Assembly: GCF_036711975.1 (NCBI RefSeq)
Contig: NC_091976.1
Location: 31,434,001 to 31,498,000 of the forward strand
Source of the DNA: Onthophagus taurus
Lineage: Eukaryota > Arthropoda > Insecta > Coleoptera > Scarabaeidae
Reading direction: 5' to 3'
DNA: 64,000 nt
Below the pieces are notes generated by a model. That model was given only the letters and a program-made list of their open reading frames with translations, ran no database searches and was not told the DNA's origin. Below are positions 1 to 64,000 of this stretch, piece after piece. How positions within the stretch are numbered: the stretch's first letter is position 1; each line of letters opens with the position of its first letter. The translations under genes and the position numbers were made by a program.

Positions 1-280
1 GTATAGCAATATACCCAATTTGCTTTCAACACTTTCTTTTTTGTAATTATTTATAGCTTTGATCCGTTCATACTTAGAAAATGAAAATTACTTCCTTTAA
101 GAAATCATTGCAAAAAATTTACATTTTTCACTTTATAAAGATTAAATTCAAAAAAATCATATCTCAAAAAGTAGATGTGATATTAAAGCAAATTTAATTC
201 AATTTCAACGCACCGAATATACTTCTTTCATTCATACAAGATTTTAATATACTTGTTGAGTTGTTATAGCACAAGGCATC

Positions 281-3200
281 TATTCTACCTTCTAGAGTCT
301 GCCTTATACCGTCAGCATTCTACTTCGCTTCTAGAGTCTTTTAATTTATGTGTAACATAAGCTGTGAGTCTGATAACTTGTTGGCAGCACGAGCTATTAC
401 ACCTCCAGTCTTCTACTTTGATCCTAGAGTCTGCCAACTTGTTGGCAGCATGAATTATTAAGTCTTCAGCCTTTAACGGCCCGTCAAGAGGAAATGAGCG
501 ATATAGATAAAAGGATATCGGAATTACAAGAAAGATTGCATAGAAAGAGGCTTTTAATCAGCAACTTGCAAATCAAATTAGTGCTACTTCTCATAAAGCT
601 GCGTATCATCAACTTGTTAGGTAATATTTATAATAAAGAAAATTTTTTATTAATCTTGAACTACTTAACAAGGATATTGATAGAAATTTTAATTATTTTG
701 AGCGCCCAAGATTGCATTATATTTCCTGCAGTGTTAAGTCTGCATTAAGTTTTTAAAGTTTGCATTATGTTTTTAACATACTTATTGACTCGTTAGTTTC
801 TGTTAGGTTATATTATGCCACCAGCATTCTACTTCGTTTCTGCAGTCTTCTAATTTGTGGGCAGCATGACTTATTCAAAACAGATATCTGTTTTGACACC
901 AAGAGGTGTCTAACTTATTGGCAGTATGAGCTATTCCACCTCCAGCCTTCTACAGTGTTGTCAAGAGTCTGCAAACTTGTTGGAAGAGTGAGTTGTCACA
1001 TCTCCAAACTCCTATTCATCATTTTGAAGTCTACCAACTTGTTGGCATCATGAGCTATTATACCTCCAGTCTTCTACATTGATCTTAGAGTCTATCAACT
1101 TGTTGGCAGTATGGATTATTACATCTCTAGCCTTCTACTTCGTTTCTAGAGTCTACCATCTTGATGGTAGCATGAGCTATCTACATCTACTACATCTCCA
1201 CACTCCTATTCATCATTTTGAAGTCTGCCAACTTGGTGGTAGCATGAGGTATTATACCTCCAGCCTTCTACTTCGTTTCTAGAGTCTACCATCTTGTTGT
1301 CAGCATGAGCTATTACATCTTCAAACCCCTATTCATCATTTTGAAGTCTACAAACTTGTTGGCAGCATGAGATATTGTACCTACAGCCTTTTACTTCATT
1401 TTTAGAGTCTTTTAACTTGTTGGCAGCATGAATATTACACCTCCAAGCCTTCTACTTTCTTTCTAGAGTCTGCCAACTTGTTGGCAGCATGAGCTATTAC
1501 ACCTCCAAGCCTTCTACTTTGTTTCTAGAGTCTGCCAACTTGTTGGCAGCATGAGCTATTACATTTCCAGCCTTCTACTTCGTTTCTAGAGTCTGCCAAC
1601 TTGTTGGCAGCATGAGGTATTATACCTCCAGTCTTCTACATTGATCTTAGAGTCTATCAACTTGTTGGCAGTATGGATTATTACATCTCTAGCCTTCTAC
1701 TTCGTTTCTAGAGTCTACCATCTTGATGGTAGCATGAGCTATCTACATCTACTACATCTCCACACTCCTATTCATCATTTTGAAGTCTGCCAACTTGGTG
1801 GTAGCATGAGGTATTATACCTCCAGCCTTCTACTTCGTTTCTAGAGTCTACCATCTTGTTGTCAGCATGAGCTATTACATCTTCAAACCCCTATTCATCA
1901 TTTTGAAGTCTACAAACTTGTTGGCAGCATGAGATATTGTACCTACAGCCTTTTACTTCATTTTTAGAGTCTTTTAACTTGCTGGCAGCATGAATATTAC
2001 ACCTCCAAGCCTTCTACTTTCTTTCTAGAGTCTGCCAACTTGTTGGCAGCATGAGCTATTACACCTCCAAGCCTTCTACTTTGTTTCTAGAGTCTGCCAA
2101 CTTGTTGGCAGCATGAGCTATTACATTTCCAGCCTTCTACTTCGTTTCTAGAGTCTGCCAACTTGTTGGCAGCATGAGGTATTATACCTCCAGTCTTCTA
2201 CATTGATCTTAGAGTCTATCAACTTGTTGGCAGTATGGATTATTACATCTCTAGCCTTCTACTTCGTTTCTAGAGTCTACCATCTTGATGGTAGCATGAG
2301 CTATCTACATCTACTACATCTCCACATTCCTATTCATCATTTTGAAGTCTGCCAACTTGGTGGTAGCATGAGGTATTATACCTCCAGCCTTCTACTTCGT
2401 TTCTAGAGTCTACCATCTTGTTGTCAGCATGAGCTATTACATCTTCAAACCCCTATTCATCATTTTGAAGTCTACAAACTTGTTGGCAGCATGAGATATT
2501 GTACCTACAGCCTTTTACTTCATTTTTAGAGTCTTTTAACTTGTTGGCAGCATGAATATTACACCTCCAAGCCTTCTACTTTCTTTCTAGAGTCTGCCAA
2601 CTTGTTGGCAGCATGAGCTATTACACCTCCAAGCCTTCTACTTTGTTTCTAGAGTCTGCCAACTTGTTGGCAGCATGAGCTATTACATTTCCAGCCTTCT
2701 ACTTCGTTTCTAGAGTCTGCCAACTTGTTGGCAGCATGAGGTATTATACCTCCAGTCTTCTACATTGATCTTAGAGTCTATCAACTTGTTGGCAGTATGG
2801 ATTATTACATCTCTAGCCTTCTACTTCGTTTCTAGAGTCTACCATCTTGATGGTAGCATGAGCTATCTACATCTACTACATCTCCACACTCCTATTCATC
2901 ATTTTGAAGTCTGCCAACTTGGTGGTAGCATGAGGTATTATACCTCCAGCCTTCTACTTCGTTTCTAGAGTCTACCATCTTGTTGGCAGCATGAGCTATT
3001 ACATCTTCAAACCCCTATTCATCATTTTGAAGTCTACAAACTTGTTGGCAGCATGAGATATTGTACCTACAGCCTTTTACTTCATTTTTAGAGTCTTTTA
3101 ACTTGTTGGCAGCATGAATATTACACCTCCAAGCCTTCTACTTTCTTTCTAGAGTCTGCCAACTTGTTGGCAGCATGAGCTATTACACCTCCAAGCCTTC

Positions 3201-4080
3201 TACTTTGTTTCTAGAGTCTGCCAACTTGTTGGCAGCATGAGCTATTACATTTCCAGCCTTCTACTTCGTTTCTAGAGTCTGCCAACTTGTTGGCAGCATG
3301 AGGTATTATACCTCCAGTCTTCTATATTGATCTTAGAGTCTATCAACTTGTTGGCAGTATGGATTATTACATCTCTAGCCTTCTACTTCGTTTCTAGAGT
3401 CTACCATCTTGATGGTAGCATGAGCTATCTACATCTACTACATCTCCACACTCCTATTCATCATTTTGAAGTCTGCCAACTTGGTGGTAGCATGAGGTAT
3501 TATACCTCCAGCCTTCTACTTTGATTCTTGAGTCTGCCAACTTGTTGGCACCATGAGCTATTGCACTTCCAGCCTTCTACTTCGTTTCGAAAGTCTGCCA
3601 ACCCGTTGGCAGCATGAGCTATTATACCTCCAGCCTTCTACTTCGTTTCTAGAGTCTACCATCTTGTTGGCAGCATGAGCTATTACATCTTCAAACCCCT
3701 ATTCATCAATTTGAAGTCTACAAACTTGTTGGCAGCATGAGATATTGTACCTACAGCCTTTTACTTCATTTTTAGAGTCTTTTAACTTGTTGGCAGCATG
3801 AATATTACACCTCCAAGCCTTCTACTTTCTTTCTAGAGTCTGCCAACTTGTTGGCAGCATGAGCTATTACACCTCCAAGCCTTCTACTTTGTTTCTAGAG
3901 TCTGCCAACTTGTTGGCAGCATGAGCTATTACATTTCCAGCCTTCTACTTCGTTTCTAGAGTCTGCCAACTTGTTGGCAGCATGAGGTATTATACCTCCA
4001 GCCTTCTACTTTGATTCTAGAGTCTGCCAACTTGTTGGCAGCATGAGGTATTATACCTCCAGCCTTCTACTTCGTTTATG
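281..4080 (+). repeat. 61-bp satellite with 562-bp higher-order repeat, block 1
   Basis: Tandem units of about 61 bp, each carrying the near-palindrome TGCCAACTTGTTGGCA followed by GCATGAGCTATTA and a pyrimidine-rich part ending CTTCTACTTCGTTTCTAGAG. The same landmark (CTTAGAGTCTATCAACTTG) recurs at about 1084, 1646, 2208, 2770 and 3332, exactly 562 bp apart, so about nine diverged units form a higher-order repeat present in roughly five near-identical copies. Short open frames of 65-67 codons recur at the same period and are by-products of the repeat. The block lies upstream of the first visible ASPP exon, probably in an ASPP intron. Bases 1-280 before it are AT-rich with nothing recognisable. 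Confidence 0.95.
471..620 (+). pseudogene. Decayed duplicate of an ASPP coiled-coil exon
   Basis: This stretch copies the second half of the true ASPP exon at 7442-7647 (homology from about 7499) at roughly 96% identity, including the donor site GTAATA. It has about five substitutions and one base deleted in an A run, which shifts the frame after 'ERLHRKRLL'. No proper acceptor precedes it; the copy starts directly after satellite sequence. The similarity goes on through the downstream intron to about 1050 (matching 7648 to about 8060), so this is a segmental duplication of about 580 bp and not a retrocopy. It lies upstream of the real exons and is not expected to code. Confidence 0.88.
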
Positions 4081-4217
4081 TTGACTTCGTTATGTTGAAA
4101 TTGTCACAAAATTTAAAATTTCATTAAATCGCTGTGAGTTTATTTTTGACAGTTAGACAACGATTTATGCATGAAATTGAAGATTAAATCTTCTATTTTA
4201 ATATGATACATGATATA

Positions 4218-4544
4218 CAGGGTGAGCCGGGAGGAATGTAAAAAAACTCATATGTTCTTATTCAATTTTCATTTTTTTTTCCATTTTTAACAAGAGCTCT
4301 TAGTAAACGAAGCCGGAAATGTTTAGAAGTTAATGGCAATATTTTCGAACAATTATTAAAATAACGCTGATGATCAATATTTACTGTTGATGTATAAGAT
4401 TTTGTTTAATTGTAGTTATGCAGTAAGAGTTATGCAATAAAAGAAAATCGGATAAGGTCATATCAGTTCTTTTACATTGCTACAATTATATTTTAGTGTA
4501 TAACACACTCCTAAAGTTTGGTCCGTTCCTCCCGACTAACCCGG
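4218..4544. mobile_element. MITE with mariner-like TIRs and TA target site
   Basis: A 327-bp element with imperfect inverted ends: CAGGGTGAGCCGGGAGGAA on the left and the complement CCGGGTTAGTCGGGAGGAA on the right. It is flanked by TA on both sides. No transposase is coded. The flanks resemble the segment at 5460-5720, which lacks the element and so shows the empty site. The end sequence fits a Tc1/mariner-derived MITE. Confidence 0.8.
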
Positions 4545-4639
4545 TATAGTGTACTTCATTAAAGAAGTGTCTAGAAAAAAATGTTTGAAGAAATGTTAAA
4601 ATTAAGATAAGTTTGATGTGTCAAAAATTCATTCAAATT

Positions 4640-5455
4640 GCGCCTCAAGCCTTCTACTATGTTTCTAGAGTCTGCCAACTTGTTGGCAGCATGAGCTATT
4701 GTACCTCCAGTCTTCTACTTTGATTCTAGAGTCTGCCATCTTGTAGGCAGCATGAGCTATTACAGCTCTAGCCTTCTACTTCGTTTCTAGAGTATACCAA
4801 CTTGTTAGCAACATGAGCTATTATACCTCCAGCCTTCTAATTTGATTCTAGAGTCTACCAACTTGTTGGCAGCATGAGCTATTGCACCTCCAGCCTTCTA
4901 TTACGTTTCTAGAGACTGCCAACTTGTTGGCAGCATGAGCTATTGCACCTCCAGCCTCCTACTTTGATTCTAGAGTCTGCCAACTTGTTGGCAGCATGAG
5001 TTATTGCACCTCCAGCCTTCTACTTTGATTCTAGAGTCTGCCAACTTGTTGGCAGCATGAGCTATTGCACCTCCAGCCTTCTACTTTGATTCTAGAGTTT
5101 GCCAACTTGTTGGCAGCATGAGCTATTGTACCTCCAGCCTTCTACTTTGATTCTAGAGTCTGCCAACTTGTTGGCAGCAAGAGTTAATACACCTCCAGCC
5201 TTATACTACGTTTCTAGAGTCTGCCAACTTGTTGGCAGCATGAGCTATTGCACCTCCAGCCTTCTACTTTGATTCTAGAGTTTGCCAACTTGTTGGCAGC
5301 ATGAGCTATTGTACCTCCAGCCTTCTACTTTGATTCTAGAGTCTGCCAACTTGTTGGCAGCAAGAGTTAATACACCTCCAGCCTTGTACTACGTTTCTAG
5401 AGTCTGCCAACTTGTTGGCAGCATGTGCTATTATACCTCCAGCCTTCTACTTCGT
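4640..5455 (+). repeat. 61-bp satellite, block 2
   Basis: About thirteen units of the same satellite as block 1, here mostly with TTTGATTCTAGAGTCTGCC junctions. It is followed at 5456-5720 by a diverged copy of the unique segment found at 4081-4620, so satellite and flank were duplicated together. The long 562-bp higher-order repeat is not seen here. Confidence 0.92.
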
Positions 5456-5786
5456 TTATTTTGAAATTATCACAAAATTAAGAATTTCATTAAATAGCTG
5501 TGAATTTATTTTTGAGAGTTAGACAACTCGAGTTGAAATGTCAAAAAAAAAAAATAAAAATTTCATTAAACCACTGTGGGCTTATTTTTAAGAGTTACAA
5601 AACAAGGTATGTTTTAAATTGAAGATTAAAGCTTCTACTTTAATATGGTTTATGATGTATAGGGTACTTGATTAAATTTTGTTTAGAAAATATGTTTGAA
5701 CGAAATGTTGCTAAATTTTGATTTGAACTGTCATAAATCATAAAATAAATCAAATAGATAAAAATTTATTGTAATTTTTGTTTCAG

Positions 5787-8700
5787 CTAGTGACCTTGAT
5801 TCAATTCGAGCTCTTTTCAATGAAAAAGAAAAGGAATTATCTTTGGCCGTGGCCAAAGTGGAAGAGCTCACCAGACAACTCGAAGAGTTGAGAAGGGGCA
5901 GGTCATCGAGAGACCAACCTCCCGCTTCAGCCCTCGAGCTAGACAAACTCCGAAGAGAACTTATGGTTGGTATTAAACTCTACCCAAAAGTTTCCATCGT
6001 CCTCCGAAAGCTTTCCATAATGATACGACGTGATACTCCTCGAAATCTCTAGTTTCGTTTACATAAACCACGATGAACCCCTCTAAACTTACATTTTCTA
6101 GTAACCAAACTCTTGTTGTATTAATTTATTTTTTTTAACTTTTAATAACCATCTAATATTGTTTTAAATTTAAGTTTTAACTAAAAAAAGTGGATTGTAT
6201 TTTTAAAAGTGGATAAAACAACCGGGTTTTGTTGTTTCGTTCACCCTTTTTAGTTTGACAGAGGTAAAAAGCGATGTCAAAGCGCATCAGCAAGTAAAAT
6301 TTGGCGTCCAGCTCCAATTTTTTATGCACAAACCTATCAAAACGAACACTCGTTTTTTTTTTGGTGTTTGCGTAAAGCTTTAGCATACGTTCCAAAATGC
6401 TCAACTACCCTAGGGTTTAGACGAATTAGAATTGTTAATTAGTGGTTTAACGCTGACCTTTCGTGTTTATTGAACTAAAACTTTACCGCTTGGATTCAAA
6501 TTCATATTATCACCCATTAAATTGTACGAGTGTGATCGAAATTCAAGCTTTCGGATCAATTTGTTTTTAAATTAAATTCTTTTTGGATCGAATTGAACCT
6601 ACTTGATACAAATTTAATTAAATTTTAGTATAAAACCAGATAATACGTTAAAGCTCTTTTCGTTAAAAGCGATATCGATCCGAAATAACTTATGGATATT
6701 TCACCCGTCAGTTTCGTACGTGGCGTGAATCAAGTTATTACCATCGACTTTCTGGGGAAATTAAAATGCAAATTGAAAAGACTCGTTAAATATTTTTAGT
6801 TTGAATAGAAAATTAGATCAAGATTTTTTTTATTAAATTGAAAATAATTTGTGCTAAATCAATAAACGCTCAATTATCAAAGTGGTGATATTAAATTATT
6901 CAATAAACACGTTTCTATTTTTTGCTTTAAACGTAAAATAATTTATGAAACTGGGTTATGTCAACTTTGAAACGACGATTATTTTAAAAGCATGAATAGA
7001 AGGTTAAAGTTGAACTGTCCGGTTAATTTAAAATAATACGTAAAATATTAACACTTCATTATTCTTAACGGAAGCTAAATAAACTATATTTGTCGTTTCA
7101 TTTAAAATCATTTTAGATATTTTACTCAACATTTACCTTGTTGATTTTACACGTAATTTCGATTTATTTAGGGGGGTGTTTTATCAACGATGACATGTTC
7201 ATTTTGACGAGGGTTCCCCAAAAATTTCATCCCATTTTCACCTGTCCACTAACTCCCGCTGCATTATTCATCTCGACACTGATGCTATCATCAGTTATGG
7301 ATGATATTTCCGCATTGTAGTTTATGATGACCGAATATCAATCGCAACCTGAATAATATAATACATTCCATTTTAACTACAAATATTTTAACGATAAACT
7401 AATAAAAATCCGTTTCTTTAATTTTTTTTTGTTTCTTCTAGTATCGGAATAAATTAAATGAGCAACAGAATCAAAGATTAAATCAGCAACGAGAAGCTTT
7501 AACGGCCCGTCAAGAGGAAATGAGCGCTATAGATAAAAGGATATCGGAATTACAAGAAAGATTGCATAGAAAGAGGCTTTTAAATCAGCAACTTGCGAAT
7601 CAAATTAGTGCGACGTCTCATAAAGCTGCGTATCATCAACTCGTTAGGTAATATTTATAATCATAAATCTTGAACTACTTAACAAAGATATTGATAGAAA
7701 TTTGAATTATTTTGATCGCCTTAAAATTACATTACTTTTCCTGCAGTGTTAAGTCTGCATTAAGTTTTTGAAGATTGCATTATGTTTTTAACATACTTGT
7801 TGACTTGATAGTTTCTGTTAGGTTATATTATGCCTACAGCATTTTACTTCGATTCTAGAGTCTTCTAATTTGTGGGTAGCATCAGCTATTCAAAACAGAT
7901 ATCTGTTTTGACACCTAAAGGTTGTCAACTTATTGGCAGTATGAGCTATTGCACCTCCAGCCTTATGCAGTCTTGTCTGGAGTCTGCAAACTTGTTGGCA
8001 GCATGAGCTATTACATCTCCAAACTCCTATTCATCATGTTGAAGTCTCCCAGCTTGTTGGCAGCATGAATATTATACTTCCAGCCTTCTACTTCGTTTCT
8101 AGAGTTTGACAACTTGTTGACAGCAGGATCTATTGTACTTGCAGCCTTCTAATTCGTTTCTAGAGTCTACCATCTTGATTGTAGCATGAACTATTTCATC
8201 TCTAAACTTCTATTCATCATTTTGAAGTCTGCCAACTTGTTGGCAGCATGAGGTATTGTACCTCCAGCCTTCTACTTCATTTCTAGAGTCTACCAACTTG
8301 TTGGCAACATGAGCTATTACACCTTCAGCCTACTACTTTGTTTCCAGGGTCGTCCAGCTTGTTGGCAGCATGAGCTATTACATCTCCAGCCTTCTACTTT
8401 GTTTTTCGAGTCTGCCAACTTGTTGGCAGCATGAATTATTACATCTCCAGCCTTCTACTTCGTTTCTAGTGTCTGCTAACTTATTGGCAACATGGGGTAT
8501 TGTACCTCCAGCCTTCTATTTCTCTTCTAGAGTCTGCCATCTTGTTGGTAGCATGAGGTGTTGCCCTCCAACCTTCTACTCCGTTTCTGGAGTCTACTAT
8601 CTTGTTGATATAGTAGACGCCACGAGAGCTGGCAGTAAATCATCGTTTTCCACTCTTACAAATGCCATACGTAGTAAATTAAAATTCACAAACCGCTACA

Positions 8701-11700
8701 AAATAATGTGTGTTAGAAAGAGATAGCGTTAGTTTAATATGTCTGCTATACAATTCAAATAGCCACGTCGAAAAAGTACGTCTGTTCTTCTAAGGGATGT
8801 AACTCTATAATTATAACCTCAAATCGAAATGTCTTGTTAACGTTTGTGTTTTCACAAGCCGAAAATGAAATTAATTAATAATTAATGACCAAATTATGAA
8901 CCACTGTTTAAATAAAACTTACTTAATCCCTTGCGACCTGTAAAATAACCTTTTAAAGTATTTGTTAAATAAATTAATAATTACCTACATAAATTTTATT
9001 ATAAATTAATATTAACGATTTTTCGCTGCTTAACCTCTCCTAAATTTGATAATGTTTGACATATAACCTCCATTACTAAATTAAGATACATTTAAATGTA
9101 TGTGGTGAAATAATCTAAGTCGTACGTCTTATATCTTGATTCATACCATTTTTAAACGTCAAGTCACTGCCAGCTCTCGTGGTTTCTACTATAGCATGAG
9201 CTATTACATCTTCAAAATCTTATTCATCATTTTGAAGTTTGCCAACTTGTTGGGATCATGAGGTATTGTATCTCCAGCTATCTACTTCGTTTCTAGAGTC
9301 TGTCAACTTGTTGGCAGCATAAATATTATACCTTCAGTCTTCTACTTTGATTCTAGAGTCTGTCAACTTGTTGGCAGCATGAGCTATTGTACTTGCAACC
9401 TTCTACTTCGTTTCTAGAGTCTACCATCTTGTTGGTAACATGAACTATTCCATCTCTAAACTCCTATTCATCATTTTGAAGTCTGCCAACTTGTTGGCAG
9501 CATGAGGTATTGTACCTATAGTCTTCTACTTCGTTTCTAGAGTTTGTCATCTTGTTGGTAGCATGAATATTGCACCTCCAGCCTTCTACATTGTTTATAC
9601 AAGGTGTATCAGGTACGAGTAGAAAAAAATTGAGGGGTTATATATAAAATTCTTTGCCATTTTTAGGATACGATACGATAGAGTTAAGGGTTTGAAAGTT
9701 TAAGTACTGTTGTATAAAGAATTACTAAGCAGGCTTTGCATATGTATATAGTTTTAATTCGACACATAAAAGTCATTTTTGAGATATCTTTTTAGAGGTT
9801 GTTTACTTTATACGAATAAATTTTATCACTCTTCAATGTGAAAATTTACAAAAATTTAGGTTTTAATAAACAAACTTGCTTATTATATTAAAAACAACAA
9901 AATTACAAAACTAGAAACAAATTACAAATTGCAAAGCAAAGCCTGCTTAGTATAATTCATTAACCAGTAGTACTCAAACTTGTGAACCTTTCACTTTATC
10001 GTATCATATCTTAAGAAGGATAAAGAGTGGGACATTGCGTTATAAGAATTTTTTATTCAGAAAGAGGAGACCTATAACCCCTCAAATTTTTTCTACTCAT
10101 ACCTGATACACCCTGTAGAGTTGTCCAACTTGTTGGCAGCATGAATTATTACATCTTCAGCTTTCTACTTCGTTTCTAGAATCTACCATCTTGTTAGCAG
10201 CATGAGGTATTATACCTCCAGCCTTCTACTTCGTTTCTAGAGTATGTCAACTTCTTGGCAGCATGAATATTATACCTCCAGCCTTCTACTTTGTTCCTAG
10301 AGTCCTCAAACTTGTTGGCAGTATGAGCTATTATACCTCTAGCATTCTACTATGATTATAGATTCTGCCAACTTGTTGGCAGCATGAGCTATTACATCCT
10401 CAAACTCCAATTCATCATTTTGAACTTTGCCAACTTGTTAGCAGCATGAAGTATTGTATCTCCAGCTTTCTACTTCGTTTCTAGAGTTTGTCAACTTGTT
10501 GGCAGCATTAATATTATACCTCCAGCCTTCTACTTCGTTTCTAGAATCTACCATCTTGTTAGCAGCATGAGGTATTATATCTCCAGCCTTCTACTTCGTT
10601 TCTAGAGTATGTCAACTTCTTGGCAGCATGAATATTATACCTCCAGCCTTCTACTTTGTTCCTAGAGTCCTCCAACTTGTTGGCAGTATGAGCTATTATA
10701 CCTCTAGCGTTCTACTATGATTATAGATTCTGCCAACTTGTTGGCAGCATGAGCTATTATATCTCTAGCCTTCTACTTCGTTTCTAGAGTCTGCCAACTT
10801 GTTGGCAGCACGAGTTATTACATCTTCAAACTCCAATTCATCATTTTGAACTTTGCCAACTTGTTAGCAGCATGAAGTATTGTATCTCCAGCCTTCTACT
10901 TCGTTTCTAGAGTTTGTCAACTTGTTGGCAGCATTAATATTATACCTCCAGCCTTCTACTTTGTTCCTAGAGTCCTCCAACTTGTTGGCAGTATGAGCTA
11001 TTATACCTCTAGCGTTTTACTATGATTGTAGAGTCTGCCAACTTGTTGGCAGCGTGAGCTATTACATCTCCAAACTCATATTCATCATTTTGAAGTCTGC
11101 CAACTTGTTGGCAGCGTAAGGAATTGTACCTTCAGCCTTCTACTTCGTTTCTAGAGTCGGCCAACTGGTTAGAAGCATGAGGTAGTTTACCTCCAGCCTT
11201 TTACTTCGCTTCTAGAGTCTGTCAACTTGTTGGCAGCATGAGCTATTATACCTCCAGCTTTCTACTTTGATTCCAGAGTCTGCCAACTTGTTGGCAGCAT
11301 GAGCTATTACAGTTCTAGCCTTCTACTTTGTTTCTAGAGTCTACCAACTTGTTGGCAGCATGAGCTATTACAGTTCTAGCCTTCTACTTTGTTTCTAGAG
11401 TCTGCCAACTTGTTGGCAGCATGAGTTATTACATCTTCAAACTCCAATTCATCATTTTGAACTTTGCCAACTTGTTAGCAGCATGAAGTATTGTATCTCC
11501 AGCCTTCTACTTCGTTTCTAGAGTTTGTCAACGTGTTGGCAGCATTAATATTATACCTCCAGCCTTCTACTTTGTTCCTAGAGTCCTCCAACTTGTTGGC
11601 AGTATGAGCTATTATACCTCTAGCGTTTTACTATGATTGTAGAGTCTGCCAACTTGTTGGCAGCGTGAGCTATTACATCTCCAAACTCATATTCATCATT

Positions 11701-14700
11701 TTGAAGTCTGCCAACTTGTTGGCAGCGTAAGGAATTGTACCTTCAGCCTTCTACTTCGTTTCTAGAGTCGGCCAACTGGTTAGAAGCATGAGGTAGTTTA
11801 CCTCCAGCCTTTTACTTCGCTTCTAGAGTCTGTCAACTTGTTGGCAGCATGAGCTATTATACCTCCAGCTTTCTACTTTGATTCCAGAGTCTGCCAACTT
11901 GTTGGCAGCATGAGCTATTACAGTTCTAGCCTTCTACTTTGTTTCTAGAGTCTACCAACTTGTTGGCAGCATGAGCTATTACAGTTCTAGCCTTCTACTT
12001 TGTTTCTAGAGTCTGCCAACTTGTTGGCAGCATGAGTTATTACATCCTCAAACTCCAATTCATCATTTTGAACTTTGCCAACTTGTTAGCAGCATGAAGT
12101 ATTGTATCTCCAGCTTTCTACTTCGTTTCTAGAGTTTGTCAACTTGTTGGCAGCATTAATATTATACCTCCAGCCTTCTACTTTGTTCCTAGAGTCTACC
12201 AACTAGTTGGCAGCATGAGCTATTATACCTCCAGCGTTCTACTTTGATTCTAGAGTCTGCCAACTTGTTGGCAGCATGAGCTATTATATCTCTAGCCTTC
12301 TACTTCGTTTCTAGAGTCTGCCAACTTGTTGGCAGCATGAGTTATTACATCTTCAAACTCCAATTCATCATTTTGAACTTTGCCAACTTGTTAGCAGCAT
12401 GAAGTATTGTATCTCCAGCCTTCTACTTCGTTTCTAGAGTTTGTCAACTTGTTGGCAGCATTAATATTATACCTCCAGCCTTCTACTTTGTTCCTAGAGT
12501 CCTCCAACTTGTTGGCAGTATGAGCTATTATACCTCTAGCGTTTTACTATGATTGTAGAGTCTGCCAACTTGTTGGCAGCGTGAGCTATTACATCTCCAA
12601 ACTCATATTCATCATTTTGAAGTCTGCCAACTTGTTGGCAGCGTAAGGAATTGTACCTTCAGCCTTCTACTTCGTTTCTAGAGTCGGCCAACTGGTTAGA
12701 AGCATGAGGTAGTTTACCTCCAGCCTTTTACTTCGCTTCTAGAGTCTGTCAACTTGTTGGCAGCATGAGCTATTATACCTCCAGCTTTCTACTTTGATTC
12801 CAGAGTCTGTCAACTTGTTGGCAGCATGAGCTATTACAGTTCTAGCCTTCTACTTTGTTTCTAGAGTCTACCAACTTGTTGGCAGCATGAGCTATTACAG
12901 TTCTAGCCTTCTACTTTGTTTCTAGAGTCTGCCAACTTGTTGGCAGCATTAATATTATACCTCCAGCCTTCTACTTTGTTCCTAGAGTCCTCCAACTTGT
13001 TGGCAGTATGAGCTATTATACCTCTAGCGTTTTACTATGATTCTAGAGTCTGCCAACTTGTTGGCAGCGTGAACTATTACATCTCCAAACTCATATTCAT
13101 CATTTTGAAGTCTGCCAACTTGTTGGCAGCATAAGGTATTGTATCTTCAGCCTTCTAATTCGTTTCTAGAGTCTGCCAACTGGTTAGCAGCATGAGGTAT
13201 TTTACCTCCAGCCTTTTACTTCGTCTCTAGAGTCTGTCAACTTGTTGGCAGCATGAGCTATTACATTTCGAAACTCCTCTTCATCATTTTGAAGTCTGCC
13301 AACTTGTTGGGAGTATGAGATGTTGTACTTCCAGCCTTCTTACATCTTTTCTAGCATCTGCCAGCTTGTGGGTAACATGAGTTATCAAGTTATTATCATG
13401 TTTCTATCAAGACAAATCTGTGTAGAGTCAAGTTTTTATAATTACTATCTCTGGGAATGTTTCAAGAGTGGTTTAAGGTTGCATAAAATTTCCAGATAGT
13501 TCTTGTTATGTCTGTATACGGTGTTTGAAGTATTATATAATATAAACTCCAAAATACCTCATAACTTGATAGATACATTAAGTCACTCAATCAAGTCTGC
13601 AGATATGTAGATGAAAAGTAGATGGCGAGTCAGTTGAGTTGAGTGGCTTAGGAGCCTGATAATAAATTCAATGACAGCTAGGTTGTAGCAGCAGTAATAT
13701 TTCTAATAATAATTCTGCTTTTTATTGATATAAATATGTATATATTTTTTCTTGATAATAATGTATTGTATGATTGAAAGGATTTATTATTATTATTAAG
13801 TTTTTGTAATATAACATATACATGTTATAAACAATTAGCAACTACTTAACAATTTGTTATTCACTAAATCCATTTTTTTTGTAACAGGCTAACAGGCAAT
13901 GATCAAAATAGTCCACCTTATCCAAGAAAACCGCAACATCCTACTGGTCATCCCCCCAATGGATTAAACAGGACAAATATAGCCGCTGTAGAGCCTTATA
14001 ATCATGTTCCTTTGCAACAAAGTCAACAATCTCGAAATAATGTTAGAACCGGAAGCGTCGATGTAAATAAATTTTAATAAATCCTTTTTATTTAACTCAT
14101 TAAAATTACACTTTTAGAACACAAATTATCATCCTGCTTACCAACAACAAACGAATCACATCAAAGCTGATGTAGAGCACCAGCACTTTACTGAAAATCA
14201 TCACGATTCCAATCCGAACAAATTAAATAAGCAAGAGGATAGTGATTTATTGAAGGATTTTGCGGTATCTAAATCGGATCCAAAGTACCAAACCTTGCCG
14301 TATAACACCAAATTTACGGTGAACATCGTTCCTAATCGAGCAGGAGGAGTCAAGCAGGAAGGAACGGAAATTTTAAATCAAAACGAGGCGGATGTAAAGA
14401 ATGATGGTGTCCAAACTCAATTGGTGAATGGAAATTTGCAATCTCCTTTTGCTGTAACTGTGCATAGTGCTCCTCTAAATATACTCAATAAAAGTATTGC
14501 AACTCCTGTTAGTCAAACGGATCTGATTAATAGGAAAAATGGGGAAAAAGATGGTTTTGAAAGGAATCAATTAACTAATACTAGTGTAAATAATTCTTTA
14601 GTTCCTTCATATCAAGTAAGTTATTTTAATTTATTTTAGATTAATTTAATTTTAATAATTTTTTTTAGAAACCAATAAGTAGTGTGGCGCCCACTTCTGT

Positions 14701-16229
14701 ACATAACAATGGAAAATTATCGAATATTTATCAAACTTCATCAATAAAAGTGCAGCCTGTTGAACCACAAACTCTTAGTGGAAATCACAAACAAATATCA
14801 TCACCTCCTGTAAATACATTTTCTCAATCCTTAGCTTTATCCCCACCTCAATCAACAAGTACACCGAATAGTACCCCCGAAATAAACGTTGATAAATCGA
14901 AACCTGCTCTTCCCCCAAAACCCGCTATAAAACCACCACCAAGACAAACACAACTATCGAACGACGAAAACCTTCAACCACCTCCACTACCAATTTCGGA
15001 CCCACCAGATGACAAACAAAATTTGGGCCAAAAACCGAAATTTAATACTCCAACAGTTAGTAATCAAATGAATCAGTTGCAAAAAAGTTTTTCTTCGTCA
15101 GTTTTAATGAATTACTCGGGAAATAACGATAACATGCCGATTATAAAAGCAAAACCTTTAACAATTAAAAAACAAGCTTTAACCGAACAACCGAAATTAA
15201 GAACGGTAAATTCTTATAACAAACTAAACGGAATTAATTTAAACACGCGTAGAATCGAAATACCACCGTCGTTTAATTACGACCCACAAATAATTCAAGA
15301 CAACCAAAATCATCAAAAATCAGAAAACCTCGAGAATCACCCGTCAGAAATTATTAAAGATAAACTCCCCACGGACGAAACCGATAAGTCTTCAATCGAA
15401 GACAACGAAATTAAAGACATCAAAGATACGAAACCAATTATTGAAGGGGTCGTCCGAAGGTGTAAAAAGGGCAATTTAAAACAAACCGCAAAACCTAATT
15501 TATCAAGACGCGTGAGTTTCGATCCGTTAGCACTGTTATTGGATGCTAGCTTGGAAGGTGAATTGGAGTTGGTGAAGAAAACCGCTTCTCAAGTAACTAA
15601 TCCAAGCGCGGCTAATGACGAAGGGATCACCGCTTTACACAATGCTATTTGTGCGGGTCATCTTGAAATCGTTATGTTCCTAGTTGAATTTGGGTGCGAT
15701 GTTAACGCTCAAGATAGTGACGGATGGACACCTTTACACTGTGCTGCTAGTTGTAATAACGTTGCGATGGTTAAATTTTTAGTTGAACATGGTGCGTGTA
15801 TTTTTGCTACAACCCTTAGCGATCATGAAACGGCTGCCGAAAAATGCGAAGAGGACGAAGAAGGATTTGACGGATGCTCTGAATATCTTTATAGTAAGTT
15901 TTTGAGTTTTTTTATTATTTTTTTTTTTAATTTTTGTTATTTAGGTGTTCAAGAAAAACTTGGAATTCTTTCGGGAGGAATAGTTTACGCAGTTTTCGAT
16001 TATATGGCACAACAACCGGACGAATTAAGTTTTACAGCTGGTCAACAATTGACTGTGCTTAGAAAAGGAGATGAAAGTGAACGGGAATGGTGGTGGTCGA
16101 GGTTGGGTGATAAAGAAGGATACATACCTAGAAACTTGCTTGGAGTTAGTAACAAATAAACAAAAAAAGATTTATATTTATTTAATTTTTTTTTAGTTAT
16201 ATCCAAGAGTTAGCAAAACCGAGGATTAA
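5787..16229 (+). CDS. ASPP: ASPP family protein (apoptosis-stimulating of p53), 3' part
   Basis: Seven exons read in one frame: 5787-5965, 7442-7647, 13888-14062, 14118-14615, 14669-15893, 15945-16144 and 16197-16229, giving about 837 residues; the N-terminal part is upstream or outside the window. Domains in order: a coiled coil ([19 protein letters not shown], then YRNKLNEQQ typical of ASPP), a low-complexity region rich in Asn, Gln and Pro with polyproline runs, a PP1-docking type motif RVSF followed by [15 protein letters not shown], ankyrin repeats ([30 protein letters not shown]) and a C-terminal SH3 domain (ALYDY-like [20 protein letters not shown]). In known family members the ankyrin-SH3 part binds p53-type proteins and PP1; the Drosophila homologue works with Csk at cell junctions. 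The end LLG|LYPRV matches the conserved ASPP terminus and fixes the last splice. The introns of 1.5 and 6.2 kb hold satellites and MITEs. Confidence 0.93.
5966..7441 (+). other. ASPP intron without recognised elements
   Basis: AT-rich intron between the two coiled-coil exons. It has a normal acceptor (TTTCTTCTAG) and a somewhat weak donor (GTTGGT). It contains no satellite, unlike its neighbours, and the short open frames in it show no family resemblance. Confidence 0.6.
7760..8610 (+). repeat. 61-bp satellite, block 3
   Basis: More diverged units of the TGCCAACTTGTTGGCA satellite inside the 6.2-kb ASPP intron. The first part (to about 8060) is the source or sister of the segment at 620-1050. 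It is interrupted on the right by the palindromic element at 8611. Confidence 0.88.
8611..9191. mobile_element. Non-autonomous DNA element inside the satellite
   Basis: About 580 bp bounded by 26-bp inverted ends: TAGTAGACGCCACGAGAGCT and on to GGCAGT at the left, and the complement with two mismatches at the right (ending at 9191). Satellite sequence resumes directly on both sides. No coding capacity is seen and the interior is AT-rich and unique in the window. The superfamily is not certain; the flanking TA would fit a mariner-type or similar MITE. Confidence 0.72.
9192..9599 (+). repeat. 61-bp satellite, block 4
   Basis: Seven or so units of the satellite between two MITEs. Units alternate between the 'CCTCCAGCCTTCTACTTCG' and the 'CTCCTATTCATCATTTTGAAG' types, as in the other blocks. 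Confidence 0.88.
9600..10115. mobile_element. Foldback MITE (TA target site)
   Basis: A 516-bp element flanked by TA. The ends are near-perfect inverted repeats of about 44 bp starting CAGGGTGTATCAGGTA (left copy CAAGGTGTATCAGGTA). The inverted similarity continues inward, for example AAGCAGGCTTTGC near 9725 with GCAAAGCCTGCTT near 9940, so most of the element is one imperfect hairpin. It is inserted in the 61-bp satellite. There is no coding capacity; it looks like a mariner-type MITE. Confidence 0.85.
10118..13385 (+). repeat. 61-bp satellite, block 5 with a roughly 610-bp higher-order repeat
   Basis: The largest uninterrupted block in the ASPP intron. A marker unit with TCGGCCAACTGGTTAGAAGC recurs at about 11157, 11768 and 12683, and the unit AACTCCAATTCATCATTTTG recurs at about 10408, 10830, 11441, 12051 and 12359. 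The 611-bp spacing of the first pair shows a higher-order repeat that differs from the 562-bp one in block 1. Bases 13386-13887 after it are AT-rich intron with nothing recognised. Confidence 0.92.
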
Positions 16230-16560
16230 CGAAATCAACAAAATTTGGGTTAAACCAACGATCGCCTTTGCTCAATATATATACATATATTGCATGTAGT
16301 AAAGGTATTGAAAGTCTATTTCTGTTCCCGCAATTTTATGTTTTTGGGTTTTATTCCATTATCATCGCATTGTTATATAACCCCCTTTGAAGAATGAATG
16401 TGTTTGGATGTTTATTATTTTATTTTTTGAATAGTTTTATGTACTTTATATAGTTTGTTGCTTTGATGCGCTTTCTGGCATCCGTTTTTAATATATTTTT
16501 CGAATTGTGTAAATATATAAATATGAACATATTATATGAAAAGAAGTATTTACAATAAAT
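16230..16560 (+). terminator. ASPP 3' UTR and poly(A) signal
   Basis: AT-rich 3' UTR following the TAA at 16227-16229. An AATAAA hexamer lies at 16554-16559, a normal distance before the transposon relic that begins near 16650. Confidence 0.6.
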
Positions 16561-16773
16561 ATATTGATTGCAATTTCAAACAATTTGTTTTATTTATACT
16601 TTTTTTATTAACATTTATCATTATTTAACAAAAAAAGAATACAACAAAATATTTTATTTAAAAATAAACCAAATGAAAGATGTTCTTCTGTCCATATATC
16701 GATAACATTTTTTGACCTTGACATTGACCGTATTTTCAAGGTTATATGAAGGTCACGACCAATTTTTTAAATG

Positions 16774-17239
16774 TAAATGCAATAAAACGTGTGTATTTAT
16801 AGATGGATTCTTTTAATTTTAGCTCTACCGGTTTCGATCAATACATTTAATCATCTTCAGGAGCAACCTAATGTAATATAAATAAAAATCATTTACTAAA
16901 ATTAACAACATTCACAAATTTCTGTTACTATCGTTACATTATGAACAAAATAAAATGAAACTCACGTCAGTGAGTCAAATATGTCTTTTGAAAATATATT
17001 TACTGACGTGAGTTTCATTTTATTTTGTTCATAATGTAACGATAGTAACAGAAATTTGTGAATGTTGTTAATTTTGGTAAATGATTTTTATTTATATTAC
17101 ATTAGGTTGCTCCTGAAGATGATTAAATGTATTGATCGAAACCGGTAGAGCTAAAATTAAAAGAATCCATCTATAAATACATACGTTTTATTGCATTTAC
17201 ATTAAATTTGAGATGGAAAGAAACAACCAAATAAATATT
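16774..17239. mobile_element. Near-perfect 0.2-kb-arm hairpin element inside the transposon TIR
   Basis: Arms 16769-16971 and 17002-17207 are inverted copies with only scattered mismatches, around a 30-base loop. About 30 bp of non-palindromic tail follow the right arm. The host sequence AATTTTTTAAATG occurs on both sides (16761-16773 and 17240-17252) and is found once in the matching right repeat of the host transposon, so a 13-bp target duplication is likely. Each arm contains CTGAAGATGATT...ATCGAAACCGG. The class is unknown. Confidence 0.75.
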
Positions 17240-17818
17240 AATTTTTTAAATGGCACACTATAATATATATTTTATTGTAAAATCTGAATCTGCGGATAAA
17301 AGTAAAGTAAGTACTTAATTTAAAAAAAAATAAAAAAATTTTACTGTGTGGTTTTGCCATTACAACAATAAAACATCTTTTGAAAAAACTTGAAATTTCT
17401 TCAGAAACAATTAACTAACGTTTATAATCTAGCAAAAACAAATAAGATTTATGAATTTTTAAGCATCATCTTACCCGCTTCGATACATTCTCTTTAGTTC
17501 TTAATTCTTAGAATACTATTTAAGAATGCATAACAAAAAAAATCTAGAAGAGGTGACCTGACTCGTCGGAAATACCTTTGGAAAGAAGTCTAAAAGGTTC
17601 CGACATTTCTCCGCCTTTGTCAATTTGATAATAGAATAATGCATAAAAAACAAGAGTTCGTTTAATCGCTTATGCCGGTATTTTCAGAATATCGCTTTCA
17701 GACACTTAATTGGTTGAATAATATAACTAAATTTGCATAAAAACTGCTTGGCAACAAATTCTGAATTCATTCCATCGTTTTACATTAAGACAAAGTGTTT
17801 AAACCAAGTCATTAAATC

Positions 17819-18169
17819 ATGGATACTCTAAGTGTGGCAGAAAAAGTCGAAATAATTTTTATTTATGCTGATAATATAGCTTTGTATCGAGAACGTTTTC
17901 CTGATCGAAATATGCCTTGGAGAAGTACCTTCTACAGAGTTGTGAATGATTTCACTAACACTGGAAATGTGGAATCAAGAAAAAGAACTCGGCGAGCAAC
18001 CGTAACTACGAAAGTAAAGGAAATTGCGGAATTAGCTAGCGTTGAGGTTAGCACTCGACGATTTGCAATTGATGCCGGAATATCGAAGACCAACATTTTA
18101 CGAATATTAAATCGCAAGAAGTATTCATCTATACCACATTTCATTGGATCAACCTCTTTATGGAGGTGA
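17819..18169 (+). pseudogene. Decayed transposase, N-terminal part
   Basis: Open frame of 116 codons from ATG with 'LSVAEKVEIIFIYA', 'FYRVVNDFTNTGNVESRK' and 'ISKTNILRILNRKKY', the helix-turn-helix pattern of the insect IS630/mariner family annotated as DUF4817-type. Downstream the homology goes on to about 18545 in shifting frames with stops, and the segment between the first and second catalytic Asp is shortened. It is therefore an inactive copy. Confidence 0.78.
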
Positions 18170-18878
18170 TTTTGAAAATCGACTAATATTTTGTCAATTT
18201 CTTTGGTAACGTGCTATTCTCGGATGAGTCTACTTTTACAAACAAAGGACAAGTCAATAGACATAACATGCACTATTGGAGCATTGAAAATCCGAGATGG
18301 TTGCGTGAAATAGATCATTAATGACCTTGGTCGGTTAATGTTTGGTGTGGCATAATTGGTGATAAATCAACACCATACAACATTACTTGTAGATTTGAGC
18401 AAGGAAGAAAGATAAAATATGTGACTGCAAAATGATGGGTGTCCAGCACATTTTTTACATATTGCACGTGTAGCTTTAGCTTTAGAGTGGATTATACTGG
18501 GCGATGGATTGGAAGGGGAGGTCCAATTTCCTGGCCTGCCAGATTACCTGATTAATAGTATAGTTTAATCATTTTTTTATAAATAAACAATATTATAACT
18601 ATATGATTAAAAAAATTATTTAGATTTTGTCTACAAAAGATGTTTCGCCGTCGTACTGGCAAAACCACAAGATTTATATATATTTTTTTAAATTATTTTA
18701 CTTTTATCCATAGATTCAGATTTTGCAATCAAAAACATAGGGTGCTATTTAAAAAATTGGTCGTGACCTTCATATGACCTTGAAAATGAGGTCAAACTTT
18801 CATTAGGTTCATTTTTATGTAAAATGACCCGTTTTCGAGATAATCGCTTGTCTCACTTTAAATGGACCACGCTGTATA

Positions 18879-19411
18879 AGTCTGTACATACATGATGATT
18901 ACAAATTATATCTGCAAATTTCAGAATGCTTACCATGGCTACTCCCTTCTTATTATAGAACAGAATATGCATAATAAAGATGTAGATAAATGTTATGAAA
19001 GCGAACTACAGACTGTAAGTTGTAAGATTTCGTACTGTAAGTCTGTATATGTAAATACTTTTTGGCTACATGCAGCAGATAGGTAAATATTAGTTCAAAC
19101 TGCAAACCCAAAACTGTAAACATATCTGAACTTGAACTAACACTAGAAACTTTGAGAAGAAACTTTTGCCGTGCGTTTTTTAAGAAAAGGTTTGACGTTT
19201 CGGATGCCATGTTGCAACCTTCTTCACTTTGAACCAGTTTCTGAAATTTTTTCAAAATTCTTTTTGGCTACATGCAAATCCTATCGGCGAAACCTGAAAA
19301 ATTAAGATACTGAAACTGAAAAGATAGACTATTATAATTAAAATATTGTATGGGAATCTTTTGCAAAGAATTGAATGGGGTAGTGGAGGAGACGATGTTT
19401 TATCCCACTGC
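18879..19411. other. Unassigned spacer
   Basis: AT-rich sequence between the transposon relic and the 113-bp satellite. The stretch 19140-19240 contains GTTTGACGTTTCGGATGCCA, a kind of sequence often seen near repeat ends, but no family could be named. Confidence 0.4.
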
Positions 19412-20938
19412 CCTGTTGCTATAATTAGGATTTCAAAACAAAACTGACCTATCCTAACATTCCTTCACGCTATAATTGGGTGTCCTTCACGGTTTAATTA
19501 GGGTTCAAAAGAAAGCCGACATTCCTTTACGCTATAATTAGGATTTCAAAACAAAACTGACCTCTCCTAACATTCCTTCACGCTATAATTGGGTGTCCTT
19601 CACGGTATAATTAGGGTTCAAAAGAAAGCCGACATTCCTTCACGCTATAATTAGGATTTCAAAACAAAACTGACCTATCCTAACATTCCTTCACGCTATA
19701 ATGGCGTGTCCTTCACGGTTTAATTAGGGTTCAAAAGAAAGCCGACATTCCTTCACGCTATAATTAGGATTTCAAAACAAAACTGACCTATCCTAACATT
19801 CCTTCACGCTATAATTAGGGTTCAAAAGAAAGCCGACATTCCTTCACGCTATAATTAGGATTTCAAAACAAAACTGACCTATCCTAACATTCCTTCACGC
19901 TATAATTGGGTGTTCTTCACGATTTAATTAGGGTTCAAAAGAAAGCAGACATTCCTTTACGCTATAATTAGGATTTCAAAACAAAACTGACCTATCCTAA
20001 CATTCCTTCACGCTATAATTGGGTGTCCTTCACGGCATAATTAGGGTTCAAAAGAAAGCCGACATTCCTTCACGCTATAATTAGGATTTCAAAACAAAAC
20101 TGACCTATCCTAACATTCCTTCACGCTATAATTGGGTGTTCTTCACGATTTAATTAGGGTTCAAAAGAAAGCCGACATTCCTTTACGCTATAATTAGGAT
20201 TTCAAAACAAAACTGACCTATCCTAACATTCCTTCACGCTATAATTGGGTGTCCTTCACGGCATAATTAGGGTTCAAAAGAAAGCCGACATTCCTTCACG
20301 CTATAATTAGGATTTCAAAACAAAACTGACCTATCCTAACATTCCTTCACGCTATAATTGGGTGTTCTTCACGATTTAATTAGGGTTCAAAAGAAAGCCG
20401 ACATTCCTTCACGCTATAATTAGGATTTCAAAACAAAACTGACCTATCCTAACATTCCTTCACGCTATAATTAGGATTTCAAAACAAAACTGACCTGTCC
20501 TAACATTCCTTCACGCTATAATTGCGTGTCCTTCACGGTTTAATTAGGGTTCAAAAGAAAGCCGACATTCCTTCACGCTATAATTAGGATTTCAAAACAA
20601 AACTGACCTATCCTAACATTCCTTCATGCTATAATTAGGGTTCAAAAGAAAGCCGACATTCCTTCACGCTATAATTAGGATTTCAAAACAAAACTGACCT
20701 ATCCTAACATTCCTTCGCGCTATAATGGGGTGTTCTTCACGGTTTAATTAGGGTTCAAAAGAAAGCCGACATTCCTTCACGCTATAATTAGGATTTCAAA
20801 ACAAAACTGACCTATCCTAACATTCCTTCATGCTATAATTGGGTGTCCTTCACGGCATAATTAGGGTTCAAAAGAAAGCCGACATTCCTTCACGCTATAA
20901 TTAGGATTTCAAAACAAAACTGACCCATCCTAACATTA
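19412..20938 (+). repeat. 113-bp satellite
   Basis: About 13 tandem copies of a 113-bp unit built from two related parts: TTAGGATTTCAAAACAAAAC...CCTAACATTCCTTCACGCTA and TTGGGTGTCCTTCACGG...AGGGTTCAAAAGAAAGCCGA. The GGATTTC mark recurs at 19428, 19541 and 19654, which fixes the period. Several units lack the 'GGGTGTCCTTCACGG' part and so are about 20-45 bp shorter. Copies are nearly identical, which suggests recent expansion or homogenisation. There is no coding sense. Confidence 0.95.
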
Positions 20939-21431
20939 CCCAATATTTTCTCATAGTTGATTGACATTTGTAAATAAAACTAACCTAACTGAACTTTCTT
21001 TTCTGGAAGTCATTGCTCATTTTTTTCAATCTTAAAACATATAGATGTTTGGGGTTTTCGACATTAACAGTTTTTCGAAAAACCAGATCGCTTCAGGCGG
21101 ACAACAAATTTCGGGCACCCCGTACATTGCATGTTATAAATTTAAGTCACACAGCGTGTATAGCGCAGTATAACTGCAGAGAATAGCTAGAAACAACACC
21201 TTTCAACCTTATCTGTCATACAAGCCACACCTACAGCCAAACTATAACTACTATCTGCAAAGTTGTGGATTAAAAACTAAAAACTTTATTACCTTTAAAG
21301 GTGTTGCTTATAACTATTAAATAACTGTAATTGTTTTGCCTTGTTATGTGATATTTGAACTGGTAAGTCTAGATATTTTTAAGTTGAGCTCTTCCCGAAA
21401 TGCATGATGTTTATTTTGTAGTTGCGATAAT
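20939..21431. other. Spacer upstream of hAT relic
   Basis: No gene seen. The text GGGCACCCCGTACA near 21112 resembles the end of a DNA element and may be a boundary of the hAT element that follows, but the matching far end was not found. Confidence 0.35.
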
Positions 21432-23010
21432 ATGGTTAAAAGTGATGTTTGGAGGTACTACAGTCTTAAAGACAAAGACAACAATTTCTGTAAATATTGT
21501 AAATCCTCCTTTAAAAGAAATGCTACCAGACAATTCCAACATTTGCTAAAGTGTGTCAAAATACCTGAAAATGTAGTACAAATTCTTAAAAAAGGGAAAT
21601 TGCCTATAATAAATGTTTCCAGTAGTAACAATAACACCACGCCAAGTTTAACCGAGGTATTAGAAGATAGTGATGTTGATGATACTGATACTACCTCTCA
21701 GCAGGGGCAGGGAGAATCTTTAGACTCAGAAATTGCTTCACTAGTCAGGCCTGTGCCTTCATCAGCTAGTTCTTTATTTTCAAGTACTATTATTATTATT
21801 ATTGCTGCCGGGCTGAGGAGAGCGGCTCCTCTCGTTACCGCGACCTATAAGATCTATTGTAACTTTAGCCCTCCAAAGGTTTAGGGCAAATGTAGGTCCT
21901 TAATGAACCTTAGTATTGTCCTGAGGTCTTGAACCTTTATGTCGGTAGGTAACAGGGGAGTTTTACCGAAGACGTTGTGCCTTAGACGGCCTCTGGCGAC
22001 GCAATTGCACAGTATATGTTCAGCAGTTTCTGACTCGTCGTTGCATAGTCGACAAGTTTGATCCTCAGCTTGTACAATGTGGAAGAGGTGGTATTTTAGG
22101 GGCACATGGCCGGTTAGGTAGCCTGAAAGCGTTCTTAGATCCCCTTTGCTGAGGCATAAAACCTCTTTGGTTTTGTTTTGCGACGAAATTATCATACTCT
22201 TCGCTTGTCTGTGACCTGGAAGTTCTTTCCAGCGTAAGGCTATCTTTGAAGCCTCCCAGTTGTAGATTATTTGTTTTAGGTGGCTTTTTTGTAGTCCACA
22301 TCCAGGTTGGGGTCCAATGAAGGGCGTGTTTGCTGCCTCTTTGGCCAGCTTCTCGGCCTTCTCATTGCCCTCAATGTTGCTGTGACCTGGAACCCACCAT
22401 AGGGTAACATCATTGCCCCTAGCGAGTTCTCTCAGGTTGTTGGTACACTCTCCGATCAGTGCAGAGCCACACGTGTAGGCCTGAATTGCCTTTAAGGCGG
22501 CCCGACTGTCTGTGAAAATGTTTATGGATGCACCTTTTTGTCCCTTCTGTAGGTTCAAAGCGGTGCAGAAGTTTATAGCAAGAACTTCTGCTTGGAAAAT
22601 TGTTAAGTCTGAGCTGAGGGGCAATTTGATGTGGCTATTTGGTCCACTGATGCCCATGCCTACTCCAGATCTTACTGTCTTTGAAGCATCGGTGTACCAG
22701 GCTAGGGCTCCTCTTTTTAGTTGATTTTAGCTGATTTTCAAGTACTACTAAAGCTCTCAAGAAAACAATAAGATTGATGAAATACTCGCAAAGGCTATTT
22801 ATGTCTCAGGAGCCCTCTTGGATATGACAACGAAAAAAGTATGGTTAGATGTATTCAAAGCAATGAGATGCGCATATAAACCACCCTCTCGTTATCAGTT
22901 GTCAAATCCACTCTCGAATCCGAGTACACTAGAGTAAAAGCTGCAGTTTCTTCAAAAATTAGTGAAGCACCTATCTTAAGCGCACATGCATATTATCCTA
23001 CTGTTCCAAA
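21432..23010 (+). pseudogene. hAT transposase relic split by a LINE
   Basis: The first part (21432-21789) begins MVKSDVWRYYSLKDKDNNFC and holds a BED-type zinc finger (C-x2-C-x12-H-x4-C: CKYCKSSFKRN...HLLKC). After the inserted LINE the reading resumes at 22748 with IDEILAKAIYVSGALLDM, VWLDVFKAMRCAYKPPSRYQ and, in another frame, LLESEYTRVKAAVSSKI, all typical of ZBED-like hAT transposases. The DDE domain is not present. Frameshifts and the insertion mark it as dead. Confidence 0.75.
21790..22733 (-). mobile_element. 5'-truncated LINE with RNase H (I-type)
   Basis: Inserted in the hAT relic with a 14-bp target duplication ATTTTCAAGTACTA at 21776-21789 and 22734-22747. On the minus strand it codes about 258 residues of the end of ORF2: an RNase H domain (NIFTDSRAALKAI, WWVPGHSNIEGNEKAEKLAK) followed by a C-terminal zinc knuckle (CRLCNDESETAEHILCNC). 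The 3' tail is (AAT)n, as in I-superfamily LINEs. The frame is open, so the insertion is fairly young. Confidence 0.88.
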
Positions 23011-23387
23011 AACGGGACAGTATCAGATTTATTTGTTATATATAAATAGAAAAGACTTACTTTTTACGGCGATCCATATTTTGAAGGAAACTTTCGGTTT
23101 TTATACTTGTTTTGTTACAAATGTCGATGCGAAACGTACAACGTCAAATATTGAATTTGACAGCTAACAATCCCGGTAGTACCAACGTATAAGAACAAAT
23201 AATGAACATTCTCGAAAATATGTTAAAAATTTTAATAAGTTAACCGTTCCAATAATGGAATACTGGGAAGATATGGGTTAAGATATTAATATAAATTTAT
23301 TGTTCACGCTTTATCTTATAATTATAGTTATTGTACATTAAAAAATTAATACTTGGAGTACTCTGTGAACAGTTTATATAATATCTA
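23011..23387. other. Spacer before tRNA gene
   Basis: No gene found. The sequence is AT-rich and may include remains of the hAT element, with several stops in all frames. Confidence 0.4.
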
Positions 23388-23459
23388 GGGGATATAGCTC
23401 AGTGGTAGAGCATTCGACTGCAGATCGAGAGGTCCCCGGTTCAATCCCGGGTGTCCCCT
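23388..23459 (+). tRNA. tRNA-Cys (anticodon GCA)
   Basis: A 72-base cloverleaf. The acceptor stem GGGGATA pairs with TGTCCCC (one T-G pair). The D arm is GCTCAGTGGTAGAGC, the anticodon loop CTGCAGA has GCA, and the T arm is CCCGGTTCAATCCCGGG. The discriminator base is T, and a T-rich stretch after the gene can end polymerase III transcription. A box (TAGCTCAGTGG) and B box (GGTTCAATCCC) match the consensus. No intron is present. Confidence 0.96.
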
Positions 23460-24080
23460 TTATTTTTACTTATTTCATAATAAGTTATTATTTTTTATTG
23501 TTGTAATATTTTTGACATATAATTAAAATTTATTACGGAAAGTTTTTAGTGTCCATAAATTTATTCCATTTCCACATACACCGTTAATATTTTACATAAC
23601 ATCTTGATGCGAATAAAAATGTTTACAAATTTATTTCGTATTATTTAGTGTAATTATTTAATTAATATAAGTGAGTGACTTACAATAAATAACACTTTTA
23701 ATATGTTTCCTGGTAGTTGATAAATTAAATAGATCGATTATTATTTTTCAATGTGATTTTATCTCAACAAATTTTATTTTAATAGTTTACCATAAATTTT
23801 TTTTAGTTCTAAAAAACTAATTATATGATTTAGATGACTTGTAGGCATATAGATAGGGCATAAAGACCTTGTTAAAAGTGAAACACCTCTTTAATAGTTT
23901 AATAATTGTGATAAAAAATAGAAAATTGACACTTTCCTTAAACTGTTTACCAAAAACTTTCCAAAAGAAATTTTCAAAATTAGCAACTTCCGCGTTATAA
24001 TTAATAATTTTTAATTTTGATTAAAAATGTAGTTACCAATAAACAATACTTGAAGGACTTTTCCGACGCGAATCCTATAT
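23460..24080. other. AT-rich intergenic spacer
   Basis: No repeat or coding sense recognised between the tRNA gene and the putative first exon of lipase 1. Confidence 0.5.
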
Positions 24081-24224
24081 TATATCGTCCGGATTTTGTA
24101 GGTGGGTCGTTGTTACCTCCGGATTGAATCTCATCGCGATCCTCCTCCAGTTAAAAACTTGCACGCGCTCGTTTATTCCGGACTCTTTAATACCGCGCCG
24201 AACCGTTACTTCTCGTTCCCGACG

Positions 24225-27200
24225 ATGTCACCACTTTGCTGGCTCCGTTTCGTTCTTCTATTGGTGATGATGGTTCGTGGTACCGTTTCCTTCAGTTCCT
24301 ATCTACTCGAGTTGACGATTGGACCGCGGCTGAAATCTTTAGAAACATTAAGAAATCAAGAAGATTACAAAAATTCATCATCCCTCGATGCAGTGGTAAG
24401 ATTTATAAATAAATAACAAACCTTTATAAATAAATAACAAAGAAAATAAGAAGTGGGCTTAATCGCAAAATCTTGAGCTGTACTGGTTTTCAGTTAGTTG
24501 ACATACATCGAGGTTTTGAATAATAAATTTGGAATAAATTCGTGAACGTTTTATAAAAACAAAAAAAATTGATTTAAGAAAACAGTTTTTACTTAATTAA
24601 ATAAAATTAACCAGGAAGTATAATTATAAAACTTAGCGAGAAACCAAACGAACTTTAATTAATTGGTAAAACGAAATCAATATTTAATTTTCTTACTTAA
24701 ACATTTGCCTCGTTAAATTTTTAATGTTTCCCCTTGAATATAGGATGTTCAAATATGTATAAAAAAGTTCTCATTCTTGTTATTACCATATTATATCGTG
24801 TGACATTCTTTGTTAAAAATCGAATGGGGACAATTGGTAACCCATCGTTGGAAATTCAGGTTACAGTGACATCCACGTTTGGTGAAATGAAACGTTTGGA
24901 TATTCGAAGACAACGGAAGAAAAAGAACGAAACGAAACGACATATGGCGTGTCATACAGTTATAATACAAGAAGTGAACGATAAGACATGTGCTGTTACG
25001 CATGAGTAATCGCTTCGAGTATTCTGCGTGATGAACTTAAATTCTTGGAATTTTTACGAGCCGAAATCGAGACTCGGAGAACCCGGGTCGTCTCATCGTA
25101 ACCCACATTTTCTGCTGTATAAGCAAAGAAAGTGTATTTTGATTTCTTCGTATTGAAACGATATCAATAGAAAATAAAGAAGAAGATCCGGGAGGAAAAT
25201 GTTTTAACAATTCTCTTTAAATATTTGTTTTAAAGAGTTATTTTAAACATTTCTATTTCTTGAAGTATAATTTTTTTGCGAATTAGAACATTTTCATTAA
25301 AAGTAGAAATAAAACTGGAAACATGCATTAAAATAATTTTAGGAGCAAGATTGAATATACACTGAAGGAAGACAAGAAATATTAGAATGAGACTGGTAAT
25401 AGAAGAGACTGAACAGAGAGTATTCAAAGAGGAACTGCAAAGAAACTAGAATGAGAAGATAGAGACCGGCAATGAAAGAAAGATATTGAATAGACAATGA
25501 AATGAAAAAATGAACCTGGATAGAGACGAGGGAAACAAGAAACGGTATGGTAATAAAAAAAGAAAGGCAGAGACAAAGAAGACTGGAATGAGACTGTTAA
25601 TAGAAGAAAGACTGGAGGAAAAAACTGATAATGAGAAAAATGATGCTGGGCAGAGACGAGGGAAGCTGAAAAGAGACAGCTAATAGAAGAAATGGGCTAG
25701 ACAGACAGCATAGGGATTATAATAAAAAGAAGATATTGAAAAGCAAAAATGAGCCTGGATAGAGACGAGGGAAACTAGAAAGACCCTGGTAATAGAAAAA
25801 AGAAACTGAACAGACAGCATAGGGACAGCAAAGAGACCAGAAATAAAAGAAACAGATCGAACAGAGACTGGAATGAGAAGAAAAAAACTGGTTATAAAAA
25901 GAAAAGATAGAATAGACATTGAAGTAAGATTAAGCAGAGAGAAAGAAGACTGGAATGAGACTGTTAATAGAAGAAAGAAACTGTACATAGAGTATCAGGA
26001 TTTCAAAAGGACCAGGAATAGAAGAAACAGATTAAACAAAGACTAGAATGGGAAAAAAACTGATAATGAGAAAAATGATGCTGGACAGAGACGAGGGAAA
26101 CTGGAAAGAGATAAAGAATAGAAAAAAATGGCTAGACAGACAGCATAGGGACTGCAAAGAGACTGGAATGAGGAGAAAAGGACTGGTAATAGAAAGAAAA
26201 GATAGAATAGACATTGGAAAAGAAAAAGTAAGACTAAGCAGAGAGAAAGAAGACTGGAATGCGACTGTTGATAGAAGAAAGAGACTGAATATAAAGCATA
26301 GGGACTTCAAAGAGATCAGGAATAGAAGAAACAGATCAAAGAGAGACTAGAGAGACTCTAACCAGGTTCATTTTTTCAGTTCATTGTCTATTCAATGTCT
26401 TTCTTTTCATTCCAGTCTCTTTGTAGCCCCTATTCCAATTCACTCGTCTGCCCAGTATCATTTTTCTCATTATCAGTTTTTTTCCCATTCTAGTCTCTGT
26501 TTGATCTGATTCTTCTATTTCTGATCTCTTTGAAGTCCATATGTTTTCTATCCAGTCTCTCTTTTCTAATAAATGTCTCATCCAGTCTTCTTTCCCTCTA
26601 CCTAGTTTTACTTTTCCTTTTCCAATGTCCATTCCATCTTTTCTTTCTATTACCAGTCTTCTTCTTCTCATTCCAGTCTCTGTTCAATCTATTTTTTTTA
26701 TTTTTGGTCTCTGTGCAGTCCTTATGTTGTTAATTCAGTTCCTTTTCTCTATTATCAGGCCGTTTCTAGTTTTTCTCGTCTCTATCCAGACTCATTTTTT
26801 TCTTTTCATGTTCTATTCAATGTCTTTCTTTCATTACCGGTCTCTATCTTCTCATTTCAGTCTCTTTGCAGTCCCTGTTTTGTCTGCCTAGCCCCTTTCT
26901 TCTATTAGCTATCTCTTTAGAATTTCCCTCGTCTGTCCAGTATAATTTTTCTCATTCTCAGTATTTTGCTTCCCATTCTAGTCTCTGTTTGATCTGTTTC
27001 CTCTATTTCTGGGCTCTTTGAAGTCCCTACATTTTCTATCCAGTCTCTCTTTTCTATTAAGAGTCTCTTTCCAGTCTTCCTTCTCTCTACCTAGTTTTAC
27101 TTTTCCTTTTCCAATATCCATTCCATCTTTTCTTTCTATTACCAGTCTTCTTCTTCTCATTCCAGTCTCTGTTCGATCTATTTCTTTTATTTTTGGTCTC

Positions 27201-30200
27201 TGTGCAGTCCTTATGTTGTTGATTCAGTTCTTTTTCTCTATTACCAGGCCGTTTCTAGTTTCTCTCATCTCTATCCAGGCTCATTTTTTTCTTTTCATGT
27301 TCTATTCAACGTCTTTCTTTCATTACTGGCCTCTATCTTTTCATTGCACTCTCTTTGCAGTCCCTATGATGTCTGTCTAGCCCCTTTCTTCTATTAGCTA
27401 TCTCTTTCCAATTTCCCTCGTCTGTCCAGTATAATTTTTCTCATTCTCAGTATTTTGCTTCTCATTCTAGTCTCTGTTTGATCTGTTTCCTCTATTTCTG
27501 GTCTCTTTGAAGTCCCTATGTTTTCTATCCAGTCTCTCTTTTCTAGTAAAAGTCTCATTCCAGTCTTCCTTCTCTCTACCTTGTTTTACTTTTTCTTTTC
27601 CAATGTCTATTCCATCTTTTCTTTCTATTACCAGTCTTTTTCTTCTCATTTCAGTCCCTGTTCGATCTGTTTCTGCAGTCCCTACGTTGTAAATCCAGTT
27701 TCTTTTTTCTATTACCAGGCCGGTTCTAGTTTCGCTCACTTTTTTTTTTCATTGTCTATTCAATGTCTTCCTTTTATTAGCAGTCTCTATCTTTTCATTG
27801 CACTCTCTTTGCAGTCCCTATGATGTCTGCCTAGCCCCTTTCTTCTATTAGCTATCTCTTTCCAATTTCCCTCGTCTGTTCAGTATAATTTTTCTCATTC
27901 TCAGTATTTTGCTTCCCATTCTAGTCTCTGTTTGATCTGTTTCCTCTATTTCTGGTCTCTTTGCAGTCCCTATGTTTTCTATCCAGTCTCTCTTTTCTAG
28001 TAAGAGTCTCATTCCAGTCTTCCTTCTCTCTACCTAGTTTTACTTTTTCTTTTCCAATGTCTATTCCATCTTTTCTTTCTATTACCAGTATTTTTCTTCT
28101 CATTTCAGTCCCTGTTCGATCTGTTTCTTTTATTTTTGGTCTATCTGCAGTCCCTACGTTGTAAATTCAGTTTCCTTTTTCTATTACCAGGCCGTTTCTA
28201 GTTTTGCTCACTTTTTTCTTTTCATTGTCTATTCAATGTCTTCCTTTTATTGGCAGTCTCTATCTTCTCATTTCAGTCTCTTTGCAGTCCCTATTCTGTC
28301 TGTCTAGCGCCTTTCTTCTATTAGCTATCTCTTTCCAATTTCCCTCGTCTGCCCAGTATCATTTTTCTCATTATCAATATTTTTCTTCCCATTCTGGTCT
28401 CTGTTTGATCTGTTTTTTCTATTTGTGGTCTCTTTGAAGTCCCTATGTTTTCTATCCAGTCTCTCTTTTCAATTAAGAGCCTCATTCCAGTCTTCCTTCT
28501 CTCTACTTAGTTTTACTTTTCCTTTTTCAATGTCTATTCCATCTTTTCTTTCTATTACCAGTCTTCTTCTTCTCATTCCAGTCTCTATTTCTTTTATTTC
28601 TGGTCTCTCTGCAGTCTCTATGCTGTTGGTTCAGTCTCTTTTTTGTATTACCAGGCCGTTTCGAAACAAATTGAACAGTGACTGGTATGGGAAGAAAAAT
28701 ACTGGTAATAGAAAGAAAAGATACAATAGATATTGAAAAAGTAAATGTAAGATTGGGCAGAGATAAAGGACTGGTAATACAAGGAAAAGACTGAGTTGTC
28801 ATTAAAAGACAAAAAGGTAGATTAAGCAGATCAAGACAATGTGTCATTGAGATTAGGTAGAGAGCTTGTGCAATTATGAATATCGTTTCATTTTTCACCA
28901 GCTGTGGTTTCCAGCTATAAAAAAACAAGATTTGCATTGAAAGTCTTAATTTTTGCAAAAAATACATTGATCGATTGAGAATAGAATATTTCAAGAACGA
29001 AATCCAATGGGATAAAATGTCATACTTTAATGTCAATTCTAAACTTAATTTTCTACCAAAAAAATTCTTAGATTTCTAAAAAATATCATCTTAATGGCGA
29101 AATAAACGTATTAATATATATAATTAACATACAATTAACATATAATTAACATTTTTATTCATTTTATTCATGATCATCCTTAAAGAAAAAAAGTTTAACT
29201 GAGATCTTGAGATGTGTACCTTGAAAGTATAAAAATGTAAAGTTGTTTTAATATTAGTTTCTTTTTTTTTATTTTAGAAAGAATTAGTTAATAAATATGG
29301 TTATCCACTTGAAGCTTATCAAATCACAACGACGCAAGGTTACATTATTACTTTACATAGGATACCTTATGGAAGAAAACGAACCGGAAGAAAAAGACAG
29401 GTGGTATTGTTACATCCGGGTTTTTGTGGTTCACCAGAATTATTTTTATTTCGAGGACCTCAACATGATATGCGTAAAAAACTTTTCAAATCTTAAAGAA
29501 AAAAATAACTTTCTAATAACCATAAAACTTTACAGCTTACTTATTCACCGATTCAGGTTATGATTTTTGGTTCATCAACAATCGAGGTAACACATACTCA
29601 AGAAATCACGTCATTTTAAATCCGGACGTTGATAAAGAGTTTTGGAATTTCACTTTAGACGATTCCGGTTTACACGATTTACCCAATTCTGTTGATTTTA
29701 TATTAGAGAAAACCGGCCAAGATGGTTTAATCTTAATCGGATATTCAATGGGTGCTGGTGTTGGTCAAATCATGTTATCCCGAAGACCGGAGTATAACCA
29801 GAAAATTAAATTATTTATTAATTTAGCACCGAGTGTTTATGTGATGCACCAGTTGATGCCTCAACTACGAATGGTTTTTAATTTAATTCCTGTTCTTGCG
29901 GAAAACATTATGAACAATTATAATATTTACGAATTATTTCCACGAACTAAAACTCGAGAGGAAATTTTAACAGCTTTTTGTCTGAATGGATCAAGAACGC
30001 AACGATTGTGTGTAATGATAGCGTTTTTAGCTATGGGATTTGATTATGAACAATTTAACACGGTAATTTTGTTGTTGTTTTATTAAATTGATGTATTGTT
30101 GAATTTATTTTAGGATAATTTTCCAAATATTTTTAAATATTTTCCGGATGGGACATCAATTCAATCGATTCTTCATCTACAACAAATGTACACAACGGGT

Positions 30201-30500
30201 GAATTTAAACCATACGATTATGGAAACGAAACGAACCAAATTCTTTATAATTCTACGAAACCCCCGGAATATGATTTAACGAAAAATGTAGCACCGATGG
30301 CGATTTATTACGGCGATGGGGATTATATTGTGGCCAAAGAAGATTGTGTGTTTTTAGCTGAAAAATTACCGAATGTTGTCGGATTATTTCGAGTTCCGTT
30401 TAGAAATTTTAATCATTTAGATTTTATGTGGGGTATTAACGCAAAAGAACTTGTTTACGACCATATGAACAAATTAATAAATAAATATAGACAATATTAA
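24225..30500 (+). CDS. Acid lipase (lipase 3-like), lipase 1 of the cluster
   Basis: Proposed exons: 24225-24395, 29278-29473, 29536-30062 and 30114-30500. Exons 2-4 are clear: KELVNKYGYPLEAYQ and LHRIPYG (the acid-lipase N-terminal region), NNRGNTYSRNH, the nucleophile motif GYSMGAG, an Asp in YGDGDYIV and a His in NFNHLDFMWG, so the triad is complete. A Cys pair (AFCLNG...LCVM) matches the conserved disulfide. Exon 1 is inferred: it encodes MSPLCWLRFVLLLVMMVRGT, a signal peptide, then ends in phase 0 at a GTAAGA donor just where family members join (SSLDAV|KELVNKYGY). That makes intron 1 about 4.9 kb long, filled by the GA-rich satellite. Likely role: secreted or lysosomal hydrolysis of triacylglycerol or esters. 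It is the most diverged lipase of the cluster (HPGF in place of HG at the oxyanion strand). Confidence 0.8.
25340..28790. repeat. GA/CT-rich satellite with inverted halves
   Basis: Purine-rich on the plus strand from 25340 to about 26356, pyrimidine-rich from about 26356 to 28670, then purine-rich again to about 28790. Units contain GACTGGAATGAGAAGA, ACTGGTAATAGAAAGAAAAG and ATAGAATAGACATTGAAA or their complements. In the pyrimidine part the mark CTCTGTTTGATCTGTTT recurs near 26492, 26985, 27474, 27925 and 28409, a period of about 450-490 bp. All open frames here (rich in F, S, L, or R, K, E, N) are translations of the repeat. The bases from about 28790 to 29277 are AT-rich with nothing recognised. 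Confidence 0.92.
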
Positions 30501-30699
30501 GTGTAGTATGGTTTAATAAATCAATTAAACACTTGTTGTTTTTAAATAACACTCTCTTATCTGTTTTTCTTGGTTTTGATTGTGATGTTCTTCTTGCTTC
30601 GATGTTGGTGTGGTTTGTCATTTTAATTATGTCCTCCTATTATATAATCTAATATATAGTACATAATACATTTTAATACGCATATTTAATCTTTCTACT

Positions 30700-31949
30700 A
30701 CTTCAATAAAAATATACAACAACCCAGCAGTTAATAACAATTAAAACTAGAATTAACACTAGACCTAGAACTAGAAAGTTTCGGGTTTAGCCGTGCGTCT
30801 TCAGACACTGTCACTAGCTACACTAACACTATCATTAGAACTAACACAAGACCTAGAACTAGAATCATTTGGGTTTAGCCGTCTTGAGAGACGTGCGGCT
30901 AAACCCAAATGTTTCTAGTTCTAGGTCTTGTGTTAGTTCTAGTTTTGCACTAACACTATCACTAAAACTAACACTAGAGCTAGAACTAGAAACATTCCGT
31001 TTAGCCGTGCGGCTCTTAAGATGGCTAATCCTGAATGTTTCTACATTTAAGTTTAACGTTAGTTATAGTGACAGTGGTAGGAAGCACTAGTTAGCATAAG
31101 ATATCACTATGTTGCATATTTTTATTGAACTAAAACTAGAATTAACACTAGACCTAGAACTAGAAAGTTTCGTCTAAAGTCTGAAGCCGTATGGCTAAAC
31201 CCGAATGTTTCTAGTTTTAGGTCTAGTGTTAATTCTAGTTTTACACTAGCACTATCATTAGAACTAACACAAGCCCTAGAACTAGAATCATTTGGGTTTA
31301 GCCGTCTTGAGAGACGTGCGGCTAAACCCAAATGATTCTAGTTCTAGGTATAGTGTTAGTTCTACATAGTAACAGCGCTAGTGTAAAACTAGAACTAACA
31401 CATTCAACAACATTTGGGTTTAGTCGCACGTCTCTCAAGATGGCTAAACCCAAATGATTCTAGTTCTAGGTATAGTGTTAGTTCTAGTTTTACACTTGCA
31501 CTGTCACTAGAACTAACATTAGACCTAGAAATAGAAACATTTGGGTTTAGCCACACGCCTCTAAAGACGGATGGGTTCATAACAACAGCGTCCTTAGGGA
31601 GTTGGATAACCTTATACAGTATATTTAACCTTTCAACTACTTCAATAAAAATATACAACAATCCAGCGCTTAATAACAATTAAAACTAGAACTGCTACTA
31701 TGTAGAACTAACACTATACCTAGAACTAGAATCATTTGGGTTTAGCCGCACGTCTCTAAAGACAACTAAACCCGAATGATTCTAGTTCTAGGTATAGTGT
31801 TAGTTCTAGTTTTACACTTGCACTGTCACTAGAACTAACATTAGACCTAGAAATAGAAACATTTGGGTTTAGCCACACGTCTCTAAAGACGGATGCATTT
31901 ATAACAACAGCGTTCTTAGAGAGTTGGATAACCTTATACAGTATATTTA
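30700..31949. repeat. CTAGAACTAG palindromic repeat family, block 1
   Basis: Dense, imperfect inverted repeats built from CTAGTTCTAGGTATAGTGTTAG, its complement, and the pair ATTTGGGTTTAGCCG / CGGCTAAACCCAAAT. It starts with AACAATTAAAACTAGAA and ends with a module GAGTTGGATAACCTTATACA that recurs elsewhere. Open frames are repeat translations. Bases 30501-30700 before it hold only the lipase 1 3' end (AATAAA near 30516). Confidence 0.88.
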
Positions 31950-32998
31950 AGGCTTGCAAATACCGGACCAAAATCTCAATACCGGTATTCGGTATTCAAA
32001 ATTTTTAAAACCGGGATACCGATATTAATACCGGTATTACTATAAAAAAGTTTACACACTAAATTACTAGATAATACAATCACTAGATATATCCTAATTG
32101 TAAGATTTTTTTCCCTTAATTCCTACTATATTTTTAGATTGGCAACAAAGCATAAGATACAGTATCTGAGAAGATAATCAAAAAATGGAAAGATATTAGG
32201 AATCTGTACAAAGTACCAATAAACTTAAAGGTCTGGATACCATTATTGTTTTGTTGTCTTTCACTTGGACCAAAGGTTCAACTTCACTGCCGCGTCAAAA
32301 AATGAAATTACACTTCATCATCTGAAGCTCTTCTTTCGAATTCCTGCTTTGGAATTTTCTGGAAAGGTGCAGATTCAAGAAAGAAACTTTAACATAATGG
32401 CTCTTGGTAGTTTGTCAGACTTATCATATTACTGTTATACTACATTATAAAATAAAATCTCCAAAAATAATTGTATGCAGAGAGTATTTTATTGTTAGCT
32501 AGGTATGACAAATTTATTGAACACGAACATTAAGTTATCGTCATCAAAGGTTGAGTTTTCGTTATTTTCAACATTCTGTCAAAGTGTAAAATGATATTTC
32601 TTGTAGATGGTATTCACACTGATCAAAAAATGAGGTTAGTACGGACATAAGATAGATAACAAATTTCTGTTTGGTCAACATCATTTTCCAGCACAGCTTT
32701 AAACAAGCACGGCCGTTTTCGATTGGAGGCCTCCGGCTGGCATTTTTTTAATGCAACGTCAAAAAATGTCACTTGAAAATGTAAACTTAGAATGGATAGA
32801 AGATAAATAACAAACAAGAATCCTCTACGTCATTTTCCAGCACAAATTCAAACTAGCACGACCCTCGGCAGGCTATCGAGGGCGCTAAATAAAAATAATA
32901 CCGAAATACCGGTATTTTGCCATCAATACCGGTTTTTAATACTGGACAGAATAGTCCGGGATCCCGGGTTTCGGGATCCCGGTATTGCAAGCTCTAAG
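31950..32998. mobile_element. Non-autonomous hAT element with 8-bp target duplication
   Basis: Ends AGGCTTGCAAATACCGG and the complement of CCGGTATTGCAAGCTCT, with many ATACCGGTATT-type subterminal copies at both sides. Flanked by TATATTTA (31942-31949) and TACATTTA (32999-33006), an 8-bp duplication with one mismatch. It interrupts the GGATAACCTTATACAGTA..TTTACT module. No transposase is coded in its 1.05 kb. Confidence 0.82.
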
Positions 32999-33006
32999 TA
33001 CATTTA

Positions 33007-33530
33007 CTCCACGGACCTTGATTGTGTGCTTTTTGTTATTTGTTTGTCAGTTGCTTTTTGTATTATGTTCTCTGGTGCTGTTTAGTTTTTGTTGTAATCT
33101 CTTCTTAGCTGGATTACTAGCTACTATATTTGCCCTCTTTTTTTCATTCTATTTCCTTGTGCTTGATTTTGACTTTTTCGAGAGTGGTGCATTTTTCCAT
33201 ATAATTTATTACTTGGTCTGTTGTTTGTTAGAGTTTTTTTTAACTATTACTGATTTCATCCTTAGTGAAATAAATATTGCTGTGTCGTCTGCGAATTGTG
33301 CTATTGTGGTTTAGTCGGTATGTCTGATATGCATATGTTGAAGAGCAGTGGTCCTAGTACTGAGCCCTGAGGGATCCCAGCGTGTATTTCCGTTTCTTCC
33401 GATATTGCGTTTTCCAATTTGAGTTGAAATTTCCTTTTGTTTAAGTATGATTTTACTATTTTAATTAGTTTTGTTGGAAATTTTGCTACTCTCATTTTAT
33501 GTATTAGGGTGCCAAACTTTGTCAAAGGTT
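33007..33530 (-). mobile_element. LINE fragment (Jockey/R1-like reverse transcriptase), copy A
   Basis: Minus strand. It encodes part of the reverse transcriptase including AGIPQGSVLGPLLFNICISD with the upstream KIVKSYLNKRKFQLKLENAI, followed (towards lower coordinates) by a damaged C-terminal part. Large pieces are missing compared with copy B at 34089-34980. Dead. Confidence 0.78.
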
Positions 33531-33939
33531 CTAGTTTTACACTAGCACTGTTACTATGTAGAATTAACACTATACCTAGAACTAGAATCATTTAGGTTTA
33601 GCACCACGTCTCTAAAGACGGCTAAACCCGACTAGCTTCGTAGTGGCTCGTGGGCGTTCGGCTCAGCCCGTTTAGCCAGCAGCATGTCGGATCTCACAAC
33701 AGCGCTTGACCTTGAGTGTGCATTTCCCGTGAACATGACTGTACAATAGAGACTTGAAACTATAGCTAAGGTAACTAAGTTCAGGTCGGTACATCCAACA
33801 TGTCTGACTTTCTGATTACCCCCACCACAACCACATACGCTCTCTAGATTATATATAAGACCTCAATGGTTCATAGGGAGTTGAATAACCTTATACAGTA
33901 TATAGAAGGAAATTTTCTTCGGTTTTATCAGCTAAAAAT
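33531..33939. other. CTAGAACTAG unit and unassigned spacer
   Basis: 33531-33640 is one CTAGAACTAG hairpin unit (GGTTTAGCACCACGTC... GACGGCTAAACCCGA). 33640-33880 is of moderate GC content with no recognised gene. 33877-33900 repeats the AACCTTATACAGTA module. Confidence 0.55.
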
Positions 33940-34088
33940 GTATAAGGTAAAAATTAATTAAAGAACGTAAGTTTTTAGGAACGTAAGTTCTTAGGATCTC
34001 CTGAGGATGATACTATAAGTATCGAAACCGGTGGAGTGAATAAAGTATATCACCGAGAAGTACAATATAATTAATTTTTACCTTATAC
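33940..34088. mobile_element. Short element with 20-bp inverted ends and structured core
   Basis: Ends GTATAAGGTAAAAATTAATT and its complement (AATTAATTTTTACCTTATAC). The core carries CTGAGGATGATACTATAAGT ATCGAAACCGG, the same kind of motif as in the hairpin element at 16774-17239. No coding. Confidence 0.65.
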
Positions 34089-34980
34089 TTATACAGTACG
34101 TTTACTCAATGGACTTTGACTCTGTGCTTTTTGTTATTTTTTTGTCAGTTGCTTTTTGTATTATGTCCTCTAGAGTTTTTGTATTTGTTTCGATTCTTAG
34201 TAGATCGTTTGTTACGTGTTTTTCTTGGTTTGTTATTAGACGTAGTGTGCTATTTAGTTTTTGTTGTAATCTCTTCTTAGCTGGATTACTAGTGATGTTC
34301 CATAGTGCACCGTCGGCTATCGGCATTATTAGTGATTTGTAGATGTTTATTTTGTTGTTTAGGTTTAGTTAGTTTTTTTTAGTTTTTTGTTGATGATAGG
34401 GTACAGTTTTGCTGTTATGGCTGCTATTTTTCTTCTGGTTTGGTCTGCATGGCTGTTCATGTTTAATTTCTTGTCTAGTGTCATTCCTAGATAACTAACC
34501 TCTTTTTTCCATTCTATTCCCTCGTTCTTGATATTGACATTTTCGAGAGTGGGGTTGTGGTCTTGTTTATGCACGAACATTACTGTTTCTGGCTTGTCTT
34601 CGTTGACTTTTATTTTCCATATAATTTATTACTTGGTCTGTTGTTTGTTGGAGTTTATTAACTATTGCCAATTTCATCCTTCCTAAAGTAAAGATTGCTG
34701 TGTCGTCTGCGAATTGTCCTATGGTGGTTTTGTCGGTATGTCTGATATATATATGTTAAAGAGCAGTGCTCCTAGTACAGAGTCCTGGTGGACCCCAGCG
34801 TTTATTTGTGTAAGTATGTATTTACTACTTTAATTAGTTTTGTTGTCAAAGGCCTTTTCTATATCTAAAAAGATACCGCCCCTGTGGTTGAATATGTTTG
34901 CTTTGCTTATTATGTGTTCGGTGATTCTGAGGAGTTATTAAGGTACTAATAACAGACTATTCAACGTGATGCCGAGAGTA
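34089..34980 (-). mobile_element. LINE fragment (Jockey/R1-like), copy B
   Basis: Minus strand remains of the ORF2 C-terminal half: VSYLGMTLDKKLNMNSHADQ, KIAAITAKLYPIINK, then IADGALWNITSNPAKKRLQQ and a C-terminal tail. Upper part (34680-34930) is reverse-transcriptase sequence with damage. It is paralogous to copy A and more complete at the 3' end. Dead. Confidence 0.78.
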
Positions 34981-35041
34981 AAAACTACACTATTTTTTTT
35001 TTTGAAGTTTGCAATACTGCATTAATGTTTTTAAACACTCA

Positions 35042-36286
35042 TCATTTGTTAATTAAGTTATCTAACAAACAATAAAAAGAAAATCCTTTTCTAAAAACCT
35101 AAAACAAAAAAAATAAATTATAAACACCATCAACTTAAATTATTCATCTTACAGAAACAAATGTTTTTATATTCATATCAAATAATCCCCCGATACTTAT
35201 ATATGCTTGATTTTGACTTTTCATTATCATAAATATAACATCTTTTTGATGGTTTAATGGAATTTCTTGCCACGACGACGAATATAAAGCAAAAGCTAAA
35301 TTGTAAACTTCCGTTACAATTTGTTCAGCCGGTAAAGCATAAATTGCAAATTGCGCAAAAATCACTGCTAATGTTAAAATGGCTTTCATCGAATCAACTC
35401 CGTTTGTACTAATTTTTAAAAGATATAATTGGCTGCAAGCCGATCCCAAAGTCATGAAGTATTGGCACATAAACATTGCTGAATAAGTTTCGTTTATTAT
35501 CCTAAAAATTCTGAAACAAAATTTAAACAAAATAACGAAAATAATACTTACTTTAATAAAAAATTTTGGTAATCAACACACATTTTAATTTCATCTTTTA
35601 TTATTTGATGTTTATTCACCCCAATTGATTTCATTCTATGATTTAAAATACGAAATTGGATTATTAAATGAATACAAAATGACACATAAAGACAATCATA
35701 ACCCATTATGCAAAATAATCCGATAGGAAAAAAATGATACAAAGAAAATAATGCGAAAATCTCAGAAAATAACGAAGAAGTAATTGGATACCCATCGAAA
35801 GGAAAACTAGAATGATTAAAAATAGGTTTTAAATAATACAAAATTATAAGAACCCCAACGATGAGAACAAAACATTTTTGTGCCATTCGAATAACTTTAT
35901 ACAATTTCCTAGTCCATTTTCTCAATTTTAAATCAGATTTAGGCGGATCCCAAAAATTTTCTAGTTGGTTTATTAAATAACAAACGTTCTTTTTGTGATA
36001 CATAAAAAAGAAATATTTCAAAAAAACCTAAAACGAAAAGATTAAAACAATATTAAAGTTTTTTTATACCCACATGGATTGCACTGGATATATTAGCAAT
36101 CGTGTCAACAAATTTAACTCCTTCAACGTGCAACAGATTTAAAGTTGTGTATAAAACTACTTCGCCGAGAATTATTCCGTTAAAGATACGATAAAAAATT
36201 AACCATTTAGGTGTTTTATGAATACTTTCTCCCAATAAACTCCACATGGTTAAGCCAATTTGTAAAATATCGTTTTTCGGTAACAT
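35042..36286 (-). CDS. Odorant receptor (7tm_6), OR-A
   Basis: Four exons, in transcription order: 36286-36074, 36027-35552, 35510-35153 and 35098-35042, giving about 367 residues. Start at MLPKNDILQIGLTMW by matching the neighbour OR-B. Features of insect ORs: several hydrophobic segments (for example MAQKCFVLIVGVLIILYYL, ILTLAVIFAQFAIYALPAEQ), the late motif SSSWQEIP, then MIMKSQNQAYISIGG, and a short last exon (VFRKGFSFYCLLDN). The first donor is GTGGGT and was chosen because it keeps phase 0 as in OR-B. The protein would be a ligand-gated channel subunit with Orco in olfactory neuron dendrites. The open frame and splice sites look intact, so it is probably functional. Confidence 0.85.
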
Positions 36287-36299
36287 TCTTATCAAATTT

Positions 36300-36714
36300 T
36301 TTTTTGATACATTTCTTTTTATATGGGGATGGTTTTAAATTATTAATTTGAAAAAGAATTAGGTGAAATTGAGTAATAACTACGATTATTTCTAAATTAC
36401 CATCAATTTGAATAAATTTCTATCATGTGTTTTATTATTTTAGTATATACCATTTATTATATTAAATGGTAGGTACATTTATAACAATTTCAGAAAAGGT
36501 GTTCATGGAAATTGGTTATGTAATTATGCAATATTGTTTTGCAAAATATCAGTGAAATTAAAATAGTCTGAAAATTCTTGCCGTATATTTTCATATTGTA
36601 AAGTATGTACGATTCACATATGCCCGGTGAATTATATAGCTTTCTGTTTCATCAAATAATTAATATATAATATTATTATACATATTGTGGATTTAGATAT
36701 TTTAGTAAAATACA
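36300..36714. other. Upstream region of OR-A
   Basis: Very AT-rich, no gene or repeat recognised. It would contain the OR-A promoter. Confidence 0.45.
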
Positions 36715-37183
36715 TCAGGCTTTCAGAGGAGTCTTCAGTTGCAAAAATCTTAAAATTACTGCTAGTCTGGCATATGCAGGAATTTTTTTGGTGATCAGAG
36801 ATAATAAATGGTCAAAATCCTCTGACGCCATTCTACAAAAATTTTGGAATTGACCACTTTCTTCTTGTTCTTGCATATTCGTCATCATTTCACCTACATT
36901 ATCCAGTATCCTTGACTGCATTAAATTTGTTACCCACCAACGATTCTTCCTTCTTTCCTTTTTGAGTCTTTGAGACAAAATAATAAATGCAGCACTGGCA
37001 ATTATAATATTGCTGCCAGAGTCGGACACAACGAAACAATTTAAACAATGACTCGAAATCTATCTTAATCTTAAAGCAATAAATCCAACAAAAAAGAACG
37101 CAAGGTTCTTCCTCAAAGATTATCCCGTAATGACACGGTAGGATTAAGTTGGTTGTTCTGCTGTTCATGTGAGAAATATGCAA
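36715..37183 (-). pseudogene. PIF/Harbinger transposase N-terminal fragment
   Basis: Minus strand. NRWWVTNLMQSR, then EESGQFQNFCRMASEDFDHL followed by LLSLITKKI and YARLAVILRFLQL match the N-terminal part of HARBI1-like nucleases. The DDE domain is absent and the upstream half is in another frame. A plain decayed DNA-transposon piece. Confidence 0.7.
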
Positions 37184-37203
37184 TTAGTGGAAGGAGGTGC
37201 AAC

Positions 37204-37338
37204 CACAGAATAATCAGAAGTGACAGTGGCAGTATCCCGCCAAATCTGACGCCATATTATAGCGAGTTACCAAGGTATGTTGCTATTGGTGGTAAAGATT
37301 TGGCGGGATGCCGTTAGTGTCATTTCTGGTTATCTGTG
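37204..37338. mobile_element. 135-bp MITE (CACAGAATAA ends), copy 1
   Basis: Inverted ends CACAGAATAATCAGAAGTGACA and the complement of TGTCATTTCTGGTTATCTGTG, with an inner inverted pair TATCCCGCCAAATCT / AGATTTGGCGGGATG. Related copies are at 47933-48088 and, more diverged, at about 38540-38645 and 46395-46530. The flank carries the TCCGTTGAGTATTGG type sequence also seen at the other copies. Confidence 0.75.
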
Positions 37339-37379
37339 CCAAGGTCCGTTGAGTATTGGTTATATGGAACTTATTATAT

Positions 37380-38500
37380 TATGGAACTAGAAACATTCGG
37401 ATTTAGCCGTACATCTCTTAAAACGGCTAAACCCGAATGTTTCTAGTTCTAGGTATAGTGTTAGTTCTAGTTTTACACTAGCACTGTTACTATGTATTGT
37501 TACTGTGATTCTAGTTCTAGGTATAGTGTTGGCACTAGTTTTGCACTAGCACTGGTACTATGTAGAACTAACACTATACCTAGAACTAGAATCATTTGAG
37601 TTTAGCCGCACGTCTCTAAAGACGGCTAAACTCGAATGATTCTAGTTCTAGGTATAGTGTTAGTTCTAGTTTTACACTGGCACTGTTACTATGTATTGTT
37701 ACTGTGATTCTAGTTCTAGGTATAGTGTTAGCTCTAGTTTTGCACTAGCACTGTTACTATGTAGAACTAACACTATACCTAGAACTAGAATCATTTGAGT
37801 TTAGCCGCACGTCTCTAAAGACGGCTAAACCCGAATGATTCTAGTTGTAGGTATAGTGTTAGTTCTAGTTTTACACTTGCACTGTCACTAGAACCAACAC
37901 TATACCTAGAACTAGAATCATTTGGGTTTAGCACCACGTCTCTAAAGACGGCTAAACCCGAATGATTCTAGTTCTGGGTATAGTGTTAGTTGTAGTTTTA
38001 TACTACCACTGTTACTATGTATTGTTACTGTGATTCTAGTTCTAGGTATAGTGTTAGCTCTAGTTTTACACTAGCACTGTTACTATGTAGAAGTATCATT
38101 ATACCTAGAACTAGAATCATTTGAGTTTAGCCGCACGTCTCTAAAGACGGCTAAACTCGAATGATTCTAGTTCTAGTGTTAGTTCTAGTTTTACACTAGC
38201 ACTGTTAATATGTATTGTTACTGTGATTCTAGTTCTAGGTATAGTGTTAGTTCTAGTTTTACACTTGCACTGTCACTAGAACTAACACTATACCTAGAAC
38301 TAGTGACAGTGCAAGTGTAAAACTAGAACTAACACTATACCTAGAACTAGAATCATTCGGATTTAGCCGTCTTTAGGGCTAAATCCGAATGATTCTAGTT
38401 CTAGATACAGTATTAGTTCTAGTTTTACACTTGCACTGTCACTAGAACTAACATTAGACATTAGATACGTTCATAACAATATCGTTCATAGGAAGTTGGA
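37380..38500. repeat. CTAGAACTAG palindromic repeat family, block 2
   Basis: About six back-to-back hairpin modules, each with GGTTTAGCCGCACGTCTCTAAAGACGGCTAAACC type centres and arms of CTAGTTCTAGGTATAGTGTTAG. A short module TTACTATGTATTGTTACTGTGATTC repeats between them. It ends in AAGTTGGATAACCTTATACAG at about 38490-38515, followed by a MITE copy (about 38540-38645). Confidence 0.88.
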
Positions 38501-38662
38501 TAACCTTATACAGTATGTTTACTCAACGGACCTTGACTCTGTGGTTTTCGTAACTCGCGATAAGATGGCGGATTTTAAATCGAGGTCACAAAACGAGGTG
38601 CCGCCAACATTAAACGAATCGACGTCATTTCTAGTTATTCTGTGGTGTAACTATGTTGTAGA

Positions 38663-40062
38663 TTATTTATTAACCATATTTCTTGAAAAAGTGAAAAAAG
38701 AAAATGATAATTTAAGTACCTAAAATTGAAAATGAATAATTATTTCATATAAAATTAATTAATAATATAAAATTTTACATTTGTAAATGTACTCATTCGG
38801 ACATCAGAAAATCCACCAGCTGTAAAAGCCGATTGTTTTAAAGAAGCTGCCATAATCATAGTTAATTCCCTTCGAAATGACGGTTTGCTTTCATACCATT
38901 TTGAAGCGTAAACCGCATCTGATAGATTTTTTAGCTACAACAATAAAGAATTTAATTTAATTTTTTATAAATAAATAATATAAAAATTATACTTGTTCTG
39001 TTAAGTATTCGGCGGGAAAACAATAAAGTGCAAATTGTATTTGAATTGTTGCAACGTAAAAGAATTTGTTGATCACTTCAGCGATATCAAGAGATTCCGC
39101 GCTAAAATTTTTATTTTTAATACATCTTTTTATTAAATATGATGAGTTACTTTGTTGAAAGAAGAAAAAAATCCATACAAGTTGAAATTAAAGTTGAAAA
39201 GAATTGAGCTAAATAAAGCGGTGAATAAACTTTTCTCATTCCCCCAAATAATCTAAAAAATTTTAATAAAATCCTTAAAATTTAAATGTATTGAATAAAC
39301 CTTAATAAAAATTGGTGATGTATAATACAAATTCTAAGCTTTTTTCGGCATTCAATTTCGTCTTCTGGAGTACAATTAACGGGTAACACCAATTTACCAT
39401 ATTCTTGTTGAAGCAATAATAATTGCACGTACATGTGGACGCACATTGCAACGAATAAAGAATCTGTCCCAATTATAATCAACAAAGCAGCGATTACACT
39501 ATGACTTTGTAACAACCAAAGAATCGCGGTAATAAAAGGGTTATCAGTTGGTAACCAAAATTCCATTATCAATGGACTTTCTTGATATATTGGTTGTAAA
39601 AAGAATGTAAATACGGTTAAAACTGCAACACCGGTCAAAACGATTAAAAAAGTCCACATAACTTTATAAATATGATCTATTTGACGTCTTAGTTCCGGTT
39701 CTGCGATGTCTATAGACCAACGTTGTTCCAAATTGTTTACAAATCCTTGGAGGACGTTTTTATTTAAGACGTAGAGGTAGTACTTTGTAAATAACTAATG
39801 AGAGGGGATTGAATTAAATTAAGTTTATCTAATTTCTTTTAATACTAACGTGATACTCCGTAATAAAAGATTCCATCGATCTTACAAAAAGTTCATTTCT
39901 TGTTCGTAAAAGGTTTAGAATTGTGAGTGTACCAATTATTGCAACTCCAGCAAACACCAAAACTCTATGTATTTTAGTTATTAAAGTTGGTTTTTGGAAA
40001 TATTCAAAAACACATTCGAGAAGAGTTAAACCTATTTCTAATAAATCTCCTCTTTTGGGCAT
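38663..40062 (-). CDS. Odorant receptor (7tm_6), OR-B
   Basis: Six exons in transcription order: 40062-39850, 39794-39301, 39252-39151, 39101-38993, 38934-38779 and 38719-38663, about 376 residues with all phases consistent. The start MPKRGDLLEIGLTLLE was preferred to a methionine 21 codons upstream because it aligns with OR-A and gives the same 71-codon first exon. Typical OR marks: FPAEYLTEQ, AVYASKWYE, MIMAASLKQSAFTAGGF, and a 19-codon last exon VLKLSFSFFTF. It has two more introns than OR-A in the C-terminal half. Head-to-tail with OR-A on the same strand, so they are tandem duplicates. The last exon ends only about 18 bases from a MITE, so the 3' UTR is transposon sequence. Confidence 0.86.
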
Positions 40063-40360
40063 TTTGTATACGTTCGTTCGCGATCTTTCTTTTTTATAAT
40101 CAATCATAAAAAGAAAAACGAACATTTATAGATACATAGCATCTAAAAATTTTATATTATTCTCACGAGAAAATTTAGTTCACAAGTTTAATTACTAAAT
40201 TGACCAATTCTTTGAAATTATAAGTTTCAAGTTTATAATTTGAAAATTATAGAAATTATCTATATATTATAATTTTCTAACCTAATTTTGAAAATCAAAT
40301 TGATGCATTATTAATAAACGTTAATGGGATTCATCAAAGATGTTATTACAATGTGCTAGT

Positions 40361-41566
40361 AACTGTAGCACCTCGGTCATAAACGACCTTGGCTTAATAA
40401 AATAGCAGTATATTTTGTACTAAGCCGAGGCATTACATTGTATATTGTCTAATGTGTTAGCAATTATAGCGCCTCGGTTACAAGCGACTTCTGGTTAATA
40501 AAATAACAGTATATGTCGTACGAAGCCGAGGTCGCTTGCGGCCGAGGCATTACATTATATGTTTTTCAATGTGCTAGCAATTGTAGCGGCTCGGCTTAAT
40601 AAAATAACAGTATATTCCTTACTAAGCCGAGGTCGCTTGCGGCCGAGGCATTACATTATATGTTTTTCAATGTGCTAGCAATTGTAGCGGCTCGGCTTAA
40701 TAAAATAACAGTATATTCCTTACTAAGCCGAGGTCGCTTGCGGCCGAGGCATTACATTATATGTTTTTCAATGTGCTAGCAATTGTAGCGGCTCGGCTTA
40801 ATAAAATAACAGTATATTCCTTACTAAGCCGAGGTCGCTTGCGGCCGAGGCATTACATTATATGTTTTTCAATGTGCTAGCAATTGTAGCGGCTCGGCTT
40901 AATAAAATAACAGTATATTCCTTACTAAGCCGAGGTCGCTTGCGGCCGAGGCATTACATTATATGTTTTTCAATGTGCTAGCAATTGTAGCGGCTCGGCT
41001 TAATAAAATAACAGTATATTCCTTACTAAGCCGAGGTCGCTTGCGGCCGAGGCATTACATTATATGTTTTTCAATGTGCTAGCAATTGTAGCGGCTCGGC
41101 TTAATAAAATAACAGTATATTCCTTACTAAGCCGAGGTCGCTTGCGGCCGAGGCATTACATTATATGTTTTTCAATGTGCTAGCAATTGTAGCGGCTCGG
41201 CTTAATAAAATAACAGTATATTCCTTACTAAGCCGAGGTCGCTTGCGGCCGAGGCATTACATTATATGTTTTTCAATGTGCTAGCAATTGTAGCGGCTCG
41301 GCTTAATAAAATAACAGTATATTCCTTACTAAGCCGAGGTCGCTTGCGGCCGAGGCATTACATTATATGTTTTTCAATGTGCTAGCAATTGTAGCGGCTC
41401 GGCTTAATAAAATAACAGTATATTCCTTACTAAGCCGAGGTCGCTTGCGGCCGAGGCATTACATTATATGTTTTTCAATATGCTAGCAATTGTACCGGCT
41501 CGGAATAATAAAATAACAGTATATTCCGTACTAAGCCGAGGTCGCTTGCGGCCGAGGCATTAGCTT
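40361..41566 (+). repeat. 101-bp satellite
   Basis: About 12 units of 101 bp (landmark GTTTTTCAATGTGCTAGCAA at 40561, 40662, 40763 and on). The middle nine are almost identical; units at both ends are diverged. Each unit contains TCGGCTTAATAAAATAACAG...CTTACTAAGCCGA, an inverted repeat with an 8-bp TCGGCTTA/TAAGCCGA stem, and GCTTGCGGCCGAGGC. One more unit and a half remain at 43250-43350 beyond an inserted LINE. Bases 40140-40360 between OR-B and the array are AT-rich with no call. Confidence 0.95.
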
Positions 41567-43240
41567 ATAATAATAATAATGTTTATTTGTCGCAAAGAAA
41601 TGTGCGTACAATAATAGTCAAGTAATAGGCAACAGTACAAGCAAATAATAATAATACTCAATAAAAAATGCAATGTAAGTATTCCTCTATTGAGTAGAAG
41701 GAGTATTGTAGTAACAATCGCTTCCTTTCCCTCTGAAGATGGGCAATGGCAACTCAGAATAAGCTGGTGGCAATTTATTATATAATTTTATGCACATATA
41801 ATTAGTGCTTTGTTGTGCTCTTTTGGTGCGGTGTTGTGGAATGGCGATCTTGTTCTTCTACCTAGTGTCATCTTGGTGGATGTCACTATGTGATGAATAT
41901 CTCATTTTGTTCTTATCCAGAAGGGTAACTGCCGCCAGTATGTAGACGCTAGGGACAGTTAATATTTGCTTCTGCTATTTGCTTTAAATATGCTTCTGCA
42001 GCTATCTCGCGGTCCTGCACACGCCTTCTTTTTGCTGGATTAAGAGCTTGGAAGTTTAAGGCGATGATCTCCACACCTCAATACCATATTGAAATATGGA
42101 ATTAAAGTGGCTGAAGTAGGCGGTTCTAGCAGCTTCATAGGTTGAGATAATCCTTATTCTTATGATGAGGTAGGTTGCTGTGGCAAACTTTTTTGTAACG
42201 TATTCTATACGTGAATTCCATTTCAGGTGGGAATCTATGTTAAGACCATGGAATTTAATCGTATGTTCCGTATCTAGCTCTCTATTGGTAAGTATGAGTG
42301 ATTGCGTCTTTTTTCCATTCAGTTCGACTTCTTCGGATCTTCTTCGGAGTTCCTGTCTGTCTCTAGATGTCACCAACAGCTAACTATCGAAAAGGCACGT
42401 CAAATCAGCCGTTAAGTTTTGTGGTAAGTCATTGATATAGATCAGGAACAAAACCGGGCCAAGAACAGATCCCTGTGGCACTCCTTGTCCTATCTGTGTT
42501 TTTGCCGAGAATCTTCCTTTCCAGTAAACCATTTGTGTTTTATCCTGGAGATATGTTCTGAAGAGTGAAAATGAAGTACCCTTTATACCGTAGTACTCTA
42601 GCTTAGCGAGCAGAGTGCTTCTTCCTTTTTGTTGAAAGCATTTGCTATCAGTTTCAAAGCACCCGTAACAGTTGATGTGGATCTTAGCTTTCGGTAATCG
42701 TGTTGTTTGGTGCTAAATGTGTTGTGACTTTCAAGAAAAACCAATCAATCGCCTCTTTATTACTCATTCAAAGACCTTGGATAGTGTTGCTAGTATTGCG
42801 ATAGGCCTGTAATTAGCGCAATTCGCTTTGTCACCACTCTTGAAAAGTGGCTACCTTTGAAATTTTAAATTCTTCTAGGTAAATTCCATCTAGCTATCAT
42901 GCATTGATTGATAGCATCTGTTAACGGTCTCGTCTAAATCTACTGGTGTGAGGAAAATAGAACTTGCGACCGACCTGCTTCTCTTCACGAAGATTTCCGG
43001 ACAGAGTACAGGTCCAGGTTCAGAGTTGCCAACCTCAAAAAAATAATTATTAAAGTCATCCGGAGTTGGACCATCATAGTCTACTACTGGTGTCTAATTT
43101 CTTTTAGTAATATTCGTTTTTAATTACTGTCCAAATGGCCTTGGAACGATTGTCGCTATTTTGTATAAAGTTGGAAAGAATTATAGCTTTTTGTTGTTGA
43201 TTTGCTTGCTTGTATACTAATTTGTATCGCTTGTAAATTA
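41567..43240 (-). mobile_element. LINE relic inserted in the 101-bp satellite
   Basis: Minus strand. The reverse-transcriptase core (near GQGVPQGSVLGPVLFLIYIN around 42440-42490) and the C-terminal half (TSRDRQELRRRSEEV, LNGKKTQSLILTNRE, HTIKFHGLNIDSHLKWNSRI, YFSHFNSIFQYGIEVW) are readable with frame breaks. The 3' tail is (ATT)n at 41567-41590. Satellite flanks both sides. The clade is CR1/Jockey-like by motif. Confidence 0.82.
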
Positions 43241-43879
43241 TATGTTGTACAATTGCTACGCCGAGGTCACTTGCGGCCGAGGCATTACATTATATGTTGT
43301 CCAATATGATTGAAATTGTAGCGTCTCGGTCGCAAACGACCTCGGCTTAATAAAATAATCGATTTCAATATACTTCAAAGGAATGGTGTTGCAATCGGAT
43401 AAAAATTTGCTTAGGGAGTCCGTTATATCAAGCCCTACTTGAAAATTGATAATTTACCTTATTGGTTGCGATAAGGTTTCATTCAGAACCAACATAGATC
43501 AATTATATTTGCGTCGTTGTGGTCTGCTTGAAATTCCACTTTATCGTACTCAAGTTTTTAGGGGTCTTGATTATCAAATTGTGGCAAGTTATAATAATGT
43601 TTATCAAAATATAATTTCGAAAGTTAATCGAAATCTTTAATAGTTGTAAAAAATAAAATCGTTTCAAATATTGATAAGAGACAGAAGAATTGAAATAATA
43701 CCTACTTATAATTTTTCTGTTTCAATTTTAACTTTATCAAAAATAATTGAAAGATGCATGACAATACTTAAAGATAAGCCCTTTATCATATCACTGCACT
43801 TGAAATACCCCAATTCATTTTGACGAATTACAAATATTATTTTAAACAAGGCTCACTTTACTCAAAGAATCAATAAAAG
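43241..43879. other. Satellite remnant and lipase 2 upstream region
   Basis: 43250-43350 are leftover 101-bp satellite units. 43446-43640 has a 64-codon open frame with no recognised similarity; it is not called as a gene. 43772-43777 is AGATAA, about 105 bp before the lipase 2 start, with a second GATAAG near 43672. No clear TATA box. Confidence 0.5.
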
Positions 43880-45311
43880 ATGCTTAAAACATTTACATTT
43901 TTTATATTAACTTTAATAATCGCGGTTAGTGCCGTATCGGATGATGATGCATATAAAGATGTTGTAAGTAAAGAAGAAATTAATAATTTATTTAAATAAT
44001 TTAAATTTTTAATGAATTTTAGGATGAGTTAATTGAGAAATATGGTTATACTTTAGAAAAACACACAGTAACAGTCGATGGGAACATATTGGAACTTCAC
44101 AGAATACCTAATAATGATAATAAAAAAGTCATCTTGATTATGCATCAATTTTTAACCAGTTCCGCTGATTTTGTAAGTAATGGGAATCAAAGTTTAGCGT
44201 TTTTATTGGCCGATGAAAATTATGATGTATGGCTTGGAAATGCTAGAGGTAATACGTATTCAAGAAATCATGAATCGCTAAATCCAGCAAATGATAACGA
44301 ATATTGGCGATTTAAGTATGTATTATCTTATCGTTTTTATAAATTATTGAACTAATAATATCCTTTTTTGCTTAAATAGTTTAAATGATGTTGCAAAAGT
44401 TGATTTACCAGAAATAATCGAATATATTACAACAACCACAGGGGCAGAAGAAATTTTTTATGTTGGTCATGGTCAAGGAAGTACGTTATTTTACATTATG
44501 GCATCTGAATTGCCCGATTATAAACCTCCAATTAAACGTATGGTAGGTTTAGCACCAATGGCTCATATGGACAATATGCCAAATTTATTCTTTAGAATCT
44601 TAAATACTGTACCTACTATATTGGGTGATGGTTTGGATCTTAAGGTTAGTGATTATTAAGTTGATTCATGTTTGTATTTATAAAAATTAATGTTTAGTCT
44701 ATCTTCGGACTACTTGACCTGCTGTTAAAAAGTAAACTTAATGACATGTTTTCAAAAACCGAAAATTATATCTTTGCTAAATTATGCGATGATGAAGCAT
44801 TGTTGGTCGAATTATGTGCTGGGTTTGTTAACTTAATCTACGGTTTTGATAATGGACAAATTCCAAGAGTAAGTATTATTCTTAAAAAATATATTTAACT
44901 CCTTAGTTTTTTTTATAGAGTAAAGTACCTGTAATGCTATCTAATGCATACGCAGGAAGCTCTTTTCAACAATTAAAAAGTTATGTGGACATGTATCTTA
45001 ACGGTAAATAGATAAATAAGAAATTAATTAATTAATTAATTCGTATAATTTAAGATGGATTTGCCAAAAATTACAAAAACTTGGGAAATATTGATATACC
45101 CAATGCGATATTTTATGGACTTAACGATTGGTTGATATCCACAACAGACATTGAACATTTAGCGGATGATTTAAAAAACAGTTTAAAGTTAAAATACGAA
45201 ATTCCCGGCACGGACTTCACTCATATCAGTTTTCTTTTTGGAAAAGATGCAAAGGAACTCGTTTACGAGCCGTTATTGGAATTTTTAGAAGGGAAGGATA
45301 TAAACGCTTAA
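43880..45311 (+). CDS. Acid lipase-like protein lacking the catalytic Ser, lipase 2
   Basis: Six exons: 43880-43963, 44023-44315, 44380-44644, 44698-44868, 44919-45003 and 45055-45311; all phases fit and the frame is open for about 384 residues. Exon 1 gives a signal peptide (MLKTFTFFILTLIIAVSA). Family marks: DELIEKYGYTLEKH, LHRIP, YDVWLGNARGNTYSRNH, Asp in YGLNDWLIS, His in TDFTHISFLFG, and the Cys pair KLCDDEALLVELC. The nucleophile motif is FYVGHGQGST where other members have GHSQG: the Ser codon AGT/TCT is GGT (Gly). The oxyanion strand reads MHQF in place of MHG/MHC. So it is expected to be secreted but unable to act as a serine lipase; it may bind lipid or another lipase. AATAAA at 45344-45349. 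Most introns of any member. Confidence 0.88.
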
Positions 45312-45349
45312 TTTGAATTATATATCGTTCAAATATTTAACATAATAAA

Positions 45350-45755
45350 AAAATTATGTAAATTTTATATTTATAATTTTGCTTTGTTTAAAATTTTCCG
45401 TACTTTTCTAATCGAGCTAAAGTTAACTACAACTCTATAGAGGTTAAATTCCCACATTCTGTTTTCCTAATTCAATAGCAACCTTAGTTTCTTCATTAAA
45501 ATAATTAGAAATAAATAATTAACAATAACAAAATATTTAGCATTATAACGATCATCAAATTCAACAATATTTAATTTTTTGACTCCTTTATTTCGGTTGT
45601 AAAGATGTCACGATCACAATTTACATCTTTGTAAACAATGTAACAAGCTATATAATAAGCTATATTCTATTTTTTAATTCGGAGGAGTGTTTTCAAATTG
45701 AAGCGCCAAAAAGAAGGGTTGCTATTGGTTAATTTTAAACAAAAATTACACTAGG
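45350..45755. other. Intergenic spacer
   Basis: AT-rich, no gene or repeat recognised after the lipase 2 poly(A) signal. Confidence 0.45.
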
Positions 45756-47008
45756 AAAATTCGAAACAACTAGAAATATTCGGGTTTAACCGCACGTCTC
45801 CAAAAACGGCTAAACCTGAATGATTCTAGTTTTAAGTATAGTGTTAGTTCTAGTTTCACACTTGCACTGTCACTAGAACTAACATTAGACCTAGAACCAG
45901 AAACATTTGGGTTTAGCCGCACGTCTCTCAAGACGGCTAAACCCAAATGATTCTAGTTCTAGGTATAGTGTTAGTTCTAACAATAGTGCTAATGTAAAAC
46001 TACAATTAACACTAGACCAAGAACTAGAAACATTCGGGTTTAGCAGCACGTCTCTCAAGACGGCTAAACCCGAATGATTCTAGTTCTAGGTCTTGTCTTA
46101 GTACTAGTGATAGTGTAAAACTAGAACTAACACTAGACCGAGAACTAGAAACATTCGGGTTTAGCCGTGCGTCTTAAGACGTTTTTATTATGTTTAAACA
46201 AATAAGTAATTAAATTCGTACCTATAGTTTACTTAAAATTTTCTCAGGATTTAAAAAATAGAGTATAGATGATTTAAATTAATAAAATTCCTCGGACTGT
46301 GGGGACATCACCGGCTAACCATTTACTTTTAGCCCTCATTGACCACTAAACTTCAACAATAAAATCCCATGAAGATTGAGAACGAAACCAAGGTATTGCC
46401 ACAGAATAACACAGAAATGACACTGACCATACACTGACGTCGATTCGTTTGATGTTGGCGGCACCTCGTTTTGTGACCTCGATTTAAAATCCGCCATTTT
46501 ATCGCGAGTTATCAAAAGCACAGAATCAAGGTCCGTTGAGTAAAAATACTGTATAAGGTTATCCAACTTCCTATGAACGATGTTGTTATGAACGTATCCG
46601 TCTTTGGAGATGTGCGGTTAAACCCAAATGTTTCTAGTTCTAGGTCTAATGTTAGTTCTAGTGACAGTGCAAGTGTAAAACTAATACTATACCTAAAACT
46701 AGAATCATTCGGGTTTAGCTGTCTTTAGAGACATGCGGCTAAACCCAAATGATTCTTGTTCTAGGTATGGTGTTAGTTCTACATAGTAACAGTGCTAGTG
46801 TAAAACTAGAACTAACACTATATCATTCTTGTTCTAGGTATACTGTTAGTTCTACATAGTAACGGTGCTAATGTAGAACTAGAACTAACACTATATGTAC
46901 CTAGAACTAGAATCATTCGGGTTTAGCCGTCTTTAAAAACGTGCGGCTAAACCCAAATGATTCTAGTTCTAGGTCTAGTGTTAGTTCTAATTTTAATTGT
47001 TATTAAGT
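45756..47008. repeat. CTAGAACTAG palindromic repeat family, block 3, with MITE copy
   Basis: 45756-46190 and 46600-47008 are hairpin modules of the family (GGGTTTAGCCGCACGTCTC...). Between them, 46395-46530 is an inverted copy of the MITE-like segment at about 38540-38645 (GCCGCCAACATC / GGTGCCGCC part, TAACTCGCGATAAAATGGCG) and 46530-46590 is the module GTTGAGTAAAAATACTGTATAAGG in minus orientation. An open frame through it is not a gene. Confidence 0.82.
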
Positions 47009-47022
47009 GCTAGATTGTAGTA

Positions 47023-47734
47023 TTATTAACAGTTTATTGTATACAGTAATTGTTTACAATTCTTTACATTATTCAAATATTACATTCACTCTCTAACCTC
47101 CTCCTCCATTTCCACGCCCTCGGCTCCTCGGCCCAATCATCCCCTCACCCATCCCTTTGTCTCCTCACCCCCATCACCATTCTCATCCATCGTTTCCCCT
47201 CTCCCCCGTCTCCTAAGATCTGCCTTCGGTCCATCTCCTCCTCCCTCAACTCACTGCATCCATTCAGCATGTGTTCTAACGTTTCCCATTCCTCCCTGCA
47301 CAGCCTACACCACCTCTCCTCATCGGCCATCCAGTATTTGTTGGCTCTCTCCTCGTTTCCACAACGGAATTTCCCTTCCTCATCTCTTTCCAATAACAAG
47401 TATCTAGGCAGCCCCTCCGTAATTATGTCCCTGTATCTTTCGTTATACCTTCCCTCTTTTATTTGTGTCCTTCTTTCCTGTCTCTGCACATCTCGGTCCC
47501 TGTCTCTCAACTCCCTCCACATCTCCCTACCCACCCTTCGTCTACTATTTATCTCCGTTACCGAGTAGCCCGCTCGTCTATAATAGTTGTCTCTGTGTCC
47601 TTTCCCATATCTGACCTTTCCCTCTCTAATTTCCCTCCAACACTCCCCCAGGATCCCGCAGCTTGGCCTCCCTTCTATTCTTTCTTCATATTTCACTGCC
47701 CTCCTGTCCGCCTCCACCCTGACCTTATCCACGC
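47023..47734 (-). mobile_element. 5'-truncated LINE, ORF2 C-terminal part
   Basis: Flanked by a perfect 14-bp target duplication GCTAGATTGTAGTA (47009-47022 and 47735-47748). The minus strand keeps an open frame of about 195 codons, basic and charged (YYRRAGYSVTEINSRRRVGR), ending in a zinc knuckle CRLCREEWETLEHMLNGC. It is much more GC-rich than its surroundings. Such C-terminal zinc-finger ends are common in non-LTR retrotransposons; the clade is not certain. It interrupts the terminal part of a CTAGAACTAG element. Confidence 0.82.
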
Positions 47735-47748
47735 GCTAGATTGTAGTA

Positions 47749-47932
47749 GTTGAAAGGTTAAATATACGGAATATACGTATTAGAAAAGTACGTATATTAG
47801 ATTATATAGTAGAACTAGAATAATTTGGGTTTAGCCGTTTTAAGAGACATACAGCTAAATCCGAATGTTTCTAGTTCCATAATATGATAAGTTCCATATA
47901 ACCAATACTCACAGGACCTTATCACAGAATAA
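47749..47932. repeat. End of interrupted CTAGAACTAG element
   Basis: Continues from 47008 after the LINE: GTTGAAAGGTTAAATATACG, which in reverse matches 31618-31640, then one hairpin unit to 47880 and the TCCATATAACCAATACTCA flank also seen at about 37345-37375. Confidence 0.7.
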
Positions 47933-48088
47933 CCAGAAGTGACACTAGTGCTATCCCGCCAAATCTTTACCACCAATAGCAACATACCTTGGTAACTCGC
48001 TATAATATGACGTCAGATTTGGCGGGATACTGCCCAGGGACAAGGAAGGATGAAGGATACTGCCACTGTCACTTCTGGTTATTCTGTG
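47933..48088. mobile_element. MITE (CACAGAATAA ends), copy 2
   Basis: Ends CACAGAATAACCAGAAGTGAC and complement; inner CCCGCCAAATCT and AGATTTGGCGGGAT pair. Close relative of 37204-37338 in opposite orientation, a little longer because of a short duplication near 48030-48060. Confidence 0.75.
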
Positions 48089-48565
48089 GTATTGCCTCAG
48101 CTTGGAGATACAACGTTATAATTTTATTACACAAATAATTATCGGATTCTAAGAGATGGAAAATAATGAAAAAAACGTCATAGAGATATGTACTGTATTG
48201 AAAAATGCCCTCGTTATAATGCCAAATTAGCGAGTTCAGGCTTAAAAAGGAATGTTTAAATTACAGATTTCTATTTTTCAATTAGTTATCTAAGAGCTCT
48301 AATAGAGAGCGTAACGCCAATAAAGACAGATGTCAAACCTGAACAAAAAAAAACTATTGTTTACGTTAGATTTAAGTCGGTCGAAAATAATCGATAGATT
48401 CTCAATTAAACTGAAAGTAACAGTGTTATCGCGTAATTTTGATTCTTCAATTGACTCGTAAGTTATTTTGAATTATTGATATGAAAATTAACAGCAAAAT
48501 TCCCACTTATCTGATAACTTTTAGGTTATGTTGTAACTCAATTCGATCGAAGGTCCCTCTTAGGA

Positions 48566-49280
48566 ATGGAAAATGGACAGGAATCTGGATTAATTATTCT
48601 TCAATCGGCTCTCAGAAATTTTTCAGAAACAGGTAATTTCTCCTTAGTTTATTTTCGATATTTAAATTTAATTTCACTTCTTTTAGGTTATATAAAATCT
48701 TGATTCGACGTTAAATTTAGATTGGATTATCGGAGAACCAATTTAACGTTAACTACTTTTTTAGGTTAGATTTTTTTCTTATCAAAATTCAACCGTGCTC
48801 TCACCCTTACTAAATTGAACTGGTCTTGGTTCAATTTTTTCCTCTTCTTATATACCCTCTTCCCCTTCCCCAGAAATTTTTCTTCATTCTATTTTTAACC
48901 CCCGCTCCTGATTGGCTGATGGGTTTCGCGCCATTTCTTCCCTTAAAATAATTTCAAATCTTCCTAAATTCTGTAAACGCCATCTAGCGGATTTCTTTCG
49001 AACCACTCAAAATTCCAAAACTTATTTCATTTATATCTTCTTTAATTCTTTACTAATCTGGATGAAACTTCGTATTTGATGCTTATATTTTTCTATTTCA
49101 GCCGTCCATTGGAGGTTTCAAGATTATCCAATCACAAAAGAAGTTTGAATTTTACAAATTTTAAATCTAATTTTCTAAGTTAAAATCGTTCAAAATCTTA
49201 ATAAATTAGATGTAGCTGACACTGATCTTGCCGTTTTGGATGGTTTAGAAAGATTATTAACAGTTTTAAGAGATTTATGA
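48566..49280 (+). CDS. Possible 45-residue microprotein gene
   Basis: Two coding exons, 48566-48632 and 49210-49280, with good splice signals (ACAG|GTAATT and TAAATTAG|AT) and matching phase, give MENGQESGLIILQSALRNFS, then ETDVADTDLAVLDGLERLL and TVLRDL. A 5' noncoding exon may end at the GTAAGT donor at 48458, with an acceptor at 48524 or 48563. A poly(A) signal AATAAA is at 49443-49448. The protein is acidic and leucine-rich, likely helical; no family is recognised. It could also be a fragment of a larger or decayed gene. No transposon mark overlaps 48300-49300. Codon-level proof is lacking. Confidence 0.42.
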
Positions 49281-49459
49281 GCATCTAAAAATTAACTGTC
49301 AACTGAATTGAGGTTATGTTTCTCTCTCAGTTTAAACGTGTCTCAGTAACTTTATTACAGTACTTACGAACTTTTTGTAATAAACTTTCCAATGATAATA
49401 ATAATGTGTAGTTATAAAAGAAATTGGACACATTATAAGCACAATAAATAAATAAATAT

Positions 49460-49922
49460 TAATTGTAAGATTAATGCATAACCTTTTTCAACAACTAATT
49501 TAACAGGGAGTTTTTTTGCAATGAGGTTGGTATTGGAAACGATTAAATAAATTAATTTTTTTAAAAATAATTTTGATTTAAATTAATTACATTATATTTT
49601 TAATTTAATTTTAATTAATTATTAATTTCTATGTTAATTGGGTTGCAACATAATTTCAAAACTTACACGTTTCAAAAATTTAGTACCTTTATTTGTTTCA
49701 AATTGGTACCATGAAATTGACAACCTCCATCAAAACAACTCATTTGAGGTTATATCGGAATTCGCTTTTACATCTCAAATCGGAGGTGGTTTCGAGTTAT
49801 AAAAACGATGTCCAAAATGTATGGAACAACACGATTTGCAAGAATAAATACTTGAAGCGGAATAGTTAAATGCGTACACTGTTAGCAAGCGAATGCTTTT
49901 GCGGTATAAAAATGAAGGAAAC
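49460..49922. other. Spacer with possible transposon debris
   Basis: AT-rich. Around 49790-49922 there is a degenerate stretch that continues after the inserted hAT element at 50447-50560; it may be an old repeat, family unknown. Confidence 0.35.
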
Positions 49923-49930
49923 CCACTTGG

Positions 49931-50438
49931 TAGAGATGAGCAAAATGCAATTTTGAAATCGTAAAGGAAACTGTGATTTTGGAGTCTCAGTGACTGTAAC
50001 CTGTGATTGCGATTGCTATGATTATGACCTTTTTGAGCTGCCTTTTCAAAATCCTCCCAAAAATCGTCATCTTCCATCTTTTGATTTCTGGCTTCATTTG
50101 GGTTAAATACAATTTCCGTTTCTAGCAGCTCGGCTTGCTAATTTGCCCGAAATCTTTTCATCTACCAAAGAAAAAACACTTTGTTTAGCGATTTCTGCAT
50201 TTCTCTTGCCTTTAAAAGTTATTTCTTTAAAACTTGGGTCAAGAAAGGTTGCTATTAATAATATGTGGTTTCTTTTAAAGTGCTCTTCTATATGTTTTAC
50301 TCATCTAACAATATTAACTATCTCTTTGTCTTTTAATGAGTCGCAGGTATAGTCGCAGTAGCATATAAAGTCGTAGTTTATTACGCATTCATAGTCACTG
50401 TGATTAAATCGCAATTCACAATTTTTTGGTCATCTCTA
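49931..50438 (-). mobile_element. Internally deleted hAT element, 8-bp target duplication
   Basis: Flanked by CCACTTGG at 49923-49930 and 50439-50446. Ends TAGAGATGAGCAAAA and the complement of TTTTTTGGTCATCTCTA, typical hAT termini. The minus strand still shows scraps of a hAT transposase: HIEEHFKRNHILLIATFLDP followed by SFKEITF, and MEDDDFWEDFEKAAQKG. Confidence 0.85.
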
Positions 50439-50698
50439 CCACTTGGGATTCTCCGTGGGTTAAAGGACGACGTGGGTGGCATATTTAATGTTTAGTAATT
50501 GCCACAGCTATTGATGGAGAAAATTTAGATACAAGGTCTTTAATTTGATATAGAAATCATATCTTAATCTTTGAAATAAAACCAAAGACCATCTTTTAAA
50601 CTTTGTTCATTCTTATAAATTTTTAAACTTACTTCATTAACACTCTACGATAACTAATCTTAAAAACAATAATTGAATATAATTATTTTTTTTATGAA

Positions 50699-50787
50699 AG
50701 ATAAAAGTATCTTGAGTAGATCTTATTCAAAAATAGGGCCCCCTTAAAATAATTGTATTCAGATAAGATTTCAATCCATTATAAATA
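50699..50787 (+). promoter_or_regulatory. Lipase 3 promoter: two GATA motifs and TATA box
   Basis: AGATAA at 50699-50704 and again at 50761-50766 (CAGATAAGATT), TATAAATA at 50780-50787, 42-49 bp before the ATG at 50829. GATA factors are known to drive midgut digestive genes in insects; use here is inferred. Confidence 0.6.
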
Positions 50788-50828
50788 AGCCACGTTAATT
50801 AATTCGCACCTACAGTGTCTTCGTCACC

Positions 50829-52233
50829 ATGAAGTTCGCAATTTTTTCAATTTTAGCCTTTTTGGCTTTAACCAAAGCGAACGTATCTAAAGATTTTCAT
50901 CCAACCGCTGGTTTAAGCCTTGTTTGTTTTAATTAATTTAGTATTAATTTTAATAAATAACTATTTATTTATTTAGGTGGAGTTGGTGCAATATTATGGT
51001 TACCCAATCGAGGTACATGCAGACATCCAAACTGAAGATGGCTATTTATTAACGATGCATAGAATTCCCCATGGAATATCCAACGGTGATCAAAAAGATA
51101 AAAAAGTCGCTTTATTGATGCATTGTTTATTGTGTAGTTCAGCTGTTTACGCACTTAATGGACCAGAACGTAGCCTTGCTTTTATTTTGGCTGATCAAGG
51201 ATACGACGTTTGGATGCCTAACGCTAGAGGAAACGTTTTTTCAAAGAAACACATCACTTTAGACCCCCAAGATGATGCTGACAAATTTTGGAGATTTAGT
51301 TGGCACGAAATTGGTTATTACGACGTTCCTGCTTCCATCGATTACATCCAAGCAAAAACCGGTGTTGAAAAGATGTCGTATATTGGATATTCCCAAGGAA
51401 CAACTTCATTTTACGTTATGGCGTCTTCAAGACCTGAATATAATGATAAAATTAGTGTTGCAATTTCTTTGGCACCCATTGGTTATATGTCACATATGAC
51501 CGAATCGTTTTTGGTGTATCTTTCGGAACATATTGACGCTTTGAATGAATTTTCTGAAATGCTCGGTTGGCATGAACTTTTACCAAATTATGAATTGATG
51601 GGACCTTTAATTAAATGGTGTCAAGGAAGTGGGCAACAACTTTGCGATGATGCTTTCTCATTGATATTAGGACAAAGTATTTCTGATTTGGATGATGTAA
51701 GATTTTTTAGTTATATTTATACGACGAAATAATTTTTTTTTGTTTGATTAGAATTTGACACCGGTTATTTTGACCCATTTACCCGCTGGTTCTGCTGCAA
51801 AACAATGGGTTCATTATGGACAAGAAATCCAATCAGGTTTATTAAATTAATTTTATTATTTTTTTAATTTAACATTGTTTTTAAAGGATTTTTCCGCCGA
51901 TTTGATTTTGGATTGGTCGGTAATTTAGCCGAATATGGTAATGCAACTCCTCCAAATTACGATTTAAGCAAGATCACCGCGCCAACAGCTTTCTTGTATG
52001 GAGATAAAGATTCTTTCGCTCACGTTGATGTAAATAATTTCTTCCAATTTTTTTATTTAAATCATTTTAATTGTTTCTTTTAATTTTAGGACGTTACGCA
52101 AATGCTTAGCGAACTTCCCAATGTGGTTTTTGAAAGACTCATGGAAGGATATGGCCATGGGGATTTTGTTTTCGTTGAAAATGCTACAATTGTTGTTAAA
52201 GAACTCGTTCTAGATATATTAGATAACTATTAA
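50829..52233 (+). CDS. Acid lipase (lipase 3-like), lipase 3
   Basis: Five exons: 50829-50921, 50977-51696, 51752-51836, 51887-52029 and 52090-52233, about 394 residues. Signal peptide MKFAIFSILAFLALTKA, then FHPTAGLSL|VELVQYYGYPIEVH. Marks: LHRIP-type MHRIPHG, oxyanion strand LLMHCLLCSS (HC where vertebrate lipases have HG), DVWMPNARGN, nucleophile GYSQGTTSF, Asp in YGDKDSFAHVD, His in GYGHGDFVF, Cys pair KWCQGSGQQLC. The triad is complete, so a secreted digestive lipase or esterase is expected. It is closest to lipase 4, with the same exon plan and phases. Poly(A) signal AATAAA at 52263-52268. The strong signal exon and short 5' UTR fit high expression in gut. Confidence 0.93.
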
Positions 52234-52450
52234 AGATAATTTTATTTACTATATAATGAAGAAATAAAATGATTTTAAAACACACTCAACGTTATCGATT
52301 TTAATCAATCTAATTATGTTTTGACAGATTAAATTAAATTTTTGTTCTGCAAGATTTTCCTAAATAAACATTTTCAAACGAAATTTAAAATGAAATTACA
52401 GGATGTTATATATCCCTTAAAAAAGCACAATTTTGCTTTAATTTCATATA

Positions 52451-55400
52451 CAGGGTGTTTCATAATATATGCGCAAGACTTCAGGATTGTTTCTATCAAC
52501 TTACCCTCTAAAATGCACCATTTTCGAGATACAGGGCGTTGAAATTTAATAAAAAAATCGTTTTTTGCGAATATCTCCGGAACTGTTTATCGTACAGAAA
52601 GTTCTTCGTGGCGCTGTGCGGACTGAGAAATTCGTCGGTCTTGGTGGTTGATGATCCTGAGGCGATTTCCGTCGCGACGGCTGCGAACTTTTTGTCTCAG
52701 TCCGCTAATCATGACACGCTCTTGGTCATATGTAATCAGCTGCAGGCACTGAATGAGAAGAATGCCACACCTTGTAGCCGATTCACTGATGATGAAAAGG
52801 TGATCGTTGACTTGCAGTCTCGTTGCGACTTACGGCAGAGGATTAACGCTCTCGAACAGCACTCTCGACTATCCACCTTGAATTTCAGGGCGTTCCAGAG
52901 ACTACTACTGAAAACGTTGCAGCCATCGTACAGTCTATCGGTTCTGCTATCGGAGTACCTTTGTCTCCTGCAGATGAGGACGTTGCCCATCGCGTTCAGA
53001 GCCAGTTTGCAGCAGGGGATGCTGGTGTGCGTCGTCCACGAAATATTATTGTGCGTTTTTTATCACGGCAGATTTCTTGCCGCTGCAAAGTCTGCGAAAA
53101 AACGCGATCACACGACGCCTAGCATCGCAATTCCTGCTTTATCAACGAGTATATTTATTAACGAGCACCTTTCACCTGATAATAAGCAGCTCTTGAAGGA
53201 TTTAAAGACCATTGGGTGTTGCAGGGCGCCATCTTTGTTTCTCGCAACGACAAATCTAAAACGATCCCCATCAAATCAGCTTCAGATCTTGATAAGCTTG
53301 ACACGAACTGCTGCGACTTGATGTTTATTACCAGAATGTACGTGGTTTACGATTGAAAACCAACACTTTATTTTTTTCAGCGACTCTGAATTCGACATCA
53401 TATGTCTCACAGAAACGTTCTTGAATAACTCAATTAATGATGGCGAATTATTTAATACCTGTTTTTCGAAGAGATCGTGAATCAACTTTTTCTACAAAAT
53501 CTGACGGCGGAGGTGTTCTTATTGCCGTAAGATCAAACATTGTATGTTCCAGAATTGCTCTGTCCTCAAACGCCGAGGATCTGTGGTTATCTGTGCAGTG
53601 TGGAATAGGATACCCAGATCACAGGAATCTCATATCCGGAGACTTTAACCTTCCATACATATCCTGGAATCCGTCTGATTCACTGTTTTTACTCCCGTCA
53701 TCTGCAAATGATAGGCGTTCCAGATTATTTTCAAGCTCGTTATCTTACTGTAATTTAGAGCAGTTCAACAGCGTAATGCTAATGACAGAATCTTGGACCT
53801 GGTACTGAGTAACTCCTTCATCGTGACGGATATCACTCAGTCTATCTTTAGCACTTTCCATTAATTGTTCTTCCTTGCGCCCCCTTCGGGAAAATTGCTT
53901 GCATAAATATCTCCTCCATAAGGCCGACTATCGGGGTTTGATGGTGTCATTGGCTTTACTCAATTATCTGTGGTGACGAGCATGTTCCTCATCGAACTGT
54001 TCATTAACGTAGATTTCCATCATGGTATTCGCTGTCTACTATCAAAGCCATTAAAGAAAAGCTAAAATATCATAAAAAGTGGAGGTTGCAATAATTATTA
54101 TGAAACGTTTCGCTTGCTCAGAGCTCGCACTAAAACATTAATCACAGCCGATTATAGGACTTTTCTTGACGTCACAGAGTCTAATATGTGTGTCAACCCT
54201 AACGCTCTTTGGTCTTATACTAAGTCTCTCTATTTTGGTTCTGTTTTTGTTGATGGCTCTCTGTATGGCGACCTGCCAGCGATTCAATCTGGATCTCATG
54301 CACTGATTTATGCCCGGCTTGTTCTTTCGTGAGTGCGCTTTGGAACTCACCGAACCGTTATTATATATCTTCAAAACTTCTCTCTATACTGCCACTTTCC
54401 CATCTGAATGGAAGAAAGCCCTAATACTCCCTGTACATAAAAGTGGCGAATGTGATTTAGTTTTGCAACTACAGACCTATCTCTATTCTCTCAATGGCTT
54501 CTAAAGTCTTTGAACGTCTTGTTTACGATCTTATTATGTATAGTGTAAAATCATCTATAATCCCTGAACAGCATGGTTTCTACTGAGGCAAGTCAGTGGA
54601 ATCTAATCTAATCTGTTATTCCAATTTTTTACTAAGCTCTCTTGATGACAATTGCCAGGTAGACCTCATATACACCGATTATATCAAGACGTTTGATAGA
54701 GATCCTTTTAACTAAACTTACTAATTTTGACATTCCAACTGGTTTAATTTCCTGGATTTTATCTTACATCTCCGGCAGATCGCAGTCTGTTAGCATAAGT
54801 AATTACCGCTCTGCATTTAGAGATATTTCTTCTGGCATCGCTCAGGGTAGTCATGCATGCTTCACCGTTCAAATTTTCTCCTTTACGCTGATGATAGCAA
54901 GATATTTAGCCGCATCTGTTCTACCGACTACTGTGCAAAACTGCAAAACGATTTAAACAGGTTACATGAATATTGTTTAAGAAATAACTTGGTCTTAAAC
55001 CTTGATAAATGCAGTAAAATCACATTTACTCTCAAACGCTATCCTGTCGTCTTTGATTACTCCCTTGGCTCAACTATCCTCAAACAATCCAAATGCGTGA
55101 GAGACCTTGGAGTTATTTTTGACTCTAAATTTTCTTTTTCGGCTCATAATGACTATATTGTTAACAAGGCTTCTCGCATGCTCGGATTTATATGTCGCAT
55201 ATCCCGTCCTTTTTCTGATCTGTTCTGTATTCGTTCACTATATTCTACCTTTGTTCCCTCTGTCTTTAATTACGCATCTGCCGTTTGGAACCCTCAATAT
55301 CATACCTACATCGACCGCCTGGAACAAGTCCAGAAGCGTTTTGTCGCATAAATTTTGCTTACCGTGTTGTAGTATCATTAAACATATTGTTATTTTGTTT

Positions 55401-56251
55401 GCATTCCAAAGATTACAAAAAAATCCGACCACAAGTACCAGAAAAATTGCTCACAACTTAAACCTATCTCTCTCGTGGGTTTGGAGAATTTTGAAAAGGC
55501 AACTTTTGTATCCCTACCATATCCAAAGAGTACAAGCCTTATTGCCAAGAGATTTTTCGCCAAGATTGGCTTTTTGTACATGGATGCAAGACAAAATAGC
55601 TCAAAATTCTGAGTATTTTCAATTTTCACAATAACCACATATGGGCAGAAAGAAATCTACATGAAATTGCAGGAGGCCATCATTAGCAACAATTTTCCGT
55701 AAAACATTTTCCTGCCATCATCGGTGATCATTTGATAGGCCCACATTTTTTACCGAATAGATTAAACGGTGCAGATTATCGACAATTTCTAGAAGAAGTA
55801 CTGCCGAAACTGCTGGAAGATGTACCTACAGCTTCAAGTAAGACAAAACATGTACTTTATGCATGATGGAGCTCCGGCCCTCCGTTTTAACGTTTTAGTA
55901 AAATAAAATTATTATTTCAAAAATTGACCAATTTATTCAACATAAAAGTTGATTTTTCAGTACCTTTTTTTGTGTAGAAAACATTGACGGTTCAAATGGG
56001 CGTCTCAAAAGCGTACTTTTTCCAGTGGCGTAGAAGTTGGGAAGAAAAACAACCACTACCCCTTCAAAATCTTCACCAATTATGACTTTAACAAATTTTT
56101 TCTCGCACAAAACTTAGCTTATTATGAGTAGAAAATGTACAAACGCTGTTTTCTATATTCTGGTTCCGGAGATATTCGCAAAAAATGTTCTTGAAAATGA
56201 TGCATTTTAGAGTGACCTTGAAGTCCTGCGCATATATTATAAAACACCCTG
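52451..56251 (+). mobile_element. IS630/Tc1-mariner transposon relic interrupted by a LINE
   Basis: Flanked by TA. Ends CAGGGTGTTTCATAATATATGC and its near complement (GCATATATTATAAAACACCCTG), with the inner GCGAATATCTCCGGAAC shared by both ends. The right part (about 55390-55890) keeps transposase sequence: NPTTSTRKIAHNLNLSLSWV, RILKRQLLYPYHIQRVQALL, IIGDHLIGPHFLPNRLNGAD, FLEEVLPKLLEDVP, with frame breaks. The N-terminal part is missing where the LINE sits. It is related to, but distinct from, the relic at 16651-18878. Confidence 0.85.
52600..55390 (+). mobile_element. Decayed LINE with ORF1, endonuclease and reverse transcriptase
   Basis: Plus strand, inside the DNA transposon. ORF1-like part: LRQRINALEQHSRLSTL (coiled coil), VPLSPADEDVAHRVQ and RRPRNIIVRFLSR. 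Endonuclease part: SDSEFDIICLTETFLNN, GGVLIAVRSN, SGDFNLPYISWN. Reverse transcriptase: FDIPTGLISWILSYISGRSQ, a YADD-like box broken in part, LNLDKCSKITFT, VRDLGVIFDSKFSFSAH, ASRMLGFICRISRPF, FNYASAVWNPQYHTYIDRLE. Many frameshifts and stops. About 2.8 kb remain. Exact ends and target duplication were not resolved. Confidence 0.84.
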
Positions 56252-56465
56252 TATACATAACATCTTAATCTTCAAAATTAAAAACAGGGCGAAACATTAA
56301 AAGGTTATTAAGTTTTTGTTGACAGTTTCAAAATGCTTTTAAGGCACACTTAGTGTTATCAACTTTTCGAGTGAAAATTATATAACACTTAATTAACTTT
56401 TCGATGTATTTTGTGCGAAAATAAACAAGAAACCTTTTAAAACAAGAAATTTAAAGATTTTAAGA

Positions 56466-56481
56466 AGATAAGATTATAAAA
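56466..56481 (+). promoter_or_regulatory. Lipase 4 promoter: GATA motif and TATA box
   Basis: AGATAA at 56466-56471, then TATAAAA at 56475-56481, 68-74 bp before the ATG at 56549. Same order as in lipases 3 and 5. Confidence 0.55.
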
Positions 56482-56548
56482 TTAAGATGTTTTTCTCCTT
56501 TAAATAGTGCGATTTTCAATCAATTTTAGTTTCAAACTTTTCTCAACT

Positions 56549-57948
56549 ATGAAACTACACTTAATATTATTGGCCGTTTTGGCCTTCTCGAACGTCCATG
56601 GTAATAAAGATCTTCACCCAGCCGCTGGATTAACTTTGGTAAGTTTTTGAATACAAAAATAACTCAATTAATTTAAAAATTAAATAATTAGGAGGAATTG
56701 GTTCAATTTTATGGTTATCCGATTGAAGTTCACGAAAATGTTGAGACATCCGATGGTTATTTATTGACTTTACACAGAATTCCTCACGGTTTGAATAACG
56801 CCGAAGAAACAAATAAGCCGGTGGTCGTTTTGATGCATTGCTTAATGTGTAGCGCAGCTGTTTATGCCACTTATGGTCCTGAAAATGGATTAGCTTTTAT
56901 ATTAGCTGATCAAGGATACGATGTTTGGATGCCGAATGCAAGGGGAACTCAATTTTCAAAGAAACACGTTTCGTTAGACCCCGTAGAAGACGCAGCTGAA
57001 TTTTGGAAATTTAGTTGGCATCAAATTGGAAGTATTGATCTCCCAACTTCAATCGATTATATCCAAGAACAAACCGGAGTTGAGAAAATGTCTTACGTGG
57101 GTTATTCTCAAGGAACAACCAGCTTTTATGTTATGACCTCTTCGAAACCTGAGTACAACGATAAATTTAATATCGCGATTTCTTTGGCACCGGTCGCCTA
57201 TATGGAAAATGTAACTCATATCTTATTCACTTATTTAGCTGAATACGTTGACGCTTTAGAAGTTTTATTCAACATGCTTGGATGGTACGAATTTGTTCCA
57301 AATTATGAGATTTTAGGAACGATTGTTGAATTTTGCAACGGAATTGGACAAGCTTTTTGTGAAAATATCTTTTTGTTGTTATTCGGACAAAACGCCACTC
57401 AAATGGAAGATGTAAAATTTTTTTTTTTAATATTATTGTTTTTCTAATTCCTTTTTTTATGATAGAGTTGGTTCCCAGTTTTTGCAACTCATTTACCCGC
57501 AGGGGCATCATCCAGACAATTTGTCCATTATGGACAGGAAATCGTTTCTGGTAAATATAAATTAAATCTTAATAAATCAATTTTACGATTAAAATTTTTT
57601 AGGATTTTTCCGCAATTATGATTACGGAGTTGTTGGAAATTTAGATGAATATGGAACTTCAACCCCACCAATTTACGATGTGACTCAAATTACCGCTCCA
57701 ACAGCTTTCTTTTATAGCGATAAAGACACTAATGCTGCTGTTGTTGTAAGTTAATTATATTTAATGTTAACCAATTCAAATATTAATTTTGTTATTAGGA
57801 TGTTGAAAAACTCTTGGGGGAACTCCCCAACGTAATCTACACAAAATTCATCGTTGGATACGGACATACCGATTTTGTTTTCAGCCCAACAGTCGTTGAA
57901 GATGTTTATAACGATCTTGTTGTGGTACTCAACGAAGTTAATAATTAA
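56549..57948 (+). CDS. Acid lipase (lipase 3-like), lipase 4
   Basis: Five exons: 56549-56638, 56692-57411, 57466-57550, 57603-57745 and 57799-57948, about 395 residues. Signal peptide MKLHLILLAVLAFSNVHG, then DLHPAAGLTL|EELVQFYGYP. Marks: LHRIPHG, VVLMHCLMCSAAVYA, DVWMPNARGTQFSKKH, nucleophile GYSQGTTSF, Asp in YSDKDTNAA, His in GYGHTDFVF, Cys pair EFCNGIGQAFC. Complete triad; expected to hydrolyse dietary lipids or esters outside the cell. Exon lengths of exons 2, 3 and 4 (720, 85 and 143 bases) equal those of lipase 3, so the two are recent tandem duplicates kept apart by the transposon at 52451-56251. The AATAAA at 57947-57952 overlaps the stop codon, so the 3' UTR may be very short or a later signal is used. 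Confidence 0.93.
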
Positions 57949-58020
57949 TAAAAAATCGAAATGTTTTGAGACTTGTTTCATTTAATTTCCACATTGATTT
58001 GTATCAAATCCCAAATTAGA

Positions 58021-58085
58021 TTATCTTAAATAATACTAAAATTAAACCACTTTAAGATTATGATAAATTTCATGGTTCTATAAAA
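58021..58085 (+). promoter_or_regulatory. Lipase 5 promoter: GATA motif and TATA box
   Basis: TTATCT at 58021-58026 (AGATAA on the other strand) and TATAAAA at 58079-58085, 44-50 bp before the ATG at 58129. Confidence 0.58.
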
Positions 58086-58128
58086 AGGGGTCCAAAACAA
58101 TTTTTTTAATTTATATTTTATCTCAATA

Positions 58129-59373
58129 ATGAAGCACATTCTGGTCTTTTTACTTTTTGGTGTGGCTTTAGCCTTTCCAAAAGAAAAATCTCTCCATCCA
58201 GATACTGGGTTAAATATCGTAAGTTTCACTTAATTGATTTATATTTATTTTAACTTAATTAATTTAAAGATGGAATTAGCTGCAAGACATGGTTATCCGT
58301 TCGAAATTCACGATAACATCCAAACCGAAGATGGTTATTTACTTCAACTTCATAGAATTCCACATGGAAGAAATAATTCAGCAACTCCTAATCGCCCAGT
58401 GGCTCTTTTAATGCACTGCTTGACTTGTAGCTCTGGATTATGGGCGGCTTATGGGCCAGAAAAAGGATTGGCTTTTATGCTAGCTGATTTGGGGTATGAT
58501 GTTTGGATGCCGAATGCAAGAGGAAATATGTGGTCAAGAAAACATATAACATTAGATCCCGACGTCGATAAAGATGAATTTTGGAGGTTTAGTTGGCATG
58601 AAATAGCTGTTTACGATGTTCCGGTATCAATCGATTATATTTTGGCAAAAACGGGGGAGGAGAAATTATTTTATGTTGGTCATTCACAAGGTACAACAAC
58701 TTTTTATGTTATGGCCGCTGAAAGACCTGAGTATAACAATAAAATAAGATTAGCCGTTACATTAGCCCCGATTGCTTATATGCCTAATTTAACTAATGAA
58801 TTTATAAGATTATTAGCTGAATACGTAGATGAATTAGATGTAATAGCCGATATTATTGGGTGGCATGAATTTGCACCAAATATGCCTTTCTTTGACGAAT
58901 TAGCAGCAGTTTGTTCTGATAATTCACCGTTAGAAGGAATTTGTGAAAACGCCTGGTTTTTAATTTTTGGCCAAGATTCTACTCAAATGGAAGAAAATAT
59001 GGTTCCCGTTTTCGCAACTCACGTTCCAGCTGGATCATCGAAAGAACAATTTGTACATTATGGCCAAGAAATCATATCAGGACATTTTAGACAATTCGAT
59101 TTTGGAATGATTAGAAATTTAATTCATTACGGCCAAATAACACCTCCCGATTATAATACGAGAGCGATCACAGCACCTGTCGCTTTATATTATGCTGCTA
59201 GCGATAGTTTTGCAGCTATTGTTGATGTGCAACGTTTAGCTAATGAACTTCCAAACTTAGCCAAAAATTATTTAGTTCCTGATCCCAGTTTTACACACGT
59301 TGATTTCTTGTTGTCAGAGAATGTTGTCGAATTAGTTTATAATGATGTTATTGATTTAATGAGCAAGTATTAA
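58129..59373 (+). CDS. Acid lipase (lipase 3-like), lipase 5, intron-poor
   Basis: Two exons, 58129-58218 and 58270-59373, about 397 residues. Signal peptide MKHILVFLLFGVALA; SLHPDTGLNI|MELAARHGYPFEIH. Marks: LHRIPHG, LLMHCLTCSSGLWA, DVWMPNARGNMWSRKH, nucleophile GHSQGTTTF, Asp in YYAASDSFAAIVD, His in PSFTHVDFLL, Cys pair AVCSDNSPLEGIC. The triad is complete. Unlike lipases 3 and 4, the introns at the MEE/N, ISG and VD positions are absent with no bases left behind; only the first intron is kept. It sits 180 bp after lipase 4 in the same direction. Function as for lipases 3 and 4. Confidence 0.94.
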
Positions 59374-59639
59374 AATTTAAAAACGTTGTCTGAATGTATG
59401 AAAATGTTAATATAAATTTATTATAAAGAAAAATGTTTATTAATTACAAATATATCTAAATTATGTAGTTAGATTTCTGGAAAAAAAAGGCAAAAAGAAA
59501 GAGGCTGAACAGAGATGGGAAGTACAAAAGAAAGATTGGGCAGAAAGGCGGAATATGAAAAAGAAATTGTTAACAGAAGCAAAAGACTATATAGAGTCTG
59601 GCAAGATAAGAAAGAGATTGGGCAAAAAGGTGGAATGTT

Positions 59640-62090
59640 TTTTTTAAATTTTAAGCTTCATTTCAAAATGTCAAAATACAAGGTGAAACTTAAAAAATTG
59701 CGGAAGTGTTAATTATGGAAATTAAGAAATGATTTTGGTATCAAATTAAAGCTGAAACATTCCTCTTTAAAATGATGTATAAAACATATAGGGTTGAATT
59801 ATAAAAATTATTAGATATAACACTTTTTACATTTTAAACTTAATTTCAAAATGTCAAAATACAAGGTGAAACTTAAAAAATTGCGGAAGGGTTAATTATG
59901 GAAATTAAGAAATGATTTTAGTATCAAATTAAAGCTGAAACATTCCTCTTTAAAATGATGTATGAAACATGTAGGGTTGAATTATAAAAATTATTAGATA
60001 TAACATTTTTTACATTTTAAACTTAAATTCAAAATGTCAAAATACAAGGTGATACTTAAAAAATTGCAGAAGGGTTAATTATGGAAATTAAGAAATGATT
60101 TTGGTATCAAATTAAAGCTGAAACATTCCTCTTTAAAATGATGTATGAAACATGTAGGGTTGAATTATGAAAATTATTAGATATAACACTTTTTACGTTT
60201 TAAACTTAATTTCAAAATGTCAAAATACAAGGTGAAACTTAAAAAACTGTGGAAGGGTTAATTATGGAAATTAAGAAATGATTTTGGTATCAAATTAAAG
60301 CTGAAACATTCCTCTTTAAAATGATGTATAAAACATATTGGGTTGAATTATAAAAATTATTAGATATAACATTTTTTACTTTTTAAGCTTAATTTCAAAA
60401 TGTCAAAACACAAGGTGAAACTTAAAAAATTGCGGAAGGGTTAATTATGGAAATTAAGAAATGATTTTAGTATCAAATTAAAGCTGAAACATTTCTCTTT
60501 AAAATGATGTATGAAACATGTTGGGTTGAATTATAAAAATTATTAGATATAGCACTTTTTACATTTTAAACTTAATTTCAAAATGTCAAAATACAAGGTG
60601 AAACTTAAAAAATTGCGGAAGGGTTAATTATGGAAATTAAGAAATGATTTTGGTATCAAATTAAAGCTGAAACATTTCTCTTTAAAATGATGTATGAAAC
60701 ATGTTGGGTTGAATTATAAAAATTATTAGATATAGCATTTTTTACATTTTAAGTTTAATTTCAAAATATCACAATACAAGGTGAAACTTAATAAACTGTG
60801 GAAGGGTTAATTATGGAAATTAAGAAATGATTTTGGTATCAAATTAAAGCTGAAACATTTCTCTTTAAAATGATGTATGAAACATGTAGGGTTGAATTAT
60901 AAAAATTATTAGATATAACATTTTTTACATTTTAAGCTTAATTTCAAAATGTCAAAATACAAGGTGAAACTTAAAAAACGGTGGAAGGGTTAATTATGGA
61001 AATTAAGAAATGATTTTGGTATCAAATTAAAGCTGAAACATTTCTCTTTAAAATGATGTATGAAGCATGTTGAGTTGAATTATGAAAATTATTAGATATA
61101 ACATTTTTTACATTTCAAACTTAATTTCAAAATGTCAAAATATGAGGTGAAACTTAAGAAACTGTGGAAGGGTTAATTGTGGAAATTAAGAAATGATTTT
61201 GGTATCAAATTAAAGCTGAAACATTTCTCTTTAAAATGATGTATGAAACATGTTGGGTTGAATTATAAAAATTATTAGATATAACACTTTTTACATTTTA
61301 AGCTTAATTTCAAAATGTCAAAATACAAGGTGAAACTTAAAAGACTGTGGAAGGGTTAATTATGGAAATTAAGAAATGATTTTGGTATCAAATTAAAGCT
61401 GAAACATTCCTCTTTAAAATGATGTATGAAACATGTTGGGTTGAATCATAAAAATTATTAGATATAATACTTTTTACATTTTAAGCTTAATTTCAAAATA
61501 TCAAAATACAAGGTGAAACTTAAAAAGCTGTGGAAGTGTTAATTATGGAAATTAAGAAATGATTTTGCTATCAAATTAAAGCTGAAACATTTCTCTTTAA
61601 AATGATGTATGAAACATGTAGGGTTGAATTATAAAAATTATTAGATATAACACTTTTTACATTTTAAACTTAATTTCAAAATGTCAAAATACGAGGTGAA
61701 ACTTAAAAAACTGTGGAAGGGTTAATTATGGAAATTAAGAAATGATTTTGGTATCAAATTAAAGCTGAAACATTCCTCTTTAAAATGATATATGAAACAT
61801 GTAGGGTTGAATTATAAAAATTATTAGATATAACACTTTTTTTTAATTTTAAGCTTAATTTCAAAATATCAAAACACAACGTGAAACTCAAAAAACTGTG
61901 GAAAGGTTAATTATAGAAATTAAGAAATGATTTTGGTATCAAATTAAAGCTGAAATATTTCTCTTTAAAATGATGTATAAAACATGTAGGGTTAAATTAT
62001 AAAAATTATTAGATATAACACTTTTTACATTTTAAACGTAATTTTAAAATGTCAAAATACAAGGTGAAATTTAAAAAACGGAAAGGAAAC
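59640..62090 (+). repeat. 183-bp satellite
   Basis: About 13 units of 183 bp (landmark TTAATTATGGAAATTAAGAA at 59709, 59892, 60075 and 60258). Units start near TTTTTACATTTTAAACTTAA and contain AAATTAAAGCTGAAACATT. Bases 59470-59640 before and 62085-62160 after are short GA-rich stretches (AAAGAAAGAGGCTGAACAGA) like the satellite at 25340. The array lies between the convergent lipases 5 and 6. Confidence 0.95.
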
Positions 62091-62212
62091 TTTAAATAAA
62101 AAAGAAAACTGAACAAAGATTGAAAATAAAACAGGAACTAAGCAAGAGATTAAAATTAGTTAATTTCCTTTTTAATTGCAAATAATTTTTTTTTAATCTT
62201 TATTTAAAAACA

Positions 62213-63581
62213 TTAATATTGCTTAAGTAAATCAAAAACATAATTATACACCAAAGGAATTATATCAACCGCCCATAAAAAGTCGAGATGATTAAATTTC
62301 TCAAAAGGAATTAAATATTTATACACCATATTTGGAAGTTCTATTGCCAACCTTTCCACATCAACAGTCGCTGCTAACCAATCATTTTTGCTATAAATCA
62401 TAGCAACAGGAGCTGTAATTTTGTTTAAATTGTAAGATGGAGGCGAAACAGAACCATATTTGATTAAATTTTGAATTAAACCGTAATCGTATTTTCTAAA
62501 TTCGCCTGAATTTATATCTTGGGCATAGTGAAGAAGTTGTTTCGTAGCAGCTCCCGCTGGGGTATTGGTCATAATAACTGGAATCATGGTTCTGTTTAAT
62601 TGTTCAGAATCAAATCCTCCGATTAAAAAGATAACTCCGGCACAAACTTCTTGGAAAATCGCACCATCTTTACAAAAAACTTTTCCAATCGACCCTAAGA
62701 ATTCAATGTCTGGTAAAAATTCGGCGATTCCGATTAATTGTGTGAGAAACTAAAATTGATTTAAAACAATCTTGATTAGATTAAATTAATTTAAACAAAC
62801 CTCTAAAGGACCATCAAAAGCAGCTACAAATCTAAACAATGGATTCTCCATATGGTCCATATACGCAACCGGTGCTAAAGAGATCATAACACGAATTTTA
62901 TTGTTATAAGCTGGTTTTTCTGAACACATTACGTAAAAGCTAGTTGTTCCTTGGGAGTGGCCTATATAGAATAGCTTTTCTTGTTTTGTGTAGCTTAAAA
63001 CGTAATCGATCATAGCTGGTAAATCATATTCTCCAATTTCATTCCAACTAAAAATAAGTAAAATTAATTTTTATCTTAAACAATTTCAAATATTATACGA
63101 AAAATCCCAAAAATCAGATTTATATTTATCAGGATCCAAAGAAATATGATTTCTTGAATATGTTGTTCCTCTAGCATTTCCCATCCAAACGTCATAACCC
63201 AAATCGGCTAAGAGAAATCCTAAACTTTTCTCTGGACCCATATTAACCCAATCTGCCGATGAACTCAAAAGACCGTGCATCACAAAAACGACAGGTTTAT
63301 TTTCAGCGGGCCCACTTTTCAATCCATAAGGAATTCTATGCATTTCTAAAAGATATCCATCATCGGTTTCGATGTTCCTGTGCCTTTCAATCGGATATTT
63401 ATATTTTTGGATCAACTCAATCTGAAGATAATCTTAAGAAGATAAATTTCCTCGATTTTTTTTGTGTTCTTACCACGCTCAATCCAACATCGGGATGAAG
63501 ATCGGCGAAAGGTTCAGAATTTATTGGTTGTGCAAAAACACAACTAATAGAAATAATTGTTAATAAAGTGATCGTGAACAT
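62213..63581 (-). CDS. Acid lipase (lipase 3-like), lipase 6
   Basis: Four exons in transcription order: 63581-63474, 63421-63099, 63047-62801 and 62749-62213, about 404 residues. Start chosen at MFTITLLTIISISCVFAQ because it gives a clean signal peptide; an in-frame methionine further upstream would put charged residues before it. Then LHPDVGLSV|IELIQKYKYP. Marks: MHRIPYG, FVMHGLLSSSADW (the ancestral HG), DVWMGNARGTTYSRNH, nucleophile GHSQGTTSF, Asp in YSKNDWLAATVD, His in FNHLDFLWA, Cys pair VFCKDGAIFQEVC. The triad is complete. It is in the opposite direction to the rest of the cluster and shares intron positions with lipase 2 that lipases 3-5 lack. Poly(A) signal (minus strand) at 62204-62199, within 15 bases of the stop. 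Confidence 0.93.
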
Positions 63582-63617
63582 TTCTTTGGTACTTGAATCG
63601 TATCGCATTTGCAAACA

Positions 63618-63667
63618 TTTTTATACCCAACAAGGACGTTATCGAATATCTTTACATCTAAAGATAA
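63618..63667 (-). promoter_or_regulatory. Lipase 6 promoter: TATA box and GATA motif
   Basis: TATAAAAA on the minus strand at 63625-63618, about 37-44 bp before the ATG, and AGATAA (plus orientation) at 63662-63667. Confidence 0.55.
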
Positions 63668-64000
63668 AAGAATCTTGAAAATTTTCAAATAACAATTTAT
63701 TAATAGATCTTGTTTACAGTTTTATATTTCGGAGTTGAAATGGTTCGTTTAGAAAAGGTGTCAAACCGGAGGATTGGTCCAAATAAAATTAGGAGAGTTT
63801 TCTTTTTATTTGGTTAAGGTTTCACATTTCTATCTTGCTTTGTTAATTTCTTGATATGTCTAAAGTGCATAACTGCTTTACGAACAGATTGTATATAGAT
63901 TTGACTATGCTGAAGAAATAAGGGCAGCTCTGAGAAACTCAAAACTTTAAAAGTCTCTTGGATTCGGATGGATGTCTGAAAACCGATGGCTAAAAGGAAT
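63668..64000. other. Intergenic end of window
   Basis: AT-rich; no gene, repeat or RNA recognised. Confidence 0.4.

What the first reader, a model, noticed from the sequence alone, without database searches (positions are those of the whole stretch)
43880..45311. Intact secreted acid lipase paralogue with the catalytic serine changed to glycine
In the sequence, the nucleophile elbow reads YVGHGQGST (codon GGT) while lipases 5 and 6 have GHSQG, lipases 3 and 4 GYSQG and lipase 1 GYSMG. The rest of the gene is whole: six exons in phase, a signal peptide, Asp and His of the triad and the Cys pair. An open frame of 384 residues with five clean introns is hard to keep by chance, so a non-catalytic role (lipid carrier, decoy, partner of the active lipases) is a fair inference. 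AGT to GGT is a one-base change, so it could also be very recent.
Basis: partly seen in the sequence, partly recalled or inferred. Interest (0 to 1): 0.75.

Follow-up and report, generated by a model that had tools for sequence, protein, structure and literature searches.

The report
Secreted acid lipase without catalytic serine
One gene in a large insect cluster of fat-digesting enzymes has lost its key catalytic residue and part of its active-site cover yet keeps an intact reading frame, so it most likely does a non-enzymatic job such as holding lipids; dead enzymes of this kind are already known in insects.

Summary
Window 43880-45311 (+) encodes a 384-residue acid lipase in six GT-AG exons with a likely signal peptide. 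Residue 157 is Gly where 25 of the 26 other elbow-bearing acid lipases modelled in this genome have Ser (the 26th has Asn). Asp324, His356 and the cap cysteine pair are kept. The proposed one-base AGT-GGT change is not borne out: Ser is TCN in 25 of 25 genes and in the reconstructed ancestor, so at least two substitutions were needed. More has changed. The cap-core latch described for human lysosomal acid lipase (His274, Ser122, loop 286-304) is replaced or missing; the loop region has 15 residues against 31-33 in 24 Ser-bearing insect genes. Own lost 12 of 43 near-invariant columns, against 8 of 263 in six Ser-bearing genes of shorter branch. Yet the frame is whole and branch dN/dS is 0.11 (1 rejected, LRT 41; synonymous sites saturated). 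A second dead paralogue (Asn for Ser and for His) is also 10 residues short in that loop. Best reading: an old, maintained non-catalytic acid lipase, probably binding lipid. Non-catalytic insect lipases are in print, so this is a new member of a known kind. Function, expression and orthologues are untested.

The parts
43880..45311 (+). Gene of the Ser-less secreted acid lipase, 384 aa, six exons
   Evidence: splicing and translation; PF00561 and PF04083 above cut-off
43880..43963 (+). Exon 1: start codon and likely signal peptide
   Evidence: signal peptide by inspection only
44023..44315 (+). Exon 2
44143..44151 (+). Oxyanion-loop codons His69-Gln70-Phe71 in place of His-Gly-Leu (human LAL 65-67)
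44380..44644 (+). Exon 3, with the nucleophile elbow
44471..44473 (+). Codon GGT, Gly157 at the catalytic serine position
44698..44868 (+). Exon 4: lid region, with about 7 residues more than the other models; Cys244 (44785-44787) and Cys254 (44815-44817)
44919..45003 (+). Exon 5 (85 bases, the same length as in several paralogues); Ser292 at 44979-44981 stands at human LAL His274
45055..45311 (+). Exon 6: lacks about 17 codons that the paralogues have here (18 against human LAL: 286-293 and 298-307); Asp324 (45126-45128), His356 (45222-45224), stop
45344..45349 (+). AATAAA polyadenylation-signal match, beginning 33 bases after the last base of the stop codon
   Evidence: by inspection

Best explanation
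The gene encodes a secreted member of the insect acid (lysosomal/gastric-type) lipase family that cannot work as a serine hydrolase and has been kept by selection. It has no nucleophile, so it cannot form an acyl-enzyme (follows from the known mechanism). The latch that in human lysosomal acid lipase holds the cap on the core is dismantled (shown by alignment to an enzyme of solved structure), while the cap disulphide cysteines remain and the residues aligned to the hydrophobic cavity beside the active site are Phe, Met, Phe, Tyr and Leu. The most likely work is binding: a lipid or other hydrophobic ligand held in the old acyl pocket under a remodelled cap, for storage, transport or sequestration outside the cell. 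Shown: the sequence state, an intact frame, average constraint on the branch, the two-step codon change and the cap changes. Inferred: that constraint continued after Ser was lost, that the protein folds, that it binds lipid, and where it is made.
For: Intact frame and splice sites. Ser in 25 of 27 modelled acid lipases that reach the elbow, TCN in 25 of 25; ancestral codon TCN with summed posterior 0.99 on the best tree and 1.0 on another. Branch dN/dS 0.107 against a background of 0.097; dN/dS = 1 rejected, LRT 41.2. End branch 1.01 changes per column, with no starred group within half of the rows that holds it, so an old lineage. 12 of 43 near-invariant columns lost against 8 of 263 pooled over six Ser-bearing genes with branches 0.53-0.85 (Fisher p 7e-7; substitutions alone 6 of 37, p 0.003). 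The changes match a known network: PMC7397744 (passages read) says human LAL His274 contacts Ser122 and Gln285 and stabilises a loop-helix-loop at 286-304. Own has Ser at 274 (His in 23 of 24 Ser-bearing insect models), Asn at 122 (Ser in 23 of 24), and 15 residues in the stretch aligned to 280-312 where the 24 have 31-33. Cys227/Cys236 are kept.
Against: Synonymous sites are saturated (about 10 neutral units on the branch), so dN/dS is an average that includes the time before Ser was lost; a neutral tail of up to about 0.2 substitutions per codon is not excluded by the codon model alone. No orthologue, transcript, population or protein data; no structure was predicted. Single pieces of the active-site change also occur in genes with Ser: C11b2 has Gln at 274 and Ala at 277; Pro214 is Ser in 3 of 24; position 66 is Cys in 8 of 24 and 67 is not Leu in 9 of 24; Gln285 is kept in only 5 of 24. 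Three Ser-bearing genes with longer branches lost 6-7 of 46-48 near-invariant columns. A hydrophobic pocket is what an active lipase has too, so it does not by itself show a binding role.
Confidence: 0.58

Rival explanations
1. A recent pseudogene or null allele: the serine was lost a short time ago, nothing keeps the gene, and stops have not yet appeared.
For: The codon model allows a neutral tail of about 0.2 substitutions per codon, and with 0.01 neutral changes per site the frame and splice sites would survive with probability 0.44. Truly broken copies occur in the family (g17 and the C11:13.31 Mb fragment).
Against: TCN to GGT needs two changes. 9 of 46 alignable near-invariant columns are substituted and about 17 codons are deleted in frame; the best joint probability of so many changes with no stop or splice loss was 0.003 under neutral decay, Ser itself counted.
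Confidence: 0.14
2. A partner or decoy of the active lipases of the cluster: it pairs with them, or occupies lipid surfaces or inhibitors in the gut, and so regulates digestion.
For: Same tandem array as 22 Ser-bearing models; a signal peptide by eye; lid region about 7 residues longer than in the other models.
Against: Nothing here tests an interaction, and there are no expression data. Gastric-type lipases need no colipase (recalled).
Confidence: 0.15
3. Still an enzyme, by another nucleophile or by a His-Asp pair that activates water.
For: Asp324 and His356 are kept, and Ser160 lies three residues after Gly157.
Against: Ser160 is not at the elbow, and paralogues g18 and g20 with a normal Ser have the same SerThr pair after it (GHSQGST, GYSQGST). 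The oxyanion loop is changed and the cap latch is lost.
Confidence: 0.05
4. Assembly or base-calling error at the serine codon.
For: No reads could be examined, and the assembly search showed no second copy of the gene.
Against: Two bases of the codon would have to be wrong, and 11 further near-invariant columns are lost as well.
Confidence: 0.02

Closest known systems
Human lysosomal acid lipase (6v7n), human gastric lipase (1hlg) and dog gastric lipase (1k8q)
   Same: Same family by sequence (E 7e-46 to 1.4e-43); Asp and His of the triad; cap cysteine pair
   Different: Gly for Ser153, Gln-Phe for Gly66-Leu67, Leu for Pro214, Ser for His274, 18 residues of 286-307 missing, 7 residues more in the lid region
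Non-catalytic insect lipases (Pteromalus puparum; five acid lipases of fig wasps; about 10% of insect neutral and acid lipases on average)
   Same: Lipase genes with an incomplete triad (PMC7240578 and PMC9143690, passages read)
   Different: In the fig wasp passage two acid lipases have Glu for Ser, two lack Ser and one lacks His; Gly is not named. None was compared with this gene by sequence
Lipase-like yolk proteins (neutral type in higher Diptera, acid type in Lepidoptera, as stated in PMC7240578)
   Same: Secreted lipase-fold proteins said to bind rather than cleave lipid
   Different: No expression or orthology data here; the link is by analogy only
Second Ser-less paralogue in the same cluster, g14 (C11:31536455-31535226, minus strand)
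   Same: Intact frame, no Ser, the same cap loop shortened (22 residues against 31-33), Ser122 also changed
   Different: Asn at both the Ser and the His positions, GFNQA elbow, His274 kept; 27% identical; apart on the best tree, though one clade is not rejected (p-AU 0.398)

Membership tests
Acid lipase family (PF04083 / PF00561), as a sequence family | Pfam Abhydro_lipase and Abhydrolase_1 domains above curated cut-off | tested here: met
   47.7 bits against 27, and 55.1 against 25.8 (that query had Ser instead of Asn at residue 126)
Catalytically active acid lipase | Ser-Asp-His triad with GxSxG elbow | tested here: not met
   Gly157 in place of Ser; Asp324 and His356 present
Catalytically active acid lipase | His-Gly-Leu oxyanion loop | tested here: inconclusive
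   HQF in own, but Ser-bearing paralogues vary too: Cys at 66 in 8 of 24, other than Leu at 67 in 9 of 24
Catalytically active acid lipase | Cap-core latch: His274, Ser122 and loop 286-304 of human LAL | tested here: not met
   Ser, Asn and about 17 residues missing against 24 Ser-bearing insect models (latch described in PMC7397744)
Acid lipase family | Cap disulphide Cys227-Cys236 | tested here: met
   Cys244 and Cys254 align to them; the bond itself was not tested
Acid lipase family | Signal peptide | tested here: inconclusive
   Typical by eye in exon 1; no predictor was run
Non-catalytic insect lipase | Whole gene with an incomplete triad | tested here: met
   average constraint on the branch, with the saturation caveat
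Lipase-like yolk protein | Made in fat body or ovary and taken up into eggs | not testable with these tools
   No expression data held

The most novel reading that the evidence does not exclude
Loss of the nucleophile and loss of the cap latch go together. Both Ser-less paralogues are short in the loop aligned to human LAL 286-304 (15 and 22 residues in the stretch counted), while all 24 Ser-bearing insect models that reach it have 31-33. That would make a class of acid lipases turned into open-capped lipid-binding proteins, perhaps twice in one cluster.
Probability: 0.2. Interest if true: 0.55.

Novelty: new member of a known kind. Interest (0 to 1): 0.36.

Why it matters
It adds a clear, testable case of an enzyme probably turned binder inside a large cluster of active genes, with a proposed structural correlate (latch lost together with the nucleophile). 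If the protein binds lipid, it would be a candidate lipid carrier in this insect and a comparison for lipase-derived yolk proteins. That insects hold dead lipases is already in print.

Tried and rejected
Rejected: a one-base recent Ser loss (TCN in 25 of 25). A hidden exon carrying the missing cap segment: intron 5 has 51 bases with an in-frame TAG, and paralogues carry the segment in an exon right after the homologous 85-base exon, so the segment is taken as deleted, not mis-spliced. A Ser-less clade: the two dead genes are apart on the best tree, but one clade is not rejected. Orthologues: a genome-contig scan gave 50 pattern matches, none a relative; the tool says the genome has no relatives held. 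The species could not be identified from two paper searches.

Paper searches: (acid lipase, beetle, gene family, catalytic serine; lysosomal acid lipase, pseudoenzyme) returned none; one search listed one paper, one search listed 15 of 17, two, 15 of 43, three. Of these I read passages of PMC7240578, PMC9143690 and PMC7397744 only; none was read whole.

Full report
What is there. The window is G000:C11:31434001-31498000 of a 290.8 Mb genome. The gene at 43880-45311 splices in six exons with five GT-AG introns of 50-64 bases into 384 residues. It hits PF00561 and PF04083 above cut-off, and its nearest solved relatives by sequence are human lysosomal acid lipase (LAL) and human and dog gastric lipase. 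It lies in a tandem array of acid lipase genes at C11 31.463-31.601 Mb. 27 of these 28 models reach the nucleophile elbow; the other, g17, is a remnant. A further fragment at C11:13.31 Mb is not counted.

The catalytic residue. 25 of the 27 have Ser. This gene has Gly157 (GHGQG), and g14 (C11:31536455-31535226, minus strand) has Asn (GFNQA) and also Asn for the catalytic His, with an open frame to its stop. Here Asp324 and His356 are kept. All 25 Ser genes use TCN codons (20, five more). Marginal reconstruction at the parent node gives TCN with a summed posterior of 0.99 on the best tree and 1.0 on an alternative tree. GGT therefore needs two substitutions or more. The one-base AGT route is unlikely, and so is a base-calling error.

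More than one residue has changed. Over columns identical in at least 95% of the Ser-bearing rows (24 insect models without g16, plus LIPA and LIPF; each row judged against the others), own lost 12 of 43 (6 substituted, 6 deleted) and g14 15 of 43. The six Ser-bearing rows with end branches 0.53-0.85 (g24, g15, g20, C7, g22, g21) lost 8 of 263 together. The three with longer branches than own (C11b1, g0, C11b2; 1.48-1.63) lost 7 of 48, 6 of 46 and 6 of 46. Fisher p for own against the pooled six is 7e-7, and 0.003 for substitutions alone; Ser157, which drew attention to the gene, is one of the six substitutions, and neighbouring deleted columns are not independent. At a looser threshold (85%) own lost 19 of 60. 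Own thus stands out from genes of shorter and of longer branch.

Where the changes lie. In human LAL numbering own has Gln66 and Phe67 for Gly and Leu, Asn for Ser122, Leu for the hinge Pro214, Ser for His274, Asp for Gln277, and lacks 286-293 and 298-307. PMC7397744 (abstract and passages read) gives the triad Ser153-Asp324-His353 and a cap of residues 184-309 with lid 215-244, and states that His274 contacts Ser122 and Gln285, sits between Tyr123 and Phe287 and stabilises the loop 286-304; it names G66V and H274Y among human deficiency mutations. Among the 24 Ser-bearing insect models that reach this region, His274 is kept in 23, Ser122 in 23, Gln277 in 23, Pro214 in 21, Gly66 in 16, Leu67 in 15 and Gln285 in only 5. 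In the stretch aligned to 280-312 they have 31-33 residues, own has 15 and g14 has 22. So His274, Ser122 and the loop are the telling changes; Gln285 and the oxyanion positions vary among genes with Ser, and C11b2 lost His274 and Gln277 with Ser in place. g14 keeps His274 but has Cys at 122. Kept in own are Cys227/Cys236 and Gly245; cavity positions 67, 182, 192, 275 and 326 are Phe, Met, Phe, Tyr and Leu, positions that also vary among the Ser-bearing models.

Is it maintained? On 22 cluster genes and 336 codons a single dN/dS is 0.097. The own branch alone gives 0.107 (LRT against one ratio 0.07), and dN/dS = 1 on it is rejected with LRT 41.2; for g14 the values are 0.208 and 13.5; ten other end branches gave 0.043-0.137. 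With own placed beside g5/g6/g8/g9, a tree 8.8 log units worse, own has 0.118 and LRT 52.7. The branch is saturated at synonymous sites (about 10 neutral units), and it includes time before the loss. A model with a constrained part followed by a neutral tail loses 1.6 log units at 0.2 substitutions per codon and 2.6 at 0.3, so a short recent neutral tail is not excluded. About 5% of single-base changes make a stop (177 of 3456); at 0.05 neutral substitutions per site the frame and splice sites would survive with probability 0.017, indels ignored. Asking at once for 9 of 46 alignable near-invariant columns (the 52-column set) to be substituted and for no disabling change, with a background loss of 3.5% per column and 73% of changes non-synonymous (both assumed by me), the best joint probability was 0.003, at 0.04 substitutions per site. 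It would be somewhat higher without the Ser column. Recent neutral decay is thus unlikely but not formally excluded.

Age. The protein tree (29 rows) gives own an end branch of 1.01 changes per column, highest identity 43-44% (g5, g6), and no starred group within half of the rows that holds it. It also has introns that several neighbours lack. It looks like an old lineage, so orthologues should exist in related species; none could be found here.

Mechanism. With no nucleophile the acyl-enzyme step is impossible (established mechanism of serine hydrolases). Loss of the latch that in LAL ties a cap helix to the loop 286-304 suggests an altered or more open cap over a pocket lined by hydrophobic residues. 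The best guess is a secreted binder of lipid or another hydrophobic ligand. Rivals are a regulator or decoy of the active paralogues, a recent pseudogene, and an unusual enzyme.

Known context. PMC7240578 (passages read) says that on average 10% of insect neutral and acid lipases have lost the catalytic motif (citing Horne et al. [quoted passage not shown] PMC9143690 (passages read) reports five acid lipases (2.7%) with incomplete triads in 12 fig wasps, none described in the passage as Gly. The kind is therefore known, and two of 27 here is in that range. What is less usual is the joint loss of nucleophile and cap loop in both dead genes, but with only two cases it may be coincidence, and it cannot be told whether the losses were independent.

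Noticed in passing
G000:C11:31536455-31535226 (minus strand; locus L013): A second acid lipase without Ser (GFNQA) and without the catalytic His (Asn), with an open frame to its stop, a shortened 286-304 cap loop, and a likely signal-peptide exon upstream.
   Followed up: partly
Paralogues g2, g3, g4, g7, g10, g11, g12, g13 (window lipases 3, 4 and 5 are g2, g3 and g4): Eight genes with intact Ser read His-Cys-Leu-x-Cys at the oxyanion loop in place of His-Gly-Leu; they form one supported clade. Gly66 to Val at the same place is a human deficiency mutation (PMC7397744).
   Followed up: no
Window lipase 1 (g0), modelled part 29281-30488; and g20 at C11:31577062-31575735: Both have intact Ser but Pro-Gly instead of His-Gly at the oxyanion loop (HPGFCG and TPGLDM).
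   Followed up: no
C11:31555608-31555393 (L015) and C11:13.31 Mb (L027): Broken copies of the family: a 72-residue remnant, and a fragment that reads nearly like g6 over about 50 residues.
   Followed up: partly
C11:31545487-31541962 (g15; L014): An intron of about 3.5 kb in one array member, where the other models have introns of mostly 45-65 bases.
   Followed up: no
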